A DNA stretch of 64,000 nucleotides from Campylobacteraceae bacterium (GTDB lineage: Bacteria; Campylobacterota; Campylobacteria; Campylobacterales; Campylobacteraceae). Of this stretch, positions 1 through 64,000 are shown one piece after another (the stretch's first letter is position 1; every line of letters begins with the position of its first letter). The stretch covers positions 62,001 to 126,000 of the forward strand of contig JAISAU010000010.1 in assembly GCA_031266555.1 (NCBI GenBank), read 5' to 3'. The translations under genes were made by a program, and so were the position numbers. A model generated the notes under the pieces. That model searched no databases. It worked only from the letters and a program-made list of their open reading frames with translations, and was not told where the DNA came from.

Positions 1-1148
1 TCGGTTATATTATCGCTAAGTTCTATAACTCTATTCGCGTCATGTGCGCCCATATTTTTAACAAATTGAGATATATTTTTGGATATTTCGCTAAGCTCGT
101 TTTCGCCTTCCATAATCATTAATTCGCTGATATTTTCTCCATTCAAACCATTTTTTCGAGCGCTTGCCAGTTTTTTGCTTTTTTGGATAAACTCGTTAAA
201 AACAACTTTTATATGTTTAAGAACGCTTGCGGAGTAGGCTGCTAAAAATAGCAGAACAAATATTGCTATTAGTTGAAACTTCAGCAGATACGTACGCGTT
301 TCTATGGAGTCTTTTTCGTACATGTCAACGACTTTTTCTATTTCATTGAGCAATTTTTGATTTTGTATGATTATTTTATTTAGTGAATCCACAACCGTTT
401 GCTGGTTCGCCAAAATAGCGTTGGCGTGGCGCGAGTACTCAAGCCAAAATTTATAAGTTTTTTCTATTTCATTAAAGAGTTTCGGATATTTTTTGTATTT
501 ATCGTCTGTGTAAAATCTCAAAATCGTCTCATTATATAGATTGTAAGAGTCATAAAAGTCTTGGTATGATTGCGCGTCCCACTTGTTCACATACCTCATC
601 AAGTGATACGCCATATGTTGCGTAAACATTCCTTGACGTCCCGCGTCATCTATATCTTGTCCGCCGAAATTGTGCTTCACCATAGATTTTACGATATTGT
701 CGGAAAGAGTTAGCATCTGTTTGTTGTGTTCGTCCAAAAAAGCTTTATTGCTATTTAAAGTCATCATGGAAGCTCTAAAAGTTAATACGCTTTGCTTGAA
801 AACTACCCATAAATCGTTTATAAATTCAAGCTGTTCTATAATATTTTCATCTTTAGACGGGACGGAATTGTATTTACTGCTGCCGTATTTTAAGCTGTCA
901 AGTCCGAGCTCAAACTCTTTAAGTGCTTTGTCCAGCTCGTCAAAATCCGTTTTATCATGTGAATTTAAGATAAAAACATCTTTTGAGATTTTTTGAGACA
1001 GCATTCTTTCTCTTCCGGCTATATTTATAACGTAACCGTCCGCGATTCCTTTTTTATTTATCAAAATCATACAAGATAAAAGTACGCCTATGCATATGCT
1101 AATGCCGATGCCGACGATTATCAATTGTTTCACAATGCTTTGCTTCAT
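1..1148 (-). CDS. PilJ-type transmembrane sensor (probable chemoreceptor or sensor kinase), C-terminus beyond window
   Basis: The frame is open from an ATG at 1148 (preceded by AAGGAACAGCTG) to the window edge, giving about 382 residues with the C-terminus missing. A transmembrane segment spans about residues 5-28 and a second lies near 280-300, so the region between them is periplasmic. That region holds two copies of a motif typical of the PilJ/NarX-like sensor fold: AGRERMLSQKISK right after the first membrane segment, and DDAGRQGMFTQHM further on. This fold is known from type IV pilus chemotaxis transducers and nitrate/nitrite sensors. The signalling domain is outside the window, so chemoreceptor versus histidine kinase is undecided. 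It lies 11 bp downstream of the CRP-family gene and is probably cotranscribed with it. Confidence 0.8.
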   Translation of the reverse strand, partial: MKQSIVKQLIIVGIGISICIGVLLSCMILINKKGIADGYVINIAGRERMLSQKISKDVFILNSHDKTDFDELDKALKEFELGLDSLKYGSSKYNSVPSKDENIIEQLEFINDLWVVFKQSVLTFRASMMTLNSNKAFLDEHNKQMLTLSDNIVKSMVKHNFGGQDIDDAGRQGMFTQHMAYHLMRYVNKWDAQSYQDFYDSYNLYNETILRFYTDDKYKKYPKLFNEIEKTYKFWLEYSRHANAILANQQTVVDSLNKIIIQNQKLLNEIEKVVDMYEKDSIETRTYLLKFQLIAIFVLLFLAAYSASVLKHIKVVFNEFIQKSKKLASARKNGLNGENISELMIMEGENELSEISKNISQFVKNMGAHDANRVIELSDNIT

Positions 1149-1159
1149 CAGCTGTTCCT

Positions 1160-1810
1160 TTACGTAAAAATCGCGGCAAGTTTGCCGTAATTTTTTATAA
1201 TCACGCCGCCGTCCGCGGAAGTTTCTATGATATCTTCTCTTTTTAATTTTGTTAAAATTCTTGACAAAGTCTCAGGCTGTATGTTTAACATGTACGCGAT
1301 ATCTTGCTTTTTTAACGCGTTAAATTCGTCCAAAGAGTTCGCTAACATGTAAGCCACTTTGGCTGTGCCGTCATATACTATCTCGCGGTTTATAACATAT
1401 TTTAACAAACTATGGAGCCTCTCAAGCTGCTCGTGAAAGAAAAAGAAAAGAGTCTTAGACGTTTTTAATAATTGTCGCAATTTATCAAACTCGATGCATA
1501 AAAGCGTTGAGTTTTCCATACATTCGGCGTTGGAAAAACAGCAGTTTGCTTCAAATAGACTAAACGCGGTAATTAATCCTTCGTTTTTCAACGTATATAA
1601 AAATATTTCATTGTCAAATCGGTTGATTTTGTATATTTTGATAAAGCCTTTGAGTAAAAAATAGACTTTTGTTATCTCGTCGTTCTCATAATTTATTATC
1701 TCGTTTATGTTAAAGTTTTTAATTTTTGATATATTTTGAAGCGATTGCAAATCGGACTTATCTAATTTTTGAAATATCGCGCTATTGCTTAACTCTTTAA
1801 AATCAGCCAT
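1160..1810 (-). CDS. CRP/FNR-family transcription regulator
   Basis: About 216 residues with the layout of a Crp/Fnr regulator. The N-terminal cyclic-nucleotide-binding-like beta barrel includes a stretch like EITKVYFLLKGFIKIYK. A dimerisation helix follows, then a C-terminal winged helix (QDIAYMLNIQPETLSRILTK). I prefer the ATG at 1810 (MADFKELS); a TTG at 1852 is also in frame, and neither has a good Shine-Dalgarno sequence. There is no N-terminal FNR iron-sulfur cysteine set, but a mid-protein cluster (NCCFSNAEC plus a later Cys) could bind metal or respond to redox; this is inference. It sits directly upstream of the PilJ-type sensor gene, which suggests a shared signal. Confidence 0.85.
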   Translation of the reverse strand: MADFKELSNSAIFQKLDKSDLQSLQNISKIKNFNINEIINYENDEITKVYFLLKGFIKIYKINRFDNEIFLYTLKNEGLITAFSLFEANCCFSNAECMENSTLLCIEFDKLRQLLKTSKTLFFFFHEQLERLHSLLKYVINREIVYDGTAKVAYMLANSLDEFNALKKQDIAYMLNIQPETLSRILTKLKREDIIETSADGGVIIKNYGKLAAIFT

Positions 1811-1918
1811 TTTTTTATTCGCTTTGATTTTTGTATGAAAGTATTTTAGCAAAAATCGCTATTTCTATCAATGTGTTAACTTATAAAAAATATGCTATAA
1901 TGAATAATATTTTATCAT

Positions 1919-1963
1919 ATGTAGGTTGCGGCAAAAGAGAATATATTTTGCCGCAACCTACAT
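1919..1963. terminator. Perfect 18-bp inverted repeat, probable terminator after the TonB-dependent receptor gene
   Basis: The arms at 1919-1936 and 1946-1963 are perfect complements (core GTAGGTTGCGGCAAAA) around a 9-nt loop. The hairpin lies between the stop of the receptor gene at 1976 and the start of the CRP-family gene, both on the minus strand. The U-tract beyond it is weak. The right arm runs into a TACATGTA palindrome (1959-1966). Confidence 0.8.
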
Positions 1964-1975
1964 GTAGACTATGAA

Positions 1976-4480
1976 TTAAAACTCGTATCTGAAGTTCGCG
2001 AAAAATTGACGTCCAAGAGAGTGTCCTTCATGTCCTCTTGAAGAGATAACGCCATAATATGCCGTAGCGTCATTTTTCTTATTTAAAAGGTTTAATACGT
2101 CAACTCCTATCGTGAATTTGTTGCCTTTGATTTTCAAATTAGCCGCCGCGAACAGATCAATGTTGAAAGTATCGCCGTAATTTATATCTTCAAACGCAAC
2201 GGTACGAATGCCGTCAGGATCGCTGTGCCCGAATGTCGAGAGACGAAGCATACCTTTTGAGGCGGATTGATATCTTAATACTCCGCCCAATTCAAAATAG
2301 TTAAAATGAGCCGTATGCTCGTACGCGACTACCCATGGTCTATTGAAATCAGTAGAACCCCTTACGTCTCCCATAGGCACTAGATTGTCGTTGTAAGTGA
2401 TATGCGTCATAGATACTGAGCCTGCTACATCGTCATAGTCAAAAGCCGCTATAGGGTCAAAACTGTCGGATTTGCTTGTTGACTTTGTGACCGACAATTC
2501 CGAGCTATGATTGCCGCCCATACCCAAATCGTAATCTTTTGAGATTTCAAGCGTAAGACCCCAATAACTGCTCTCTCCGCTGTTAGTAAATTCTCTGTAA
2601 GTATTAGTGCTGCCGTTTGGACGCACGCTTCTAATCTCATTTTTATATTCTCTGTTTACCAATTTAAGCTCAAAGAGCGTATCGTAGATATCGAGTGACG
2701 CTCCGATATTAAGTTCGTCCGAGTATGGCGTTTTAAGATTTCCTAAATTGTATCGAGGATTTGTGCTTGTGCTTGGGCTATCGATCCAAGGAGCCGTCGC
2801 GTTGGCTCTTGTAGATTGATACGTCTTTATAGGCAAATGCACAGCGTAAGAGAGGATTTGAGTTCCATAATATCTATTATATCCGCCGTAGACATTTAAC
2901 ATGTCGTCGTTAAAAACGTCCGCGTTCGCGAAAAATCTCCACGCGATATTGATATCGTCAGTTATGCTATCCGTCGATATGCGAAGTCCGGGGCGAATCG
3001 TAAATCTGTCTATAGTCATATTATCCTCGATAAACAACGCGCCCGCGCCAAAATCTATATCTCTTTTTTGACGCATTCCGCTGACTGTGTTTACGGAGTA
3101 CTGCGAACCTTCCAATATACCATCGTCCATACTTCCAGTTACGGTTGGATCGCCAACTCCAGCGTAAAATACGGTATATTTGCCTCTTTCTGCTTTTATC
3201 TTGTTATATTCCGCTTCAATACCTGTTTTTATGATATGTTTAATATCAGCGCTTTGTATCTCGTCAAACTCAAAAATTCCTTTATATCCTATACTCTCTT
3301 TATCCTGCGTATAATCGCCAAAAGCTCCCTCGTATGCTACGTTTCCTGAACCCCAATTCAAATAGCCGTTGCTGGGGTAAGTTGTGTCCCATTGATTTAG
3401 AAAATCTCTGTCGGAAATTCTTGAGAGTTCGTTTTTTTGGTAATTTATAGTATTTTTCAACTTCCCAAACATAAAATCATTCTCCATATCGTAAATTAAC
3501 GTATATCCGCCGCCGTCTATACTGTAATCGGAGTTTTTATAATTAGGAACAAACAGAGTATGTTCGTAAGGAGCGTAAATACCGGTAAAACTCGCCTTAA
3601 AATCATCTAATCCGTTAGTGTTTAATTTGACAAGAAAATTTTCTATTTCTCTTAACTGAACTCTTTTTTCAGGTGTGCCATTAATCGTATATGCCGACCA
3701 AAGCGGGATTTTCGTCTCTTTTTTACCATAGCTTAATACAAGTCCGAGATTGTCGGTTATGGGACCGTCTGCAGAAAGTGTGTATTCTTGTTTTTTAAAT
3801 CTTGGCTGCAGCTGCGCCGTTGTTGTAGTATTCAGAGCGTTTTTTTCAGCCTCAGTCCAATTAAACTTTGTCCAAGAGTCGCTGGTATAGCGATAATTTG
3901 TATATATATGCCATCTATCGGTGCTCGCGTCTTTTATCTTCGCGTCAATCACGCCGCCTAAAAATCCGCCGTATTCGGCTCCTATATTTTCCGTATAAAC
4001 CGAAACGGTATCTATAAGGCTTGTATCCAAAAAGAGCGTTTGAGCCTCTCCTGTAGGTTGACCTGTTTGAGTTGATACACCCAAAGGCAAACCGCTTGGA
4101 TTTATATTGTTAGAGTTACTCACTCCATTGATCAAATAACTGTTTTCATAGTGCTTAGCTCCGTTTATAGAGACTTTTGGCGGCGATATCTCCCCGCCTG
4201 TCGCGCCGCTTCTTGACGTTTGGTCATACTGTATGTAGGATTTGCCTCGCAGCAGATCCGTCACGGTATTTGTCGCCGACGGGGTGTTTTTGATATAATC
4301 ATTGCTTATAACGGTAGGTTCTCCACCTTTGCCTTTATTGGCGGTTGCGTTTAAATCCACAGCGCGCGCTTTAACATCTATTTGTATAAGCTGAATAGTT
4401 TCGTCGTCAGCTAAAAGCGTAGCGGAACAAAGAAACAGACTAAGCGTCCAAAAAATTGCTGTTTTATTTTGAAAATACAT
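1976..4480 (-). CDS. TonB-dependent outer-membrane receptor
   Basis: 834 residues. A signal peptide (about residues 1-24, ending near LLADD) is followed by ETIQLIQI, a plausible TonB box. Next comes a plug domain with the usual elements (PTVISNDYIKNTPS, VSINGAKHYENSYLINGVS, VSVYTENIGAEYGGFLGGVIDAK), and then a long region of alternating aromatic beta strands. The protein ends in NFRYEF with a terminal Phe, as expected of an outer-membrane barrel. Such receptors import siderophores, haem, cobalamin or other metal complexes using TonB energy; the ligand cannot be told from sequence. It is downstream of a three-gene ABC-type cluster on the same strand. ExbB/ExbD/TonB are encoded near 44 kb. Confidence 0.92.
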   Translation of the reverse strand: MYFQNKTAIFWTLSLFLCSATLLADDETIQLIQIDVKARAVDLNATANKGKGGEPTVISNDYIKNTPSATNTVTDLLRGKSYIQYDQTSRSGATGGEISPPKVSINGAKHYENSYLINGVSNSNNINPSGLPLGVSTQTGQPTGEAQTLFLDTSLIDTVSVYTENIGAEYGGFLGGVIDAKIKDASTDRWHIYTNYRYTSDSWTKFNWTEAEKNALNTTTTAQLQPRFKKQEYTLSADGPITDNLGLVLSYGKKETKIPLWSAYTINGTPEKRVQLREIENFLVKLNTNGLDDFKASFTGIYAPYEHTLFVPNYKNSDYSIDGGGYTLIYDMENDFMFGKLKNTINYQKNELSRISDRDFLNQWDTTYPSNGYLNWGSGNVAYEGAFGDYTQDKESIGYKGIFEFDEIQSADIKHIIKTGIEAEYNKIKAERGKYTVFYAGVGDPTVTGSMDDGILEGSQYSVNTVSGMRQKRDIDFGAGALFIEDNMTIDRFTIRPGLRISTDSITDDINIAWRFFANADVFNDDMLNVYGGYNRYYGTQILSYAVHLPIKTYQSTRANATAPWIDSPSTSTNPRYNLGNLKTPYSDELNIGASLDIYDTLFELKLVNREYKNEIRSVRPNGSTNTYREFTNSGESSYWGLTLEISKDYDLGMGGNHSSELSVTKSTSKSDSFDPIAAFDYDDVAGSVSMTHITYNDNLVPMGDVRGSTDFNRPWVVAYEHTAHFNYFELGGVLRYQSASKGMLRLSTFGHSDPDGIRTVAFEDINYGDTFNIDLFAAANLKIKGNKFTIGVDVLNLLNKKNDATAYYGVISSRGHEGHSLGRQFFANFRYEF

Positions 4481-4532
4481 TTTGCGTCCTTTTATGTATT
4501 AATTATTATGAAAAATATCCTTACATGTATAC

Positions 4533-5786
4533 TTAATCTTTTTTGGCGATAGAGCCAAATATTAGTAGCGATATAAGTCCCGGAATTCCCGTGATGCAAA
4601 TAACTACCAAATCAGCTATATAAAATCTTTTTTTGTAATTTATGATAATATATAAAGCCAATGCGAACAGTATCCCTAAAAGCGCGAAAATGAGATTTGG
4701 CGCGAATTTTATCTCGAACAAAACCTCATTTGAGAAGTTGTTAAATTGCGCGATATAAAACGGCGTTAAAAAAGACAAACCGTAAGAGATATATTCTCTT
4801 TTTTGTACGATATCTCGCGGTATATTTTTTTGGTATTCGCGTATGATGTCAAAATCTTTCATTGCGATATAACGCATGGGAGAATTTTTGACAGATAAGT
4901 TATTAAGCAAGACAGTCTTGTACATCGGCGAAAAATAAGCGCTTAAGTGAGTAGTTTTTGGATTGTAATTTTCAATCGACAATTTTTTCAAGCCGTTTTT
5001 ATAAGTATTTATATAGACAGAATCCTCAGTTACGATAGCGCTGTCAAAAACTCTTTTTTCACTCTCGTCGACGTTTATATACAAGATCTTTTTGTCTAAG
5101 GTTTCGCTTATTTTTCTTACAAACGGCGCGCCCTTTATCATTTTTAATTGAAATATTTTATTAGCGTTGTCGGCGAAAAATAGCCCTTCGTCAAATGGTT
5201 TTAAATCTGACGGGTTCGCGAAAGCTTTTGAGATAGGAAAAATAACTCCCGCATTTTTCGCCTCCGCGGTAAAACTTTTGGATTTTTCCTCGTCTATTTT
5301 GCCATCAACGCAGTTTATAAAAACAAATCTATCAGGTTTTATCAAAAACATATCGTCCGGTATTTCCAAAGATACGCCTAAAGGCTGGGATTCAAATAGT
5401 ACATGTAGAGGCAAAGCGTTGGAGAATATATTTCTTACGGACAGCCTTAACATTTGAACTCCCAATTTTGCCGTATCGTAAGAAATATTTTCTCCATCAA
5501 CGCTTTGGAGTGGAAAAGCTCCCCATTTGTCAATGCTGTTGTAAAACAAAAACGGCAGCATTTTTTGAGCCGTTACTCTACCAAGTTTTTCATTATTTTC
5601 ATTTTCGTAGATTAATCTATCAGGACCTACTTCCCAAGTAACGAACTCTTTTGAAATCTCGCTGAAAGAGCCGCCAAGTTGGAATTTATTGGTTTTAAAC
5701 GCTTTTGCGTAAAAATTTGGTATAAACCAAAAAAGCCCTATAACGCATACAAAAAAGACAGCAAGGCGCGGCATATTGATATTCAT
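4533..5786 (-). CDS. Membrane protein with large periplasmic domain (DUF4857-like), ABC cluster component
   Basis: 417 residues. One N-terminal membrane segment (LAVFFVCVIGLFWFIPNFY) is followed by a soluble region of about 330 residues and then two C-terminal membrane segments (LIFALLGILFALALYIIINY; LVVICITGIPGLISLLIFG). This topology and its neighbours recall the DUF4857 family, which I remember beside ABC transporter genes and TonB-dependent receptors; that family assignment is from memory. Its start overlaps the stop of the permease gene by 4 bp, so the two are translationally coupled. It may be the periplasm-facing part of an export or lipoprotein-handling ABC system. Function unknown. 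Confidence 0.65.
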   Translation of the reverse strand: MNINMPRLAVFFVCVIGLFWFIPNFYAKAFKTNKFQLGGSFSEISKEFVTWEVGPDRLIYENENNEKLGRVTAQKMLPFLFYNSIDKWGAFPLQSVDGENISYDTAKLGVQMLRLSVRNIFSNALPLHVLFESQPLGVSLEIPDDMFLIKPDRFVFINCVDGKIDEEKSKSFTAEAKNAGVIFPISKAFANPSDLKPFDEGLFFADNANKIFQLKMIKGAPFVRKISETLDKKILYINVDESEKRVFDSAIVTEDSVYINTYKNGLKKLSIENYNPKTTHLSAYFSPMYKTVLLNNLSVKNSPMRYIAMKDFDIIREYQKNIPRDIVQKREYISYGLSFLTPFYIAQFNNFSNEVLFEIKFAPNLIFALLGILFALALYIIINYKKRFYIADLVVICITGIPGLISLLIFGSIAKKD

Positions 5787-6469
5787 GATACTCTCTCCTT
5801 TACTCTTAAAGCCGCCGCTTCAAAAGCGAATAGCCAAAAGAAACTGATTAGGATATAAATGCCTAAATCTGACTTTATGGAAAAAAATCCGTTTGTTGTG
5901 GTAAGCAGACTTATAAAAACTATACATGTAAACGCGAGAGCCAATTTTCTTATAACTAAGGATTCGGCTATAATTGACGATACGGCAAGATACGATACGA
6001 TTCCAGCGATAGACCAAGGAACGACGCTTATTAACATATCAAATATAAGTTCATATGGAAAATGAAAAATCCAAGAGACTAAAAACAAACAGACTATGGA
6101 GGTTATCGACAAGAGAATATTTAAAATAACGCCAACAAAAATGATAGAATAAATGGATAAGCGATAAGGTGTCGGCAGGTGAAACATTAGTCTTAAACGT
6201 CCGCTTTTGCACTCGGGCGCGAATTGCAAATACGCGAATATCGCTCCGCCTATCATCAAAACCCATTTGAGTTTGTCAAAGTAGATGCTCTGTTTGTATA
6301 CAAGATCTATCCAAAGTTCAGCCGCTCCATGAGAAGATACGACGGATTTATAACTCATATAAACGTCCGCGGATATCGCTATGGCTATCACAAAAGGAAG
6401 CCAAAAAAGCTTTCGCAGTTTTATCCGCTCTTTTAATAATATCGCTTTAAAAATACTTTTTTTACTCAT
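5783..6469 (-). CDS. ABC transporter permease-like membrane protein
   Basis: 228 residues, hydrophobic, with about six predicted membrane helices (for example LPFVIAIAISADVYM, IYSIIFVGVILNILLSITSI, LGIYILISFFWLFAFEAAAL). It shares one base with the stop of the ATP-binding gene upstream and overlaps the DUF4857-like gene by 4 bp. The topology and coupling fit an ABC-2 type permease subunit. There is no sequence motif that identifies a substrate. Confidence 0.7.
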   Translation of the reverse strand: MSKKSIFKAILLKERIKLRKLFWLPFVIAIAISADVYMSYKSVVSSHGAAELWIDLVYKQSIYFDKLKWVLMIGGAIFAYLQFAPECKSGRLRLMFHLPTPYRLSIYSIIFVGVILNILLSITSIVCLFLVSWIFHFPYELIFDMLISVVPWSIAGIVSYLAVSSIIAESLVIRKLALAFTCIVFISLLTTTNGFFSIKSDLGIYILISFFWLFAFEAAALRVKERVS

Positions 6470-7362
6470 TAATATCTCCCTGTAAGCCCTATGAAGGCGT
6501 CTTCCAAATTCATAGTTTTTCGCGTTAGATTTTCAGCTATGACGTTTTCTGCTCCAATGTCTGAAAGATGTTTTTTTATAACTTCCTCATCGTTAAAAGA
6601 GAAGATTTGAAGTTCCTTTTTGCCATACTCTATATTCACGATAATTTCATCTGTTTTTAAAATATTTGACAAAGAAATCGGCAGCGAATACGAATGGAAA
6701 TTTTTCGTAAAATCCTCTCTTTTGCCTTCTATTACAACAACGCCGTCTTTTAAAATAATGATCTCATCTAAAAACGTATCAAGTTCTGATATGATGTGAG
6801 AGGTCAGTAACACCGTGGTTTTATACGTATCGACAAAATCTCTCAAAAACTCAAGAAATAGCCTTCTGTAACCCACGTCAAGTCCCATTGAAAAATCGTC
6901 CAAAATCAAAAGCTCAGGATTTTGAGCTAAAGCAAGACCAAGCGTTACTTGCGACCTTTGTCCGCAAGATAGTTTTGATATTTTACGCGAATGCGGCACT
7001 TTCATTCTGTCTATCAAGTCATAATATATGTCTTTTTGCCATTTTGGATAGTAAGCTGAGTAATACCGCTCTATCTCGTCTATGGACATAAAATTGTATT
7101 GCGTAAATCCTTCGTGTACGAGTCCTATTTTAGCCCTTACATGTGGAGGTATGAAAAAGCTTTGATATCCCAAAACGGAACATTTACCCATGTTTTGCTG
7201 TAAAAATCCCATAAGTATATTTATTATAGTGCTTTTGCCTGCGCCGTTTTTACCGAGCAGTCCGACTATACCGCCTTGTTTTACACTAAAATTTACATTA
7301 TGCAAAACTTCGGTATTTTTGTATTTAAAAGATAAATTTTCGCAGACGATTATCTCCCGCAT
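6469..7362 (-). CDS. ABC transporter ATP-binding protein
   Basis: About 297 residues from the ATG at 7362, chosen because AAGGAAAAAG precedes it; an in-frame start 75 nt upstream would add an unlikely hydrophobic tail. Visible motifs are Walker A (GLLGKNGAGKST), a Q-loop region (VHEGFTQYN), an altered signature LSCGQRSQ in place of LSGGQ, and Walker B ILDDFSMGLD, where the usual catalytic Glu is Asp. The H-loop is LLTSH. It drives the permease encoded next and is first in an operon that runs on through the DUF4857-like gene and possibly the receptor. The Asp replacement may be normal in this subfamily rather than inactivating. Confidence 0.9.
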   Translation of the reverse strand: MREIIVCENLSFKYKNTEVLHNVNFSVKQGGIVGLLGKNGAGKSTIINILMGFLQQNMGKCSVLGYQSFFIPPHVRAKIGLVHEGFTQYNFMSIDEIERYYSAYYPKWQKDIYYDLIDRMKVPHSRKISKLSCGQRSQVTLGLALAQNPELLILDDFSMGLDVGYRRLFLEFLRDFVDTYKTTVLLTSHIISELDTFLDEIIILKDGVVVIEGKREDFTKNFHSYSLPISLSNILKTDEIIVNIEYGKKELQIFSFNDEEVIKKHLSDIGAENVIAENLTRKTMNLEDAFIGLTGRY

Positions 7363-7743
7363 ATCTTTTTCCTTGCTTATTTTTAAAGTATAGATAATTA
7401 ATATCAGTATCAAGTATTTAATTTGGAAAGATATCATAATAAAGCTTAAAAGTATTTCAATATGTGTTAAAAGTAAAGTTGTAATCTAAACGGTTTCGCG
7501 GAGTTTTATGTTGAAACCGTTTAAAATCTTGCTTTGTGTTAGTAAAAGTTGTAATATAAATTTTATGATGTGACTACAAAAGTATTCGCGATATAGTTTT
7601 CACATATTTAAACTCAAAAGTATGTGCAAAAATACTATTCCATACTTAAATGTCATATCGCAGCAACTTACACATGTACTGAGTTTAAGTTTATTTATAA
7701 CTCTTAAAAATAACAAAATACACTAGTTTTATTTGTAGTATAT
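7363..7743. other. Intergenic region with an 11-bp hairpin (7487-7523)
   Basis: No gene is visible. Perfect complementary arms at 7487-7497 (TAAACGGTTTC) and 7513-7523 enclose a 15-nt loop. There is no U-tract on either side, so it is not a classic terminator. It lies about 125 bp upstream of the ABC operon and could be a regulatory site or RNA leader structure. Confidence 0.5.
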
Positions 7744-8133
7744 TTATTCCTTTGACGAAAGTGTAATTACTGTTATATTGTCATTTTTATCAAAACTTAC
7801 GCTATTCGCTCTATAATTTAAATTTAAATCTTGACCATTGTTTGGATTTGCGGTTAAGATAGATGTTCCCTCAATAGTCGTAAATTCATAAACATTATTC
7901 TCTTTTTTCAAAATAAGTCTGACGTCGTTATCGCTTGTATGCACAATAGTTATCTTATTGTTTTCGTCTTTGTTAATCTCAATGCTAAAACCGTCTTGCG
8001 CAATCACCACCGCATTCTGGTTATTATTGGTAGTTGTTGAATTTCTTGTTTCAGTTGAATTACAACCCCATACAAAGAGCAGAATGCTCAAAAATATACC
8101 TATTTTAATAAACAAACGACCGAAATTATTCAT
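7744..8133 (-). CDS. Small lipoprotein, paralogue of the gene at 8785-9129
   Basis: 129 residues with a lipoprotein signal peptide ending in the lipobox FVWGC, followed by an Asn/Thr-rich linker and a small beta-rich domain. The domain shares DGF-x-I-E, VHTSD(N/E)DV and a conserved LILKKE-type strand with the 114-residue lipoprotein at 8785-9129, so the two are paralogues. No known family is recognised. The promoter region matches that of the paralogue: a TATAAT at 8164-8169 on the minus strand, merged with an AT-rich array resembling a Fur operator. Confidence 0.75.
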   Translation of the reverse strand: MNNFGRLFIKIGIFLSILLFVWGCNSTETRNSTTTNNNQNAVVIAQDGFSIEINKDENNKITIVHTSDNDVRLILKKENNVYEFTTIEGTSILTANPNNGQDLNLNYRANSVSFDKNDNITVITLSSKE

Positions 8134-8150
8134 AAATGCCCTTTAAAGAA

Positions 8151-8176
8151 AATGATTATGATTATTATATCTGTAG
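8151..8176 (-). promoter_or_regulatory. Promoter with -10 TATAAT and Fur-like NATWAT array upstream of lipoprotein gene
   Basis: The minus-strand -10 element TATAAT is at 8164-8169. The overlapping run AATGATTATGATTATTAT consists of tandem NATWAT hexamers as seen in Fur boxes. A nearly identical arrangement lies before the paralogous gene at 9149-9175. Binding by Fur is inference. Confidence 0.45.
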
Positions 8177-8485
8177 TAAGTTAAAAAGAGATGAAATTAA
8201 TATGTTTTTAGAAAACGATAAAATCACATCGAAATTATTTGAAGATAATTTCAAGAGTTATCGCAAACGCAGTTTTTTATAACTGAGTAGCGCGCTATAT
8301 TTGTAATGATAAAAGGTGAGTATTAATTAAGATACAATGTTAAAACAAAATGCTTACATGTAGAGTTGTTTTTATGAGTTTAAATATGAAAATTTCAAGA
8401 TTTTTTATTAAAACCATATTATATAGAAAATTATCGCGATAATATTTAAATAAAATAAAGAAAATTAAAATTTTAAGAGATGAAT

Positions 8486-8513
8486 AAAAAGCGTCCGATA
8501 TCGGACGCTTTTT
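8486..8513. terminator. Palindromic terminator downstream of the ferredoxin gene
   Basis: A perfect inverted repeat AAAAAGCGTCCG / CGGACGCTTTTT with a 4-nt ATAT loop. It has A- and T-tracts on its two sides, so it could work in both directions. It lies 35 bp beyond the ferredoxin stop. Confidence 0.85.
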
Positions 8514-8547
8514 ATATTTTATATTTGTAGGTTAAGCTCATAAATGC

Positions 8548-8769
8548 TTAAACCGTATATATAATTCTAAGCGCGTCAGGAGAGCATATTCCCATTCCCA
8601 CGCAACTTGAACAGCCAACGCACAGGGATTTAATTATAGTTAAATTGCCAGTAAACTCCAAAGCTCCCGTATCACAGACGGAAGCGCAAGATCCGCATTT
8701 TGTGCACAATCCTGGAAACCATACTAACTTATTGATTCCCCAATTATAAATGACTTCATATTCAAACAT
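8548..8769 (-). CDS. 2x[4Fe-4S] ferredoxin-like protein
   Basis: 73 residues. Two cysteine clusters are visible: C-x2-C-x2-C-x3-C (CTKCGSCASVC) and C-x2-C-x2-C-x4-C (CVGCSSCVGMGIC), followed by SPDAL in place of the usual Pro after the cluster. This is a small bacterial-type ferredoxin carrying electrons between cytoplasmic redox enzymes. It has no signal peptide. It starts 15 bp after the stop of the lipoprotein gene at 8785-9129 and probably shares its promoter, an odd pairing of a cytoplasmic redox carrier with an exported lipoprotein. Confidence 0.85.
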   Translation of the reverse strand: MFEYEVIYNWGINKLVWFPGLCTKCGSCASVCDTGALEFTGNLTIIKSLCVGCSSCVGMGICSPDALRIIYTV

Positions 8770-8784
8770 AGTATTTACCCTCCA

Positions 8785-9129
8785 TCAAAGAGAAGAAAAC
8801 GTAAGTAGCGTATCGCCCGCGCTATTTTTATCAACTTTTAATTTATACGACGTATGTTTAATTTCATATCCTGTAGATGTCAGAACCAAAATAGTTTTTC
8901 CATCAGCGGTTGTGAATCTTCGTTCGTCACCCTCTTGTTTTAGAATAACAGTTACATCTTCATCGCTTGTGTGGATAAAATTAACTACACGCTTGTCTGT
9001 ATCGTGCTCAACGATAAATCCATCATATTCGGTAGTTGTCGAAGTCTCAGTCGAACCGCAACCGAATAAAAAAAGCGAAGCTGCCAAGGAAAGAGCTGTT
9101 TTTGTAAAAAAACGACGCGAGCTATTCAT
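8785..9129 (-). CDS. Small lipoprotein with twin-arginine-like signal
   Basis: 114 residues. The N-terminus SSRRFFTKTALSLAASLFLF ends in the lipobox LFGC. The segment SRRFFTK matches the twin-arginine consensus (S-R-R-x-F-x-K), so export by Tat followed by lipidation is likely. The mature part shares DGFIVEHD, IHTSDEDV and TVILKQE with the paralogue at 7744-8133, whose N-terminus has lost the arginine pair. AAGGAG precedes the start closely. It heads an operon with the ferredoxin gene. No family is recognised; a periplasmic metal- or cofactor-related role is only suggested by the Tat motif. Confidence 0.75.
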   Translation of the reverse strand: MNSSRRFFTKTALSLAASLFLFGCGSTETSTTTEYDGFIVEHDTDKRVVNFIHTSDEDVTVILKQEGDERRFTTADGKTILVLTSTGYEIKHTSYKLKVDKNSAGDTLLTFSSL

Positions 9130-9148
9130 AAGATACTCCTTAAAAGAA

Positions 9149-9175
9149 ATGATTACAATTATTATTATATCTATA
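9149..9175 (-). promoter_or_regulatory. Promoter with -10 TATAAT and Fur-like AT array
   Basis: TATAAT on the minus strand at 9164-9169 lies about 35 bp before the lipoprotein start, next to AATGATTACAATTATTAT. Spacing and sequence parallel the region at 8151-8176, so both paralogues are probably co-regulated. Fur control is inferred. Confidence 0.45.
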
Positions 9176-9806
9176 GTAAAATTAAAAAAAAATAAAAATT
9201 TGCTATATAAACAATAGATTTTTAATAGTAAATTATCACATTGTTTTTGAGAGTTTGCAGAATAATATAATTTGTTTTTGTAATTTAAAAGTAGTAGTTG
9301 TTCAAGTTAGCTATGTTTTTATTAATATCAAGATTTTTGAAAATCAATGATATAAATAATTTGTTACATGTAGCATTAATTAAGTTCTTTACATGTAGGA
9401 CTATTATAAAAATATTCTTGGATATAAAAATATTTACGCAAAAATAGAAAAACAATCCAAATGATAAGAAATCACTACATGTAAGCTAAGTATAAAAATA
9501 TTTGTTTTGTAAAAAATGAGCGATGAGGTGTTTGAAAAGATATATTTTATTTTCCAAATTACCACGTTTTAGCAATCACCGAGCGTTGTCCTGTTTTTAT
9601 GTTTTTGCGTAAAATAAAAACATAAAACTCCTAAATATCATATTTTTTGCAAACCTATTTTTAGCGATTTTAATAAGAACGTCGTAGTATTTTGTTAATA
9701 AAGCAAGTTACGCTTAGTAAGTTTAAAATTTTTATATACAAAAGAAGTTTTAGAGATTAAAACCCTTACATATAAGTTATGCAAGGGTTTTAAAAGGGCA
9801 GGGCGA
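9176..9806. other. Intergenic region with three TACATGTA copies and two hairpins
   Basis: No gene or known RNA is recognised. TACATGTA occurs at 9365, 9390 and 9476. An A/T-rich hairpin spans 9593-9628 (TATGTTTTT / AAAAACATA). A hairpin at 9759-9791 follows groEL and is listed separately. Confidence 0.5.
9759..9791 (-). terminator. Probable groEL terminator
   Basis: The arms AAAACCCTT (9759-9767) and AAGGGTTTT (9783-9791) are perfect complements with a 15-nt loop, 16 bp beyond the groEL stop codon. Reading on the minus strand, the stem ends in a T-run. Confidence 0.6.
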
Positions 9807-11450
<1,644 letters not shown>

Positions 11451-11457
11451 TTAATCC

Positions 11458-11727
11458 TTATTTTAAAATTCCAAGAACATCTTCGACATTCATAACCAAA
11501 TATGTCTTTTTATCAAGCGTAATTTCTGAGCCTGAATACTTGGCAAATACGACAGTATCGCCTACGCCGACCAATTTCTTTTCTTTTACTTCGTCGCCTA
11601 TAGCCTTTACTGTTCCGTGCAAAGGTTTTTCTTTCGCATTATCGGGTATAATAATGCCTGACGCAGTAGTTGTCTGTTCTTCAACTCTTTCAACTAAAAT
11701 TCGTTGACCTAGTGGCTGAAAATTCAT
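11458..11727 (-). CDS. groES: Co-chaperonin GroES
   Basis: 89 residues starting [16 protein letters not shown]. It has the mobile-loop region ([17 protein letters not shown]), which docks on GroEL, and the conserved [11 protein letters not shown] strand. It is the heptameric lid for GroEL. GGAGGACGAAT precedes the ATG. First gene of the heat-shock operon. Confidence 0.98.
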
Positions 11728-11752
11728 GCTATTCGTCCTCCAAAATTAATTT

Positions 11753-11779
11753 TTAGCACTCAACTTAAATGAGTGACGA
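11753..11779 (-). promoter_or_regulatory. CIRCE-like HrcA operator of groES-groEL
   Basis: TTAGCACTC, a 9-nt spacer, then GAGTGACGA. One half matches the CIRCE consensus exactly, the other matches at GAGTG and diverges afterwards. The 9-nt spacing is exact and the site lies just downstream of a strong promoter. HrcA repression is inferred from the known role of CIRCE. Confidence 0.8.
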
Positions 11780-11780
11780 G

Positions 11781-11809
11781 ATTTTACAATATTTGGTGTA
11801 AAATGTCAA
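11781..11809 (-). promoter_or_regulatory. Sigma-70 promoter of groES-groEL
   Basis: On the minus strand TTGACA (11804-11809) and TAAAAT (11781-11786) are separated by exactly 17 bp. The -35 element is consensus and the -10 has one mismatch. The CIRCE-like element begins right after the -10. Confidence 0.85.
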
Positions 11810-11931
11810 TGCCTAATGATAACAAAATCATATTACTTTAGTGTATTTGACTAAAGTTTTATAATATACACCGCAATAACTTTAACATGTAAAGATTGTC
11901 TGCGGTGACTTAAAATAAGGAGATTTGGGAT

Positions 11932-14460
11932 ATGAAAAAATTTTTAAAGATTTTAATCGCAATTATATTGATACTGGCGGTTTTTTTATATTGCTTGTTA
12001 TTTACGCAGCTGGGAAATAATATCTTAAAACCTATTATAGAAAGCAAGGCGAAAGAGGCGAGCGGTATAGAGATAAAGCTTGACAAATTTTCGCTAAGAG
12101 TTAACTCCATAGACATTGAAGCTACCGTTATGCAAAATATAAAAGCCAAAGCGGCAGGCAGTATAAATCTGTTTGGACGTTCATTTGATTTGGACTACAA
12201 TATCAATGCCGACAAACTTCCTGAGATAGAAGGCGTAAAAATAGACGAACCGTTGAAAGTGGAGGGTAAAATTGTTGGAGATTTAAACCTTTTTAACGCG
12301 TATGGTACCGGCGATATATTTAAATCCGCTCTAAATTTTAACGCTACATTAAAAGATTTTAATATAGCCGCTATAACCGCAAATCTTAAAGAACTTAGAA
12401 TATCTAAACTTTTAGCCGTTTTAAATCAACCTATTTATACTGACGGCGAAATATCCGCCGATATACATGTAACGCCAAATGAGAAAAACGAATTGTTTGG
12501 CGACGCGGTCGCAACTATCGCTAATGGCATAGTTTTCAAGGATGTTTTGCAAAAAGAGTTTAATTTGACTTTAGACAAAAACCCTACATACAATCTCTCT
12601 TCAAGTTTTTCGGTGCAAAACTCAAACGAGATAATCGGAAATGCCGAGCTCTTCTCTTCTTTGGCTATCTTGAAAACTTTAGACGCAAAATATAACCTAA
12701 ATACCTCAGAGTTTAAAAGCGGATATACTTTGGACATATCAAGCTTTAAAGAGTTGGAGACTATCGTCGGCATACCGTTAAAAGGGGCTGTAAAACTTTA
12801 TGGCGATATGAGGTATACTCAAAATTCGCTGCAAGTGAATGCTAAAAGCGACGATTTGGCTGGCGGAAAGCTTGACGTGAAACTTGATAATGATACATTG
12901 GACGTTTTGGTCTCAAACGTGAAAGTAGAAGAAGTGCTATATATCGTGTCTCAGCCAAAATACGCAAGCGCGAACCTCAATGTAAAAGCTTCTTTGGCAT
13001 CTTTAAAAAACATAAACGGAAATATAGATGTGGAGCTTACCAAAGGATTGATTAATAGCGATATAGTAAAAAAAGAGTTTAATTTGACATTGCCTTCAAA
13101 TAGCGAATTTAGCATGATATCAAAAGCTACGATACGGCAAAATTTGGTGAGTTTTGACGCAAAATTTCTATCAAGCCTTGCTAACTTGAACAAATTTGAC
13201 GGAACTTTTGATATAGCTAAAACCGAGCTAAAGTCCAACTATGCTTTTGACATTAAAGAGCTTGCAAAATTAGAAGGCATAGCGGGAGTGCCGTTAAGCG
13301 ACTCGCTAACACTTTACGGCGACATGAAATATGCTCCGAATGCATTGCAAATGAACGCGAAAAGCGATGATTTAGCAGGCGGAAAGCTTGACATGAAGCT
13401 TGATAATGACAAGTTTACCGCGAGCATTTTAAACGCGAAGATTAATGAGATTTTAAAGATGTTTGTTCAGCCAAATTACGCTTCGGCAAATCTAAACATA
13501 AAAGCCGATTTTGACTCTTTGAAAAATAAGGACGGTAAGATAGATATTGATTTGAATGAAGGTTTATTAAATTCTCAAACGCTTCAAAAAGAGTTTAATC
13601 TAACAATTCCAAAAACTGATTTTAGTGCCAAAACAAATATAGTCATGAAAGGCGGAATTGGAAATTTTGACGCAAAATTTTTATCAAGCCTTGTAAATCT
13701 AAATGAATTTACGGGTAATTTCGATATAGATAAAACCGCTTTAAAGTCAAACTATCAATTTGAGATTAAGGATTTATCAAAGTTTGAAACCATAGCTCAT
13801 CAAAAGATGATTGGCGCTTTGGCGGTTAATGGTATGGCAAATTATCAAGACAGCAATTTACATGCGAATGGCAAGAGCGATATTTTGGGCGGAAACGTCA
13901 ATTTTGAATTAAACGATATGAAGGTACATTTAAAAGGTGAAAATTTATCATCCATTGAAACGCTTAAAATGTTAAGCTATCCTGCTATCTTTAACGCCAA
14001 AGTCGCATTAGACGCCGATTATGACATAAAAAAAAGTAATGGAACTTTCAAGGCTGTAAGTCCAAGCGGGAGACTTGTGGAGACACAGCTTGGCGATTTA
14101 CTCAAAACGTTTACAAATTTTGACATAACATCGGAGCTTTATGAAAATATGTTGCTCGAAGGTAAGATAAATGGCGACAATATCAACTTTTTGTTCGATA
14201 TGAAAAGTAAGAAATCAAGCATATTTGTTAAAGAGGGCAAAATCGTAGGCAATACGCTAAATATTCCTTTTCAGCTTAACATTGAAAAAACAGATTTAGG
14301 CGGCAAAGTCACGGGCACTACCGACAAACCTAAAGTTACCGTAGATAGTTCGCAGTATCTAAAAAATAAGGCTGTGCAAGAGGCAAATAGGTATATTGAG
14401 AAAAATAGCGAAAAAATAGATAAAGCTGTGGGCAAAGCGTTGGATAAATTGTTTAAATAA
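11932..14460 (+). CDS. AsmA-like repeat protein, membrane-anchored
   Basis: 842 residues. An N-terminal membrane anchor (about residues 4-28) is followed by a long beta-rich periplasmic region and a helical, Lys-rich C-terminus. About three imperfect repeats of roughly 173 residues are visible, marked by KEFNLT (codons near 12556, 13075 and 13594) and AKSDDLAGGKLD (near 12842 and 13361, degenerate near 13873). The anchor plus long repetitive beta architecture fits AsmA/TamB-like proteins that span the periplasm and are thought to move lipids or aid outer-membrane biogenesis. Family assignment is by architecture. It stands alone, convergent with nothing, and is followed by three TACATGTA copies. 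Confidence 0.75.
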   Translation: MKKFLKILIAIILILAVFLYCLLFTQLGNNILKPIIESKAKEASGIEIKLDKFSLRVNSIDIEATVMQNIKAKAAGSINLFGRSFDLDYNINADKLPEIEGVKIDEPLKVEGKIVGDLNLFNAYGTGDIFKSALNFNATLKDFNIAAITANLKELRISKLLAVLNQPIYTDGEISADIHVTPNEKNELFGDAVATIANGIVFKDVLQKEFNLTLDKNPTYNLSSSFSVQNSNEIIGNAELFSSLAILKTLDAKYNLNTSEFKSGYTLDISSFKELETIVGIPLKGAVKLYGDMRYTQNSLQVNAKSDDLAGGKLDVKLDNDTLDVLVSNVKVEEVLYIVSQPKYASANLNVKASLASLKNINGNIDVELTKGLINSDIVKKEFNLTLPSNSEFSMISKATIRQNLVSFDAKFLSSLANLNKFDGTFDIAKTELKSNYAFDIKELAKLEGIAGVPLSDSLTLYGDMKYAPNALQMNAKSDDLAGGKLDMKLDNDKFTASILNAKINEILKMFVQPNYASANLNIKADFDSLKNKDGKIDIDLNEGLLNSQTLQKEFNLTIPKTDFSAKTNIVMKGGIGNFDAKFLSSLVNLNEFTGNFDIDKTALKSNYQFEIKDLSKFETIAHQKMIGALAVNGMANYQDSNLHANGKSDILGGNVNFELNDMKVHLKGENLSSIETLKMLSYPAIFNAKVALDADYDIKKSNGTFKAVSPSGRLVETQLGDLLKTFTNFDITSELYENMLLEGKINGDNINFLFDMKSKKSSIFVKEGKIVGNTLNIPFQLNIEKTDLGGKVTGTTDKPKVTVDSSQYLKNKAVQEANRYIEKNSEKIDKAVGKALDKLFK

Positions 14461-14867
14461 ATTTTTAAAATGCAGTAACGGTAGACGGTGCAGATTTTTT
14501 GAAATTTGTAAATTTAGCGACAAAAGAGTAATTGGGCACATAAAGTAATGCCGATTGTCAACTTAGCCTACATGTAATTAATGTTTTGTAGTTAATTTAT
14601 ACATGTAAGAAATGTAAGTACAACGATAATGTTGCCATAGAAAGCCTTGCGTTTCCTACATGTAGTATATTTTCGAAGTTTGAAATGACCATAAATAATT
14701 TCATAGTTTAAAACGTCTGGCGTCATTTGCTATTATCGTGATTTTAACTTATAGATAAGTATCTAACAATGTGATAAAAATATTGTTCGCATTTTATCTT
14801 TAACTTCAAATTCGTGTGTCAAAGGCATTTATAAGTAACTACGCTATATAATTATCCCCTTTTTGTT
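14461..14867. other. Intergenic region before tRNA-Met, with three TACATGTA copies
   Basis: No gene is visible. TACATGTA lies at 14569, 14600 and 14657. A TATAAT at 14847-14852, about 15 bp before the tRNA, is a likely -10 element. Confidence 0.5.
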
Positions 14868-14944
14868 GGCTGGGTAGCTCAGCTGGTTAGAGCGCTGGTC
14901 TCATAAGCCGGAGGTCGGGAGTTCAAGTCTCCCCCCAGCTACCA
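14868..14944 (+). tRNA. tRNA-Met (anticodon CAT)
   Basis: 77 nt with an encoded CCA end. The acceptor GGCTGGG pairs with CCCAGCT (first pair G-U), the D-arm contains AGCTCAGCTGGTTAGAGC, the anticodon loop is CTCATAA with CAT, and the T-arm loop is GTTCAAGTC. It looks like an elongator tRNA-Met; a lysidine-modified tRNA-Ile2 also has a CAT anticodon and cannot be excluded by eye. The 3' end is the attachment site of the element to the right. Confidence 0.95.
14928..14944 (+). repeat. attL: left 17-bp attachment repeat
   Basis: TCTCCCCCCAGCTACCA, the 3' end of tRNA-Met, is repeated exactly at 20139-20155. Flanking bases differ on both sides, so the identity is exactly 17 bp. An integrase gene starts 158 bp to the right. 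Confidence 0.92.
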
Positions 14945-15064
14945 TAACTTTTTCACATAAACTTAAACGACTTCAAAACTACTCAAAAAGCCCAGAAAAT
15001 CATACTTTGAGATTATATCATAAAAAGCCAAAAAGGACAACGTAAGATTACATAAGTTAAAATA

Positions 15065-15083
15065 TGGGTACCCATAGGGTACC
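15065..15083 (+). repeat. Left copy of 19-bp subterminal site
   Basis: TGGGTACCCATAGGGTACC is present here and again at 20029-20047, each about 110-120 bp inside an element end. Within it two GGTACC palindromes lie 11 bp apart, about one helical turn. This fits an arm-type integrase or excisionase site, or a repressor operator just upstream of int. Confidence 0.9.
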
Positions 15084-15101
15084 GAAAAACAAGGTGATTT
15101 T

Positions 15102-16178
15102 ATGAATGACCGTATCAAAAGCAGTACAAAATACGCAGGCATTTATCATAGAGTGCTGTCAAACGATGATTTAACCTATTACATTTCGTACAAAGATAGC
15201 AATAATAATAAGAAATGGGTGAAAGTAGGTAAGAAAAGCGAAGGAATAAACATTGCTTTTTGTCATCAGCAACGCAACGAAATAATCAATAAAGCCAAAT
15301 TTGGCGATACTGCTCCGCTCATCAAGCACAGACAAAAAAACGGCTTGACGTTTAATGATTTGATAGACCAATACCTTCAAAGCAAAGAATTATCACCAAA
15401 GGTAGCCCTATCTTATAAAACCATCAAAAACGTATTCACTGATATGTTTGTATCAGATATTACAATAGATGAGATAAATAAACTCAAGGCTACTTTAGCG
15501 GATGACGGCAAAGCACCAAAGACAATTAACTGCTATTTGCAACAAATAAACGCTTTGTTTAATTACGCCATTGATAGAGAGTTGTTTAAAGGCGCAAATC
15601 CGTGTAGAAAAATAGATAAACCAAAGGTGGATAATAACAGAGAGCGTTTTTTGTCAGCCGATGAGATTATCCGCCTTAAAGAAGCTATCAAGCATAAAGA
15701 GGATTTTATGTTATTTGTTGAATTGAGTTTAAGCACGGGCGGACGTTTAAACACTATAACCGCAATCAAGAAAAAAGACATCAATTTAGAGCGGCGTACG
15801 ATAAATTTATACAACATAAAGAGTAAAAATAACTACACGGGTTTTATTTCAAGTGCGCTTTTGCCGCTACTCACGCAACGATATAAGGCATTACACGCTC
15901 CAAACGACACAATATTGACCTCATCACACCGTACAATACAAAAGCAACTACAGCCACGCCTAAACAAGCTTTTTAATCAAGGTTTAGACAGTAAAGACAG
16001 AAAAAACAGAGTAGTTATTCATACATTACGCCATACATTTGCCAGCCATTTGGCAATAAAGGGCGTGCCAATATTTACGATTATGAAATTATTAGACCAC
16101 AAGAATATTAAAGATACGTTGAGGTATGCAAAATTAGCACCAGATAACGGATTAGAGGCGGTGAAAGAGTTATGGTAG
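15102..16178 (+). CDS. Tyrosine recombinase (integrase) of the tRNA-Met element
   Basis: 358 residues. The N-terminal 65 residues resemble an arm-binding domain (YYISYKDSNNNKKWVKVGKK). A SAM-like core-binding domain follows (about 85-175), then the catalytic domain with Arg in STGGRLNTI, HTLRHTFASHL (H-x-x-R), and LLDHKNIKDTLRYAKL with the nucleophile Tyr. All key residues are present, so it should be active. ATG follows AAGGTG. Its location next to the tRNA 3' end and the 17-bp repeats show that it catalysed insertion there. Its last 7 bp overlap the next gene. Confidence 0.95.
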   Translation: MNDRIKSSTKYAGIYHRVLSNDDLTYYISYKDSNNNKKWVKVGKKSEGINIAFCHQQRNEIINKAKFGDTAPLIKHRQKNGLTFNDLIDQYLQSKELSPKVALSYKTIKNVFTDMFVSDITIDEINKLKATLADDGKAPKTINCYLQQINALFNYAIDRELFKGANPCRKIDKPKVDNNRERFLSADEIIRLKEAIKHKEDFMLFVELSLSTGGRLNTITAIKKKDINLERRTINLYNIKSKNNYTGFISSALLPLLTQRYKALHAPNDTILTSSHRTIQKQLQPRLNKLFNQGLDSKDRKNRVVIHTLRHTFASHLAIKGVPIFTIMKLLDHKNIKDTLRYAKLAPDNGLEAVKELW

Positions 16179-17062
16179 ATATTGAAAACGAAAAAGAAGA
16201 ATTATCACGACAAATAGATGATAATAATAAACAAATAGACGAATTGGTTAAAAAAAATGGTGAATTAATTCAGAAGAAAATAAAAATAGTGAAAGACAAA
16301 GAATATGCCGAATTTTTACATAAAACACTTAATACTTTACCCGAATGTATAAATTATATTGGCTATTATCCACCTTCAAATTTTGACATAGATAACCAAC
16401 CGAAAAAAGCACAAAAAGCGAAAAACCCTTTTTTAGCAATGCAATCTTATAATGCTAATCTTATAGAGATAACACGTCAAGTTATCACAAAGCAATTTAT
16501 CAATACTGCAACCGATGAAATACATAAAAAAGCCTTTGAATTGTGCTTAAAAAGCCTCAATAATATGCGCAAAGGCAATTATCCCGAAGAAACTTATGCT
16601 ATTACACCACTTGAAAAACCGCAGTATGCTAAAATATGGATTATTACTACAGCAATACTCGTTGAAGGATACGATAATTTAGAGGCGTTATCTTATTTTA
16701 ATGATTGTATTGAGCCATTTTGTTTACATTTTACAACTTACGCCCATTATATAATATGGGCAATGAGGCTTGAACAATTTAAAGAACAAAAAATACCAGC
16801 AAATCACATCTCAAGAGCAAAAGAACCATATGTGCCATTGGCAAGTACTCTTAATAATTTGCGTAACTTAAGGGATATTAATAAGCTTATAGAAATACTA
16901 CAAATACCAAAAGAGCTAATTGGTAAAAAAGAGTATTTAAGAGTGCCAGCTTGCAATGGCAAAAAGCATAGAGGATTTTATAGTTTCGACCATTATCATA
17001 TTACAAAATCCATAGAGCTTTTATTAGATGAAGTACGCTACTTCAACTCTGTTTACAACTAA
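16172..17062 (+). CDS. Unknown element-encoded protein with N-terminal coiled coil
   Basis: 296 residues, not recognised. Residues 1-50 are charged and heptad-like (NEKEELSRQIDDNNKQIDEL), predicting a coiled coil. The rest is mixed helical with aromatic-rich patches (YAHYIIWAMRLEQF) and no signal peptide or membrane segment. It overlaps int by 7 bp, so it is translationally coupled to the integrase and may be cargo or an integrase partner. Cys and His occur but form no clear metal motif. Its low use of GCG and CGC differs from chromosomal genes. Confidence 0.75.
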   Translation: MVDIENEKEELSRQIDDNNKQIDELVKKNGELIQKKIKIVKDKEYAEFLHKTLNTLPECINYIGYYPPSNFDIDNQPKKAQKAKNPFLAMQSYNANLIEITRQVITKQFINTATDEIHKKAFELCLKSLNNMRKGNYPEETYAITPLEKPQYAKIWIITTAILVEGYDNLEALSYFNDCIEPFCLHFTTYAHYIIWAMRLEQFKEQKIPANHISRAKEPYVPLASTLNNLRNLRDINKLIEILQIPKELIGKKEYLRVPACNGKKHRGFYSFDHYHITKSIELLLDEVRYFNSVYN

Positions 17063-17066
17063 ACAT

Positions 17067-17107
17067 AAAATCCTAATAAGTTAATCAACAAACAGCATAT
17101 CAAGCTT
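17067..17107 (+). repeat. 41-bp direct repeat, copy 1
   Basis: A perfect 41-bp repeat (begins AAAATCCTAATAAG, ends ATATCAAGCTT) found again at 17342-17382. The two copies bracket an imperfect palindrome. Confidence 0.95.
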
Positions 17108-17303
17108 TGTATAGAATAAGCTAAAACACCTCATCAAGCATTTAATATTCAAGCTATGAAAACCATTACCAAGCTTGAGTTACTGCCTTTTAAATCGTTT
17201 ACTACTCAAAGCCTTGATGAGGTAATCCAAGATAGCTTTTAAACCTCTCATGTTTGAATTAAATCTCATCAGCCAATCAAACTAAAACAGCTTATTCTAT
17301 ACA
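17108..17303. repeat. Imperfect long palindrome between the 41-bp repeats
   Basis: The outer arms TGTATAGAATAAGCT (17108-17122) and AGCTTATTCTATACA (17289-17303) are perfect complements. Inner complementary pairs include ACCTCATCAAG (17128-17138) with CTTGATGAGGT (17213-17223), and TTGAGT with ACTCAA near the centre. There is no open frame of note. It may encode a structured RNA or form a replication or recombination site. Confidence 0.8.
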
Positions 17304-17341
17304 GCCACGCATACATATTTTGACATATTACGGACAATCGC

Positions 17342-17382
17342 AAAATCCTAATAAGTTAATCAACAAACAGCATATCAAGCTT
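17342..17382 (+). repeat. 41-bp direct repeat, copy 2
   Basis: Identical to 17067-17107 over 41 bp; the sequences diverge immediately on either side. It ends 64 bp before the Ogr-like gene. Confidence 0.95.
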
Positions 17383-17446
17383 AAAGTTTATTGCTCTTAC
17401 AAATACTTATAATACGTTATCAAAACAAAAAAATAAAGGCAATAAA

Positions 17447-17671
17447 ATGTTCTGTCCACGTTGTGCTGGTAAAACAATCACAGCAGGTGTAACACACACC
17501 ACTAATCGCTCAATTATAAATCGCTTACGTAAATGCGCAGAGTGTGAATACGTATTTTTAACCGTTGAGGTAGCAAAACATAGCGATTTTTGGAAAGGAT
17601 ATGTTAAAGCACTTTACGAAACGGAAGTAGAAAGAGGTTTTTCAAATGTTAGAAAACCTTTAAAACCATAA
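17447..17671 (+). CDS. Ogr/Delta-like zinc-finger protein
   Basis: 74 residues. MFCPRC at the start and RKCAECEYVFLTVE at residues 28-41 give a CxxC...CxxC zinc ribbon with the spacing of phage Ogr/Delta late-gene activators, which also carry an Arg before the second pair and a downstream T-x-E. Ogr/Delta proteins activate phage late promoters and are carried by P2-like phages and P4-like satellites. A satellite using a helper phage is therefore one reading. The similarity is by motif only; a generic zinc ribbon regulator is the alternative. Confidence 0.75.
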   Translation: MFCPRCAGKTITAGVTHTTNRSIINRLRKCAECEYVFLTVEVAKHSDFWKGYVKALYETEVERGFSNVRKPLKP

Positions 17672-17814
17672 AATCATAGCATAAAAACAAGAGCCTTTTC
17701 ACATACCATTGCCGTAAATTCTTAATAGCAAGCTCAATTATTACCATTTTACATACAAAATTTTAAATTATCAAGCATTTTTTTCATAACTTAAAATATG
17801 TTTTGACAATTATC

Positions 17815-17873
17815 ATTCAATAGCATAAAAAGATAATGATACTAATAATTATGATACTTTTTAGCTATTGAAT
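17815..17873. repeat. Long inverted repeat
   Basis: ATTCAATAGCATAAAAAG pairs with CTTTTTAGCTATTGAAT with a single bulge. The interior ATAATGATACTAATAATTAT is AT-only apart from two bases. It is suited to strand opening. Confidence 0.85.
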
Positions 17874-18012
17874 AAAATACGATGAGATACGATAAATTCA
17901 CTATTGAGAAGCATTCTTAACAATCTATCACGGTTTTAATTTATTGCTCTTTTTTAATACTCTGATACTTTTAAAAAATCATTAAAATCTTAAAACAATA
18001 TTAAAAACACTT

Positions 18013-18049
18013 TTACGTCGCCATCTCTAAAAATAAAGTGGCGACGTAA
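18013..18049. repeat. GC-rich 11-bp stem hairpin
   Basis: TTACGTCGCCA / TGGCGACGTAA with a 15-nt loop, in otherwise very AT-rich DNA, about 70 bp before the AlpA-like start. A Rep nick site or operator is possible. Confidence 0.85.
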
Positions 18050-18119
18050 GCTATTGAACCAAACACGACTTTGTTACATAATCCCACTCGAATTTAAAAA
18101 ATTCAAAAAAGGAGAAAAG

Positions 18120-18326
18120 ATGAAAGATGTTACAAACATCGAAAAAGCGGCTTTGTCGCCAAAAGAGGCGGCTCAATATTTAGGCTTGTCAGTACCGACA
18201 CTAAAAAGGATGAGGTCACAAGGCGTAGGCATTAACTATGTCAAAAACGGTAAGAAAAATAGCAGGATTTTATATCCCATCAAAGAGCTGGATAAGTTTT
18301 TATCCAATACGAAAAAGACTATTTAA
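18120..18326 (+). CDS. AlpA/excisionase-like helix-turn-helix regulator
   Basis: 68 residues from the ATG at 18120, which follows AAAGGAGAAAAG. The core KEAAQYLGLSVPTLKRMRSQ is the MerR/excisionase-type helix-turn-helix (HTH_17), followed by the wing with ILYPIKELDKFL. Proteins of this kind act as excisionases or as activators of integrase genes in prophages and satellites. Here it is first in a run of four same-strand genes. Confidence 0.85.
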   Translation: MKDVTNIEKAALSPKEAAQYLGLSVPTLKRMRSQGVGINYVKNGKKNSRILYPIKELDKFLSNTKKTI

Positions 18327-18341
18327 CATAAAGGACATACA

Positions 18342-18605
18342 ATGAGAATAAAGACAACGCATAAAATGTGTATTTTGAAAAGACTGTTAAAAGAGGCGAC
18401 GCTTATAAGTTTAGATTTGGGTAATGTAATGTCAAATCCAAATAAACACTTTAATCAGCTAAAGAAAGATGGTTTTATCGGTGAACGCACACAAGCGACA
18501 TCACAATTTAAAATCCGTTACCTACTGCCAAATAAACGTAAAAAAGTAGCCGCTTTATTGAAAAATAAAATAAGCTACAAAAAGCTAAAAAAGGCTTGCA
18601 AATGA
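18342..18605 (+). CDS. Small element protein, tandem paralogue A
   Basis: 87 residues, basic. It shares SLDLGN(V/I)MSNPN, the spacing to a KKDGFIGE turn, and a (I/Y)LLPNKRKK tail with the next gene, so the pair arose by tandem duplication. The pattern (helix, NPN, L-K-x-x-G-x-I-G) suggests a winged-helix DNA-binding fold. It starts 15 bp after the AlpA-like gene. No named family recognised. Confidence 0.7.
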   Translation: MRIKTTHKMCILKRLLKEATLISLDLGNVMSNPNKHFNQLKKDGFIGERTQATSQFKIRYLLPNKRKKVAALLKNKISYKKLKKACK

Positions 18606-18904
18606 ATAAACCAACCTCACACCTAATATACATCTTATGCCGTCTTTATAACGGCGAACAATTAACATCATTGGATTTAGGCAATATAATGTCAAATCCA
18701 AATCAATACTTTTGCAAGTTAAAAGCAATGGGATTGATTGGTGAGTGGATAACTACTCACGGCGTTAAAGTTCATTTCATATTGCCAAAAGCAAGGAAAA
18801 GAGCTAAAGCATTGTTAGAAGCATACGGCAAAAAGCAAGTAAACCTTTTTAACTATAAAACAGATGGTCTAAATGCCATCAAAAAAGCTAAAAGGTCATA
18901 TTGA
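18602..18904 (+). CDS. Small element protein, tandem paralogue B
   Basis: About 100 residues from the ATG at 18602, which overlaps the previous stop as ATGA. It shares SLDLGNIMSNPN, LKAMGLIGEW and FILPKARKRAKAL with paralogue A and has a C-terminal extension ending in basic residues. Probably a winged-helix DNA-binding protein. Translational coupling to paralogue A suggests that the two act together, perhaps as a heterodimer. Confidence 0.7.
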   Translation: MNKPTSHLIYILCRLYNGEQLTSLDLGNIMSNPNQYFCKLKAMGLIGEWITTHGVKVHFILPKARKRAKALLEAYGKKQVNLFNYKTDGLNAIKKAKRSY

Positions 18905-18919
18905 TAGCTAGTCTTTGCC

Positions 18920-19645
18920 TTGCACTTTGAGCTTGAACAATTAAGTAAATTCGGGACAATTGAAACGGTAAAAAACCGTATTATCCTAAACAATGAACTA
19001 TTGCCCGAATTTAAGCTCCATAACGGCAAATACTACAGCTATTTAGCCATTTTCACAAGCAAGGCAGGATTAAAATATCAAGTAGTGCAACACAGCCGTG
19101 CTAAATATCCTACTATCAAGTTCATAGGGCTCTATCAATATACTAAAACATCAGACTTTTTAAGAGATGACTTAAAACTCTTTATGAAACTATTCAAGGA
19201 TAAGATAACACTTTACAGAATAGACATAGCATTTGACCAAGCTAACCGTTTTAATATCAAACAGATAGCCAAAAACACCAAGAGACACATTTATAAGAAA
19301 AAGCATTACAGAACATCTTATCTTAAAACTCCAAAAGAGAAAAAGACCAATCAGTATTTAGATATCAAACATTATAAGAAAACACAAGATATTCACAGAT
19401 TGGAGTTTGCATTCAAAGGCAAACGTTATCTTGTCAATACAGACATAATACACAAGCAAATCGAAAAAGCTATCGATGTGGGTTTTGAGGTTGAAGAGTT
19501 ATTAGACGCATTATTTAAAGAACCGATAACAGTGAAGCAATCAACTAAACAAATGTTTAGAAGTGCATTTGCATATTTCATACTGTTTTTGAGAAAATGT
19601 TGTAAGAGGATATTTGAGAAAATGGTAGTTTGTTTGTTGATATGA
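18920..19645 (+). CDS. Putative replication initiation protein (phage/plasmid Rep-like)
   Basis: 241 residues from a TTG at 18920. Stops TGA and TAG lie 18 and 15 nt upstream in frame, and no good Shine-Dalgarno sequence is seen. LYRIDIAFDQA and IHRLEFAFKGKRY resemble the strand motifs of RstA/gpII-type and Rep_trans replication initiators used by filamentous phages and rolling-circle plasmids. The protein is shorter than most such Reps, and its C-terminus (FLRKCCKRIFEKMVV) is atypical, so truncation or frame loss is possible. It is the last of the regulator-Rep gene run, before a terminator. Confidence 0.55.
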   Translation: MHFELEQLSKFGTIETVKNRIILNNELLPEFKLHNGKYYSYLAIFTSKAGLKYQVVQHSRAKYPTIKFIGLYQYTKTSDFLRDDLKLFMKLFKDKITLYRIDIAFDQANRFNIKQIAKNTKRHIYKKKHYRTSYLKTPKEKKTNQYLDIKHYKKTQDIHRLEFAFKGKRYLVNTDIIHKQIEKAIDVGFEVEELLDALFKEPITVKQSTKQMFRSAFAYFILFLRKCCKRIFEKMVVCLLI

Positions 19646-19694
19646 TATAATCGTTTTTGTTGTCTTTGCTCATTGTATGCTTAAATGCTTTTTG

Positions 19695-19734
19695 CGGGCT
19701 TTTTATTGTATGGCGCGTTTGTGTAAAAAGCCCG
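19695..19734. terminator. Bidirectional terminator between the Rep-like gene and the reverse small gene
   Basis: CGGGCTTTTT (19695-19704) and AAAAAGCCCG (19725-19734) are perfect complements. The hairpin serves convergent genes ending at 19645 (+) and 19745 (-). Confidence 0.85.
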
Positions 19735-19744
19735 TAATAGAAAA

Positions 19745-19942
19745 CTAATCAGATTTTTCGGATAGCAACTCAATAATTTGACCTGCTTTTTGCTCAATCA
19801 TCAAGCAAAGTAAACCAAGTCCATCCTTTTCACGCTTATCTATTTCATTGTTATCACAAACAAAACCAAGACTAACTACAGCTACCAAGTCTCTAATTTC
19901 GCCAGCAATATCGCAAGCGTTCAGTTTTTCGCCCATACTCAT
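19745..19942 (-). CDS. Small element protein of unknown function
   Basis: 65 residues from an ATG at 19942 (MGEKLNACDIAGEIRDLVA is preceded by one codon pair). An upstream ATG is too close to the AGGAG ribosome site, which sits 9 nt before this start. It is helical and acidic with four Cys, and has no membrane segment. It is the only reverse-strand gene of the element and lies 87 bp from the right 19-bp site, so it may act in maintenance or control. Not recognised. Confidence 0.65.
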   Translation of the reverse strand: MSMGEKLNACDIAGEIRDLVAVVSLGFVCDNNEIDKREKDGLGLLCLMIEQKAGQIIELLSEKSD

Positions 19943-20028
19943 AATTAACATCTCCTAACGTTTTTTATTGTATGATTTGAGAGGTTTTTTAATATCGCTT
20001 GATGGTCAAAACTATTTTTTTAAAGATT

Positions 20029-20047
20029 TGGGTACCCATAGGGTACC
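20029..20047 (+). repeat. Right copy of 19-bp subterminal site
   Basis: Identical to 15065-15083 (TGGGTACCCATAGGGTACC), 91 bp inside attR. Confidence 0.9.
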
Positions 20048-20138
20048 TTTTACCAATAATCTCAAACCTTAAATCAATAGCAAAATAGCGTTTTTATCGT
20101 GGTTTATGTTGTTTTATGGCTACTGTTTGAGTATCTTA

Positions 20139-20155
20139 TCTCCCCCCAGCTACCA
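20139..20155 (+). repeat. attR: right 17-bp attachment repeat
   Basis: An exact copy of the tRNA-Met 3' end (14928-14944). No tRNA body precedes it, as expected of a target remnant displaced by integration. Confidence 0.92.
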
Positions 20156-20349
20156 ATTTTATGCGGTTATTAGGTACTTTTTAAATGTTTCAATAAAATT
20201 GAGTCATTTGTTGTGCCAAAAACGCTAAAACTTGTATCAAATCCTTTTACTTCAGACTTGATGAATTTTTGCGTATTTTTGAATATGCTTACCGAAGATA
20301 TCGCATTTAGACATTCTCAATAATCGCCCGCTGCGCTACCCGCACAGAG

Positions 20350-21132
20350 CTACATAAATAAAAGTGCGCCTTTGCCGCCAAGATCAAACCACAGTATGTT
20401 TCCGTCCAGATCAACAGTTGCTTTAACAGTATATTGCGAATATCCATTGTATGAATTTTTGCCGTTAAATATAGTTTCCAGATGTATAATGTTTCCCATT
20501 CTATTAAAATCATAAGATGTTTTAACATGTTTATAACTATCGGGAGCTTTCATATACGATTTAATTTTATCAACAACGGCATAATGCGAACCGTCTTTAA
20601 AAGCATTCTCTACCAATATTTCTTCTTCTATATCTTTACGACTATTGCAAGCAACTTCAAGTTTCATTTCGCAAGATTTTTTTACATAATCCAGCGCTAT
20701 TTGCAGGTCTTTGCGTACCCCTGTGCCAAAACGATATGAATTACCGGTATTAAGACAACCTATAGCATCTTTATAATCACAAGACTTTTTCCGATATTCC
20801 GCCGCTTTTTCATCGCTCTCTTCTATATCGCCGTATCCATGATAATAAAAAATGCCGACAAAGCGACAGCCATGTCCACTTTTTTTCTCACATGTTTTTT
20901 GAAAAATTTTACCTGCTTTGGTATAGTTTTGCTCTATGCCTTTTCCATAGTAATATAACTCACCAAGATTATTACACCCTTCTATATATCCGTCATCGCA
21001 AGATTTTTCATAAAAGAGTTTAGCCGTTGCAAAATCCTCTTTCTCGTATGCTTCAACTCCTTTTTTAAAATCATCGTTTTTGCATGCAATTAAGCTAAGT
21101 AATACAAGCAGAAAAATACATAGTCTTTTCAT
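20350..21132 (-). CDS. Sel1-repeat lipoprotein (HcpA-like)
   Basis: 260 residues. The signal peptide has lipobox SLIAC. About four Sel1-type repeats follow (A-x-x-YYxKSC..., LGELYYYGKGIEQNYTKA, GNSYRFGTGVRKDLQIA), each with paired cysteines as in Helicobacter cysteine-rich proteins (Hcp), where they form disulfides. The last 85 residues are a separate beta-rich domain (MKAPDSYKHVKTSYDF). Anchored in a membrane facing the periplasm, it probably mediates protein contacts. It lies just right of attR. Confidence 0.8.
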   Translation of the reverse strand: MKRLCIFLLVLLSLIACKNDDFKKGVEAYEKEDFATAKLFYEKSCDDGYIEGCNNLGELYYYGKGIEQNYTKAGKIFQKTCEKKSGHGCRFVGIFYYHGYGDIEESDEKAAEYRKKSCDYKDAIGCLNTGNSYRFGTGVRKDLQIALDYVKKSCEMKLEVACNSRKDIEEEILVENAFKDGSHYAVVDKIKSYMKAPDSYKHVKTSYDFNRMGNIIHLETIFNGKNSYNGYSQYTVKATVDLDGNILWFDLGGKGALLFM

Positions 21133-21248
21133 CTTTTATTCCTTTTAGATATGCTCAATAGCTTATCCGTATAAGCATAAATATTTTCAATATTCTCGAG
21201 CTCAAATTTTGCCTCTTTTACTCCTGCTGTCAAAAATACTCAATGAAT

Positions 21249-21785
21249 TCAAGTAAGCATCAGCTTATTTTTTAAAGCATTAAACTCACCATCGGTTATC
21301 GCGCCGCTTTCCTTGAGTTTAAACAGTCTTTCTATTTCGTCAATTACATTTTTACTTGACAATTGGGAAGAAATTGCAGATGACGGTAAATCGCTTTTTT
21401 GCCCGCTTATATAATTACGTGCATGAACACAAAAATCTTTCGCTTGCTGTTTTGCTATATGCGTTATTTTTGCTTTGTTATTTGATACATATATTGTAAT
21501 ATCTCCCGTAAGAATACCTAATTCGTATTGAATACTACTTATTTTATCATATCCGAAATCTTCTATTCTGAGTCCGTAAAACAGACCTTTATCTATAAAT
21601 ATCAATCGTTTGTCAGTGGCAACCAACATTCCCATGTTGTTGTTGTATATTCCCACTACAATCTTTTGAAGTCGCTCATTATCCCATAGTATATTTGGCA
21701 ACTCCTTTATCTCTTTTCTGTTTAAAAGCTCATTCTCTACATTTAAGCTTTTGAGTTGATTTTGTATATCTTCACATGTTGGCAT
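21249..21785 (-). CDS. PH-like domain protein with C-terminal SHOCT motif
   Basis: 178 residues. Residues 35-125 resemble a bacterial PH (YokE-like) domain: VGIYNNNMGMLVATDKRLIF, then GYDKISSIQYELG. A linker leads to a C-terminal SHOCT-type helix pair (IERLFKLKESGAITDGEFNALK). Such proteins are widespread in accessory regions with unclear function. It starts 12 bp after the small gene at 21798-22001. AT-rich, with no TACATGTA nearby. Confidence 0.75.
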   Translation of the reverse strand: MPTCEDIQNQLKSLNVENELLNRKEIKELPNILWDNERLQKIVVGIYNNNMGMLVATDKRLIFIDKGLFYGLRIEDFGYDKISSIQYELGILTGDITIYVSNNKAKITHIAKQQAKDFCVHARNYISGQKSDLPSSAISSQLSSKNVIDEIERLFKLKESGAITDGEFNALKNKLMLT

Positions 21786-21797
21786 TTTTATTCCTTA

Positions 21798-22001
21798 TCA
21801 AAAAATTATTTTCATAATTTTACCAAAAATTTTAAATATAGTTTGATTTTTCTTTGGAATTTCCCAATTTTCATAATCCGAATTTTGCGATATGGTTTTA
21901 AGTTTCCCTTCGGATGTTATTTGTGATAGTTTTACCATCAAAATATTATTCCAGTTGAAAACATATAATCCATCGTCATCATAAAAAGTTTTTAGTAACA
22001 T
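21798..22001 (-). CDS. Hypothetical small protein upstream of the PH/SHOCT gene
   Basis: 67 residues starting MLLKTFYDDDGLYVFNWNN. It ends 12 bp before the PH/SHOCT gene, so it may be its operon partner. There is no recognised domain. It could also be a decayed gene end, as the upstream DNA is empty. Confidence 0.4.
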   Translation of the reverse strand: MLLKTFYDDDGLYVFNWNNILMVKLSQITSEGKLKTISQNSDYENWEIPKKNQTIFKIFGKIMKIIF

Positions 22002-22004
22002 CAA

Positions 22005-22646
22005 AGATAATCCAACTATCTGACTGACAACAACATTGGCAGCATACTATAACATTCAACCTGTGCAGTTCTTAGATTTTCTGCTTTTTGTGGAGTTTTA
22101 AAATAAAATTGTGATATGGCTATCGTTGATTGAAACAAATAACTCAATTACAAAAATTAACAATACCATATACTGCTTACGATTACTCAAGAATTGTCTT
22201 TAATGGCGTAACAATTTCATCATCGCAATTAGCTATTGAAATTTAAAGAGGATCATTAGTCTTGTCGCAATGTGACAGCTAATAACACATTTATATTAAA
22301 AGTTGGTTATGGAGCTATGTAGAAGTATTTAGCATTCAAAATATAAGTTATATATAAGAGTATTTTTATAATTTTTATTGCAACTGCTTTACACAGTTTA
22401 TGGCCATTTTAAAATATAAAGTTGATAAGAAGTATAAAATATCATTACATGTAAAGCGTTTATAGCCGAAAATGCACTAATTTTCAATACATATTATTTT
22501 AGAATTTACTACATGTAACTAAACTTTTGTCACATTTTTAGGTATTAGACCTACTATATCATCTTATCTCGAAATGGCATAAAAAAAGACGTTCAAAGTC
22601 ATATTTTGTATTGCTTAAAAATTGATTCCTCGAGCGTTTGAATGCA
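22005..22646. other. Gene-free accessory DNA
   Basis: About 640 bp without a credible gene on either strand. TACATGTA returns at 22446 and 22510, near the nspC end, marking the resumption of host-like sequence. Nothing else recognised. Confidence 0.5.
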
Positions 22647-23801
22647 TTAATTTCTTCTTCTGTACTCTTCGTATCCAAAATGTTTTAAAACTTTATAATC
22701 GCCATCTTTTGTTAGAAGTGCCAAATCCGGCAATTTTATACCGTTAAAAGTAGTATTTTTGACAATTGTATAGTGCATCATATCTTCAAATATAAGTTTA
22801 TCTCCAATTTTGAGCGGATTATCAAAACTATAATCGCCTATTATGTCTCCCGCCAAACATGTATTGCCGGCAAGCCTATAAGTGTGAGCTTTCTCATTCG
22901 CTTTTCCGCCGCCTCGTATTTGAGCTCGGTATGGCATAGCGAGAGTGTCGGGCATATGAGCTTCGGCGGAAGTGTCTAAAATCGCTATTTGCATATCGTT
23001 TTCAACTATATCAAGCACAGAAGCCACAAGCGCGCCGCTTTGCCATCCTACCGCTTCTCCCGGCTCCAAATAGATAGTTATGTCGTTATATCTTTTTTTA
23101 AAATCTTTTATGACGCATATTAGCCGTTCTATATCGTAATCTTCACGCGTGATATGGTGTCCGCCGCCAAAATTTACCCATTTCATTTGTGAAATGTACT
23201 TGCCAAAAGCTTTCTCAAATCCTCCCAAAACCTTTTCAAGCGCGTCTACATTTTGTTCGCAAAGCGCGTGAAAATGAAGCCCCTCAAGTCCCTCAAGTAA
23301 CTTCTCTTCAAAAGCTTTTTTTGTTACTCCAAGACGGCTGTATTTCGCGCAAGGGTCGTATAAAGCAACGGGCGCTAATGAGATTTCGGGATTGACGCGA
23401 ATGCCGCACGATATGCGTCCGAAAACTTTTGATTTAAATTTTTGCCATTGTGCGAACGAGTTAAAAACGATATGATCGCTGATTTTGATTATCTCGTCCA
23501 ATTCGCTCTCTTTGAAAGCGGGCGAATATGTATGTACCTCTTTATCAAACATTTCGCGCGCCAGCTTTGCTTCATGAAGTCCGCTTGCCGTACAGCCGTA
23601 TAGATACCGCTTAATCAGATAAAACGTATCTTGCAACGCGAAACCTTTAAGCGCCAACAGTATTTTCGCGCCGCTTTCTTGCTGCGCATAATATAATCTT
23701 TTTAAATTTTCCTCTAAAAGCGCTTCTTCGCATACGTAAGAGGGCGTTTGTATCTGTTCTATGACGCTTTCTATTTTACTGATTTTTGGATTTTTTATCA
23801 C
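22647..23801 (-). CDS. nspC: Carboxynorspermidine decarboxylase
   Basis: 384 residues. A PLP-dependent fold-III decarboxylase. Lys in LLALKGFA is the PLP site, CGIRVNPE and KYSRLG follow, GGGHHITR is the phosphate-binding glycine segment, and the C-terminal half has DTSAEAHMPD and LAGNTCLAGDIIG with the active-site Cys. It converts carboxynorspermidine or carboxyspermidine to norspermidine/spermidine. The synthase for its substrate is at 25383-26591, two genes away on the same strand. ATG start at 23801 gives the normal length. Confidence 0.95.
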   Translation of the reverse strand: MIKNPKISKIESVIEQIQTPSYVCEEALLEENLKRLYYAQQESGAKILLALKGFALQDTFYLIKRYLYGCTASGLHEAKLAREMFDKEVHTYSPAFKESELDEIIKISDHIVFNSFAQWQKFKSKVFGRISCGIRVNPEISLAPVALYDPCAKYSRLGVTKKAFEEKLLEGLEGLHFHALCEQNVDALEKVLGGFEKAFGKYISQMKWVNFGGGHHITREDYDIERLICVIKDFKKRYNDITIYLEPGEAVGWQSGALVASVLDIVENDMQIAILDTSAEAHMPDTLAMPYRAQIRGGGKANEKAHTYRLAGNTCLAGDIIGDYSFDNPLKIGDKLIFEDMMHYTIVKNTTFNGIKLPDLALLTKDGDYKVLKHFGYEEYRRRN

Positions 23802-24116
23802 TTTTTAGCCTTATTTTTAATTACAATTATAACGCGTAAAACTTACAACTATTATGAAATCGCCGTTTTGTATATGGATTGCCTGAGGGACTAAGTATTT
23901 TTTGTAATGATAGACGAAACGGATTATTGTATTGCTATACTTGAATTTATAACGGAAAGAAAAAGTTCTATCTTGCATTTTTAATTATTAAAACGAAGCG
24001 TTATTAAAAATAATCAACATGTAATAAAAAACTTTGATGAAGCTAATCTGATAAAATTAGCTGTCATTAATTTTGGAGTAAAAGCATATCAATTCAGTAC
24101 ATGTTAACTGATGCGT
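23802..24116. other. Intergenic region upstream of nspC
   Basis: About 315 bp. A 7-bp hairpin AGCTAAT/ATTAGCT at 24041-24062 lies beyond the end of the lipoprotein gene and may terminate it. Nothing else recognised. Confidence 0.4.
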
Positions 24117-24887
24117 TTAAATATTCAACCGCTGCTCTTGCTGGATGCTCCATCTAATATCTAGCGTATCATCATTAATAGAGGTCGAAAAATATAATCC
24201 TCTACCTCCGCTTATCTTTTTTCTACAATAGATACCATAGTCTCCGCATTTGAATCCATTTGATAAAAGAATTTTTTTATACGAATCTATCGCGTTTCTG
24301 GCATTAACATTGTTGACTACTACAGTTGCGCGCCAAACGAATATTTGATCCCCATGTATCTGTCCAAATACATCGTTCATATCAGAATCAGTTGGAAAAT
24401 CATCAGCGCTTATTAAAATGGTATGATAAAAATTATAGTGGCCGCTATAACCGGGAATATTCCATGTTGTAACGCATCCAAGCATAGAATATTTGGCGTT
24501 ATGTTTGTAAAAAAATGTATAATCACTATCGCTATTGCCACAAGGCGAAACCCCTTTGCTGTCGATATAAAAAGATTTATTTAAAAGCGAATTGTGAAAT
24601 GATTTCATGACATCTTGCGAATAGGAGCCATGATAGAGTTTTGACGCTCGCCTTTTTAAGATAGCCAATCCATCTTCATTAAAAGAATTTGGAAAACTAA
24701 AATGGATAGCTGCTATGGAAAGATTAGAGTCCCAGCTTTCACCACTTATATTTCCATATGCCAATTTCGTTGCATTGTTTTTGCTGTTAGACAAGCTTTC
24801 GGCTACGCTATTGATATTATCGTCTCTGTTAGCCTCGCTACTATTGTAATTGCTGTCTTTGCTATTGGGCAAACTTCCCCGCTGCAA
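24117..24887 (-). CDS. Frameshifted lipoprotein gene, body frame
   Basis: 256 codons open in this frame, but the start is only a TTG directly after an in-frame TAA. The adjacent frame, from an ATG at 24973, encodes LKIFLILLSFFLINCSG, a lipoprotein signal with lipobox FLINC, and stops soon after. One more G in the GGGG run at 24877-24880 (minus strand) would join the two as CSGGSLPNSKDSN. The mature part is Ser/Asn-rich at first, then globular (SIAAIHFSFPNSFNEDG; GCVTTWNIPGYSGHYNF). No family is recognised. Either a pseudogene, a phase-off gene, or a base-call error. Confidence 0.65.
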   Translation of the reverse strand: MQRGSLPNSKDSNYNSSEANRDDNINSVAESLSNSKNNATKLAYGNISGESWDSNLSIAAIHFSFPNSFNEDGLAILKRRASKLYHGSYSQDVMKSFHNSLLNKSFYIDSKGVSPCGNSDSDYTFFYKHNAKYSMLGCVTTWNIPGYSGHYNFYHTILISADDFPTDSDMNDVFGQIHGDQIFVWRATVVVNNVNARNAIDSYKKILLSNGFKCGDYGIYCRKKISGGRGLYFSTSINDDTLDIRWSIQQEQRLNI

Positions 24888-25382
24888 TTAATTAAGAAAA
24901 AACTAAGTAGTATAAGAAATATTTTTAAATTTGAATGATGTAAAGCTTTAATATTGGTAATTGAAAGTAGCATTGCTATCCATTTGATTTTAAAATTTAT
25001 GTAAATATTATATCAAAAATTAACATGCAAAAATATTTTTATTAAAATAGATTATCGTTTTTTGATTATTTAAAATAAAAGCAATTTATTATTCTTAAGC
25101 GCAGAAAGTAAAGCATAAAATATCTTACTTCATTTTTTTAAAAATATAAAGATTTAGAGTTTGAAATTGTCTTGTGTCATATTTTTCCAAGCAAGAAAGA
25201 GTTTGCAATTTTAAGTTTTTCTGAAATTACCATACTAATTTCATGGTTTACAATAACGAAAAATTTAAAGCGAAATCTACTTTATTATGCCGCTTCAAAA
25301 CTAGTTTTAAAAAACTTATCTGCGCAACACTCTTTTTATTTCAAAAAAAATTTCACTTTAGATTCATAAAGATTACTGTGTC
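24888..25382. other. Signal-peptide frame of the lipoprotein, then empty DNA
   Basis: 24888-24973 (minus) encodes the out-of-frame lipoprotein signal described for the gene at 24117. From 24974 to 25382 no supported gene is seen; a 65-codon plus-strand frame at 25172 has no family match or ribosome site. Confidence 0.5.
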
Positions 25383-26591
25383 TTAAAAACTCTCATCAGG
25401 ATTCATCTCTATTATTTTCCACGGTAAACCTTGCTTGTTCAGCTCATCCATAAAAGGTTTGGCGTCAAAATTTTCCATATTATAAACACCATCTCCTTTC
25501 CATTTGCCTTCCATAACAAGTTTCGCGCCTATCATAGCCGGAACGCCCGTTGTGTAACTGACCGCTTGAGCTAATGTCTCTTTGTAACACTCTTCGTGGT
25601 CGCAAACATTATAAATATAAATTTTTCTTTTTTTACCGTTTTTTACTCCGCTTATTACGCAGCCTATGTTTGTCTTGCCTTTTGTTCTTGCTCCTAAACT
25701 CGCGGGGTCTGGCAAAAGCGTCTTTAAAAATTGGATAGGCACTATTTTCATTCCGTTATGCGTAACTTCGTTTATGCCAAGCATTCCGACATTCTCCAAA
25801 CATTTCATATGCGTAAGATAACTTTGTCCGAACGTCATAAAAAAACGTATTCGTTTTAATCCTTTTATATTTTTTACCAAAGACTCAAGCTCTTCATGGT
25901 ATAAAAGATAACTATCTTTTGGCCCGACTTCGGGATAATCCCACACCATTTTTATCGCCATAGGTTTCGTTTCTATCCATTTGCCATCTTCCCAATATCT
26001 ACCGTTTGCGCTAACTTCTCTTAGGTTTATTTCGGGATTAAAATTTGTAGCGAAAGGATAGCCGTGGTCGCCAGCGTTACAGTCAAGTATATCTATCTCG
26101 TTGATTTCGTCAAAAAGGTTTTGTTCGGCATATGCGCAAAAAACATTTGTAACTCCCGGATCAAAACCGCTTCCCAAAAGCCCTAAAATGCCGGCTTTTT
26201 TAAAATCTTCATTTTTTTCCCATTGAAGTTTGTATTCAAATTTCGCGACATCTGGGTGTTCGTAATTTGCCGTATCTACATAGTTTACTTTTGTTTTTAA
26301 GCAAGCGTCCATTATGGATAAATCTTGATAAGGCAAGGCAAGGTTCAAAACAACGCTTGGTTTAACGCGGTTTATTAAAGCTATAAGCTCATCCACGTTG
26401 TCGGCGTCAACTTTTGCCGTTTCAATCTCTACATGTTGTCTTGTTTTTATGTCTTTTGCTATTTCATCACATTTACTTTTTGTGCGGCTTGCCAAAACAA
26501 TTTTTTTAAAAATATCCGAATTTAACGCGCATTTGGTAGTAGCTACTCTGCTAACCCCGCCTGCTCCGATTATCAAAATAGTTCCGTTCAT
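25383..26591 (-). CDS. Carboxynorspermidine synthase (saccharopine dehydrogenase family)
   Basis: 402 residues. The N-terminal Rossmann fold has GAGGVSRVATTKCA, with AxKVDADN typical of the LYS9 family, and LGSGFDPGVTNVFCAYA begins the second domain. It condenses aspartate semialdehyde with a diamine and reduces the product to carboxy(nor)spermidine using NADPH. Pairing with nspC identifies it as the polyamine enzyme rather than lysine saccharopine dehydrogenase. Its start overlaps the rdgB stop by 4 bp. Confidence 0.92.
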   Translation of the reverse strand: MNGTILIIGAGGVSRVATTKCALNSDIFKKIVLASRTKSKCDEIAKDIKTRQHVEIETAKVDADNVDELIALINRVKPSVVLNLALPYQDLSIMDACLKTKVNYVDTANYEHPDVAKFEYKLQWEKNEDFKKAGILGLLGSGFDPGVTNVFCAYAEQNLFDEINEIDILDCNAGDHGYPFATNFNPEINLREVSANGRYWEDGKWIETKPMAIKMVWDYPEVGPKDSYLLYHEELESLVKNIKGLKRIRFFMTFGQSYLTHMKCLENVGMLGINEVTHNGMKIVPIQFLKTLLPDPASLGARTKGKTNIGCVISGVKNGKKRKIYIYNVCDHEECYKETLAQAVSYTTGVPAMIGAKLVMEGKWKGDGVYNMENFDAKPFMDELNKQGLPWKIIEMNPDESF

Positions 26592-27196
26592 CTTTTGTCC
26601 TTTGTCAATGTTTTAAGTAAAATTAGTGCGAGTTTTAACGCGCGCGAACGATGTGAAAAATTTTCTTTGACACTTGCTTCAAGCTCTCCCAGCGTTTTGT
26701 CAAATCCTTGCGGAATAAACATGGGGTCGTATCCAAAACCATTATCGCCTTTAGGGTCGGTTATCGCTTTTCCATACATCCAGCCGTGTACGCTAAAATC
26801 GCCTTTTTCGGTTGAAATAGCGATAGCAGCGGTATAAAAAGCGTCGGCTCTCTCAACATTCGCCTCTTTTAATTTTTGCACTAAAAGTTCTAAATTTTTT
26901 TTAGCGTTCGCCTCTTTTCCTGCAAATCGCGCACTGTAAATTCCGGGAATTCCATTTAAAAGAGGTATGCTTATGCCGCTGTCATCAGATAAAACAATAG
27001 CGTTTTTGTCATTCAACCTGTCAAAGACGGCACGTGATTTAATGATAGCGTTTTCTTTGAAACTATTTCCGTACTCTTCTATCTCAAAAGGCTTAATAAT
27101 TTCGCCGTAAGAGAGGACTTCAAAACCTCTTAAATAAGCTTTAAATTCGGCTATTTTTCCTTTATTTGAACTAGCCAACACAATTCTTTTAATCAA
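26588..27196 (-). CDS. rdgB: XTP/dITP diphosphatase (RdgB/HAM1 family)
   Basis: About 202 residues from a TTG at 27196, chosen because GGAGG sits 5 nt upstream and IKRIVLASSNKGKIAEF is the canonical N-terminus; a frame extension of 27 codons is spurious. It has SDDSGISIPLLNGIPGIYSARFAG and NGFGYDPMFIPQGF. It hydrolyses non-canonical purine triphosphates (ITP, XTP, dITP) to protect DNA. Coupled to the synthase gene by a 4-bp overlap. Confidence 0.93.
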   Translation of the reverse strand: MIKRIVLASSNKGKIAEFKAYLRGFEVLSYGEIIKPFEIEEYGNSFKENAIIKSRAVFDRLNDKNAIVLSDDSGISIPLLNGIPGIYSARFAGKEANAKKNLELLVQKLKEANVERADAFYTAAIAISTEKGDFSVHGWMYGKAITDPKGDNGFGYDPMFIPQGFDKTLGELEASVKENFSHRSRALKLALILLKTLTKDKR

Positions 27197-27331
27197 ATAC
27201 GCCTCCGGTAAAAACGCGAAAGCTAATTCTACAATTTTTTGCTTTAAATTTTTAAGGAAAGCAAAAAAAGATAGCAAATTTTAGAAAACATACATTATAA
27301 TTACGGCTTATTCAGACAAAGGTAGTCCTAT

Positions 27332-28642
27332 ATGCTCAAAACAATATTTCCCATAAGCGTAATTATAGCATTGCGATTTTTAGGACTTTTTATCGTTTTG
27401 CCCGTATTATCCGCATATGCGCTTGAATTAAAAGGAGCAAATGAAATTTTAGTAGGCGCGTCTCTTGGCATATACGCTATTTCCCAAATGGTTATGCAGA
27501 TACCGTTTGGTGCGATGTCTGATAAATTTGGAAGAAAAGAGGCTCTTTTTGCGGGAACCGTCATTTTTATGGTCGGCTCTTTGATGTGCGCTTACGCGGA
27601 TTCCATATACGCGCTTTTTATCGGAAGATTTATACAAGGAATGGGCGCGGTAGGCGCGGTAGGAAGCGCGCTTATCAGCGATTTAGTCAAAGAGGAGACA
27701 CGCGCTAAAGCTATGGCTTTTATGGGGATGATTATCGCTTTGAGCTTTGCTTTTTCAATGACTTTAGGACCTATAATAGGAGGATACTTTGGCGTAGATA
27801 AACTCTTTTTGTTAACCGCATTTTTGGCGTTTTTATCGCTATTTTTACTTTTTGCCATAAAAAATCCGCCAAAGATACGAAGTGTAGGTAAAGTTGAAAA
27901 GGTTAATTACATCAAGCTTTTAAAAGATGAGAATTTGTGTCGCATGAATATAACTAATTTCTTGCAAAAAATGCTTATGACAATGACTTTTTTAAGCGTT
28001 CCTATCATTATGATACAGCAATTTTTGTGGGACAAAAAGGAGCTTTGGCATATTTACGTTCCAGCTATGATTTTTGGGATATTTGCGATGCTGCCTTCTG
28101 TTATTGTCGGCGAAAAGATGAGAAAAAGCAAAGAGATGCTCTGTGTCGGGATACTATTTTTCGCCCTGTCTTACTTTTTTATAGGATACGCTAAAGACAC
28201 GCTATTTTTTATTATCGGCATAGTTTTATTTTTTATTGGATTTAATATTCACGAACCTTTAATGCAATCTTTGGCAAGCAAGTACGCTAAAGTTAAAAGC
28301 CGCGGAGCTACGCTTGGGGTTTTCAACTTTTTTGGATATTTCGGCACATTTTGCGGCGGTATTATCGGGGGATTTTTTTTAAAATACTGTAGTATGGAGC
28401 AGATATCTTGGATAGTATTTGCTACATGTACCGTTTGGTTTTTTTTGATGTTAACGCTCAAAAATCCTGCGTTTTTTCAAAATATATATATTCCGCTTTC
28501 GCAAATTGGACAAAGTTATTTACAATATTTGGAAAGTACGAATGGAATAACGGAGTGGTATATCAGCGACGATACGCTAATAGTTAAGTTTAACGCTAAA
28601 ATACTTAATAGGGAAAATATCGTTAAAAATATCATCGGTTGA
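27332..28642 (+). CDS. MFS transporter
   Basis: 436 residues with about 12 membrane helices. The motif between helices 2 and 3 is GAMSDKFGRKEALFAG, the MFS signature, and GRFIQGMGAVGAVGSALISDL marks helix 4. The last 50 residues form a soluble tail (STNGITEWYISDDTLIVKF). It is probably a drug or metabolite exporter of the inner membrane. It is divergent from rdgB. TACATGTA lies inside at 28423 and just past the stop at 28651. Confidence 0.9.
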   Translation: MLKTIFPISVIIALRFLGLFIVLPVLSAYALELKGANEILVGASLGIYAISQMVMQIPFGAMSDKFGRKEALFAGTVIFMVGSLMCAYADSIYALFIGRFIQGMGAVGAVGSALISDLVKEETRAKAMAFMGMIIALSFAFSMTLGPIIGGYFGVDKLFLLTAFLAFLSLFLLFAIKNPPKIRSVGKVEKVNYIKLLKDENLCRMNITNFLQKMLMTMTFLSVPIIMIQQFLWDKKELWHIYVPAMIFGIFAMLPSVIVGEKMRKSKEMLCVGILFFALSYFFIGYAKDTLFFIIGIVLFFIGFNIHEPLMQSLASKYAKVKSRGATLGVFNFFGYFGTFCGGIIGGFFLKYCSMEQISWIVFATCTVWFFLMLTLKNPAFFQNIYIPLSQIGQSYLQYLESTNGITEWYISDDTLIVKFNAKILNRENIVKNIIG

Positions 28643-28757
28643 TATCGCGTTACATGTAAGAATATACATCGTATAAAATTTTGTCATACAATAAAAATCA
28701 AACCATTTTATTGGTCTATATTTGGTAGAATAACAAAAATTTTGGATTTGGACTAAT

Positions 28758-30521
28758 ATGTTAAAAATTATGAAAAATAAGCTTGCGTCGTCTTATGTCA
28801 TACAAAACTACAAAAAGATTTTGCCATTTGTAAAACCGTACTGGGTAAGAGCCGTTATCGCTATGCTTATTACCATACCAATCGGTTCGATGGACGCTCT
28901 GATAGCCTTAATGCTAAAACCCTATATGGACATTGTGCTTGTTGAAAAGTCCGTGGAAGCAACCGTATATATTCCGATTCTCATCATTGTTTTTAGTCTT
29001 TTTCAAAGTTCTTTGAATTATTTAGCCACATATTTAAACACATGGGTTGGCAGAAAGATAGCCAACGATGTGAAAATCAAACTATTTGACAAACTTATGA
29101 GTTACGAGGCAAGTTTTTTTGACAAAAGAAATTCCGGCGAAATACAATATCGCTTTAATAATGATGTCGACACAGCATGTAACGGTTTAATTGCAAATTT
29201 GAAAAAATTTGCGACCAGAATATTTTCGTCTATCGCGTTAATTTGCGTGCTTTTATATAACTCTTGGCAGCTTGCGATTATAGCTTTAATCGTTATGTTC
29301 TGCGCTTTATATCCGTTAAAAAACATTAGGAAACGCATAAAAGACATAATGAAAAAAACGGTTTTTTCGGGCGCTAAGGTAATGACCCATTTTAATGAGG
29401 CGTTTAGCGGGAATAGGGTGATAACGTCTTATAACTTGAAAAATTATCAAAGCAAAAAGTTCAAAGAAACTTTACAAACCGTTTTTACGCTCGGTATAAA
29501 AATGGTGCAAAGAACGGGACTTATGTCGCCTATTATGCACTTTATTATATCCATTGGTATCGCTCTTGTGATTTGGTATGGAAGTTATTTAATAGCCTCG
29601 GGAGAGATTACTCCGGGAAATTTCGTATCGTTTTTAGCCGCTCTTTTGATGCTTTACACACCCATAAAAGCTTTGGGAAACGATTTTAACAGCGTTATGA
29701 TGTCTCTTATGGCGATAGAGAGAATTTTTAAGTTATTAGAGGATTCGCCGAGCATTAAAAATAGTGAAAATGCCGTAAAACTTGACGAAAATATAACAAG
29801 TATAGAATATCAAAACGTTTCGTTCGGATACTCTAAAAGCACTCTTTCGCTTAAAAATATAAATATCAAAATAGACGCCGGCACAACTGTGGCGCTTGTT
29901 GGAAATTCAGGCGGCGGAAAAAGCACATTCGCGAGTCTTTTGCCGAGGTTTTACGATATAGATGAGGGCAAAATTACAATTGATGGTAAAAATATAAAAG
30001 ATATAGATTTGTATTCATTAAGAGAGCACATCGCGGTTGTATTTCAAGATAATTTTTTGTTTTCCGGCACGATAAAAGAGAATATAATTTTAGGAAGGGA
30101 AAACGTATCTCAGGAGGAGATAGATTTAGCGGTGAAAAGCGCTTGCTTGGAAGAGTTTATATCAGAATTAGAAGATGGGCTTGATTCGCAAATAGGAGAA
30201 AGAGGAGTGTTGATATCCGGCGGTCAAAAGCAACGTATCGCGATAGCCAGAGCGTTTTTGAAAAACGCTCCCGTTGTTATACTTGACGAGGCTACTTCGG
30301 CGCTTGATAATAAATCCGAAGCGGTTGTTCAGCAAGCTATTGATAATTTGATGAAAAACAGAACCGTTATTGTGATAGCTCACAGATTATCAACCGTAAG
30401 AAACGCGGATAAGATAGTAGTGATAAATTACGGTCAAATAGCTGAAATCGGAACGCACGATGAGTTGGTGGAAAAGGCAAACGGTATATACGCATCTTTA
30501 TATAAAGCGCAATTAAGATAG
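28758..30521 (+). CDS. MsbA-like ABC exporter (fused permease-ATPase)
   Basis: 587 residues. A six-helix transmembrane domain (about 20-320) is fused to an ATPase with GNSGGGKST, Q-loop VFQDNF, signature LISGGQKQRIAIARAF and Walker B VVILDEATSALD. Half-transporters of this type dimerise and flip lipid A-core or export other lipids or drugs. In Campylobacterota one copy is usually MsbA; PglK is a related flippase. No glycosylation genes are nearby, so MsbA is favoured but not proven. Confidence 0.9.
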   Translation: MLKIMKNKLASSYVIQNYKKILPFVKPYWVRAVIAMLITIPIGSMDALIALMLKPYMDIVLVEKSVEATVYIPILIIVFSLFQSSLNYLATYLNTWVGRKIANDVKIKLFDKLMSYEASFFDKRNSGEIQYRFNNDVDTACNGLIANLKKFATRIFSSIALICVLLYNSWQLAIIALIVMFCALYPLKNIRKRIKDIMKKTVFSGAKVMTHFNEAFSGNRVITSYNLKNYQSKKFKETLQTVFTLGIKMVQRTGLMSPIMHFIISIGIALVIWYGSYLIASGEITPGNFVSFLAALLMLYTPIKALGNDFNSVMMSLMAIERIFKLLEDSPSIKNSENAVKLDENITSIEYQNVSFGYSKSTLSLKNINIKIDAGTTVALVGNSGGGKSTFASLLPRFYDIDEGKITIDGKNIKDIDLYSLREHIAVVFQDNFLFSGTIKENIILGRENVSQEEIDLAVKSACLEEFISELEDGLDSQIGERGVLISGGQKQRIAIARAFLKNAPVVILDEATSALDNKSEAVVQQAIDNLMKNRTVIVIAHRLSTVRNADKIVVINYGQIAEIGTHDELVEKANGIYASLYKAQLR

Positions 30522-30951
30522 TCTAAAAAATTGTTGCAGAAAATAGATATTTTTTGCGGAAAAAGCTTTATAAAATCTTAGTGAAGCGTCGATTTTTTAG
30601 ATATTTGTTCTATTTAGTAAGTCATTTAATAGCACTTTTATAAATTAATATAAAAACCTACATGCAGTTATCGTGCTACATGTAGGAAAATTTGCGGCGC
30701 GATTAATAAAAAAATATAGTTTCCAGATAGTTGCGACACGAATATAAAGCTTACATGTAAAGATAAAAATTCCCATAAAGACGGACTAAAACCAAAAGCG
30801 TTTTAAAAAATGTTTGTTTGATTTGAGTACAAACGCCTAAAACTTTCATGCTAAAATAAAAATCGTAAAAAAATAGCGTAATTTTTGAAAAGTGTTAAAA
30901 TTTAATCAATAAATTTATTCAAAGCAATTCTATTTTAGGCAAAATTATGCT
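30522..30951. other. Intergenic region between the ABC exporter and the sigma-54 gene
   Basis: 430 bp with a terminator-like hairpin (30657-30686) and TACATGTA at 30677 and 30752. No gene is visible. Confidence 0.5.
30657..30686 (+). terminator. Hairpin using a TACATGTA arm
   Basis: CCTACATG (30657-30664) pairs with CATGTAGG (30679-30686), about 135 bp past the ABC exporter stop. It is preceded by A-rich and followed by AAAATTT sequence. A weak terminator at best. Confidence 0.45.
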
Positions 30952-31767
30952 ATGAAAAGGGCAGATTTAAAACTAAGAGCAAATCGAACTTCTAATATGT
31001 CGCTTAAACTATGGTCTTTTTTGCTGCGATTACCGCTAAAAGAGTTGAACTTATATTTGGATCTTATCTCTCGTGAAAACCTATTCTTGCAAATAAAACA
31101 TCCTTATTACGCGAATGATGAATACAAAAACGTTTCAAAACAAGTTGTTCCTGATTTTTTTGTAAATGCAAAAGACGATATAGTTGTAAGTATAAACAAA
31201 AGCTATTATCCGAACATCACAATACGTGAAAGCTCTTTAAGCAAACGAGACGACGCTGCCGACAAACTAAAAGAGGCGCGTGAAATCGCGAATATAGTGG
31301 AATTTAGAAAAAATATACTTTACAAAATAGTTTTCTTGATAGCGGAAAAACAGATAAGCTTTTTTGCAGGCGGAGAGTTAAGGCCTCTTAGTATGAGTGA
31401 TTTGGCTGGCGAGTTATCTTTCGCGGAGTCTACTATATCAAGAGCGGTGTCTAATAAATATATAAAATCAAAAAAAGGAGTTTATCCTTTAAAATTTTTC
31501 TTTACAAACGCGGTTGCGTCAAAGGAGCTCTCATCGTCGCAAGTCAAAAATTTCTTGAGCGAACAAATATATCGTGAAGATAAGGAAAATCCGCTAACAG
31601 ACGACACTATTTTAAAACTTACACAGCAGAGGTTTGGCGTAAAGATGGTTAGGCGAACTATCACGAAATATAGAAAGTTTTTAGGCATAGTTTCTTCAAA
31701 AGAGCGTAAAAAAATATACGCGGATTTAACTAACGAACAAAAAGAGAATAAAATTAAAAATCTTTAA
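30952..31767 (+). CDS. rpoN: Compact RNA polymerase sigma-54 factor
   Basis: 271 residues against roughly 400-480 in the family. Region I-like N-terminus (SLKLWSFLLRLPLKELNLYL) passes almost at once into the end of the core-binding domain (VVPDFFVNAKDDIVVSIN). The intact DNA-binding part follows: HTH SMSDLAGELSFAESTISRAVSNKYI and RpoN box VRRTITKYRKFLGI. About 130 residues of the core-binding domain appear absent, with no sign of a stop or frameshift. Sigma-54 usually serves flagellar genes in Campylobacterota. Whether this short form is functional is unknown. Confidence 0.85.
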   Translation: MKRADLKLRANRTSNMSLKLWSFLLRLPLKELNLYLDLISRENLFLQIKHPYYANDEYKNVSKQVVPDFFVNAKDDIVVSINKSYYPNITIRESSLSKRDDAADKLKEAREIANIVEFRKNILYKIVFLIAEKQISFFAGGELRPLSMSDLAGELSFAESTISRAVSNKYIKSKKGVYPLKFFFTNAVASKELSSSQVKNFLSEQIYREDKENPLTDDTILKLTQQRFGVKMVRRTITKYRKFLGIVSSKERKKIYADLTNEQKENKIKNL

Positions 31768-32107
31768 CCGATTAAGTTTATACGCGAAAATTTAAGCTTT
31801 TTAACCTTTACATGTAAGAGTTAAAATGAATAACTATTGGTTGACGCCGCAGAATTTAAATTTTCAAATAAAACGCGGCTATATTTTATTTTTTTAGCCT
31901 GTTTATCGCTTTTAAAATTTTAGTCATCGCAAAAAACGCTTTAAAGATTTAATTTGTGCGTCATTTTTACATGTATGCATAAATTAAAATTATAAATGTA
32001 TGAGAAAATCGCGAAATAATATCGCGTATAACTAGCGAGGTTTTTTCACTCGAGAAAAAGCAAAGAATATACCATCAGAGCGTTTTAATGACTAAAACCA
32101 ATAATTA
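31768..32107. other. Intergenic region with two TACATGTA copies
   Basis: 340 bp between the sigma-54 gene and the convergent PIN gene. TACATGTA lies at 31809 and 31968. GCCGC/GCGGC with a following T-rich run near 31846-31900 is a weak terminator candidate. Confidence 0.4.
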
Positions 32108-32629
32108 TTATATAGTTTTGTACCAATTTGTATCAATACCCTCGTAATTATTAAAATCTTTATCGTCGGTCAAAAGTTTTAAGTTATTGTCAAGTACATT
32201 TTTTGCTATTATTAAGTCGTTAAAGTCTAAGTTGGTGTTTTTACATTCCTTACTAATATTAAATGTTGAAAAATTGTCATTGATCTGTATGGCACCTAAT
32301 TGAAAAAATTTTTCAAGCTGTTTCAATATTATATTAAATATTTCTTTATAATCATTACTGTTGCGATAATCTTTTTTATAGTTACGTTTGCTTTTATTGG
32401 GAAATTTTTTCTCAAAATCTATTCTCAGGCATCTATTAATAAATTCCGATATGACTACAGAATTAACATAAATTTCATTTTTATTTTCTAGTAAAATATT
32501 GAAAATATATGAATACTGCTTATGTTTTTTTGTAGATATAAAGCTTGGTGCAAATAAAAAAATTAATATATTGGCATCAAAGAATATTTTATAATCTTTA
32601 TTTATATTTGGCGAGTTGGGATAATACAT
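32108..32629 (-). CDS. PIN-domain nuclease
   Basis: 173 residues. PIN acidic residues are visible in FFDANILIFLF (first Asp), VVISEFINR (Glu), LDFNDLIIA and LLTDDKDF (C-terminal Asp cluster). PIN proteins are Mg-dependent RNases, often toxins of toxin-antitoxin pairs. No separate classical antitoxin is seen; instead the gene is last in a three-gene operon after a GHKL ATPase and a STAS-like protein, 6 bp after the latter. Very AT-rich and poor in GCG/CGC codons. Confidence 0.82.
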   Translation of the reverse strand: MYYPNSPNINKDYKIFFDANILIFLFAPSFISTKKHKQYSYIFNILLENKNEIYVNSVVISEFINRCLRIDFEKKFPNKSKRNYKKDYRNSNDYKEIFNIILKQLEKFFQLGAIQINDNFSTFNISKECKNTNLDFNDLIIAKNVLDNNLKLLTDDKDFNNYEGIDTNWYKTI

Positions 32630-32635
32630 ATTTGT

Positions 32636-32977
32636 TTATCTTTTTCGTAAAATTCTATTTTGGATTTTTAATACTTCTTTTTTATCCTTTTCTTTATATG
32701 TAGGAATAACTTTAGTTTTAAGTAAAATTTCATCATCTTTATTCATGCCTACATATGATATTTGCTCATCAAGCATTTCCCATTTATTTTTGTCTAAATA
32801 TAGTTTACCAATACTTTCATTGAGAAAATGCGATATCAATAAATCAATTCCCTCAAAAGAAATTACTACTTTATCTTGTTCTTTTTCAAGCTCGTTTCTA
32901 ATCTCTTGATTTAGTTTGGCGCCATCTTCGGTAGAAATACATATAGTTTTACCGATAAGCTTTTTTACGCTAATCAT
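32636..32977 (-). CDS. STAS-like (DUF4325-type) protein
   Basis: 113 residues from the ATG at 32977, preceded by AAGGAG at 5 nt. VISFEGIDLLISHFLNESIGKLY follows the pattern seen in STAS-like DUF4325 proteins, where a central Ser is a potential phosphorylation or contact site as in anti-sigma-factor antagonists. It overlaps the end of the ATPase gene, so the two are coupled, as in anti-sigma kinase/antagonist pairs. Family assignment is by pattern and context. Confidence 0.75.
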   Translation of the reverse strand: MISVKKLIGKTICISTEDGAKLNQEIRNELEKEQDKVVISFEGIDLLISHFLNESIGKLYLDKNKWEMLDEQISYVGMNKDDEILLKTKVIPTYKEKDKKEVLKIQNRILRKR

Positions 32978-33848
32978 ATTCACTCCTTAAAGAGTAGTAA
33001 CTACTATCATCTGTGTTGAAACCAATACTTATAATTGTACCATTGAAAACCTTATTAAAGTCCAAAAGATTTTCTTTGCCATCTTTGATTTGGTAGTATC
33101 CATCATTTGATATAATTTCCAACTCGCCCTTGCTTTTTAAAATTAGTTCCTGAAGAAGATATAAACCAAGCCCGCCTTCTCCTGTTGTAGAATTACCTCT
33201 TTCCAACGACCATTGTATTGCTTTAACGCCACTTATTGGTTCAAATTTTTGAAATCTACTCTTATTGAATTTAGTTTCTAAGTAGTTATTAACATTTGTT
33301 TTTATTGTTACTCCTCCGTCAACTATCGTAAAATAAAATTTATTGCTATTCGGATAGAATTGTCCAGAACAAAATAAACCAAACTCACTACTGCTATGTC
33401 TAAACACATTTGAAAAAAGTTCAAAAATTTTTTGAATAATTTTATTTGATAATTCAGGAGATAAATTTTTAACCCTTTTTGTTAATTGATCACTAAAATA
33501 ATTATAGAATGTATTTAGCTTATTTTCTTCTTCGAGTTTTATATTGGTATATCTAATCATTGTATCGCTAATATTTTTTTGCTTCATTTCTTTTGAAAAT
33601 GCTGATAAAAAACCTATGTTGTGCATTGATTTTTGCACTTTGTAGTCTAATGGGGGAGTAATTTTTATTTTTTTATTATATTTTCTTTGATATTCTAAAG
33701 AAAGCCCTATAATTGGAAGATAATTATTTCGTATAAAAGTAGAAAATGAGAAATCTAATACTATTTCTTCTTCTAAAGATTTCTCAATTTTTTCATAAAA
33801 GTTAATACTATCTGATAGTGTATTTATTTTAAAAATATATATAGTCAT
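32970..33848 (-). CDS. GHKL-type ATPase (histidine-kinase-like), no phosphoacceptor domain
   Basis: 292 residues. The C-terminal half carries N-box FELFSNVFRHS, G1/D-box VDGGVTI and G2-like TTGEGGLGLYLLQ, the nucleotide-binding set of histidine kinases and SpoIIAB-like anti-sigma kinases. The first 150 residues carry no DHp His-box or membrane segment. A partner-switching kinase acting on the next-encoded STAS-like protein is the simplest inference. First gene of the ATPase-STAS-PIN operon; AT-rich and unlike flanking genes in codon use. Confidence 0.8.
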   Translation of the reverse strand: MTIYIFKINTLSDSINFYEKIEKSLEEEIVLDFSFSTFIRNNYLPIIGLSLEYQRKYNKKIKITPPLDYKVQKSMHNIGFLSAFSKEMKQKNISDTMIRYTNIKLEEENKLNTFYNYFSDQLTKRVKNLSPELSNKIIQKIFELFSNVFRHSSSEFGLFCSGQFYPNSNKFYFTIVDGGVTIKTNVNNYLETKFNKSRFQKFEPISGVKAIQWSLERGNSTTGEGGLGLYLLQELILKSKGELEIISNDGYYQIKDGKENLLDFNKVFNGTIISIGFNTDDSSYYSLRSEYD

Positions 33849-33929
33849 TAAATACTTTTCTTTAAAAATATGATTTTATAATACTAATAGCAAATAATGT
33901 TTTTAAAGTTGCATAATGTGTTTAACTCA

Positions 33930-34952
33930 TCAAACTATTATCCCGCTTCCTACTACATATTCGTCTTGATAAAATGTCGCCAATTGTCCAGCGGCTATAG
34001 CGCTGGCACTCTCATTCATAACAATACGCGCGCTTTTACTGTTGTTGTCTATAAATATTTTGCATTTTAATTTAGGACTTCTGTATCGTATTTTGACAGT
34101 TGCTTCAAGTTCGTTTTTATCTACAAACATATTTAAAGATTTTACTCTGAACTCTTTTGCTTCAAGTTCGTTTTTGTCGCCGACTACGATTTGATTTTTT
34201 TCAGGAATGATGGATACGACGTAATGCGGATTGTGAGCTCCTTTTATGTCAAAGCCTCTTCTTTTGCCTATCGTATAGTGCATATAACCTTGGTGAGTTC
34301 CTATAACTTCGCCTTTTGTGTTGAGCACTTCGCCTTGTCTTGAGACATTCATATGTTCTTGCAAAACCTCGATATACGTATTTTGCACAAAACATATCTC
34401 GCTGCTCTCTTTTTGTGTGGAGAAGTCTTCGAGTTCCGGAATGCCAAGCGCGAAAGCTTTTATATCTTTTTTATATTTTTCGCCCAAAGGAAAAATCATA
34501 AACGGCAACGCGTTCGGCGAGACTTGCGCTAAAAAATAACTCTGGTCTTTACTTTTATCAACGGCTTCGTGTATAAGCCCGTCTTTTATCTGCACATAAT
34601 GCCCTGTAGCCAGTTTGTCCATTCCGATGTTTTTGGCAAAATCAAGCAGCGCTCCGAATTTGATATTTTTATTGCAAAGCACGCACGGATTTGGCGTGAC
34701 GCCCTCTTCGTAAGCTTTTACAAACGGGTTATATACTATATCTTCAAACTCTTTATTCAGATCTAAAATATGATATTTTATCCCTAAAAATTCAGCCGCT
34801 CTTTTTACCATATTTATATTTTTTTGATGTTTTTTCTCATCCCCATGCAAACGCAGATAACAGCCCTCCACATGATTTCCAGCTTGCTTCAAAAGATACG
34901 CCGTTGTAGTCGAGTCAACGCCGCCGCTCATCGCTACTAAAATGTTTGCCAT
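33930..34952 (-). CDS. mnmA: tRNA-specific 2-thiouridylase MnmA
   Basis: 340 residues. PP-loop AMSGGVDSTTTAYLL at the N-terminus, catalytic Cys in NPCVLCNKNIKFG and second Cys in SSEICFVQN, with the conserved TGHYVQI and GYMHYTIGKRRGF. It makes the 2-thio group of s2U34 in tRNA Lys, Glu and Gln. It is the last of a series of compact housekeeping genes (aroQ, M24 peptidase, folK, LOG, mnmA). Confidence 0.97.
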   Translation of the reverse strand: MANILVAMSGGVDSTTTAYLLKQAGNHVEGCYLRLHGDEKKHQKNINMVKRAAEFLGIKYHILDLNKEFEDIVYNPFVKAYEEGVTPNPCVLCNKNIKFGALLDFAKNIGMDKLATGHYVQIKDGLIHEAVDKSKDQSYFLAQVSPNALPFMIFPLGEKYKKDIKAFALGIPELEDFSTQKESSEICFVQNTYIEVLQEHMNVSRQGEVLNTKGEVIGTHQGYMHYTIGKRRGFDIKGAHNPHYVVSIIPEKNQIVVGDKNELEAKEFRVKSLNMFVDKNELEATVKIRYRSPKLKCKIFIDNNSKSARIVMNESASAIAAGQLATFYQDEYVVGSGIIV

Positions 34953-34964
34953 TTTTTTAACCTC

Positions 34965-35702
34965 TTATTTTGTAAAATTCTCAATCTGTTTTTCTATAAG
35001 TTTGTATCTTGGGTTATCTTGAAGTCCAAGTTCTCGCATTAGTCCAAGATATGTTTTTGTATATTTTTTAATATCATTTCGTATCCACTCCATATCATCG
35101 CTTATCTGCCAAATATCCGCTTCTTGGGATTTGATTGTCCCGTAATTTACTAATACCGTTTTTATAAAATCAACCAAAGGCGTCCAAAATTCACTGCCGT
35201 AAAGATAAATTTTTAGCGGGAGTATCTTTCTTGTCATAATAAGAGTAGTCGTATCAAAGAGTTCGTCCATCGTGCCGAAACCTCCAGGAAACGCCACGCA
35301 AGCGACAGCGTTTCTGATAAGCATATTTTTTCGTATGGCAAAATTCTCAAGCGTTGTCGCTCTTGTCGTAAACGAATTTGTATCTTGCTCAAAGGGTAAA
35401 ACAAGATTAAAACCTAAACTCTCGCCATTTTTACCTTGAAACGCTCCCTTATTCGCCGCTTCCATAATGCCGTATGAACCGCCCGAAGTTATATGAAATC
35501 CGACGCTGGATAACATTTGAGCCATTTGAACGGTTTTTTCATAATAGGTATTCTCTTTTGTAAAACGAGCGCTTCCGAATATTGTAACTGCCGCGCCTAT
35601 GTCTTCCAAAAGCGCAAAACCTTTATCGCAATCATCTTTAAAACTTTTGATAACTTCTTTACTTGTTTTTTTGATATCGTAGCTGTAATTTAAAATGTCC
35701 AT
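34965..35702 (-). CDS. LOG-family protein (cytokinin riboside phosphoribohydrolase-like)
   Basis: About 245 residues from the ATG at 35702, which avoids an implausible 18-residue tail overlapping folK. It has GSARF in the nucleotide-binding start, TSGGSYGIMEAANKGAF, and PGGFGTMDELFD, the LOG motif PGGxGTxxE. Family members hydrolyse nucleoside 5'-monophosphates; many are misnamed lysine decarboxylases. The start lies 9 bp beyond the folK stop codon. Confidence 0.9.
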   Translation of the reverse strand: MDILNYSYDIKKTSKEVIKSFKDDCDKGFALLEDIGAAVTIFGSARFTKENTYYEKTVQMAQMLSSVGFHITSGGSYGIMEAANKGAFQGKNGESLGFNLVLPFEQDTNSFTTRATTLENFAIRKNMLIRNAVACVAFPGGFGTMDELFDTTTLIMTRKILPLKIYLYGSEFWTPLVDFIKTVLVNYGTIKSQEADIWQISDDMEWIRNDIKKYTKTYLGLMRELGLQDNPRYKLIEKQIENFTK

Positions 35703-35710
35703 TTTCTCTC

Positions 35711-36190
35711 TTATAACATAGATAAAGGCAACAAAACCGATAATCTTTCTTGCCATTTTGGATGTGGAATAATAATATTTTTTTGCATAAACTTTGCTGT
35801 ATCAAAAAAAATAATATCCAAATCAAGCGTTCTGGGCGCATTTTTAAAGCTTCTTTCGCGTCCGAAAATCTTTTCCGCATGTAGTAAAAACTTGAGTAAC
35901 TTTTGCGGGCTTAACGATGTTTGCAATACTATAATAGCGTTAAAGAAATCGTCTTGTTTTAAATATCCAAAAGGCGGATTTTGTAAAATGGGCGAAGTTT
36001 TGCTTACATGTACCAATGAAGAGCTTAAAAAATATCTAAAAAGTCGGTCAAATCTCTTTTTGACATCCCCTACATTTCCGCCCAGTCCTATAAAAGCCGT
36101 ATGTTTAAACTCGTCGTTCGACATTTTTGAGGTTGGGAAAAATTTAGTTTTGTGCCAACGCAAAACTTTGTTGTCGCTATTTGTCTCCAT
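35711..36190 (-). CDS. folK: 6-hydroxymethyl-7,8-dihydropterin pyrophosphokinase
   Basis: About 159 residues from the ATG at 36190, which overlaps the end of the M24 peptidase gene; an ATG at 36124 is also possible. HPPK signatures are FIGLGGNVGD, RSFKNAPRTLDLDIIFFD (the ATP/Mg loop) and IPHPKWQERLSVLLPL. It transfers pyrophosphate from ATP to dihydropterin in folate synthesis. Confidence 0.95.
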   Translation of the reverse strand: METNSDNKVLRWHKTKFFPTSKMSNDEFKHTAFIGLGGNVGDVKKRFDRLFRYFLSSSLVHVSKTSPILQNPPFGYLKQDDFFNAIIVLQTSLSPQKLLKFLLHAEKIFGRERSFKNAPRTLDLDIIFFDTAKFMQKNIIIPHPKWQERLSVLLPLSML

Positions 36191-37226
36191 ATAAAACTTT
36201 GGCTTTACCGTCAACTATCGCTATCATGTCTTCTATGCGAACGCCAAACTCATTTGGCATATATATTCCGGGTTCTATCGTAAATACCATACCTTCTTCG
36301 ATTACGGTGCTTCCGTATGGAGATATAACGGGCAATTCGTGTATATCAAGTCCCACGCCGTGTCCCGTGGAATGAATAAAGTATTTGCCAAATCCCGCTT
36401 TTTCTATCACATCACGGGCGGCTTTGTCTACATCGCTTGCTTTAACGCCTATCTTAACCGCGTTTATAGCCGCTTTTTGAGCTCTTAAAACTATATCGTA
36501 AATCTTTTGCCTAAACGGGTCTTTAAATTTTTGCGTATCTTTATACGTAAATGTCGCGTTATCGCCTATCTCTGTAGTGCGAGTTCTATCCGAGCAGTAG
36601 CGGCGGTATTTTACGCCCGCGTCCAAAAGCAGCAAATCGCCGTTTTTGAGCGTTTTATTTTTATCTGGCAACGCGTGAGGTTTGGCGGCGTTTTCATTTA
36701 TAGCGCATATAGGCTTAAAACTCAGTTCGTTTTGACCGCCAAATTTCATAGAACTCTCAGCCTTATAATGTAACCCCTTTTCATTTTCGCCAACTCCGCA
36801 AGTTTTTAAAATTTGTTCGAAACGATCAAATCCATCTCGCCCAATCATCGCGGCAGTTTCTAGCAGATCTATCTCTTTTGGCGTTTTTATTATGCGTTTT
36901 TTTTGAGAAAAGTTTTTTTGCGGCTTGAAAACTATGTTTAGATTTTTTGATAACGCGTCAAATTTCACCACGCTAAATTCCAAAGGATCAAAAACGATAC
37001 GTTTTAAGCGAGCTTTTTTTATAATATCGCGAGCTTTTTTTATTAAATCTCTTTTAGCGTCCACAACTTCGGCGTTTGTTATATTCTCTTTCGCTTCGGC
37101 GACATATCTGCCGTCCGTTAAAAAATAGGCTTCATCTGCGCCGAAGCGTAAAAACAGAGCGTTATCGCAAGAAAATCCGCATTCGTAATAGAGCGCGTTT
37201 TCATTTTGAACGATATAGGGTTTCAA
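36177..37226 (-). CDS. M24B aminopeptidase (Xaa-Pro type)
   Basis: 349 residues from a TTG directly after the aroQ stop. The creatinase-like N-terminal domain (about 1-120) is followed by the pita-bread fold. Metal ligands are in LLLDAG, CSDRTRT, HSTGHGVGLDIHE, FTIEPGIY and VRIEDMI. It removes N-terminal residues before proline. In Campylobacterota this gene is commonly beside aroQ. Confidence 0.94.
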   Translation of the reverse strand: MKPYIVQNENALYYECGFSCDNALFLRFGADEAYFLTDGRYVAEAKENITNAEVVDAKRDLIKKARDIIKKARLKRIVFDPLEFSVVKFDALSKNLNIVFKPQKNFSQKKRIIKTPKEIDLLETAAMIGRDGFDRFEQILKTCGVGENEKGLHYKAESSMKFGGQNELSFKPICAINENAAKPHALPDKNKTLKNGDLLLLDAGVKYRRYCSDRTRTTEIGDNATFTYKDTQKFKDPFRQKIYDIVLRAQKAAINAVKIGVKASDVDKAARDVIEKAGFGKYFIHSTGHGVGLDIHELPVISPYGSTVIEEGMVFTIEPGIYMPNEFGVRIEDMIAIVDGKAKVLYGDK

Positions 37227-37703
37227 CTATTTTTTCTCAGACTCAGTCTTTCTTTTGTTTATAGCTTCTATCTCCGTTAAAATCTGCATTAACGCCACTA
37301 AAGCCAAATGATATCCAAAAGGTCCGAAACCGCTGATTTGACCTGAACATACCGGCGCTATTAAACTTTTTTGACGAAACTCTTCGCGTCTGTATATATT
37401 GCTGATATGAACTTCGATAACGGGGATATTAAGAGCGCTTATCGCGTCTCGTATAGCGACTGATGTGTGCGTGTAAGCGGCTGGATTTATAATAACGCCG
37501 TTGGCGTCTCCTAAGCACTCTTGCAAACGGTCGATTATCTCGCCTTCAAAGTTTGATTGAAAAAATTCAATTTCTATATTATTTTGTTTAGCTACATTTT
37601 CCATTTGAGCGTGAATATCCTCAAGCTTCATAGCGCCGTAAATTCCTTGCTCTCTATGTCCTAAAATATTTAGATTCGGTCCTTGAATAACGACTATTTT
37701 CAT
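37227..37703 (-). CDS. aroQ: 3-dehydroquinate dehydratase, type II
   Basis: About 158 residues from the ATG at 37703 ([12 protein letters not shown]). Type II motifs are [16 protein letters not shown] with the catalytic Tyr, [15 protein letters not shown], and [14 protein letters not shown]. It dehydrates dehydroquinate in the shikimate pathway as a dodecamer. Head of the run aroQ-M24 peptidase-folK-LOG-mnmA. Confidence 0.97.
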
Positions 37704-37800
37704 TCCGTTTGCCTTTTTTTGATTTTTAAAAACAGACATTGTACCACTATTTTGCATAAGAAAAATTTACGCTACAATTTCTTTTTTTAAAAGGATACTT

Positions 37801-39033
37801 ATGAGAGTGCTTTTAGGCGATTTCGTGTTTACATGTAACGATGAGTTTAATATTATTAAAAATGGCGGCGTATGTTTTGACAAAAAAATTATAGAAGTTG
37901 GAGACGGAGCGGCTTTAGCGGCGAAATACAAAAATGCCCAAATTGAAAAACTTCCCAAAAACTCTATTTTAATGCCAGGACTTATCAACTCGCATACGCA
38001 TCTTGAGTTCTCCGCAAATATCGCTACTTTGAAATTGGGCGATTTTATGTTGTGGCTAAAAAGCGTTATAGCTTCGCGCGAAGAGTTGCAAAATAAATGC
38101 AATGAAGAGTTAATAAAAAGCGTTTTATCAGATATGTTAAAAAGCGGCGTTACTACGATAGGAGCGATAAGCAGTTTTGGGCTTGATTTTGATTCTTGCG
38201 TAAAAACTCCTTTACATGTAGTGTATTTTGTTGAAGCCATAGGTTCAAATCCATCTGCCTTAGACGCGCTTTTCAGCGATTTTAAAAGCAGATATTACGA
38301 GGCGAAAGCGGCTAAAAACAGCTCTTTTACGCCCGCTATTTCTATTCACTCGCCTTATTCCACTCATCCTATTTTGGCGCGCCACGCGCTAAATATAGCA
38401 AAAGATGAAAATGTACCGGTAGCGGCTCATTTTATGGAATCAATATATGAGCGAAAATGGCTTGATAATGAAAGCGGAACGATGGGCGAATTTATGAAAA
38501 GTTTTAATCCTCACGCGAAACCGATGACAACCGCGAAAGAGTTTTTGGAACTTTTTCACGATGTAAAAACGCTTTTTGTGCACGCCGTTCACGCTAAAGA
38601 TAACGAACTTGAAATAATAGAAAAACAAAAAAACGCTATCGCTCATTGTCCTCGCTCAAATGCGCTTTTGGGAACGGGAGTTTTGGATATAAGTAAAGTG
38701 CGAAAAGAGAACATAGCTTTACTTTTGGGAACGGACGGACTTAGTTCAAATATAAATTTAAATTTGTGGGATGAGATGAGAGCAGCACTTTTTACGCATC
38801 AATCTTTTTTTCTTGAAGATTTGGCCGTATTACTATTAAAAGCGTCTACATGTGAAGGCGCTAAAGCTCTTGATTTAAACAAAGGCAAATTGGAAAAAGG
38901 TTTTGACGCCGACATAATCGTTTTAAATTTAAAAGAGATTCCGACTGATATTTCACAACTTCCTTTACATGTTATATTGCAAACGAGCGGCGCGCATAGA
39001 GTTTTTATAGGCGGTGAGAAATGTATTTTTTAA
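37801..39033 (+). CDS. Amidohydrolase, aminofutalosine deaminase-like
   Basis: 410 residues. Amidohydrolase metal site: NSHTHLEF (beta-1 HxH), VAAHFMES, FVHAVHAK and LLGTDGLSSN (the final Asp). HSPYSTHP supplies a further conserved motif. The family includes SAH/adenosine deaminases and 6-aminodeoxyfutalosine deaminases of the menaquinone route; the latter activity is known from some Campylobacterota. mqnC at 58 kb supports this, but exact substrate is inferred. Two TACATGTA copies lie inside. Confidence 0.85.
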   Translation: MRVLLGDFVFTCNDEFNIIKNGGVCFDKKIIEVGDGAALAAKYKNAQIEKLPKNSILMPGLINSHTHLEFSANIATLKLGDFMLWLKSVIASREELQNKCNEELIKSVLSDMLKSGVTTIGAISSFGLDFDSCVKTPLHVVYFVEAIGSNPSALDALFSDFKSRYYEAKAAKNSSFTPAISIHSPYSTHPILARHALNIAKDENVPVAAHFMESIYERKWLDNESGTMGEFMKSFNPHAKPMTTAKEFLELFHDVKTLFVHAVHAKDNELEIIEKQKNAIAHCPRSNALLGTGVLDISKVRKENIALLLGTDGLSSNINLNLWDEMRAALFTHQSFFLEDLAVLLLKASTCEGAKALDLNKGKLEKGFDADIIVLNLKEIPTDISQLPLHVILQTSGAHRVFIGGEKCIF

Positions 39034-39078
39034 ATTAATATATAGTAAAATTACTAAAATTATTTTTTAGGAGTTAAG

Positions 39079-39978
39079 TTGAAAAATTTTGCAAAAATCT
39101 TGACCGCGTTGCTGTTTGCCGCATTGTTGGGAGCTAATGCTCAGGAGAGCGAAGATGTGCTTTTTGACGCCCTTAACGCCGCGCAAACGGGCGATGTAAA
39201 ACTTGCCGATCAAGCTGTTTTAAAACTGCCCGAGGGTTTTTATTTTGTGCCTAAAGAACCTGCCGCGCGTTTTATGTATTCGCTTGGCAATACAATAGGG
39301 GATGAATTTTTAGGACTTGTTTTAGGCGAAGAGATGGCCGGGTTTATAACGATTGATTTTTTCAAATCCGGCTATATCAAAGATGATGATGCCAAAAATT
39401 GGGATACGGACGAACTTTTAGAGAATTTGAAAGACGGTACGGAAGCGGCGAATGAGGAGCGCGAACGAAGAGGTTTTAGTCCGATTGAAGTTTTAGGATG
39501 GACTGAGACGCCTTTTTATGAAAGCGGCACACATCGACTTATTTGGTCTGCTTCGTTGCAGGACAAAGGTTCAAACACGCCTTTAAACGAACAAGGCGTT
39601 AATTATAATACTTATCTTTTGGGGCGCGAAGGATATTTGTCGTTAAATCTTATAACGGGTATGGATAGAGTAAATCAAAATAAACCTTTCGCAAAAGAGA
39701 TTTTAGCTTCAACTTATTTTGACGAGGGCAAACGATATGAAGATTTTAACTCAAAAACAGATTATGTCGCTGAGTTTGGTTTGGCGGCTTTAGTAGGCGG
39801 AGTAGCCGCGAAGAAGTTGGGTCTTTTGGCGGCTGCGGGCGTGCTTTTGGTGAAATTTTGGAAAATTTTAGTTATCGCGTTGATTGCGTTTGGCGTAGGA
39901 TTTAAGAAGTTTTTCAAAAATAAAAACACTAATAATAGAAACGATAATGATGAGGATCAAGGGATAACTAAACCATAA
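39079..39978 (+). CDS. DUF2167-family membrane protein
   Basis: 299 residues from a TTG preceded by AGGAG at 5 nt. A cleavable signal (residues 1-21) leads to a periplasmic domain with VLGWTETPFYESGTHRLIW and TYLLGREGYLSLNLITG, the DUF2167 pattern, then a glycine-rich membrane segment and a hydrophilic Asn/Asp tail. The stop overlaps the start of the M50 protease gene (TAATG). DUF2167 proteins have no assigned function; the coupling suggests it is a partner or substrate of the protease. Confidence 0.85.
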   Translation: MKNFAKILTALLFAALLGANAQESEDVLFDALNAAQTGDVKLADQAVLKLPEGFYFVPKEPAARFMYSLGNTIGDEFLGLVLGEEMAGFITIDFFKSGYIKDDDAKNWDTDELLENLKDGTEAANEERERRGFSPIEVLGWTETPFYESGTHRLIWSASLQDKGSNTPLNEQGVNYNTYLLGREGYLSLNLITGMDRVNQNKPFAKEILASTYFDEGKRYEDFNSKTDYVAEFGLAALVGGVAAKKLGLLAAAGVLLVKFWKILVIALIAFGVGFKKFFKNKNTNNRNDNDEDQGITKP

Positions 39979-40679
39979 TGAAGTTATTGCTTTTACTTTT
40001 TGGAGGATTGAAGCTCGGCAAGATTTTTATTACGGGCGGCAGTATGATTGTGTCCGTTTTCGCGTATTCGTTGATTTTTGGCTGGAAATACGCGTTAGGT
40101 TTTGTACTGTTGATATTTTGTCACGAGATGGGGCATTATCTGGCGGCAAAAAAGCTTGGTTTAAATGTCGGCGCTCCGACATTCATACCGTTTGTCGGCG
40201 CTTGGATAGCTTTAAAAGAACAGCCGTTAAAAGCTGAGGATGAGGCGTATGTCGGTATAGCCGGACCGTTTGTCGGAACTATCGCGGCTGTTATATGTTA
40301 CTTTTGGGCGCTTAAGAGTGAGAGCAATCTGTTTTTAGCCATATCGTACGCCGGATTTTTCATCAACCTTTTTAATTTGATTCCGCTTCCGCCATTTGAC
40401 GGCGGTCGCATAACAGCCGCGATATCTCGCAAAATGTGGTTTGTAGGCGTTCCTATACTTATCGGAGTGTTTGTGTGGCGTCCAAGTCCTATTTTGATAC
40501 TTATGATTATACTTGCCGCGCCGCATATTTGGAATTCGCTAAGGGGCAAAGGAGAGAGCAAGAGTTATTATGACGTGCCTTTTGCCAAACGCGTGGAATA
40601 CGGTTTATTGTATTTTGGCCTGCTCGCGTACTTGTCTGTCATGTCAAATAAAGTATACGATATACTTCATGCGATGTGA
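39978..40679 (+). CDS. Site-2 protease family (M50) intramembrane metalloprotease
   Basis: 233 residues with about six membrane helices. The zinc motif HEMGHYLAAKKLG (HExxH) lies in helix 3 and the third ligand in NLIPLPPFDGGR. M50 proteases cut membrane-embedded segments of regulators or stress proteins. It is translationally coupled to the DUF2167 gene. No PDZ domain is seen, so it is of the compact type. Two hairpins follow. Confidence 0.9.
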   Translation: MKLLLLLFGGLKLGKIFITGGSMIVSVFAYSLIFGWKYALGFVLLIFCHEMGHYLAAKKLGLNVGAPTFIPFVGAWIALKEQPLKAEDEAYVGIAGPFVGTIAAVICYFWALKSESNLFLAISYAGFFINLFNLIPLPPFDGGRITAAISRKMWFVGVPILIGVFVWRPSPILILMIILAAPHIWNSLRGKGESKSYYDVPFAKRVEYGLLYFGLLAYLSVMSNKVYDILHAM

Positions 40680-40698
40680 GTGCAAATGATTTATAATT

Positions 40699-40772
40699 AG
40701 CGTTTTTTAAGTTTGTTAATTTTGCGAAAAAACGCTGTATCGTCTTGATAGATTTGATAAAAAGCTATCAAG
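40699..40772 (+). terminator. Two tandem hairpins after the M50 gene
   Basis: AGCGTTTTTT/AAAAAACGCT (40699-40708, 40727-40736) and CTTGATAG/CTATCAAG (40744-40751, 40765-40772). Both stems are perfect, but U-tracts are weak. Confidence 0.5.
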
Positions 40773-40834
40773 AATCAACTTTTGAGATATGATATAACTG
40801 ATGAGGTTCGCGTCTGTTTTATGAGGGGGATTTA

Positions 40835-41335
40835 ATGAGCGATATTTATACTTGTTTGATTGACACTCCGCTTGGAAAAATGAGGGCGGCGGGGAGAGAG
40901 GACGCCATTACAGGGCTTTGGTTTGAAGAGCAAAAATACTACCCAAATATAAGCGAGTGGACGGAGGCAAAAGAGCATTATTTGTTTAAGTCTTTAAGTG
41001 TTTGGATAGACGAATACTTTGCAGGAGAGAAAGAGGCTTGCGATTTGCCGCTATTTTTGTCGGGAACGTCTTTTCAAATGGAAGTTTGGGGGATTTTGAG
41101 GCAAATTAAATATGGGCAGAGCATGACTTATGGAAATATAGCCAAAGAGTTGTCGAAAAAATTTGGATTGTCAAAAATGTCGGCTCAAGCCGTAGGCGGC
41201 GCGGTAGGGCACAATCCAATATCGATACTGATTCCTTGCCATAGGGTTTTAGGTTCAAGCGGCACGCTTGTCGGTTACGCGGGCGGGATTGACAAAAAGC
41301 GATTTTTACTTGAACTTGAAGGCGTGAATCTATAA
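40835..41335 (+). CDS. ogt: Methylated-DNA-[protein]-cysteine S-methyltransferase
   Basis: 166 residues. The acceptor site is IPCHRVLGSSGTLVGYAGG, with the recognition helix YGNIAKELSKKFG and the helix QAVGGAVGHNP. It removes O6-methylguanine adducts by self-alkylation of the Cys. The start ATG follows GAGGGGGATTTA. Single gene, followed by TACATGTA at 41353 and 41398. Confidence 0.96.
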   Translation: MSDIYTCLIDTPLGKMRAAGREDAITGLWFEEQKYYPNISEWTEAKEHYLFKSLSVWIDEYFAGEKEACDLPLFLSGTSFQMEVWGILRQIKYGQSMTYGNIAKELSKKFGLSKMSAQAVGGAVGHNPISILIPCHRVLGSSGTLVGYAGGIDKKRFLLELEGVNL

Positions 41336-41634
41336 TCATTAAATTTGTACCCTACATGTAAGCGATTTATAATTTATAATCTTTAATTTTCAAGTTTTAC
41401 ATGTAAAGCGAAACCAAAATCTTTTCAGCATCTAATAACTTTTACTCTTTTTGATAAAAATCTTTTGACATGTAGAAAATTACGCGAATGAGGATAAATT
41501 TTGATTTTTAAATAGCCATCTTATATTTGCTTTATTTATATCGCGTCGGTGTAATTTTAATTTTTTTTGCAAAGTAAGAGTTTTATTTGCGATATTTTGT
41601 TATATTGCGTTTAAAATTTTTAAAGGGACGCGAT

Positions 41635-42513
41635 ATGGGCGAGCAAAATAAAAAAACTGGTATTTTTTCAATTATCAAAGGTATTCTTGATTTTATACAA
41701 AATTATTTTAAGGCGTTAATTATTCTTTTAGTGTTATATATCATATTTATTGCTCCATCACATCAGACGCAAGATAATTCAAACCTTATGAGAATAGATC
41801 TGAAAGGCGTGATAACAGATTCAGCGGAAGTACTTAAAAATATAAATTTCGCGTACAATAATGATAACATAAAGGGCGTTTTGTTCGTGGTAGATTCTCC
41901 GGGCGGTGCCGTTAGCCCTTCTCTTGAGATATCTATGGCCCTCAAACGATTGAGCGATAAAAAACCTGTCGTGGCGTATGCCGCCGGCACTATGGCGAGC
42001 GGAAGTTATTATGCTTCGGCATATGCTGATTATATCATAGCAAATCCAGGTTCTGTCATAGGCTCAATAGGCGTTATAATGCAAATGTTTAATATAGAAG
42101 AGTTGGCGAAAAAAATTGGTATAAGCGAACAAGTCGTAAGCGCCGGAGATTACAAAGAGGCTGGGACTTTTATGAGAAAATGGACGACGGAAGAGAGAGA
42201 TAGTCTCAAAGAGTTAGTTGACGATATGTATAATCTTTTTATAGATGATATCGCAGAAGCCAGAGGGCTTGACAGAAAAAGGGCGGACGAGTTCGCAAAC
42301 GCCAGAGTTTTTATAGCGAGCAAAGCTCAAAAAGTTGGACTTATTGATGAGGTGGGAAGCATAGTAGACGCGCAAACAACGCTTATTAAGCTTTCAAATG
42401 TCCAGGATCCTGTCTGGAAGGAAGCCGATTTATTAGACAAATTAGTAAAAAAATTAGCCACAGAAACGAAAGAGCAGATAAGTTTGCTTTTTTACGGATT
42501 GAAGGCGTATTAG
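41635..42513 (+). CDS. sppA: Signal peptide peptidase SppA
   Basis: About 292 residues from the ATG at 41635, preceded by AAGGGACGCG. One N-terminal membrane anchor (about residues 23-43). The S49 core has VDSPGGAVSPSLEI, the serine site AAGTMASGSYYAS, and a Lys-bearing segment near VVSAGDYKEAGTFMRKW. It degrades leftover signal peptides at the inner membrane. Followed by three TACATGTA copies. Confidence 0.95.
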   Translation: MGEQNKKTGIFSIIKGILDFIQNYFKALIILLVLYIIFIAPSHQTQDNSNLMRIDLKGVITDSAEVLKNINFAYNNDNIKGVLFVVDSPGGAVSPSLEISMALKRLSDKKPVVAYAAGTMASGSYYASAYADYIIANPGSVIGSIGVIMQMFNIEELAKKIGISEQVVSAGDYKEAGTFMRKWTTEERDSLKELVDDMYNLFIDDIAEARGLDRKRADEFANARVFIASKAQKVGLIDEVGSIVDAQTTLIKLSNVQDPVWKEADLLDKLVKKLATETKEQISLLFYGLKAY

Positions 42514-42531
42514 ATCTACTATTTCGCTTGC

Positions 42532-42622
42532 TACATGTAAGAACAAAATACAATATAAAGTCTTACATGTATGTTTTAAAAAGATTGAGCGAGAGACAAA
42601 AGAGTTATAATCTCTACATGTA
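42532..42622. repeat. Cluster of three TACATGTA palindromes in a convergent intergenic region
   Basis: Copies at 42532, 42564 and 42615, all between the sppA stop (42513) and the DMT transporter stop (42642). Confidence 0.9.
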
Positions 42623-42641
42623 GAAAGATTAAAGTTACTAC

Positions 42642-43508
42642 TTATGAGATGGGTTTTGACTTTTTAAGTTTGACAAATTTCGCATGCAGCCAAAGGGAAA
42701 ATATTATCACGGCGGTTCCTATACTAAGACTTACGTAATTTTCCACTTTTCCCCAAAATAGAATATTCACGAAAATGCCTGCCGGAATAAGAGCGTTGTT
42801 CATTATGGCAAGCGTTCCGGCGTCCACCATTGTAGCCCCCTTGTTCCATAAAAAATATCCTATTCCGGACGCTACTACTCCAAGCCAGATTAAAATACCC
42901 CATTGAAGTTCCGAAGGATTCATTTTTTCAAAATTGCCTAAAGCTAAGACCGCGACCGCCGTTATTATCAAAGCTCCAAAATGAAAATAACCGAAAATCT
43001 CCTTTTGGTCGGATACTTGGTATTTTTCAATTGTATATTTGTACGCGCTTTGACCTATGGCAAAACAGATATTTGCCGCTTGAACAAAGATAAATCCTAT
43101 CAAAAAGTCGCTGTTTACATTTTGATATCTTATGATATACGCTCCTAAAACCGCCACAAATGCGCTCACTAAATACAAAGCGTTGAATTGTTTGTGAAGA
43201 ATATCGTAAATAATTGTTACGTAAAACGGCGTAAATATCGTAAAAAGCAGGATTTCAGGCACTGTCAAGAAGCGATACGAGTGATATAAGCAAAGATACA
43301 TTATGCCTATTTGCACAGAACCTATCAAAAGCAAAGAGATTTGAAGTTTTTTAAAAACGCCTTTAAACTTTGTAAACGGAATAAATATAAGCGAAGCTAA
43401 AAATACTCTCAAAAATACCAAAAAATAACTGTCTAAACCTACTAAATATTCCCCGATAAGACTAACGGAGAATGCCCAAAGAACTGTGACGATTATCAGA
43501 TAAATCAT
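42642..43508 (-). CDS. DMT-superfamily (EamA) transporter
   Basis: 288 residues, ten predicted membrane helices in two EamA halves (for example FLVFLRVFLASLIFIPFTKF and VVASGIGYFLWNKGATMVDAGTLAIMN split over two helices). Such carriers export amino acids, nucleotides or drugs; substrate not readable from sequence. Single gene, about 60 bp downstream of tonB on the same strand. Confidence 0.9.
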   Translation of the reverse strand: MIYLIIVTVLWAFSVSLIGEYLVGLDSYFLVFLRVFLASLIFIPFTKFKGVFKKLQISLLLIGSVQIGIMYLCLYHSYRFLTVPEILLFTIFTPFYVTIIYDILHKQFNALYLVSAFVAVLGAYIIRYQNVNSDFLIGFIFVQAANICFAIGQSAYKYTIEKYQVSDQKEIFGYFHFGALIITAVAVLALGNFEKMNPSELQWGILIWLGVVASGIGYFLWNKGATMVDAGTLAIMNNALIPAGIFVNILFWGKVENYVSLSIGTAVIIFSLWLHAKFVKLKKSKPIS

Positions 43509-43570
43509 AATTGTATCCGTTTTTTTGAAAATTAAAACAGGTATGATAGCAGATAAAACTTATTTTTATT

Positions 43571-44224
43571 TTACGAGCTTCTGTCAAGCGCGTACGATAT
43601 CGGAACCGTAAATATCATATCGCGCGGAAGTTTTGGAAACTCTTTGGCGGCTTTTTTGACAGATTTGATAGTATGAGAATCAAGCATCGTGTAGCCAGAA
43701 CCTTCAACGATTTCAACCAATATAAGATTTCCGTTTATATCAATTCCTAGCTTTATAGTTACCAAACCCTCTATGTTTCTTTCTATCGCTTTTGAAGGAT
43801 AGCCTTTATATTTTTCTATCGCGGCTACTATGAGCAATTTATAAGAGTCGTCTTCTACTAACGACGCGGCGCTTGTGATTTGTTGTTCTTGCTCTTGCAC
43901 AATCTCTTCTTGCGTATTTTCTTCGCTTACATCTTGAGGCTGTTCTTCGACTATTTCTTGAGGTATCGGTACTTTAGCGATTTCGGGTTTAGGTTTTGGC
44001 TTTGGTTTAGGTTGTGATTTTGGCTGCGGCTTGATTTCGACAACTTCCTCTTTTTTTGGTTCGGGTGCAAACATATTTAAAGAGAGTCTCAAAGGCTCTT
44101 TTGTTACGCTTTTTAAACCCTCTTTTTGCGTATCATAATAAAAAAAAAGCATTACAAGAGTTGCGTGCAATAGACAAGATAGCGTAAAGCCGGTTAAAAA
44201 TCCAAATCTATTTTTATTTTTCAT
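43571..44224 (-). CDS. tonB: TonB energy transducer
   Basis: 217 residues. One N-terminal membrane anchor (residues 12-28), a Pro/Lys-rich rod (SQPKPKPKPKPEIAKVPIPQ), a Gln/Glu-rich segment, and the C-terminal domain YKGYPSKAIERNIEGLVTIK. TonB carries proton-motive energy from ExbB/ExbD to outer-membrane receptors such as the one at 1976-4480. It overlaps exbD by 11 bp. Confidence 0.93.
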   Translation of the reverse strand: MKNKNRFGFLTGFTLSCLLHATLVMLFFYYDTQKEGLKSVTKEPLRLSLNMFAPEPKKEEVVEIKPQPKSQPKPKPKPKPEIAKVPIPQEIVEEQPQDVSEENTQEEIVQEQEQQITSAASLVEDDSYKLLIVAAIEKYKGYPSKAIERNIEGLVTIKLGIDINGNLILVEIVEGSGYTMLDSHTIKSVKKAAKEFPKLPRDMIFTVPISYALDRSS

Positions 44225-44600
44225 GCTTTGTTACTATTTGAACATTTTCATGCCCTTTGACTTTGAGCATATCTATTATGTCTATAAAACGTCCGAAGTT
44301 ACTCATTTTATCGCCTAAAATTATTATCTCGTCGGAGTTTTTAAGTCTCATTACTGCTTCTTTCAGTTCATCTATCGTTACTTCGGTGTCTTTTATATAA
44401 ATTTTATCGTCAGAATCTATCGTTATCTCCAACGCTTCCAATCTATCTTGTTGTTGTATTGCCGATGTCGCGCTTGGCAAATCTACCTTTATTTTTCCTT
44501 GCGCTATAAATGTGGAGATAGTAAGAACTATAGCGAGCAGAACCAGCATAACGTCTATAAAAGGTACTACATTCATTCCCTCCGGTCGTTTAAGACGCAT
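44214..44600 (-). CDS. exbD: ExbD biopolymer transport protein
   Basis: 128 residues. The membrane segment with the essential Asp is MNVVPFIDVMLVLLAIVLT. A periplasmic domain follows (IKVDLPSATSAIQQQDRLEAL). It forms the proton channel with ExbB. It overlaps exbB by 11 bp and tonB by 11 bp. Confidence 0.95.
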   Translation of the reverse strand: MRLKRPEGMNVVPFIDVMLVLLAIVLTISTFIAQGKIKVDLPSATSAIQQQDRLEALEITIDSDDKIYIKDTEVTIDELKEAVMRLKNSDEIIILGDKMSNFGRFIDIIDMLKVKGHENVQIVTKHEK

Positions 44601-45018
44601 TTTTTTTAGCCTTAAATCTCGCTATGCCTACATCTACCTTGCGAAGACAAGCCGTATATATCATTAAAGTCGGAATAGCCACAAGAAGTCCTGCCGCGGT
44701 AGCTTTTAACGCGAGCGAAAGACCGACCAAAATGGCGTTAGTGTCAATTCCTCCACCGCTTCCCATATCGTAAAATGTGACCATAACGCCGATAACAGTG
44801 CCAAGCAGTCCGACATATGGAGCGTTTGAACCTATTATGGACAGAGTCGTAAGGTTTTTTGTCAAGTCGTTTTCAAACTCGTTCACCTCTTTGTAATCGT
44901 CCAAATTATATCTTGTGTAAAATATAAATCTTTCTATGGCATAAGCTACGGACAATACGCTCATTAGTCCCAAGATACCAAAAATCGCAAAATCCATATA
45001 CTCTTTTATATACTCCAC
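44590..45018 (-). CDS. exbB: ExbB proton channel protein
   Basis: 142 residues, the short type of Campylobacterota, with a GTG start following AAGAGGTATTAA. Three membrane helices; the MotA/TolQ/ExbB motif is NAPYVGLLGTVIGVMVTF and the third helix is ALKATAAGLLVAIPTLMIYT. First gene of exbB-exbD-tonB. A Fur-like site lies about 50 bp upstream. Confidence 0.95.
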   Translation of the reverse strand: MEYIKEYMDFAIFGILGLMSVLSVAYAIERFIFYTRYNLDDYKEVNEFENDLTKNLTTLSIIGSNAPYVGLLGTVIGVMVTFYDMGSGGGIDTNAILVGLSLALKATAAGLLVAIPTLMIYTACLRKVDVGIARFKAKKNAS

Positions 45019-45068
45019 TTAATACCTCTTTATTTAAAATATTGCGCAATATTAGCAAAAGAAAACTT

Positions 45069-45087
45069 AATAACAGTTATCATTATT
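45069..45087 (-). promoter_or_regulatory. Candidate Fur box upstream of exbB
   Basis: On the minus strand AATAATGATAACTGTTATT matches the classical 19-bp Fur box at about 14 positions and keeps a GATAA-x3-TTAT core. It lies 50 bp before the exbB start. Iron control is inferred from the known regulation of TonB systems. Confidence 0.6.
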
Positions 45088-45223
45088 GGATTTTTTACGT
45101 TTTTAAATATCATTTTATGTTGTTCAAAATAACCGTTTTTTGTATACAATAGTAACCAACGTTAATAAAATTTTAGCTAAAACAAAGTATAATTTTCACC
45201 ATTTTTACAAAAGGCATAGTTAT

Positions 45224-46195
45224 ATGTTTAAAAGCGTTTGGCAGGCGATTGCAGAGTCAAAGAGCATAGTTCTTGCTTCACATGTAAATCCTGATTGCGA
45301 TACGCTTGGCTGCGCTCTGGCGATGTTTGATGTTTTACGAAATATGAATAAAGAGGCGTTTTTATTTAACGCTACTGAAAAACTCCCTCTGAAATTACGA
45401 TTTTTACCGAATTTTGAATATATTTCATCGCAATTGCCAAATAATTTTGACACGTTAGTAGTGTTTGACTGCGCCAAATTTGAGCGTACAAATTTAGATA
45501 TAAACAGATTGGGACAAAAAATTATAAACATAGACCATCACTTGACAAATTCAAATTTTGGCGATTTAAATTTAGTGGCGGCTGAATTTTCAAGCGCTTG
45601 TATGGTAGTTTTTGAAATGCTAAAAACAAACGGCGTCAAAATATCCGCAAAAGCGGCTACATGTCTTTATGCCGGAAATATTGACGATACCGGTTTTTTC
45701 GCGTATGGAAATGTAAACGCTAAAACTTTTATAAACTCTGCGGAGTTGATAGATTTGGGAGCAAATCCCATATATATTTCAAAGCAATTAAAACAGAGCG
45801 TTCCGCTTGCCAGATTTAGACTAAAAGAACATGTAATGCAAACTGTTGATTTACTTAAAAACGGTAAAGTTGGGCTGGTTATTATTAGACAGGACGATTT
45901 AAAACGAAGCGGAGCCAGAAGGGAAGATACGGAAGATATCATAAATATCGTAAGAGATCTTGCAAGCGTAGAACTTGCTATTATGATATTGGAAGAAGAA
46001 GACGGGAGTTTTAAAATCTCTTTGCGCAGTAAAAACTATCTTGACGTATCAAAAATAGCCTTGAAGTTCGGTGGCGGCGGACATTTTGGAGCGGCCGGAT
46101 TTGAGAGCAAAATAACAAATACGGACGTTATAGTTTCAATGGTATTAAATGAATTTGATGAAGGAACGACAGAATATGAGAAAAAAAGTGAATAA
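45224..46195 (+). CDS. DHH-family phosphoesterase (NrnA-like)
   Basis: About 323 residues from the ATG at 45224 (MFKSVWQAIAESKSIVLASH). DHH domain: SHVNPDCDTLGCALA, FDCAKFERT, IDHHLTNSNFGDLN (DHH) and GNIDDTGFFAYGN. DHHA1 domain ends in KFGGGGHFGAAGFE. Such enzymes degrade nanoRNAs, pAp or cyclic dinucleotides; the size and domain pair best fit NrnA. It overlaps the M23 peptidase start by 20 bp. Confidence 0.92.
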   Translation: MFKSVWQAIAESKSIVLASHVNPDCDTLGCALAMFDVLRNMNKEAFLFNATEKLPLKLRFLPNFEYISSQLPNNFDTLVVFDCAKFERTNLDINRLGQKIINIDHHLTNSNFGDLNLVAAEFSSACMVVFEMLKTNGVKISAKAATCLYAGNIDDTGFFAYGNVNAKTFINSAELIDLGANPIYISKQLKQSVPLARFRLKEHVMQTVDLLKNGKVGLVIIRQDDLKRSGARREDTEDIINIVRDLASVELAIMILEEEDGSFKISLRSKNYLDVSKIALKFGGGGHFGAAGFESKITNTDVIVSMVLNEFDEGTTEYEKKSE

Positions 46196-47546
46196 AAATC
46201 GCAGCCTTATTATCTTTGTGATTTTGATTATTATCGCTGCTTTGGCATTTATTTACAACTCGATAGTATTTGAGCGAAATATGCCCGACGTCGTGCTTGA
46301 CGAGCAGATTTATTGGAATCTCAAAAATCCGATACAAGCAAAAGTTAAAGACGATAGCGGAATTGGACGAGTTTTAATACAAATAAGCGACGGTGAAAAT
46401 AATATAACTCTTGTAAATGATAAGTACAGCGGCAATGATAAGGAGATTGATTTTGATATATCATTTCCCAAAACGGGATTTTTCAGTAAAAAAAACCAAT
46501 ATTATTTAACCTTTGAAGTTATAGATAAAAGTTTGTGGAACTTCTTTATGGGCAACAGAGTCCAAAAAGTTTATTCCGTGGTTATAGATACGAAACAACC
46601 AAACGTTTATACGGTTACGAACTCTTATAAAGTTACTAAAGGCGGCAGCGGAGTCGTTATATTTAAAGCCGACGATGAAAATTTAAAAGATGTTTATGTG
46701 CAGACAAATTACGGCAAACGATTTAAGGCGGCTCCTTTTAATAAAAAAGGATACTATATAGCTTTTGTGGCGTGGCCTGTGGATCAAAAAAATTTTTCAG
46801 CCGAGATAATCGCCGAGGATTTAGCGGGAAATATCGCCAAAAGCAGAATCAAATATTTTTTGCAAGATAAAAATTATAAAGTTTCAAAAATAACGCTTAG
46901 CGATAATTTTTTAAATAACTCCGTCTATCCGCTCGCTGAAGAGTTTGATTATGAAAATACAAAAGATCTCTCAGCGCTTGAGAGATTTGTTTTTATCAAT
47001 GAAAAGATTAGAAAAGAGAGTCTGTCTACCATACAAAATGTTACCTCTATCGTAAATTATAATAAACCTTTTAGGTTAAAATCGTTTTTTCCTTTAAAAA
47101 ATGGCGCGGTTGTCGCAGGATACGGCGATTTTAGAATGTACGAGCATAATAAAACTAAGGTAAGTCAATCTTATCATCTCGGACTTGATATGGCAAGCAC
47201 TGCCGAAGCGGAGATAGTTTTAAGTAATTCCGGAACTATCGCGTTTGCGAATGAGAATGGAATATACGGCAAAATGATTTTGATAGACCACGGACTTGGA
47301 TTGTATTCTCTTTACGCGCATTGTTCGGAACTTTTGGTAAACGAGGGAGATGAGATCATAAACGGTCAAGTAATAGGTCAAACTGGAAAAACCGGTTTTG
47401 TATTTGGAGATCATTTGCATTTTGGCATAGTCATTCAAGGTGTTGAGGTAAGACCGGAAGAGTGGATGGATGAAAAATGGCTGAAAGAGAATGTGTTTGA
47501 TTTGGTAGAAAGCGCAAACAAAGTTATAAATAGCGCAAGGCAATAA
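46176..47546 (+). CDS. M23 family metallopeptidase
   Basis: About 456 residues. An N-terminal membrane anchor (residues 9-26), a long beta-rich periplasmic region, then LytM: HLGLDMAS (first His/Asp), LYSLYAHCSELLVNEGD and TGKTGFVFGDHLHFGI (HLH). All zinc ligands are present. It trims peptidoglycan crosslinks and can affect cell shape. Position before lpxC matches the Campylobacter order I recall. Confidence 0.9.
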   Translation: MRKKVNKNRSLIIFVILIIIAALAFIYNSIVFERNMPDVVLDEQIYWNLKNPIQAKVKDDSGIGRVLIQISDGENNITLVNDKYSGNDKEIDFDISFPKTGFFSKKNQYYLTFEVIDKSLWNFFMGNRVQKVYSVVIDTKQPNVYTVTNSYKVTKGGSGVVIFKADDENLKDVYVQTNYGKRFKAAPFNKKGYYIAFVAWPVDQKNFSAEIIAEDLAGNIAKSRIKYFLQDKNYKVSKITLSDNFLNNSVYPLAEEFDYENTKDLSALERFVFINEKIRKESLSTIQNVTSIVNYNKPFRLKSFFPLKNGAVVAGYGDFRMYEHNKTKVSQSYHLGLDMASTAEAEIVLSNSGTIAFANENGIYGKMILIDHGLGLYSLYAHCSELLVNEGDEIINGQVIGQTGKTGFVFGDHLHFGIVIQGVEVRPEEWMDEKWLKENVFDLVESANKVINSARQ

Positions 47547-47644
47547 AAATAAATGCGTTTCGTAAGTCTAAAAGCTGTACATTTTGAAGTAAAATGTGGT
47601 ATAAATACAAATTAATTTGAGAAAAGTTTAAAAGGGAAGAGATT

Positions 47645-48526
47645 TTGAGGCAAACGACAATACAGCGTCGCGTAGAAGGCGTAGGTATAGGGTTGCATAA
47701 AGGCGAGCCTATAAATATTGTATTGGAACCTATGGAGGCAAATAGCGGCATAGTATTTTACCGTCAAGACGTGGGTATGAGCATAAACGCGCATCCCTCA
47801 AGCGTCATAAATACGCAAATGGCGACTGTTATAGGCATAAGCGCTGAAAAAAGTATTTCCACGATAGAACATCTGCTCTCCGCCGTTAATTCTTATGGCA
47901 TCGATAATCTTCGCATTATTGTAGACGGCGGCGAAGTTCCGGTTATGGACGGCAGTAGTGCTAGTTTTTGTATGATGCTTGACGAAGCCGGAACAAGAAC
48001 TCTTGAAGAGAATAAAAAAGTTATTGTCATAAAAAAAGAGGTAGAAGTAAGAGAGGGTGATAAATTTTCCAAAGTAATGCCTTCAAACGAACCGGTTTAT
48101 CATTTTATAATAGATTTCGCGCATCCTGCTATCGGAAAACAAGAATATACTTATGAATTCAGCAAAAAAAACTTTTTGAACGATATCGCAAGGGCTCGAA
48201 CGTTTGGATTTTTGAAAGAGGCTCAAATATTAAGAAGTATGGGGCTTGGACTTGGCGGTTCGCTTGACAACACTATAATCTTAGACGAAAAAAAGATATT
48301 AAATCATGAAGGCTTGAGATTTCAAAACGAATTTGTTCGCCACAAAATCCTTGACGCCATAGGCGATTTATGTTTGCTTGGTATGCCTATGCTTGGAAGT
48401 TACGATTCGTTTGCTGGAAGTCATAAGTTGAACCATTTACTTACAAAAGAGATATTAAAAGATCCTCAAAATTACGAGATAAAGACATTTGTGAACTCAA
48501 CGGAAACTATAAAGGCGTTAGCATAA
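47645..48526 (+). CDS. lpxC: UDP-3-O-acyl-N-acetylglucosamine deacetylase
   Basis: 293 residues from a TTG at 47645 after GGGAAGAGAT. LpxC motifs: RRVEGVGIGLHKGEP, STIEHLLSAV, DGGEVPVMDGSSASF, ARTFGFLKEA, NEFVRHKILDAIGDL and the final AGSHKLNH. It catalyses the committed, zinc-dependent step of lipid A synthesis. Confidence 0.97.
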   Translation: MRQTTIQRRVEGVGIGLHKGEPINIVLEPMEANSGIVFYRQDVGMSINAHPSSVINTQMATVIGISAEKSISTIEHLLSAVNSYGIDNLRIIVDGGEVPVMDGSSASFCMMLDEAGTRTLEENKKVIVIKKEVEVREGDKFSKVMPSNEPVYHFIIDFAHPAIGKQEYTYEFSKKNFLNDIARARTFGFLKEAQILRSMGLGLGGSLDNTIILDEKKILNHEGLRFQNEFVRHKILDAIGDLCLLGMPMLGSYDSFAGSHKLNHLLTKEILKDPQNYEIKTFVNSTETIKALA

Positions 48527-48540
48527 AACCAAAAGTAAGC

Positions 48541-48981
48541 GTGCTTGTTATAGCGTTATCGTCGCCGTTAATAGTTGGCGTTTATGAAAATGATAAGTTG
48601 ATAGATAGTTTTAAAAGCGATGAGATGGTGTCGGATTCGCTGCCAAAAATCTTTAAAAAAATTCTGCATTTCTTTACATGTAAGGAACTTTTTTACGCGA
48701 AAGGACCCGGAAGTTTTATGGCTATAAAGGTAACTTATGTTTATTTAAAAAGTCTGCAAATCGCCTTACATGTACCGCTTTTTGCGTGCGAGGGTTTTGT
48801 TTTTAATGAAAACTCTCCAATCAAAGCTCTTGGAAATCAATGGTTTTTTAAAGAAAAAACAGGTATCGCGCTGAAAGAAAATAGTATAGGTAAAACGAAA
48901 CCGTTTAAACTTCCAAATATCTTAGACAGAAAAAAATTTAGCGAAAAGAATGAACCGCTATATATTTTATCGGCGATTTGA
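48541..48981 (+). CDS. TsaB-like protein, shortened
   Basis: 146 residues from a GTG, 15 bp after lpxC. ALSSPLIVGVYENDK and YAKGPGSFMAIKVTYVYLKS match the TsaB pattern (GPGSFTGLR), the partner of TsaD in making t6A in tRNA. It is far shorter than most TsaB (about 230 residues), lacking the C-terminal half, as I recall for small TsaB-like proteins in this phylum. Two TACATGTA copies inside. Confidence 0.7.
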   Translation: MLVIALSSPLIVGVYENDKLIDSFKSDEMVSDSLPKIFKKILHFFTCKELFYAKGPGSFMAIKVTYVYLKSLQIALHVPLFACEGFVFNENSPIKALGNQWFFKEKTGIALKENSIGKTKPFKLPNILDRKKFSEKNEPLYILSAI

Positions 48982-48996
48982 AGTAAAGGTTTAAAG

Positions 48997-49881
48997 TTGA
49001 AAATAAAAGTTCCGGCATCCAGCGCAAATTTAGGACCAGGTTTTGATACTTTAGGACTTGCTCTTGGTTTGTATAACGAAACTATTATAGAGCGTTCAAA
49101 TTATCTGTCCGTATCCGTAAAGGGCGAGGGAAGCGACAAACCTTATGTTAAAAAGAATAATACTTTCGTTAATATTTTTTATGATGTTTATAATGAGCTT
49201 ATAGGTAAAAAAGACAATTTTCGTTTTGCTTTCACAAACGCCATTCCGTTTTCGCGCGGGCTTGGCAGTTCGTCTTCAACAATAGTCGGAGCTATAGCGT
49301 CGGCTTATTATATGGCGGGTCATAGCATAAATAAAGAACAAGTTTTAAATCGCGCACTTATATTAGAATCGCACCCTGACAATATAACGCCTTGTGTTTA
49401 CGGCGGTTTTGCCGTGTCTATCGTGGATAATGGAAAAGTCGTTATGATAAGAAAAGAGCTTCCAAAAGAGATTTGCGCGGTTGTAGTTGTGCCTAATGCT
49501 CCCATATCCACAGAGGTTGCCAGAGGACTTTTGCCAAAACAGTATAAGATATCGGACGCGGTTTTTAATCTATCTCACGCTTCGCTTATGAGCGCGGCCT
49601 TTATGAGCGAAAATTGGGAAATGTTAAAAATAGCGGCATATGACAGATTGCACGAAGAGATAAGAATGAACGCATTGCCAAGACTATTTGACGTAAGACG
49701 CATAGCGCTTGAAAACGGAGCTTTAATGAGTACGCTATCCGGCAGCGGTTCTAGTTTTTTAAATCTTGTTTACACGCAACATTCAAAAAAGCTTTTACAT
49801 GTATTGCAAACCGAGTTTAGTGAGTTCAAATTGATGAAATTTGAACTTGATAATCTTGGATTTGTTATCACACAAAGCTGA
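48997..49881 (+). CDS. thrB: Homoserine kinase
   Basis: 294 residues, TTG start. GHMP-kinase motifs: VPASSANLGPGFDTLGLALG, FSRGLGSSSSTIVGAIASA (the ATP loop) and STLSGSGSSFLNLV. It phosphorylates homoserine towards threonine. Length is normal for the GHMP type. Confidence 0.96.
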   Translation: MKIKVPASSANLGPGFDTLGLALGLYNETIIERSNYLSVSVKGEGSDKPYVKKNNTFVNIFYDVYNELIGKKDNFRFAFTNAIPFSRGLGSSSSTIVGAIASAYYMAGHSINKEQVLNRALILESHPDNITPCVYGGFAVSIVDNGKVVMIRKELPKEICAVVVVPNAPISTEVARGLLPKQYKISDAVFNLSHASLMSAAFMSENWEMLKIAAYDRLHEEIRMNALPRLFDVRRIALENGALMSTLSGSGSSFLNLVYTQHSKKLLHVLQTEFSEFKLMKFELDNLGFVITQS

Positions 49882-49903
49882 TAAAAAGAAATTCTGGTAT
49901 AAT

Positions 49904-50158
49904 ATGGGCGAAAAAAATATTCCCGTACGTATGTGTATAGTTTGCAAAAGTCGTTTGGCTAAAAAGTCTCTTCATAGATTTCAGATTAAAGACGGTATTC
50001 TAAGGGCATTTGAGAGAGACGGGAGGAGTTTTTATATTTGCGAAATATGCTTAAACAAAAATCAGCAGAAGCTTATAAAAACAATCAATCAAAAATACAA
50101 CCTAACCTTGCCGTATCAAAACGGTGAAAATTTTAAGGAGACAATATCTGATGGTTGA
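49904..50158 (+). CDS. YlxR-family (DUF448) RNA-binding protein
   Basis: 84 residues from the ATG at 49904. [17 protein letters not shown] and [13 protein letters not shown] give the CxxC...CxxC-like YlxR pattern. The family sits between nusA and infB or before infB in many bacteria and may regulate transcription or rRNA. It overlaps the infB start by 8 bp. Confidence 0.9.
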
Positions 50159-52784
50159 AAAGGTAAAGATTACAGACATAGCAAGCGAGCTTGGCTTTAG
50201 CAATAAAGACGTTATAGAAAAAGCTTTATTATTGAAGTTTGACATTAAAGCTCCATCCAGCACTTTAAGTGTTGAAGAAGCCGAAAGACTTATGAATTTT
50301 ATTTTAACGGGCGTAGATAATAATCCGCAGAAAAAAGAGACTGTTAAAGAGAATAAAGAGCCTAAGGAAAAGAAAGCGCAGCTTAAACAAGAAAAGCCGA
50401 AAAAAGTAGAAGCGCAAGAGAAGCCGAAAACGCAAAATGTCGAGCATAGAAAAAATCAAGAAGAACAAAAAAAAGATAATACAAAAAGCGCTCAACCCAT
50501 CAAACCAAAGCAAGAAGAGATACAAATACAAAAAACTCAGCAACCCGTACGCGAATCTTTAGCGGAAGTCAGTTTAAAACAACGAAGAGGACTCGTTTTC
50601 GTTAAAAAGAAAAAAGATGAGATTGCGGAAAAGCAGGCTGTTGTACAAAAAAGCGAAACGGCTTCCAAAGTTGTGCCGTCTTTAGAGTCTATGTTTGTCA
50701 ATATGGCGGCAAATATGCAACAACTTAGCGAAATTCGCAACAAAAAGAAAAAGCCTAAAAAGATAGTTGCCGCTAAAAAAGAAGAGGGTTCAAAAATGGA
50801 CCTGCTTATAGATAGGGATTTGGGTAGCAACAACTATGATATGGAAGAGGATATGGTTGTGTTGCCAGATTTTACGATTAAGCTTGAAAGGCAAGACGAA
50901 GAGCAAAAAAGCCAAATCACATCTCAAGTAAAAACGATTAAGCATAATCCATTTTTGGATCAAGGCATTCAAAGAAAAAGTTTTAAAAAACATAAAAGAA
51001 GAGTTGAAGACAAAAATACGCCTGAAGTTAAAGTTGTGCAAATACCTGAAGAGGTTAGAGTTTACGAATTTGCTCAAAAGATAAACAAGCAGCCTTCGGA
51101 AATTATAAAGATATTATTCGGACTTGGCGTTATGGTAACTAAAAATGATTTTTTAGATAAAGACGCCATAGAGATTTTAGCCGAAGAGTTTGGCGTAGAG
51201 GTAAATGTTGTAAACGAGCAAGAAGAGTTTGATTACGTTAAAGCTTATGATGAAGAAAATAGTAAAAATTTAGAGAGTCGCGTACCGGTAATTACTATAA
51301 TGGGACATGTAGATCATGGTAAAACCTCGCTTTTGGATTATATTAGAAATGCAAGCGTGGCAAGCGGTGAAGCGGGCGGCATAACGCAACATGTAGGCGC
51401 TTACATGATAGAAAAAGACGGCAGAAAAATCACGTTTATAGATACTCCCGGTCATGAAGCGTTTACCGAAATGAGAGCAAGAGGCGCGCAAGTAACGGAT
51501 ATAGTGGTTATAGTTGTAGCGGCGGACGACGGCGTGAAACCACAAACTTTAGAAGCTATCTCGCATGCGAAAGCCGCGAAAGTTCCTATGATTATCGCGA
51601 TGAATAAAATAGACAAACCAACGGCAAATCCGGATCAAGCCAAAAGTCAATTGGCTGAAGTTGGCATTTTACCTATAGATTGGGGTGGAGAATATGAGTT
51701 CGCGTATGTATCGGCAAAAACAGGAGAGGGCATAGAACACCTTTTGGATGTTATTTTGCTTCAATCGGAACTTATGGAGCTTAAAGCGGACGCTGAAAGA
51801 GACGCCAAAGCTACAGTTGTAGAGGGCTCTATGGAAAAAGGCAGAGGTCCTGTAGCTACTGTGATTGTAAGAAACGGAACTTTAAGAGTTGGAAATACGG
51901 TCGTGGCAGGCGTTGCATACGGCAAAGTAAGAGCTTTACTGAATGCGTCCGGGCAAAATATAGAGGCTATTCATCCCGGAGAACCGGGCGTTATAATCGG
52001 ACTTAGCGAAGTTCCGCTGGCTGGAGAAACCGTAGTTAAAGTAGCTAACGATAAAATCGCGAGAGAATATGCGAATAAAAGAGCTGAATATTTGCGTCAA
52101 AAAGAGTTGTCAAGATCCACAAAAGTTACTATAGACGAACTTGGTGCTATGATCGCAGAAGGCGAGCTAAAAGCGTTACCTGTTATTGTCAAAGCCGATG
52201 TCGGCGGCAGTCTTGAAGCGATTAAAGGCAGTTTGGAGAAACTTCGCAATGAAGAGACGAAAATAAATGTTATTCATAGCGGTATAGGCGGTATCAGCGA
52301 GAGCGATATAACGCTCGCGTCCGCTAGCGCAAACAGTGTGATTTTAGGATTTAATGTGCGTCCTACCGGAGTTGTGAAAGAGAAAGCCAAAGCTCTTGGA
52401 GTAGAGATCAAAACATATAATGTTATTTATAATCTTATAGACGACGTAAAAGGAATTTTAAGCGGACTTATGTCGCCTATCATACGAGAAGAAAATTTGG
52501 GACAGGCGCAAGTCAGAGAGGTATTTGTAGTGCCTAAAATTGGCGCTATCGCAGGTTGTATGGTAACAGACGGCTCTATAAATAGAGGAGCTAAAGTCAG
52601 AGTTATACGAGACGGAATCGTTCTTTTTGAAGGTACAATTTCATCTTTAAAGCGCTTCAAAGATGATGCTAAAGATGTTGCTAAAGGTTTTGAGTGCGGT
52701 ATAGGCATAGATAATTATAACGATATTAAAGTCGGAGATTTTATAGAGAGCTTTAAACATGTAGAGGAACAAGCAGTTTTATGA
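50151..52784 (+). CDS. infB: Translation initiation factor IF-2
   Basis: About 877 residues from the ATG at 50151 after AAGGAGACAATATCTG. The N-terminus ([20 protein letters not shown]) is followed by a long Lys/Glu/Gln-rich linker. The G domain has [29 protein letters not shown] and AMNKIDKP. Domains II-IV complete it. It places initiator tRNA on the 30S subunit. Head of infB-rbfA-rimP-ribD. Confidence 0.98.
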
Positions 52785-53146
52785 AACCGCAAGACGTTAA
52801 GCTAAAAAGAGTTGAAAGCATACTAAAAGAGCTTATTCCGCAAGCGTTATCAGAGCTTGAGGACGAACAGCTTGTAGGACTTTGCGTTACAGATGTCGTA
52901 TGTCATAAAGGACGCTATGACGCCGAGGTATATCTTGATAAAACTTTGCTTACCAAGAGCGAAATATCGCAAATATATACAAAATTGAACAAAGTCAAAA
53001 AGTATATTCAAAACTATTGCGCTGTTGAAGAGGGTTGGTTTCGCGCGCCAAATCTTACGTTTCGTTTTGATAATCTTCTTGAAGAACAAAATCATATGGA
53101 TGGATTATTTAAAAAGATAGAAAAAGGATTGAATGATAGTGAATGA
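52781..53146 (+). CDS. rbfA: Ribosome-binding factor A
   Basis: 121 residues, KH-like fold with [18 protein letters not shown] and LYF-type strand ending [17 protein letters not shown]. Needed for 16S rRNA 5' end maturation of the 30S subunit. It overlaps infB by 4 bp and rimP by 14 bp. Confidence 0.93.
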
Positions 53147-53549
53147 AAATATAGAGAAATTGATTGAAAATTGCGGTATGAAACTTTACGATACGGAAAG
53201 CGTTACTGAAAACGGGCATAAAATTTTTCGCGTTTACATAACATCAAAAGAGGGCGTGAGTTTGGAAAAATGCGAAGAGGTGAGCAGGATACTTTCTCCC
53301 ATTTTTGATTTAAATCCGCCTATTAGCGGACACTACTATTTTGAAGTAAGTTCGCCGGGAATTGAACGAAGTTTAAAATCGCCAAAACATTTTAAAGCCT
53401 CTATCGGAGAAAATGTAAAAATAAAATTAGATAATGAAACAAGCATAGAAGGCATAATAAAAAACGCGGACGACGACTATGTGGAGATAGGCGAGGATAA
53501 GATTCTATACAAAAATATAAAAAAGGCAAGAACCTATTTTGAATGGTAA
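53133..53549 (+). CDS. rimP: Ribosome maturation factor RimP
   Basis: 138 residues. CEEVSRILSPIFD and YYFEVSSPGIERSLKSPKHF are family hallmarks, followed by the Sm-like C-terminal domain. It assists late 30S assembly. It overlaps the ribD start by 7 bp. Confidence 0.95.
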   Translation: MIVNENIEKLIENCGMKLYDTESVTENGHKIFRVYITSKEGVSLEKCEEVSRILSPIFDLNPPISGHYYFEVSSPGIERSLKSPKHFKASIGENVKIKLDNETSIEGIIKNADDDYVEIGEDKILYKNIKKARTYFEW

Positions 53550-54538
53550 ATGAATTTTATATGCTTTTGGCTATAAATGAGGCTTGGAAATATCAAGGCT
53601 TAACATATCCAAATCCGGCTGTAGGCTGTGTCGTTGCGGATAAGAACGGCGCTATTTTATCAGTAGCGGCTCATAAAAAAGCTAACTTCGCTCACGCGGA
53701 GCTTGAAGCCGCGAGAGAAGCTTTGGCAAAACTAAATCCGCTTTTAAAATTTCCGCAAAATCCAAACGAATTGCACGCTTTTATATTGCAAAATCATCAA
53801 AATTTATTAAAAGACTCAACTTTTTACGTTACTCTTGAACCTTGTTCTCATCAAGGTTTAACGCCTTCTTGCGCGAAATTACTTTGCGCTTTACATGTAA
53901 AAAAGGTTGTAATAGGCATTAGGGATAATACAAAACAAGCAAAAGGCGGAAGCGAAATACTTAAAAAAGCGGATATTGAAGTTGTAGTTGGGGTTTGCGA
54001 AAAAGAGTGCGAAGAGTTGATAGAACCTTTTTTGCTGTGGCAAAAAGGAAGTTTTTCATTTTTTAAGCTTGCGATGAGGTTGGACGGCAGTTATGATAAT
54101 GGCATTATAACTTCCATTGAGTCAAGAAAATTTACGCACAAATTAAGAGACGTTTGCGATTTAATAGTTATAGGCGGAGAGACTTTGCGTAACGATAAGC
54201 CTACGCTTGATTCAAGGCTGATAAGCGCAAAAGCGCCAAACGTGCTTATATGCACGCAAAAGACGATAAATAAAGACGCGCCGCTTTTTGGTGTCAAAAA
54301 TAGAAATGTTATTATTCAAAACAGTTTGGATTTTCCAAAAGAATACAAAAATATTATGATAGAGGGCGGCGGTAACTTTTTGCAAGCCATGAGAGATAGG
54401 GTTGATTGGTTTTTGATTTTTCACAGCAACTCATTTTCAAGCGAAAAAAAACAGAGCGTAAATATAGATTTGAATTTAAAACTTATTTATAGTTCGCATA
54501 TAGGAGACGATTTGTTTGGTTGGTATAGACGTTATTAA
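53543..54538 (+). CDS. ribD: Bifunctional riboflavin deaminase/reductase
   Basis: 331 residues. Deaminase zinc site: FAHAELEAAREAL (HAE) and TLEPCSHQGLTPSCAK (PCxxxxxxxxC). The C-terminal reductase has GGETLRNDKPTLDSRL. It performs two steps of flavin synthesis from GTP product. A rather short C-terminal domain is normal for this phylum. TACATGTA at 53892 encodes part of LHVKKVV. Confidence 0.94.
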   Translation: MVNEFYMLLAINEAWKYQGLTYPNPAVGCVVADKNGAILSVAAHKKANFAHAELEAAREALAKLNPLLKFPQNPNELHAFILQNHQNLLKDSTFYVTLEPCSHQGLTPSCAKLLCALHVKKVVIGIRDNTKQAKGGSEILKKADIEVVVGVCEKECEELIEPFLLWQKGSFSFFKLAMRLDGSYDNGIITSIESRKFTHKLRDVCDLIVIGGETLRNDKPTLDSRLISAKAPNVLICTQKTINKDAPLFGVKNRNVIIQNSLDFPKEYKNIMIEGGGNFLQAMRDRVDWFLIFHSNSFSSEKKQSVNIDLNLKLIYSSHIGDDLFGWYRRY

Positions 54539-54669
54539 TTAAAAGCGTTTGAGGAAATATTTAATACGTAAAAAAGCCAATGATTTCTTATTAAATATAT
54601 TGATTTAAGCTTTTATCTGTTATTCTTATTATATTATATTTATTTTGACTAAAGAATAGGTTTTTAAAT

Positions 54670-55152
54670 ATGAAAAACGGATTTTTAAAATGTATTTTGG
54701 TTACGGTTTTTTTATCAAATTGTTTTTTGTTTTCGCAAAGTAATTCCGCTGTAGATGGACAAGAAGTTTATAAAAAAAGATGTGTCGGCTGTCACGGACC
54801 TTCGGGCGATGTAAAGGCTTTTGGCGTGAGTAGAAAATTAACGGAGCTTACCGCCGGCGAGATGGCCAATAGACTTAAAGCGTTATCTGATAAAAAAATG
54901 CAAGGCGTAGGCGGCGCGTCTGGAACTATGCACAAGCAAATATCTGCTGTGAGCAAAGAAGAGTATGAAGCCGTGCTGGCGTATATTACCTCCGCGTTTG
55001 CCGCGATAAGTGTGGAGAGTTCTATGGACACTTCTTTGGAGCAAAATAAAACCGCAACCAATGTAAATATCGCCGCAAATCCAACTACCAATCGTTCTCA
55101 AAACCAATTAAGACTTGTGGTCACGCAGGATGGAAACAGCATTACCCAATAA
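54670..55152 (+). CDS. Monohaem cytochrome c
   Basis: 160 residues. Signal peptide (to about SQSNS), then RCVGCHGPSG (CxxCH haem site) and KKMQGVGGASGTMHKQ with a candidate Met ligand. The C-terminal 40 residues are Thr/Asn/Gln-rich and low in structure. Periplasmic class I electron carrier. Single gene before ubiE. Confidence 0.92.
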   Translation: MKNGFLKCILVTVFLSNCFLFSQSNSAVDGQEVYKKRCVGCHGPSGDVKAFGVSRKLTELTAGEMANRLKALSDKKMQGVGGASGTMHKQISAVSKEEYEAVLAYITSAFAAISVESSMDTSLEQNKTATNVNIAANPTTNRSQNQLRLVVTQDGNSITQ

Positions 55153-55224
55153 ACGCGCGGCAAACTAACTAAAATTCTTTATTTTAATATATAATATTGT
55201 TGAATTTTTCTAAAGGATATTTTT

Positions 55225-55944
55225 TTGGATATTGATAGCAGACAAGTTAAAATTGTACAGATGTTTGACGATATAGCCTCAACATACGATAGGGCAAACA
55301 GAGTTTTGAGCATGGGCATAGATGTGTCATGGCGCAAGAAGGCGTGTGATATAGCTTTTGATAAGCTTGGTCGAAAAGAGGTAAAAATGATAGTGGACGT
55401 CGCTTGCGGCACAGGCGACATGATAGGTTTTTGGCAAAAACGTTCACAGAAAAAAGGCGTTGATGTTAAGAGAATTTTGGGTGTTGATCCATCATCTCAA
55501 ATGTTAAGTATCGCCAAAAAAAAATTCAAAGGTTTTGATTTTATCAAAGCGCGCGCGGACGATATTCCTCTTCCAAACGAATGCGCCGACATAGTTAGCA
55601 TAAGTTACGGCATACGAAATGTGCTAAAACGCAAAGAAGCCTTCAAAGAGTTCGCAAGAGTCGTAAAAGAAGGCGGTTTTGTTGTTATATTGGAATTTAC
55701 CAAAGAAAGCAAAAGCGGATTTTCGCAAAAGATAAAACAAGTTTATTTGAATAAAATTTTACCGTTTATCGGTGGATTTATCTCAAAAAATTACGAAGCG
55801 TATAAGTATTTACCTTCGTCTATAGAAGGATTTTTAACCTCTTCTATGTTGGAAAAAGAGCTTTTGGACGTTGGATTTAAAACTTGCTATTCTAAAAGTT
55901 TTTCTATGGGTATATCCACTTTAATAATCGCTAAAAAATGTTAA
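55225..55944 (+). CDS. ubiE: Demethylmenaquinone methyltransferase
   Basis: 239 residues from a TTG after AAAGGATA. Motifs: FDDIASTYDRANRVLSMG, VDVACGTGDMIGFW (SAM), and ADIVSISYGIRNVLKRKEAF. It makes the last step of menaquinone synthesis, named menG where only menaquinone is made, as mqnC suggests here. It overlaps xseA by 7 bp. Confidence 0.95.
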   Translation: MDIDSRQVKIVQMFDDIASTYDRANRVLSMGIDVSWRKKACDIAFDKLGRKEVKMIVDVACGTGDMIGFWQKRSQKKGVDVKRILGVDPSSQMLSIAKKKFKGFDFIKARADDIPLPNECADIVSISYGIRNVLKRKEAFKEFARVVKEGGFVVILEFTKESKSGFSQKIKQVYLNKILPFIGGFISKNYEAYKYLPSSIEGFLTSSMLEKELLDVGFKTCYSKSFSMGISTLIIAKKC

Positions 55945-57191
55945 AACCTCAAAGTGTAGCCGAGCTAAATTATCAAGTACAGGCACTTTTGGAGAGCACA
56001 TTTTTACATGTAAAGGTGCAAGGCGAGGTTTCGCGTCCTACTTATCATACTGCGGGGCATATATATTTTACGCTTAAAGACGCGGAGTCTTCCATATCTT
56101 GCGTTATGTTCAGAGGTAACGCGAGAGGGCTAAAATTTCAACTTGAAGAGGGTATGGATATAATCGTCAATGGAAGCGTCAGCGTTTATGCTCCAAGAGG
56201 TTCTTATCAAATAAACTGCGTTTATATAGAACTTTCAGGCGAAGGCGCGTTGGCAAAAGCGTACGAACAACTGAAAGCAAAACTTGCGAAAAACGGTTAT
56301 TTTGACAATAAAAAGAGATTACCTAAATTTCCTTCAAGTATCGCCGTTGTAACTTCGCCTACGGGCGCTGCGTGGCACGATATGTTGCAAGTCGCTAATA
56401 AAAGATGGCCGTTGGCGAAATTATTTCTTGTGCCATCTTTAGTACAAGGAGAGGGAGCGGCAAGCTCTATCGCTCAAAGTATCGTGAAAGCTGATTTGCT
56501 TAATTGCGATGTTATAGTAGTGGGGCGCGGCGGCGGAAGCATAGAGGATTTATGGGCGTTTAATGAAGAGATTGTGGCACAAGCCATATTTGACGCAAAA
56601 ACTCCTATAGTCTCAGCTGTTGGACACGAGATAGATTATGTTATTAGCGATTTTGTGGCGGATTTAAGGGCGCCTACGCCATCGGCTGCTATGGAACTTA
56701 TATTGCCCGAGCAAAATGAACTCAAACAGACGATTGATTTTAAAATGACGCAATTTATTGGTATGGCAAGAAAGATATTGTCTCAAAAAACGGAGCGTTT
56801 AAACTATTTGCAAGAGTTATACAAAAGAGATTCGTTTAAAGACAGAATCAAACTACAAACGGCGCAGCTTGAAGCGTTGCGTAATTTATTTAACAATGTT
56901 TTTCAAAATCTACTTTTACGCAAAACGCAAATTTTAAAAGAGCTTATTGCTTCATTTGGAGTCAAAATTTCCAGTACGATAAACTTAAAAGAAAATCTGC
57001 TAAAGAGTTTTCAAAACACATACGCTCTTCAAGAGCCAACCAAAGAGAGCAAAGAAGGGTTTGCGCAAGTAGTCAAAGATTCCAAGAAAACGGCTTTGGA
57101 AAATATAAATGAAGGCGATGATTTTGAACTTCAGACACCAAAAGTAAAGTTGAGCGTTAAAGCTTTTAAAAAAACCGTACTTAATTCTTAA
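55938..57191 (+). CDS. xseA: Exodeoxyribonuclease VII large subunit
   Basis: 417 residues. OB-fold N-terminus (VQGEVSRPTYHTAGHIYFTLKD), catalytic region with VVTSPTGAAWHDML and GRGGGSIEDLWAFNEE, then a coiled-coil C-terminal region. It degrades single-stranded DNA with XseB, which is not in this window. Confidence 0.95.
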   Translation: MLKPQSVAELNYQVQALLESTFLHVKVQGEVSRPTYHTAGHIYFTLKDAESSISCVMFRGNARGLKFQLEEGMDIIVNGSVSVYAPRGSYQINCVYIELSGEGALAKAYEQLKAKLAKNGYFDNKKRLPKFPSSIAVVTSPTGAAWHDMLQVANKRWPLAKLFLVPSLVQGEGAASSIAQSIVKADLLNCDVIVVGRGGGSIEDLWAFNEEIVAQAIFDAKTPIVSAVGHEIDYVISDFVADLRAPTPSAAMELILPEQNELKQTIDFKMTQFIGMARKILSQKTERLNYLQELYKRDSFKDRIKLQTAQLEALRNLFNNVFQNLLLRKTQILKELIASFGVKISSTINLKENLLKSFQNTYALQEPTKESKEGFAQVVKDSKKTALENINEGDDFELQTPKVKLSVKAFKKTVLNS

Positions 57192-57204
57192 ATGGCAATT
57201 AGCT

Positions 57205-57411
57205 TACATGTAAGGATTTAAGATATGCAAAATCGCCAAATTATATACAACAGTTATATTAAAAATAAAAACTAACAACATAAATTACGTATGCGTTTTT
57301 TATGGTTTGATTTTAAATTCGATAAAAACTGAAGTATTTTTTTTAAGTCTTTTAAACGCTTTAAACCCGCTGTTTTATCTTACATGTAGTATGGCAAAAA
57401 GCGTACATGTA
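57205..57411. repeat. Cluster of three TACATGTA palindromes
   Basis: Copies at 57205, 57381 and 57404 in the convergent intergenic region between the xseA and SGNH hydrolase stops. Confidence 0.9.
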
Positions 57412-57436
57412 TTGACTCAAAAACTCATAATAAATT

Positions 57437-58051
57437 TTACGGTACGAAATTAAAATTTTTTTTGAGCAATTTTTCCATATTTTGCGCTAAAAGCAAATAG
57501 CCGTCTTTATTTGGGTGTATTTGGTCTGATTTTAAAGACGGAGTTTTGATAATTTTTTCCAATGTCTCATCATCGTATATCAAGTCATACTCGTTCGCCA
57601 ACTCGTCATAAAAAGAGGCTGTGTCTATGCCAAAACCTTTCAGCGTCGGTACGCCAAGCAACACTATCTGCGCGTTATTATCGCGAATCAATTCTATCAT
57701 TTTCGCCAAATTTTGTTTCGCGAGCCGCAAATCTTGTTTTCGCAATATATCGTTTCCGCCGTGACATAAAATAACTATTTTTGGCTTATATTGCGCTAAG
57801 ACGCTTGAAAGTCTCGCAAGTCCCGAACTGCTTACTTCGCCTGAGATTCCGCTGTTGATAACTTGCATATTAAGTATTTTTGAAAGTTGCGAAGGGTAAC
57901 TTTCATCATCTTTCGCACCGTAACCTTGAGTTATGCTGTCCCCAAACGCTAAAACCAAAGCGTCGGAACTTATATCGCGCTTATCGCTATTCCTCATTAT
58001 TAAAAAGAGTAGTAAAAAAATAGCGCATAAAATAGATAATAATTTTTTCAT
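57437..58051 (-). CDS. SGNH/GDSL-family esterase (TesA-like)
   Basis: 204 residues. Signal peptide or membrane anchor (1-18), then LAFGDSITQGYG (catalytic Ser), NSGISGEVSSSGLARL, CHGGNDILRK (the N block) and SDQIHPNKDGY (Asp-His). All catalytic residues are present. TesA-like periplasmic lysophospholipase or arylesterase. It is 2 bp downstream of a 29-residue membrane ORF. Confidence 0.92.
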   Translation of the reverse strand: MKKLLSILCAIFLLLFLIMRNSDKRDISSDALVLAFGDSITQGYGAKDDESYPSQLSKILNMQVINSGISGEVSSSGLARLSSVLAQYKPKIVILCHGGNDILRKQDLRLAKQNLAKMIELIRDNNAQIVLLGVPTLKGFGIDTASFYDELANEYDLIYDDETLEKIIKTPSLKSDQIHPNKDGYLLLAQNMEKLLKKNFNFVP

Positions 58052-58053
58052 TT

Positions 58054-58143
58054 TTATGAGAAAATCTTTTTCAAAATAAACTCAAAAATGAGAATTATCG
58101 TGATAAAGGCTAAAGAAGCTCCAAAAAATTTGAGAGGTTTCAC
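58054..58143 (-). CDS. 29-residue predicted membrane protein
   Basis: A GTG-started frame whose AAGGA lies about 6 nt upstream encodes MKPLKFFGASLAFITIILIF followed by a short basic tail (EFILKKIFS). One membrane helix is predicted. The stop is 2 nt before the SGNH hydrolase ATG, so it is probably the first gene of a two-gene operon. No family recognised. Confidence 0.55.
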   Translation of the reverse strand: MKPLKFFGASLAFITIILIFEFILKKIFS

Positions 58144-58244
58144 AAAAAATCCTTTTTATTTTTTTGTTATTATATACTTTTGCGCTGTATTATTACAATC
58201 TAAAAGAATTTTAAAGGTATAATCTGATTTTTAAAAAGCGGAGT

Positions 58245-59306
58245 GTGAAAAAAGCTATGAAAAGAGTTTCAAAGCAAGAGGCGTTAAAACTCATAAAAGA
58301 AGCTTCATTAGAGGAGCTTGGACGTTTGGCGACAATAAAAAAACGCGCATTGCACCCAAATAAAATTACCACTTTTGTGGTTGATAGAAATATTAACTAT
58401 ACCAATATATGTTGGGTAAATTGTAAATTTTGCGCGTTTTATCGCCATAAAAAAGATGAAGATTCTTATATTTTAAGTTTTGAAGAGATAGGCAAAAAAA
58501 TTGAGGAGTTAATGGAGATAGGCGGCACGCAGATACTTTTCCAGGGCGGCGTACATCCTAATTTAAAATTAGAGTGGTACGAGGATTTGGTTGAGTGGAT
58601 CGCTAAACGCTATCCTGATGTGACTATTCACGGATTTTCAGCTATAGAGATAGATTATATAGCAAGGATTTCCAAAGTAAGCGTAGAAGATGTTTTGAGA
58701 CGTTTACATGTAAAAGGTTTGTATTCAATTCCCGGAGCCGGAGCGGAGATTCTAAGCGATAAAGTAAGAGATGTAATAGCTCCAAATAAAATTGACGTTT
58801 CAAAGTGGCTTGAAGTACATAAGATTGCTCATAAAATAGGTATGAGATCAACTGCTACTATGATGTTCGGTACGATTGAAAAAGATGAGGATATCGTGGA
58901 GCATTGGGAACATATACGTTCTTTACAAGATGAAACCGGCGGGTTTAGAGCTTTTATCATGTGGAGTTTCCAATCTGCCAATACGGAGCTAAAAACGCAA
59001 ATTCCTGAAATTAGAAAACAATCCGCCAATAGATATTTGCGTCTTTTAGCTGTGTCGCGTCTTTTTTTAGATAATTTCCAAAATATTCAAAGTTCTTGGG
59101 TAACTCAAGGGAGTCATATAGGGCAACTCGCTTTAATGTTCGGGGCGAATGATTTGGGAAGTACGATGATGGAAGAAAATGTCGTCGCGGCGGCGGGCGT
59201 CGCAAATCATATGAATCAGGATGAGATGATAACTCTCATTAAAGACATAGGAGAGATACCTGCCAAAAGAGATACGGCATATAATATTTTGGAGGTGTAC
59301 GCGTGA
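58245..59306 (+). CDS. mqnC: Cyclic dehypoxanthinyl futalosine synthase
   Basis: 353 residues from a GTG after GCGGAG; an ATG at 58257 is an alternative. Radical-SAM cluster motif CWVNCKFCAFYR (C-x3-C-x2-C), with GGVHPNLKLEWYEDL and HGFSAIEIDY. It cyclises dehypoxanthinyl futalosine in the futalosine menaquinone route. It overlaps the M16 protein gene by 4 bp. Confidence 0.97.
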   Translation: MKKAMKRVSKQEALKLIKEASLEELGRLATIKKRALHPNKITTFVVDRNINYTNICWVNCKFCAFYRHKKDEDSYILSFEEIGKKIEELMEIGGTQILFQGGVHPNLKLEWYEDLVEWIAKRYPDVTIHGFSAIEIDYIARISKVSVEDVLRRLHVKGLYSIPGAGAEILSDKVRDVIAPNKIDVSKWLEVHKIAHKIGMRSTATMMFGTIEKDEDIVEHWEHIRSLQDETGGFRAFIMWSFQSANTELKTQIPEIRKQSANRYLRLLAVSRLFLDNFQNIQSSWVTQGSHIGQLALMFGANDLGSTMMEENVVAAAGVANHMNQDEMITLIKDIGEIPAKRDTAYNILEVYA

Positions 59307-60610
59307 TAAGATTAATATTTGGTTTATTGTTATTGCAAGGAGTTTTAATGAGTCAAGAAGTGAAGTTGATAAATGTCAAAGGGATTGACGTACCGATAAT
59401 TTTTGAAGAAGATAAAAATCTGCCTATAGTTTCCATGCAGCTTGTTTTTTTAAATTCCGGTAGCGTTGAAGATAATGGAACGGCCGGACTTGCTGTGTTT
59501 GCCTCTAAAATGTTAAGCGAGGGTTCTTCGGATATGAGCTCGGCTGATTTCGCGAAAGCTTTAGAAGAAAGAGCTATAGATTTTAACGTAAATTGCGGAA
59601 GCGAAACTTTAGTTTTTATGCTCTCGTCTTTAAAAGAGGAGTTTGAGTTTGGCGTTAATATGGTTGAAAAAGTATTGAGAAAACCAAATATATCAAAAAA
59701 CTCGTTTGATAAGATTTATACGCAAACTATGGGAGTTATTTCAGATGAAGAGAGCGATTTTGACTATGTGGCAAATACGCGTCTTCGCTATTTGATGTAT
59801 GAAAACAGCTCTTTTAAATTCCCGTCTTTAGGCACTAAAGAGAGTGTGAAAAAAATTGATATAAAAAAAGTTGATAATTTTATAAAAACTCATCTTGACA
59901 TCGCGAATCTTATCGTGGTAATAGGCGGAGACATAGATGAGTTAAAGGTAAAAAATCTGCTTGAGAGACTTTTATCCTCTCTTGAGGTTGGCAAAAAAAG
60001 AGAACTTCCGTTTTTTAGCGTCTCTACCTCGCAAAAAAGCGAAACTCAAGTCAAGCAGAGCGAACAAGCGTATATATATTTTGGCGCGCCGTTTTATCTA
60101 AAAACAAACGATAAAGATATTTTTAAAGCGAAAGTCGCGAGCTTTATATTGGGCGAAAGCGGATTTGGCAGCAGACTGATGGAAGAGATAAGGGTAAAAA
60201 GAGGTTTGGCGTATTCGGCATATTCAAGATTTTCTACCGAAAGGTTGAGCAGTAGTTTTGCGGGGTATTTGCAAACAAAAAACGAAAGCAAAGACGAAGC
60301 GATAAAAATAGTAAAAGAGATTATAAGTAACTTTAGCAAAAATGGCGTTACGCAAAAAGAGCTTGAACAAGCTAAGAAATTTTTGCTAGGTTCCGAACCT
60401 TTAAGAATAGAAACGCTTTCGCAAAGATTATCGCGCTCTTTTCATGAATATTACAGAGGTTTAGGGCTTGGATACTTTAAAAATGAGTTAAAAGAGATTG
60501 AGAAATTAAATCTTGAAGAGTTAAACGAATTTATTTTTGCGCACCCTGAGATAAATGAGCTCATATTTTCAATAGTTACAAATGATAACTCCAAAAACCC
60601 CAAAAGATAA
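59303..60610 (+). CDS. M16-family peptidase homologue without the HxxEH site
   Basis: 435 residues. Signal peptide (1-16), then an M16 N-terminal half in which the zinc motif position reads GTAGLAVFASKMLSEG, with no HxxEH. The C-terminal half has the Arg/Tyr motif RGLAYSAYSRF and the GSRLMEEIR segment. Inactive M16 proteins usually pair with an active one as a heterodimer or act as scaffolds. Coupled by 4 bp to mqnC and overlapping recG by 29 bp. Confidence 0.88.
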   Translation: MIRLIFGLLLLQGVLMSQEVKLINVKGIDVPIIFEEDKNLPIVSMQLVFLNSGSVEDNGTAGLAVFASKMLSEGSSDMSSADFAKALEERAIDFNVNCGSETLVFMLSSLKEEFEFGVNMVEKVLRKPNISKNSFDKIYTQTMGVISDEESDFDYVANTRLRYLMYENSSFKFPSLGTKESVKKIDIKKVDNFIKTHLDIANLIVVIGGDIDELKVKNLLERLLSSLEVGKKRELPFFSVSTSQKSETQVKQSEQAYIYFGAPFYLKTNDKDIFKAKVASFILGESGFGSRLMEEIRVKRGLAYSAYSRFSTERLSSSFAGYLQTKNESKDEAIKIVKEIISNFSKNGVTQKELEQAKKFLLGSEPLRIETLSQRLSRSFHEYYRGLGLGYFKNELKEIEKLNLEELNEFIFAHPEINELIFSIVTNDNSKNPKR

Positions 60611-62369
60611 AATAAACTTTCAAAAACTAAACGTCAGCTCTTATATAGAGTTGGCGCTTATAGCTCCGACGCGATATGAAGATCTGAACATTTGCAAGTT
60701 TCCAAAAGTAAATGAATTAAATGTTGTTGAGATTAGTATAGATAAAGTTCAAAGACATCCTAAGTTTTTGAAAATTTATGCCAAAGCTTGGGATAAAAAT
60801 GTGGAGATAATCATATTTAATCCTACAAATTTTCATTTCTCAAACTTTAAACCGACAAATAAACTTTTTGTGCAAGCAAGAGCAGAATACGCGTTTGGTA
60901 AATTTCAGCTCTTGCAACCAAAAATCACGTATGAAATTAATAGAATATTGCCTGTCTACAAAACGACTATCGCTCAAAAAAGTATGGCAGCGTTGATAAA
61001 CGAGTACTTACATGTAAAGAATTTAGAAGATGAAGGATTGCCAAAAGTATATGCTAAAGCTTTGTATGATTTACATAATCCTTTACATGTAGATTATGAT
61101 ATCGCTCTGAAAAATGCCCTAAAAGCTTTGAAATTTGGAGAAATTTATCTGTTTTTAAAACGTCTTAGCCATAAAAAACAGCATTTCACGGCTTCTGTCA
61201 TTTTATCTGGAGACGAGCGAGATTTTGTGAAAAATCTGCCGTTTTCTTTGACAAACGAACAGAAAAAAGCGATAGAAGATATAAAAAGCGATTTGTCAAA
61301 ACATATCGCCGCCAGACGCGTGATAATGGGAGACGTGGGAAGCGGTAAAACGGTGGTTATATTTGCCGCCGTTATGATGGCAATGCCCAAACGCTCCGTG
61401 CTTATGGCGCCTACTACTATTTTGGCAAAGCAGATTTTTAATGAGGCTAAAAGGTTATTGCCTTCACATGTAAGGAGCGTTTTAGTTACAAGCGGCGACA
61501 AAGACATATGTTTTAAAGAGGCTGATTTTATTATAGGAACGCACGTATTGCTTTATAGGGAGCTACCCAAATGCGATTTAGTGATGATTGACGAACAACA
61601 CAGATTTGGCACCGCGCAGCGCGATGTCGTGCATAAAATGGTGAGCGAAGGCAAAGAACATCCGCATTTTTTACAATTTAGCGCGACGCCAATACCTCGT
61701 ACTATGAGCTTAATACACTCTTCGATTGTAAACTACTCTTTTATAAAACAAACGCCGTACAAAAGAGATATTGACACATATATCATCGGCAAAAAAGACT
61801 TTGGCAAAATGTTATGGCATATTGAGAACGAGATAAAAGAGGGCAGACAAACTATAATTATCTATCCTTTGGTCGAAGAGAGCGAAGCGTATAAATATCA
61901 ATCTATAGACGAGGGCAGAGAGTTTTGGGAGAAACGGTATGAAAATGTCTACATAACGCATGGAAAAGATAAAAATAAAGAGTTGGTTTTGGAAGAGTTC
62001 AATGAAAAAGGTTCTATTTTATTGGCTACCACAGTTGTTGAAGTAGGAATATCTTTGCCTAAACTTTCCACCATTGTCATTGTAGGAGCGGAACATTTGG
62101 GGCTTTCTACGCTTCATCAATTGCGTGGAAGGGTTAGCAGAAACGGTTTAAAAGGCTATTGCTATCTTTATACTAATATATTAAAAAACGAGAGACTTTT
62201 GGAGTTCGCGAATACAAAAAATGGGTTTGATATAGCTGAACTTGATTTAAAATATAGACAAAGCGGAGATTTGCTTGGCGGTATTTTACAACACGGTGTT
62301 CAATTTAGATGGTTTAGTTTGAAAGATGATAAAGATATTTTATTGGAAGCGCAAAAGTTGATAAAGTAA
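60582..62369 (+). CDS. recG: ATP-dependent DNA helicase RecG
   Basis: 595 residues, short as usual in Campylobacterota. Walker A VIMGDVGSGKTVV, DEQH box VMIDEQHRFG, motif III FSATPIPRTMSLI and motif VI HLGLSTLHQLRGRVSRNG. It reverses stalled forks and branch-migrates junctions. A decayed copy of part of motif VI lies 30 bp past the stop. Confidence 0.96.
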   Translation: MITPKTPKDKINFQKLNVSSYIELALIAPTRYEDLNICKFPKVNELNVVEISIDKVQRHPKFLKIYAKAWDKNVEIIIFNPTNFHFSNFKPTNKLFVQARAEYAFGKFQLLQPKITYEINRILPVYKTTIAQKSMAALINEYLHVKNLEDEGLPKVYAKALYDLHNPLHVDYDIALKNALKALKFGEIYLFLKRLSHKKQHFTASVILSGDERDFVKNLPFSLTNEQKKAIEDIKSDLSKHIAARRVIMGDVGSGKTVVIFAAVMMAMPKRSVLMAPTTILAKQIFNEAKRLLPSHVRSVLVTSGDKDICFKEADFIIGTHVLLYRELPKCDLVMIDEQHRFGTAQRDVVHKMVSEGKEHPHFLQFSATPIPRTMSLIHSSIVNYSFIKQTPYKRDIDTYIIGKKDFGKMLWHIENEIKEGRQTIIIYPLVEESEAYKYQSIDEGREFWEKRYENVYITHGKDKNKELVLEEFNEKGSILLATTVVEVGISLPKLSTIVIVGAEHLGLSTLHQLRGRVSRNGLKGYCYLYTNILKNERLLEFANTKNGFDIAELDLKYRQSGDLLGGILQHGVQFRWFSLKDDKDILLEAQKLIK

Positions 62370-62399
62370 GACGCAAAACTATTTGTACATGTAGACTAT

Positions 62400-62486
62400 T
62401 TGGGCTTGCGACGCTTCATTAATTGCGTGGAAGAGTTAGCAAAAACAGCTTGAAAGGTTATTGCTATCTTTATATTGGTTGATTTG
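62400..62486 (+). pseudogene. Decayed duplicate of the recG motif VI region
   Basis: About 85 bp aligning with recG 62096-62178, at roughly 80 percent identity by eye (shared TTGCGTGGAAG and TATTGCTATCTTTATA). Translation gives TLH, stop, LRGRVSKNSLKGYCYLYIG, showing relics of the motif with an in-frame stop. A remnant of an old tandem duplication. Confidence 0.8.
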
Positions 62487-62715
62487 TTATGATTGCCATT
62501 TCATCGCAAAAATTGTTTTACATGTAAGATATAAATTTAAGGTCTGAAAAGAGTTGCGCAAATTATTGAATGATTTGTGAGATTTTTGTTTTACACGGAT
62601 ATACAAAACGCATCGTTTTAAAGAAAAGAATTTTTATAAAATTTTGAAATTAATAACACATTTTTGCGATTTAAAAAACGTATTAAAATTATTTTCTTAC
62701 ATGTATAATATTAAA

Positions 62716-62750
62716 AGAGATTTTTACTTTGCGTAAAAGCAAAAATCTCT
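62716..62750 (-). terminator. hpf terminator hairpin
   Basis: AGAGATTTTT (62716-62725) and AAAAATCTCT (62741-62750) are perfect complements, 13 bp past the hpf stop. Two TACATGTA copies extend the fold. Confidence 0.75.
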
Positions 62751-62762
62751 ACATGTAAGCTT

Positions 62763-63284
62763 TTAATAAAGACCGAATTTATTATCGCTTCTTTTGTAAA
62801 TTACTCGCATTTTAGCGTCCATGTCGTTGAAAACATAAAATTGCAAACCGCTTTCTTTTAGTTTTTGCAAGGCTTCTTCTATCTCAAGAGGTTTGTAAAG
62901 CTCCAATTCCATAGGAACGATTTCATCGGCGTCTATTATTATATTCTCTTGTATTTCATCATCCGCTGTGCCTTTTTTGCCTTTTAGAGTTGTTATCTTA
63001 TCGTGCGTGCGGCGTAAAACTTTTTTAGCTCTTTCTATGGCCAAATCCACAGCCGCGTACAAATCTTTATCTTTTTGTTTGATAACTATAGTTTCTTTTT
63101 TTGCTAAATTTATAACAAAATCAACGTTAAAACCTCGTTTCGCACTTTTTTCATCAGCAGCTACGATAACTCTTACGGATATGATATCTAAATTGTATTT
63201 GCTAAGAGAATCTACCGCCTCTTCTATATACTCTTTTATGGGATCGGTAAGTTCTAATTGTCTGCCTGTTATGCTTAAATTCAT
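62763..63284 (-). CDS. hpf: Ribosome hibernation promoting factor, long form
   Basis: About 173 residues from the ATG at 63284 after AGAGGTGATACA. The N-terminal S30AE domain has SITGRQLELTDPIKEYIEEA and the C-terminal domain contains VPMELELYKPLEIEEALQKL and FYVFNDMDAKMRVIYKRSDN. Long HPF forms 100S ribosome dimers in stationary phase. Single gene. Confidence 0.95.
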   Translation of the reverse strand: MNLSITGRQLELTDPIKEYIEEAVDSLSKYNLDIISVRVIVAADEKSAKRGFNVDFVINLAKKETIVIKQKDKDLYAAVDLAIERAKKVLRRTHDKITTLKGKKGTADDEIQENIIIDADEIVPMELELYKPLEIEEALQKLKESGLQFYVFNDMDAKMRVIYKRSDNKFGLY

Positions 63285-63497
63285 TGTATCACCTCTCAAA
63301 AATTTTTAGAGGATTATAACACACGCATACTTAAGCGTATAATAGCCGTTTCAAACTCTTTATAGGCTTATTTATTAATAGATTAGTTAAATAAATTTTA
63401 CAACGAACGGAATGCATATATAGCAAATTACTGCTAAGGCGCATATAAGCATAAGAGCAAAATTTGTTGAATAAATCTAAGCTTGATGATAGTCGAT

Positions 63498-63935
63498 TTA
63501 AGGCTTTTGAAGCGTTCGCCTGTGAATACGAATAGCCTCTTCTGTTTCAGTTGCAGTGTGTGTCACTATAGTGTCCATTAAAACTGTCAAATGAGAGTTG
63601 ACAGTCGCTATATTGCCTGCTCCATCCAATATGCTACAATCTCCTGCCGGCAACGGCCCATTCCAGATATATTGAAGTGCTATATTAATGGTAAATTCAC
63701 CCTCGCTAATTGTGATAGAGTTTATGCAGTTTCCATTGGCAGCTATATCATGTCCGGATATGGCTAAAAGCGCATATTCAGTGGCGCTGTAAGCGAGTAG
63801 TTCGGCTTGAGCTTTTAGATAAGTATCTAATGTTTGCCTGTTTGTTTGTGTGGAGAACGAGAGAGCTAAAGCGCCTATAGTCGCGACTAACACTATAAAC
63901 ATAATAGCCATTATCAAACCAAACGCTTTTCTCAT
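63498..63935 (-). CDS. Prepilin-like protein (type IV pilus/type II secretion class)
   Basis: About 145 residues from the ATG at 63935 after GAGGTGG. The N-terminus RKAFGLIMAIMFIVLVATIGALA resembles a type IV prepilin (basic, A-F cut site, then a hydrophobic helix). The usual Glu5 is Met here, as in some minor pilins such as PilX-like proteins. The rest is a beta-rich periplasmic part. Coupled to an upstream gene by an ATGA overlap. Confidence 0.75.
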   Translation of the reverse strand: MRKAFGLIMAIMFIVLVATIGALALSFSTQTNRQTLDTYLKAQAELLAYSATEYALLAISGHDIAANGNCINSITISEGEFTINIALQYIWNGPLPAGDCSILDGAGNIATVNSHLTVLMDTIVTHTATETEEAIRIHRRTLQKP

Positions 63936-64000
63936 AATACCACCTCTTCTTTGCAAGCTACTATATAGTTGCCAAATCCGCCTGCTTTATTGTCGTGTAA
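63932..64000 (-). CDS. C-terminal end of an upstream gene, cut by window edge
   Basis: Frame from the window edge ends in GGFGNYIVACKEEVVL then TGA, sharing ATGA with the prepilin-like start. Probably another pilin-cluster gene; too short to identify. Confidence 0.6.
   Translation of the reverse strand, partial: LHDNKAGGFGNYIVACKEEVVL

Follow-up and report, generated by a model that had tools for sequence, protein, structure and literature searches.

A probable minimal phage-satellite-like element in a tRNA-Met gene of a Campylobacter relative, and similar elements across Campylobacterales

What kind of mobile element occupies a 5.2-kb block inside a tRNA-Met gene of a Campylobacter relative, and by what means might it replicate and spread? 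We address this question for a window of 64,000 nucleotides (contig JAISAU010000010.1 of assembly GCA_031266555.1, Campylobacteraceae bacterium, positions 62,001 to 126,000; coordinates below are those of the window unless another locus is named). A first-pass annotation had described here a sharply bounded element at 14928-20155, flanked by 17-bp repeats, and our analysis recovers exactly these boundaries. The target is a tRNA-Met (CAU) gene on the plus strand (14868-14944; detected by ARAGORN, scored at 67.6 bits by Rfam and the sole match in the Rfam scan), which the insertion leaves intact. Its 3' end is the 17-bp sequence TCTCCCCCCAGCTACCA (attL core, 14928-14944, plus strand), and a second exact copy lies in direct orientation at 20139-20155 (attR core, plus strand). 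Computed from base composition, the chance occurrence of this 17-mer in the whole window is about 6e-7. One copy of the element was found in G000.

The first-pass annotation had left room for the repeats being coincidental and had pointed to related genomes as the place to look for siblings and empty sites. The integrase and the Rep-like protein served as queries against 153 genomes of the family. The siblings named here come from metagenome-assembled genomes labeled 'Campylobacteraceae bacterium', which, going by sample codes, we take to be termite-gut bins, an origin absent from the records. Four siblings from the same genus (L013, L027, L028 and L029) reside in the same tRNA-Met, whose 3' end they duplicate over 21, 20, 22 and 22 bp, respectively; since independent siblings duplicate 20-22 bp of the same gene, the 17-bp repeat is not a coincidence. 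Other siblings of the genus occupy tRNA-Ala (L014, L019) or tmRNA (L016). Conversely, three genomes (G141, G140 and G137) have the same tRNA-Met with no integrase behind it, and in G141 synteny extends to both sides, with an AsmA-like gene upstream and homologues of the window genes from 22642 onward beginning 670 bp downstream of the tRNA. The siblings and the integrase-free sites together therefore establish the tRNA-Met site as a real, repeatedly used attB; the 17-bp repeats are its att sites, and the 5.2-kb unit is confirmed as a mobile element. In L013 the AsmA gene lies on the opposite side of the tRNA relative to the other genomes. The same locus repeats its own left-end sequence outside attR (about 7400-7613, with a 44-bp identity block), which is probably what a previous insertion left behind.

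Both ends of the element carry a further shared signature. The doubled motif TGGGTACCCATAGGGTACC (15065-15083, plus strand), made of two GGGTACC half-sites 11 bp apart, recurs identically at the right end (20029-20047, plus strand). An equivalent doubled motif, co-oriented at the two ends, is present in all eight same-genus elements examined, that of the window included, at fixed distances, the left copy 129-140 bp away from the start of attL, the right one 105-110 bp ahead of attR. The half-site itself varies between elements (GGGTACC, GGGTCACC, GGGTAGCC, GGTAGTT, GGTTAC), and the two ends of one element differ by 0-3 mismatches in 18, as against 3-6 for shuffled ends. This is how arm-type sites for the integrase or its Xis factor should look. 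A comparable doubled motif has been described at both attP arms of helper-embedded PICIs (PMC10111431), although its sequence and spacing differ from those seen here.

The genes between the repeats run in the order integrase, overlapping gene, zinc ribbon, AlpA/Xis-like helix-turn-helix (HTH) gene, WH1, WH2, rep and a small convergent gene. The tyrosine integrase (15102-16178, plus strand, 358 aa) matches Pfam Phage_integrase (1.6e-22) and PHROG_1 (4e-58), and the next gene (16172-17062, plus strand), at a hypervariable position, overlaps it by 7 nt and encodes a 296-aa protein of no family. Behind this second gene is a non-coding region (17067-17382) with 41-bp perfect direct repeats at 17067-17107 and 17342-17382, between which lies a 15-bp inverted pair; it is a candidate control or replication region. 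The 74-aa protein encoded at 17447-17671 (plus strand), with homologues in L013, L014 and L031, is a zinc ribbon whose best match is Zn_ribbon_NrdR (4.6e-5, under the curated cut-off). The earlier identification of this protein as an Ogr-like activator is not upheld, as Ogr_Delta emerged only at E 0.19 in a homologue and NrdR fits better. The 68-aa HTH protein (18120-18326, plus strand) has no match to Pfam Phage_AlpA and is instead recovered by HTH_17 (8e-11) and by PHROG_66 (3e-6), a family annotated as excisionase and transcriptional regulator.

Two small genes precede rep, namely WH1 (18342-18605, plus strand, a basic protein of 87 aa) and WH2 (18602-18904, plus strand, 100 aa, overlapping the rep start). 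They form a tandem pair linked by a DNA repeat, and siblings have one or two copies. Both proteins are basic and predicted to be of the winged-helix type, and WH1 probably binds DNA. Beyond rep lies a hairpin with an 11-bp stem (19695-19734), a candidate terminator or origin; we do not claim it as an origin because it is strong in three elements rather than a general feature. The small convergent gene (19745-19951, minus strand, 68 aa) has a homologue at the same end of L013. Pfam and PHROG searches of the element's ORFs returned no primase, no Zot/pI or coat gene was recognized among them, and none matched a relaxase or coupling-protein profile. Likewise, no terminase, capsid-remodelling or packaging gene was recognized in this element or its tRNA-Met siblings, whose recognizable functions are integration and replication only.

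The first-pass annotation had likened the product of the replication gene to RstA and Rep_trans proteins. Rep matches no Pfam or PHROG family, and the Rep_trans profile PF02486 detects neither it nor any protein in the 153 genomes. Nothing was returned by sequence searches of the PDB with Rep profiles or by searches of phage and plasmid collections with Rep, and IMG/VR scans with both Rep types described below gave no relatives. As the Pfam search is empty, the kinship to Rep_trans rests on fold and motifs. An AlphaFold (AF2) model of the L013 homologue of Rep (pLDDT 78; a second AF2 model reached 82) has the TATA-binding protein (TBP) as its best match among PDB structures and, as the best viral match, A0A345MNV4 (E 8e-7). 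The latter is described as the replication initiator of an inovirus, containing a Rep_trans domain, and that domain as having a TBP-like fold (PMC13107129). Other elements have in this position a second Rep type, which hhalign relates to the first with 96% probability (E 2.7e-9) and whose best viral match is again A0A345MNV4. The TM-scores are low (0.3-0.44), so the assignment stays at the level of the fold. An alignment shows that both types conserve the Asp of an N-terminal IDS/IDT, an Asp within DIAxD/DICxD, and the motifs Tyr-x-Lys and Arg-x-Glu, which by sequence, without superposition, appear to correspond to D46, D142, Y191 and E214 of RepDE. The Rep family is thereby predicted to combine a TBP-like fold with the D/D/Y/E signature of three metal-binding acids and a nicking tyrosine. 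Fold and catalytic residues thus bear out the initial suggestion, whereas Pfam does not.

These features place Rep beside the Rep_trans initiators of pT181-type plasmids, inoviruses and MOBT relaxases (PMC4797284), with which it appears to share the TBP-like fold and the D/D/Y/E positions. Unlike them it escapes PF02486, and at 220-260 aa the Reps are without a fused HTH domain, the separate small gene before rep presumably taking the place of a fused DNA-binding domain. The archaeal Rep-Arvir initiators (PMC13107129) are similarly TBP-fold proteins related to Rep_trans by structure only, with the same inoviral protein among their Foldseek matches, but they are larger and have fused winged-helix domains. 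In the window, rep (18873-19645, plus strand) is frameshifted. The frame from the conserved start ATG 18873 (MPSKKLKGHIDS) ends at a TAG at 18909-18911 and the remainder is in another frame, open from 18920 to 19645. The first-pass annotation was hence right that a Rep-like gene is present, but the frame it listed, from TTG 18920, is only the 3' part. The frameshift cuts off the first metal-binding acid, and either the gene has lost its function or the assembly is in error; with rep in this state, the element may be inactive and unable to replicate.

Relatives of the element, inserted in tRNA or tmRNA genes, are widespread in Campylobacterales; about 20 of them could be delimited by att repeats, the smallest measuring 4.06 kb and the largest about 11 kb. 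Their order is constant, namely integrase, overlapping hypervariable gene, AlpA-like HTH, small probable DNA-binding gene and Rep, both in the genus, where the zinc ribbon lies elsewhere or is absent, and in other Campylobacterales families. Several of them also contain phage-type genes. A TerS-family protein lies between the att repeats of L076 (PHROG_309, 9e-13), with homologues after rep in L075, L077 and L078, and a full-length TerL lies between those of L088 (PHROG_38, 1e-116). L075, L084 and L087 encode KilA-N (5e-15), ANT (1e-22) and Rha (2e-27) proteins in the interval that separates the integrase gene from rep, a position comparable to that of the Bro-network proteins of Gram-negative PICIs (PMC10111431). 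Among the relatives' proteins examined, which cover part of their ORFs, no capsid or tail gene was recognized. The element's own incomplete genome gave no match to Terminase_6N. The seven best contigs from an IMG/VR scan with the integrase were mostly tailed prophages; as none of them carries this Rep, they offer no virome evidence of packaging. L088 itself would be an unusual satellite in encoding a TerL, which is complete at L088:11802-13256 within a 10.4-kb Campylobacteraceae element that has 14-bp att repeats and no visible capsid gene. In L082 a 1048-aa polyvalent protein with ART-PolyVal, PBECR1 and acetyltransferase domains (L082:10135-13281) follows a type-A rep.

The gene behind the integrase overlaps it by 4-10 nt in most relatives. 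The 26 integrase-adjacent proteins compared are almost all mutually unrelated, with three related pairs, and PADLOC and Pfam assigned none of the overlapping genes to a defence family. In PICMIs, phage-inducible chromosomal minimalist islands that are the smallest phage satellites known, the iolg gene overlaps int and is essential for excision, and iolg and contiguous genes comprise 13 families of unknown function (PMC10803314), a diversity that the hypervariability of the overlapping gene seems to resemble. Alternatively, these genes could be cargo. In L014 the products of the overlapping gene (11055-11909) and of rep (9299-10174) share a C-terminal tail, YFKNxFGFK...YKxxPK, encoded by DNA identical in 26 of 27 bp, which suggests that the two proteins share a partner or that recombination took place; the overlapping gene of L019 encodes a similar tail.

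The closest published layout is that of the Vibrio element PICMI115, with 6.1 kb, 17-bp repeats and the genes int, iolg, alpA, up1, prim and up2 (PMC10803314), which the window element matches gene for gene except that Rep replaces the primase. The combination that had at first seemed unfamiliar is so only in part, since it resembles published PICMIs in which the primase has been exchanged. PICMIs and the window element alike are of about 5-6 kb, have 17-bp repeats, lack capsid and terS genes, and line up int, a hypervariable int-overlapping gene, alpA or an alpA-like gene, a small gene and a replication gene. They differ in that PICMIs integrate at fis, as opposed to tRNA-Met here and tRNA or tmRNA in the relatives, and in that they are Vibrionaceae elements induced by a helper phage and packaged as concatemers, whereas the present element comes from Campylobacterales and its helper is postulated. 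With Gram-negative and helper-embedded PICIs (PMC10111431) it shares an integration zone of int and an AlpA-like gene, unidirectional genes, doubled arm motifs and, in its larger relatives, Bro/KilA-type regulators, but it has no primase, late zone or terS. Given the differences in primase, fis site and terS, it is neither a PICMI nor a PICI as defined.

We consider it probable that this is a minimal phage-satellite-like element, working in a PICMI-like manner and replicated as a rolling circle, with a helper postulated by analogy. The satellite character proposed in the first-pass annotation draws support from the TerS, TerL and antirepressor genes in relatives without recognized capsid genes, and from the PICMI/PICI-like order. 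In the scheme we envisage, excision from tRNA-Met would depend on the integrase, the overlapping protein translated along with it and an AlpA-like factor acting as Xis, by way of the att cores and the doubled arm motifs. Rep, with its Rep_trans fold, would then nick the circle and, together with the WH proteins, copy it by rolling-circle replication, the product of which would probably be concatemers. A helper phage would trigger the element, and the terminase of that phage would package the concatemers. There is an even chance, in our estimate, that the elements form a separate Campylobacterales satellite lineage, defined by a Rep_trans-fold initiator in place of a primase, a PICMI-like integrase-overlapping protein and forms ranging from 4 kb and minimal to 10 kb with TerS or TerL.

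Other origins can be proposed. That the element is a helper-free integrative rolling-circle plasmid, spread by transformation or vertical descent, with TerS and TerL acquired later in some relatives, would account for the purely integrative and replicative functions of the tRNA-Met elements and for the many siblings in distinct tRNA genes. We regard it as unlikely in view of the PICMI/PICI-like gene order, the arm motifs and the packaging or antirepressor genes of several distant relatives with both Rep types. An integrative and mobilizable element, in which Rep would be a MOBT-like relaxase and the circle would be moved by a conjugative helper, is conceivable but about as unlikely. Rep_trans does include conjugative relaxases (PMC4797284), and integrases of about 40% identity stand, by eye, beside AlpA-like and relaxase-like genes in L036 and L042, from other Campylobacteraceae genera, loci that look like mobilizable elements of the same integrase lineage. 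Such integrases in Campylobacter-family genomes (L036-L044) were set aside, since most of the loci that contain them are of a different type. Against mobilization stand the missing relaxase and coupling-protein matches in the window element, although a protein of Rep_trans fold could itself serve as a relaxase, the terminase and phage antirepressor genes of relatives, the absence of PF02486 from the family's 153 genomes and the small Reps free of an HTH fusion. Decay of a filamentous (inovirus-like) or tailed prophage to this remnant, for which the inoviral fold match and the frameshifted rep might speak, is very improbable, as about 20 independent elements retain the same compact arrangement of genes together with intact att repeats, the small size of 4-6 kb recurs and no coat, Zot or structural gene was recognized; a filamentous-phage origin, as first suggested, is accordingly not supported.

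The satellite reading, which we prefer, places the element in what is apparently an undescribed family of minimal satellite-like elements, as judged from the open-access literature. In that literature, as searched, no satellite from Campylobacter or its relatives is described; most satellites reported so far belong to Enterobacterales, Vibrio or Firmicutes, to which the family, if confirmed, would add a phylum. It would also bring a mode of replication that PICMIs are not reported to use, along with a further, independent instance of the unexplained integrase-overlapping gene, whose role in excision would thereby become testable. Finally, Campylobacter genomes would, if the reading is confirmed, hold phage-dependent mobile DNA of a kind that would escape satellite finders keyed on a primase and Phage_AlpA.
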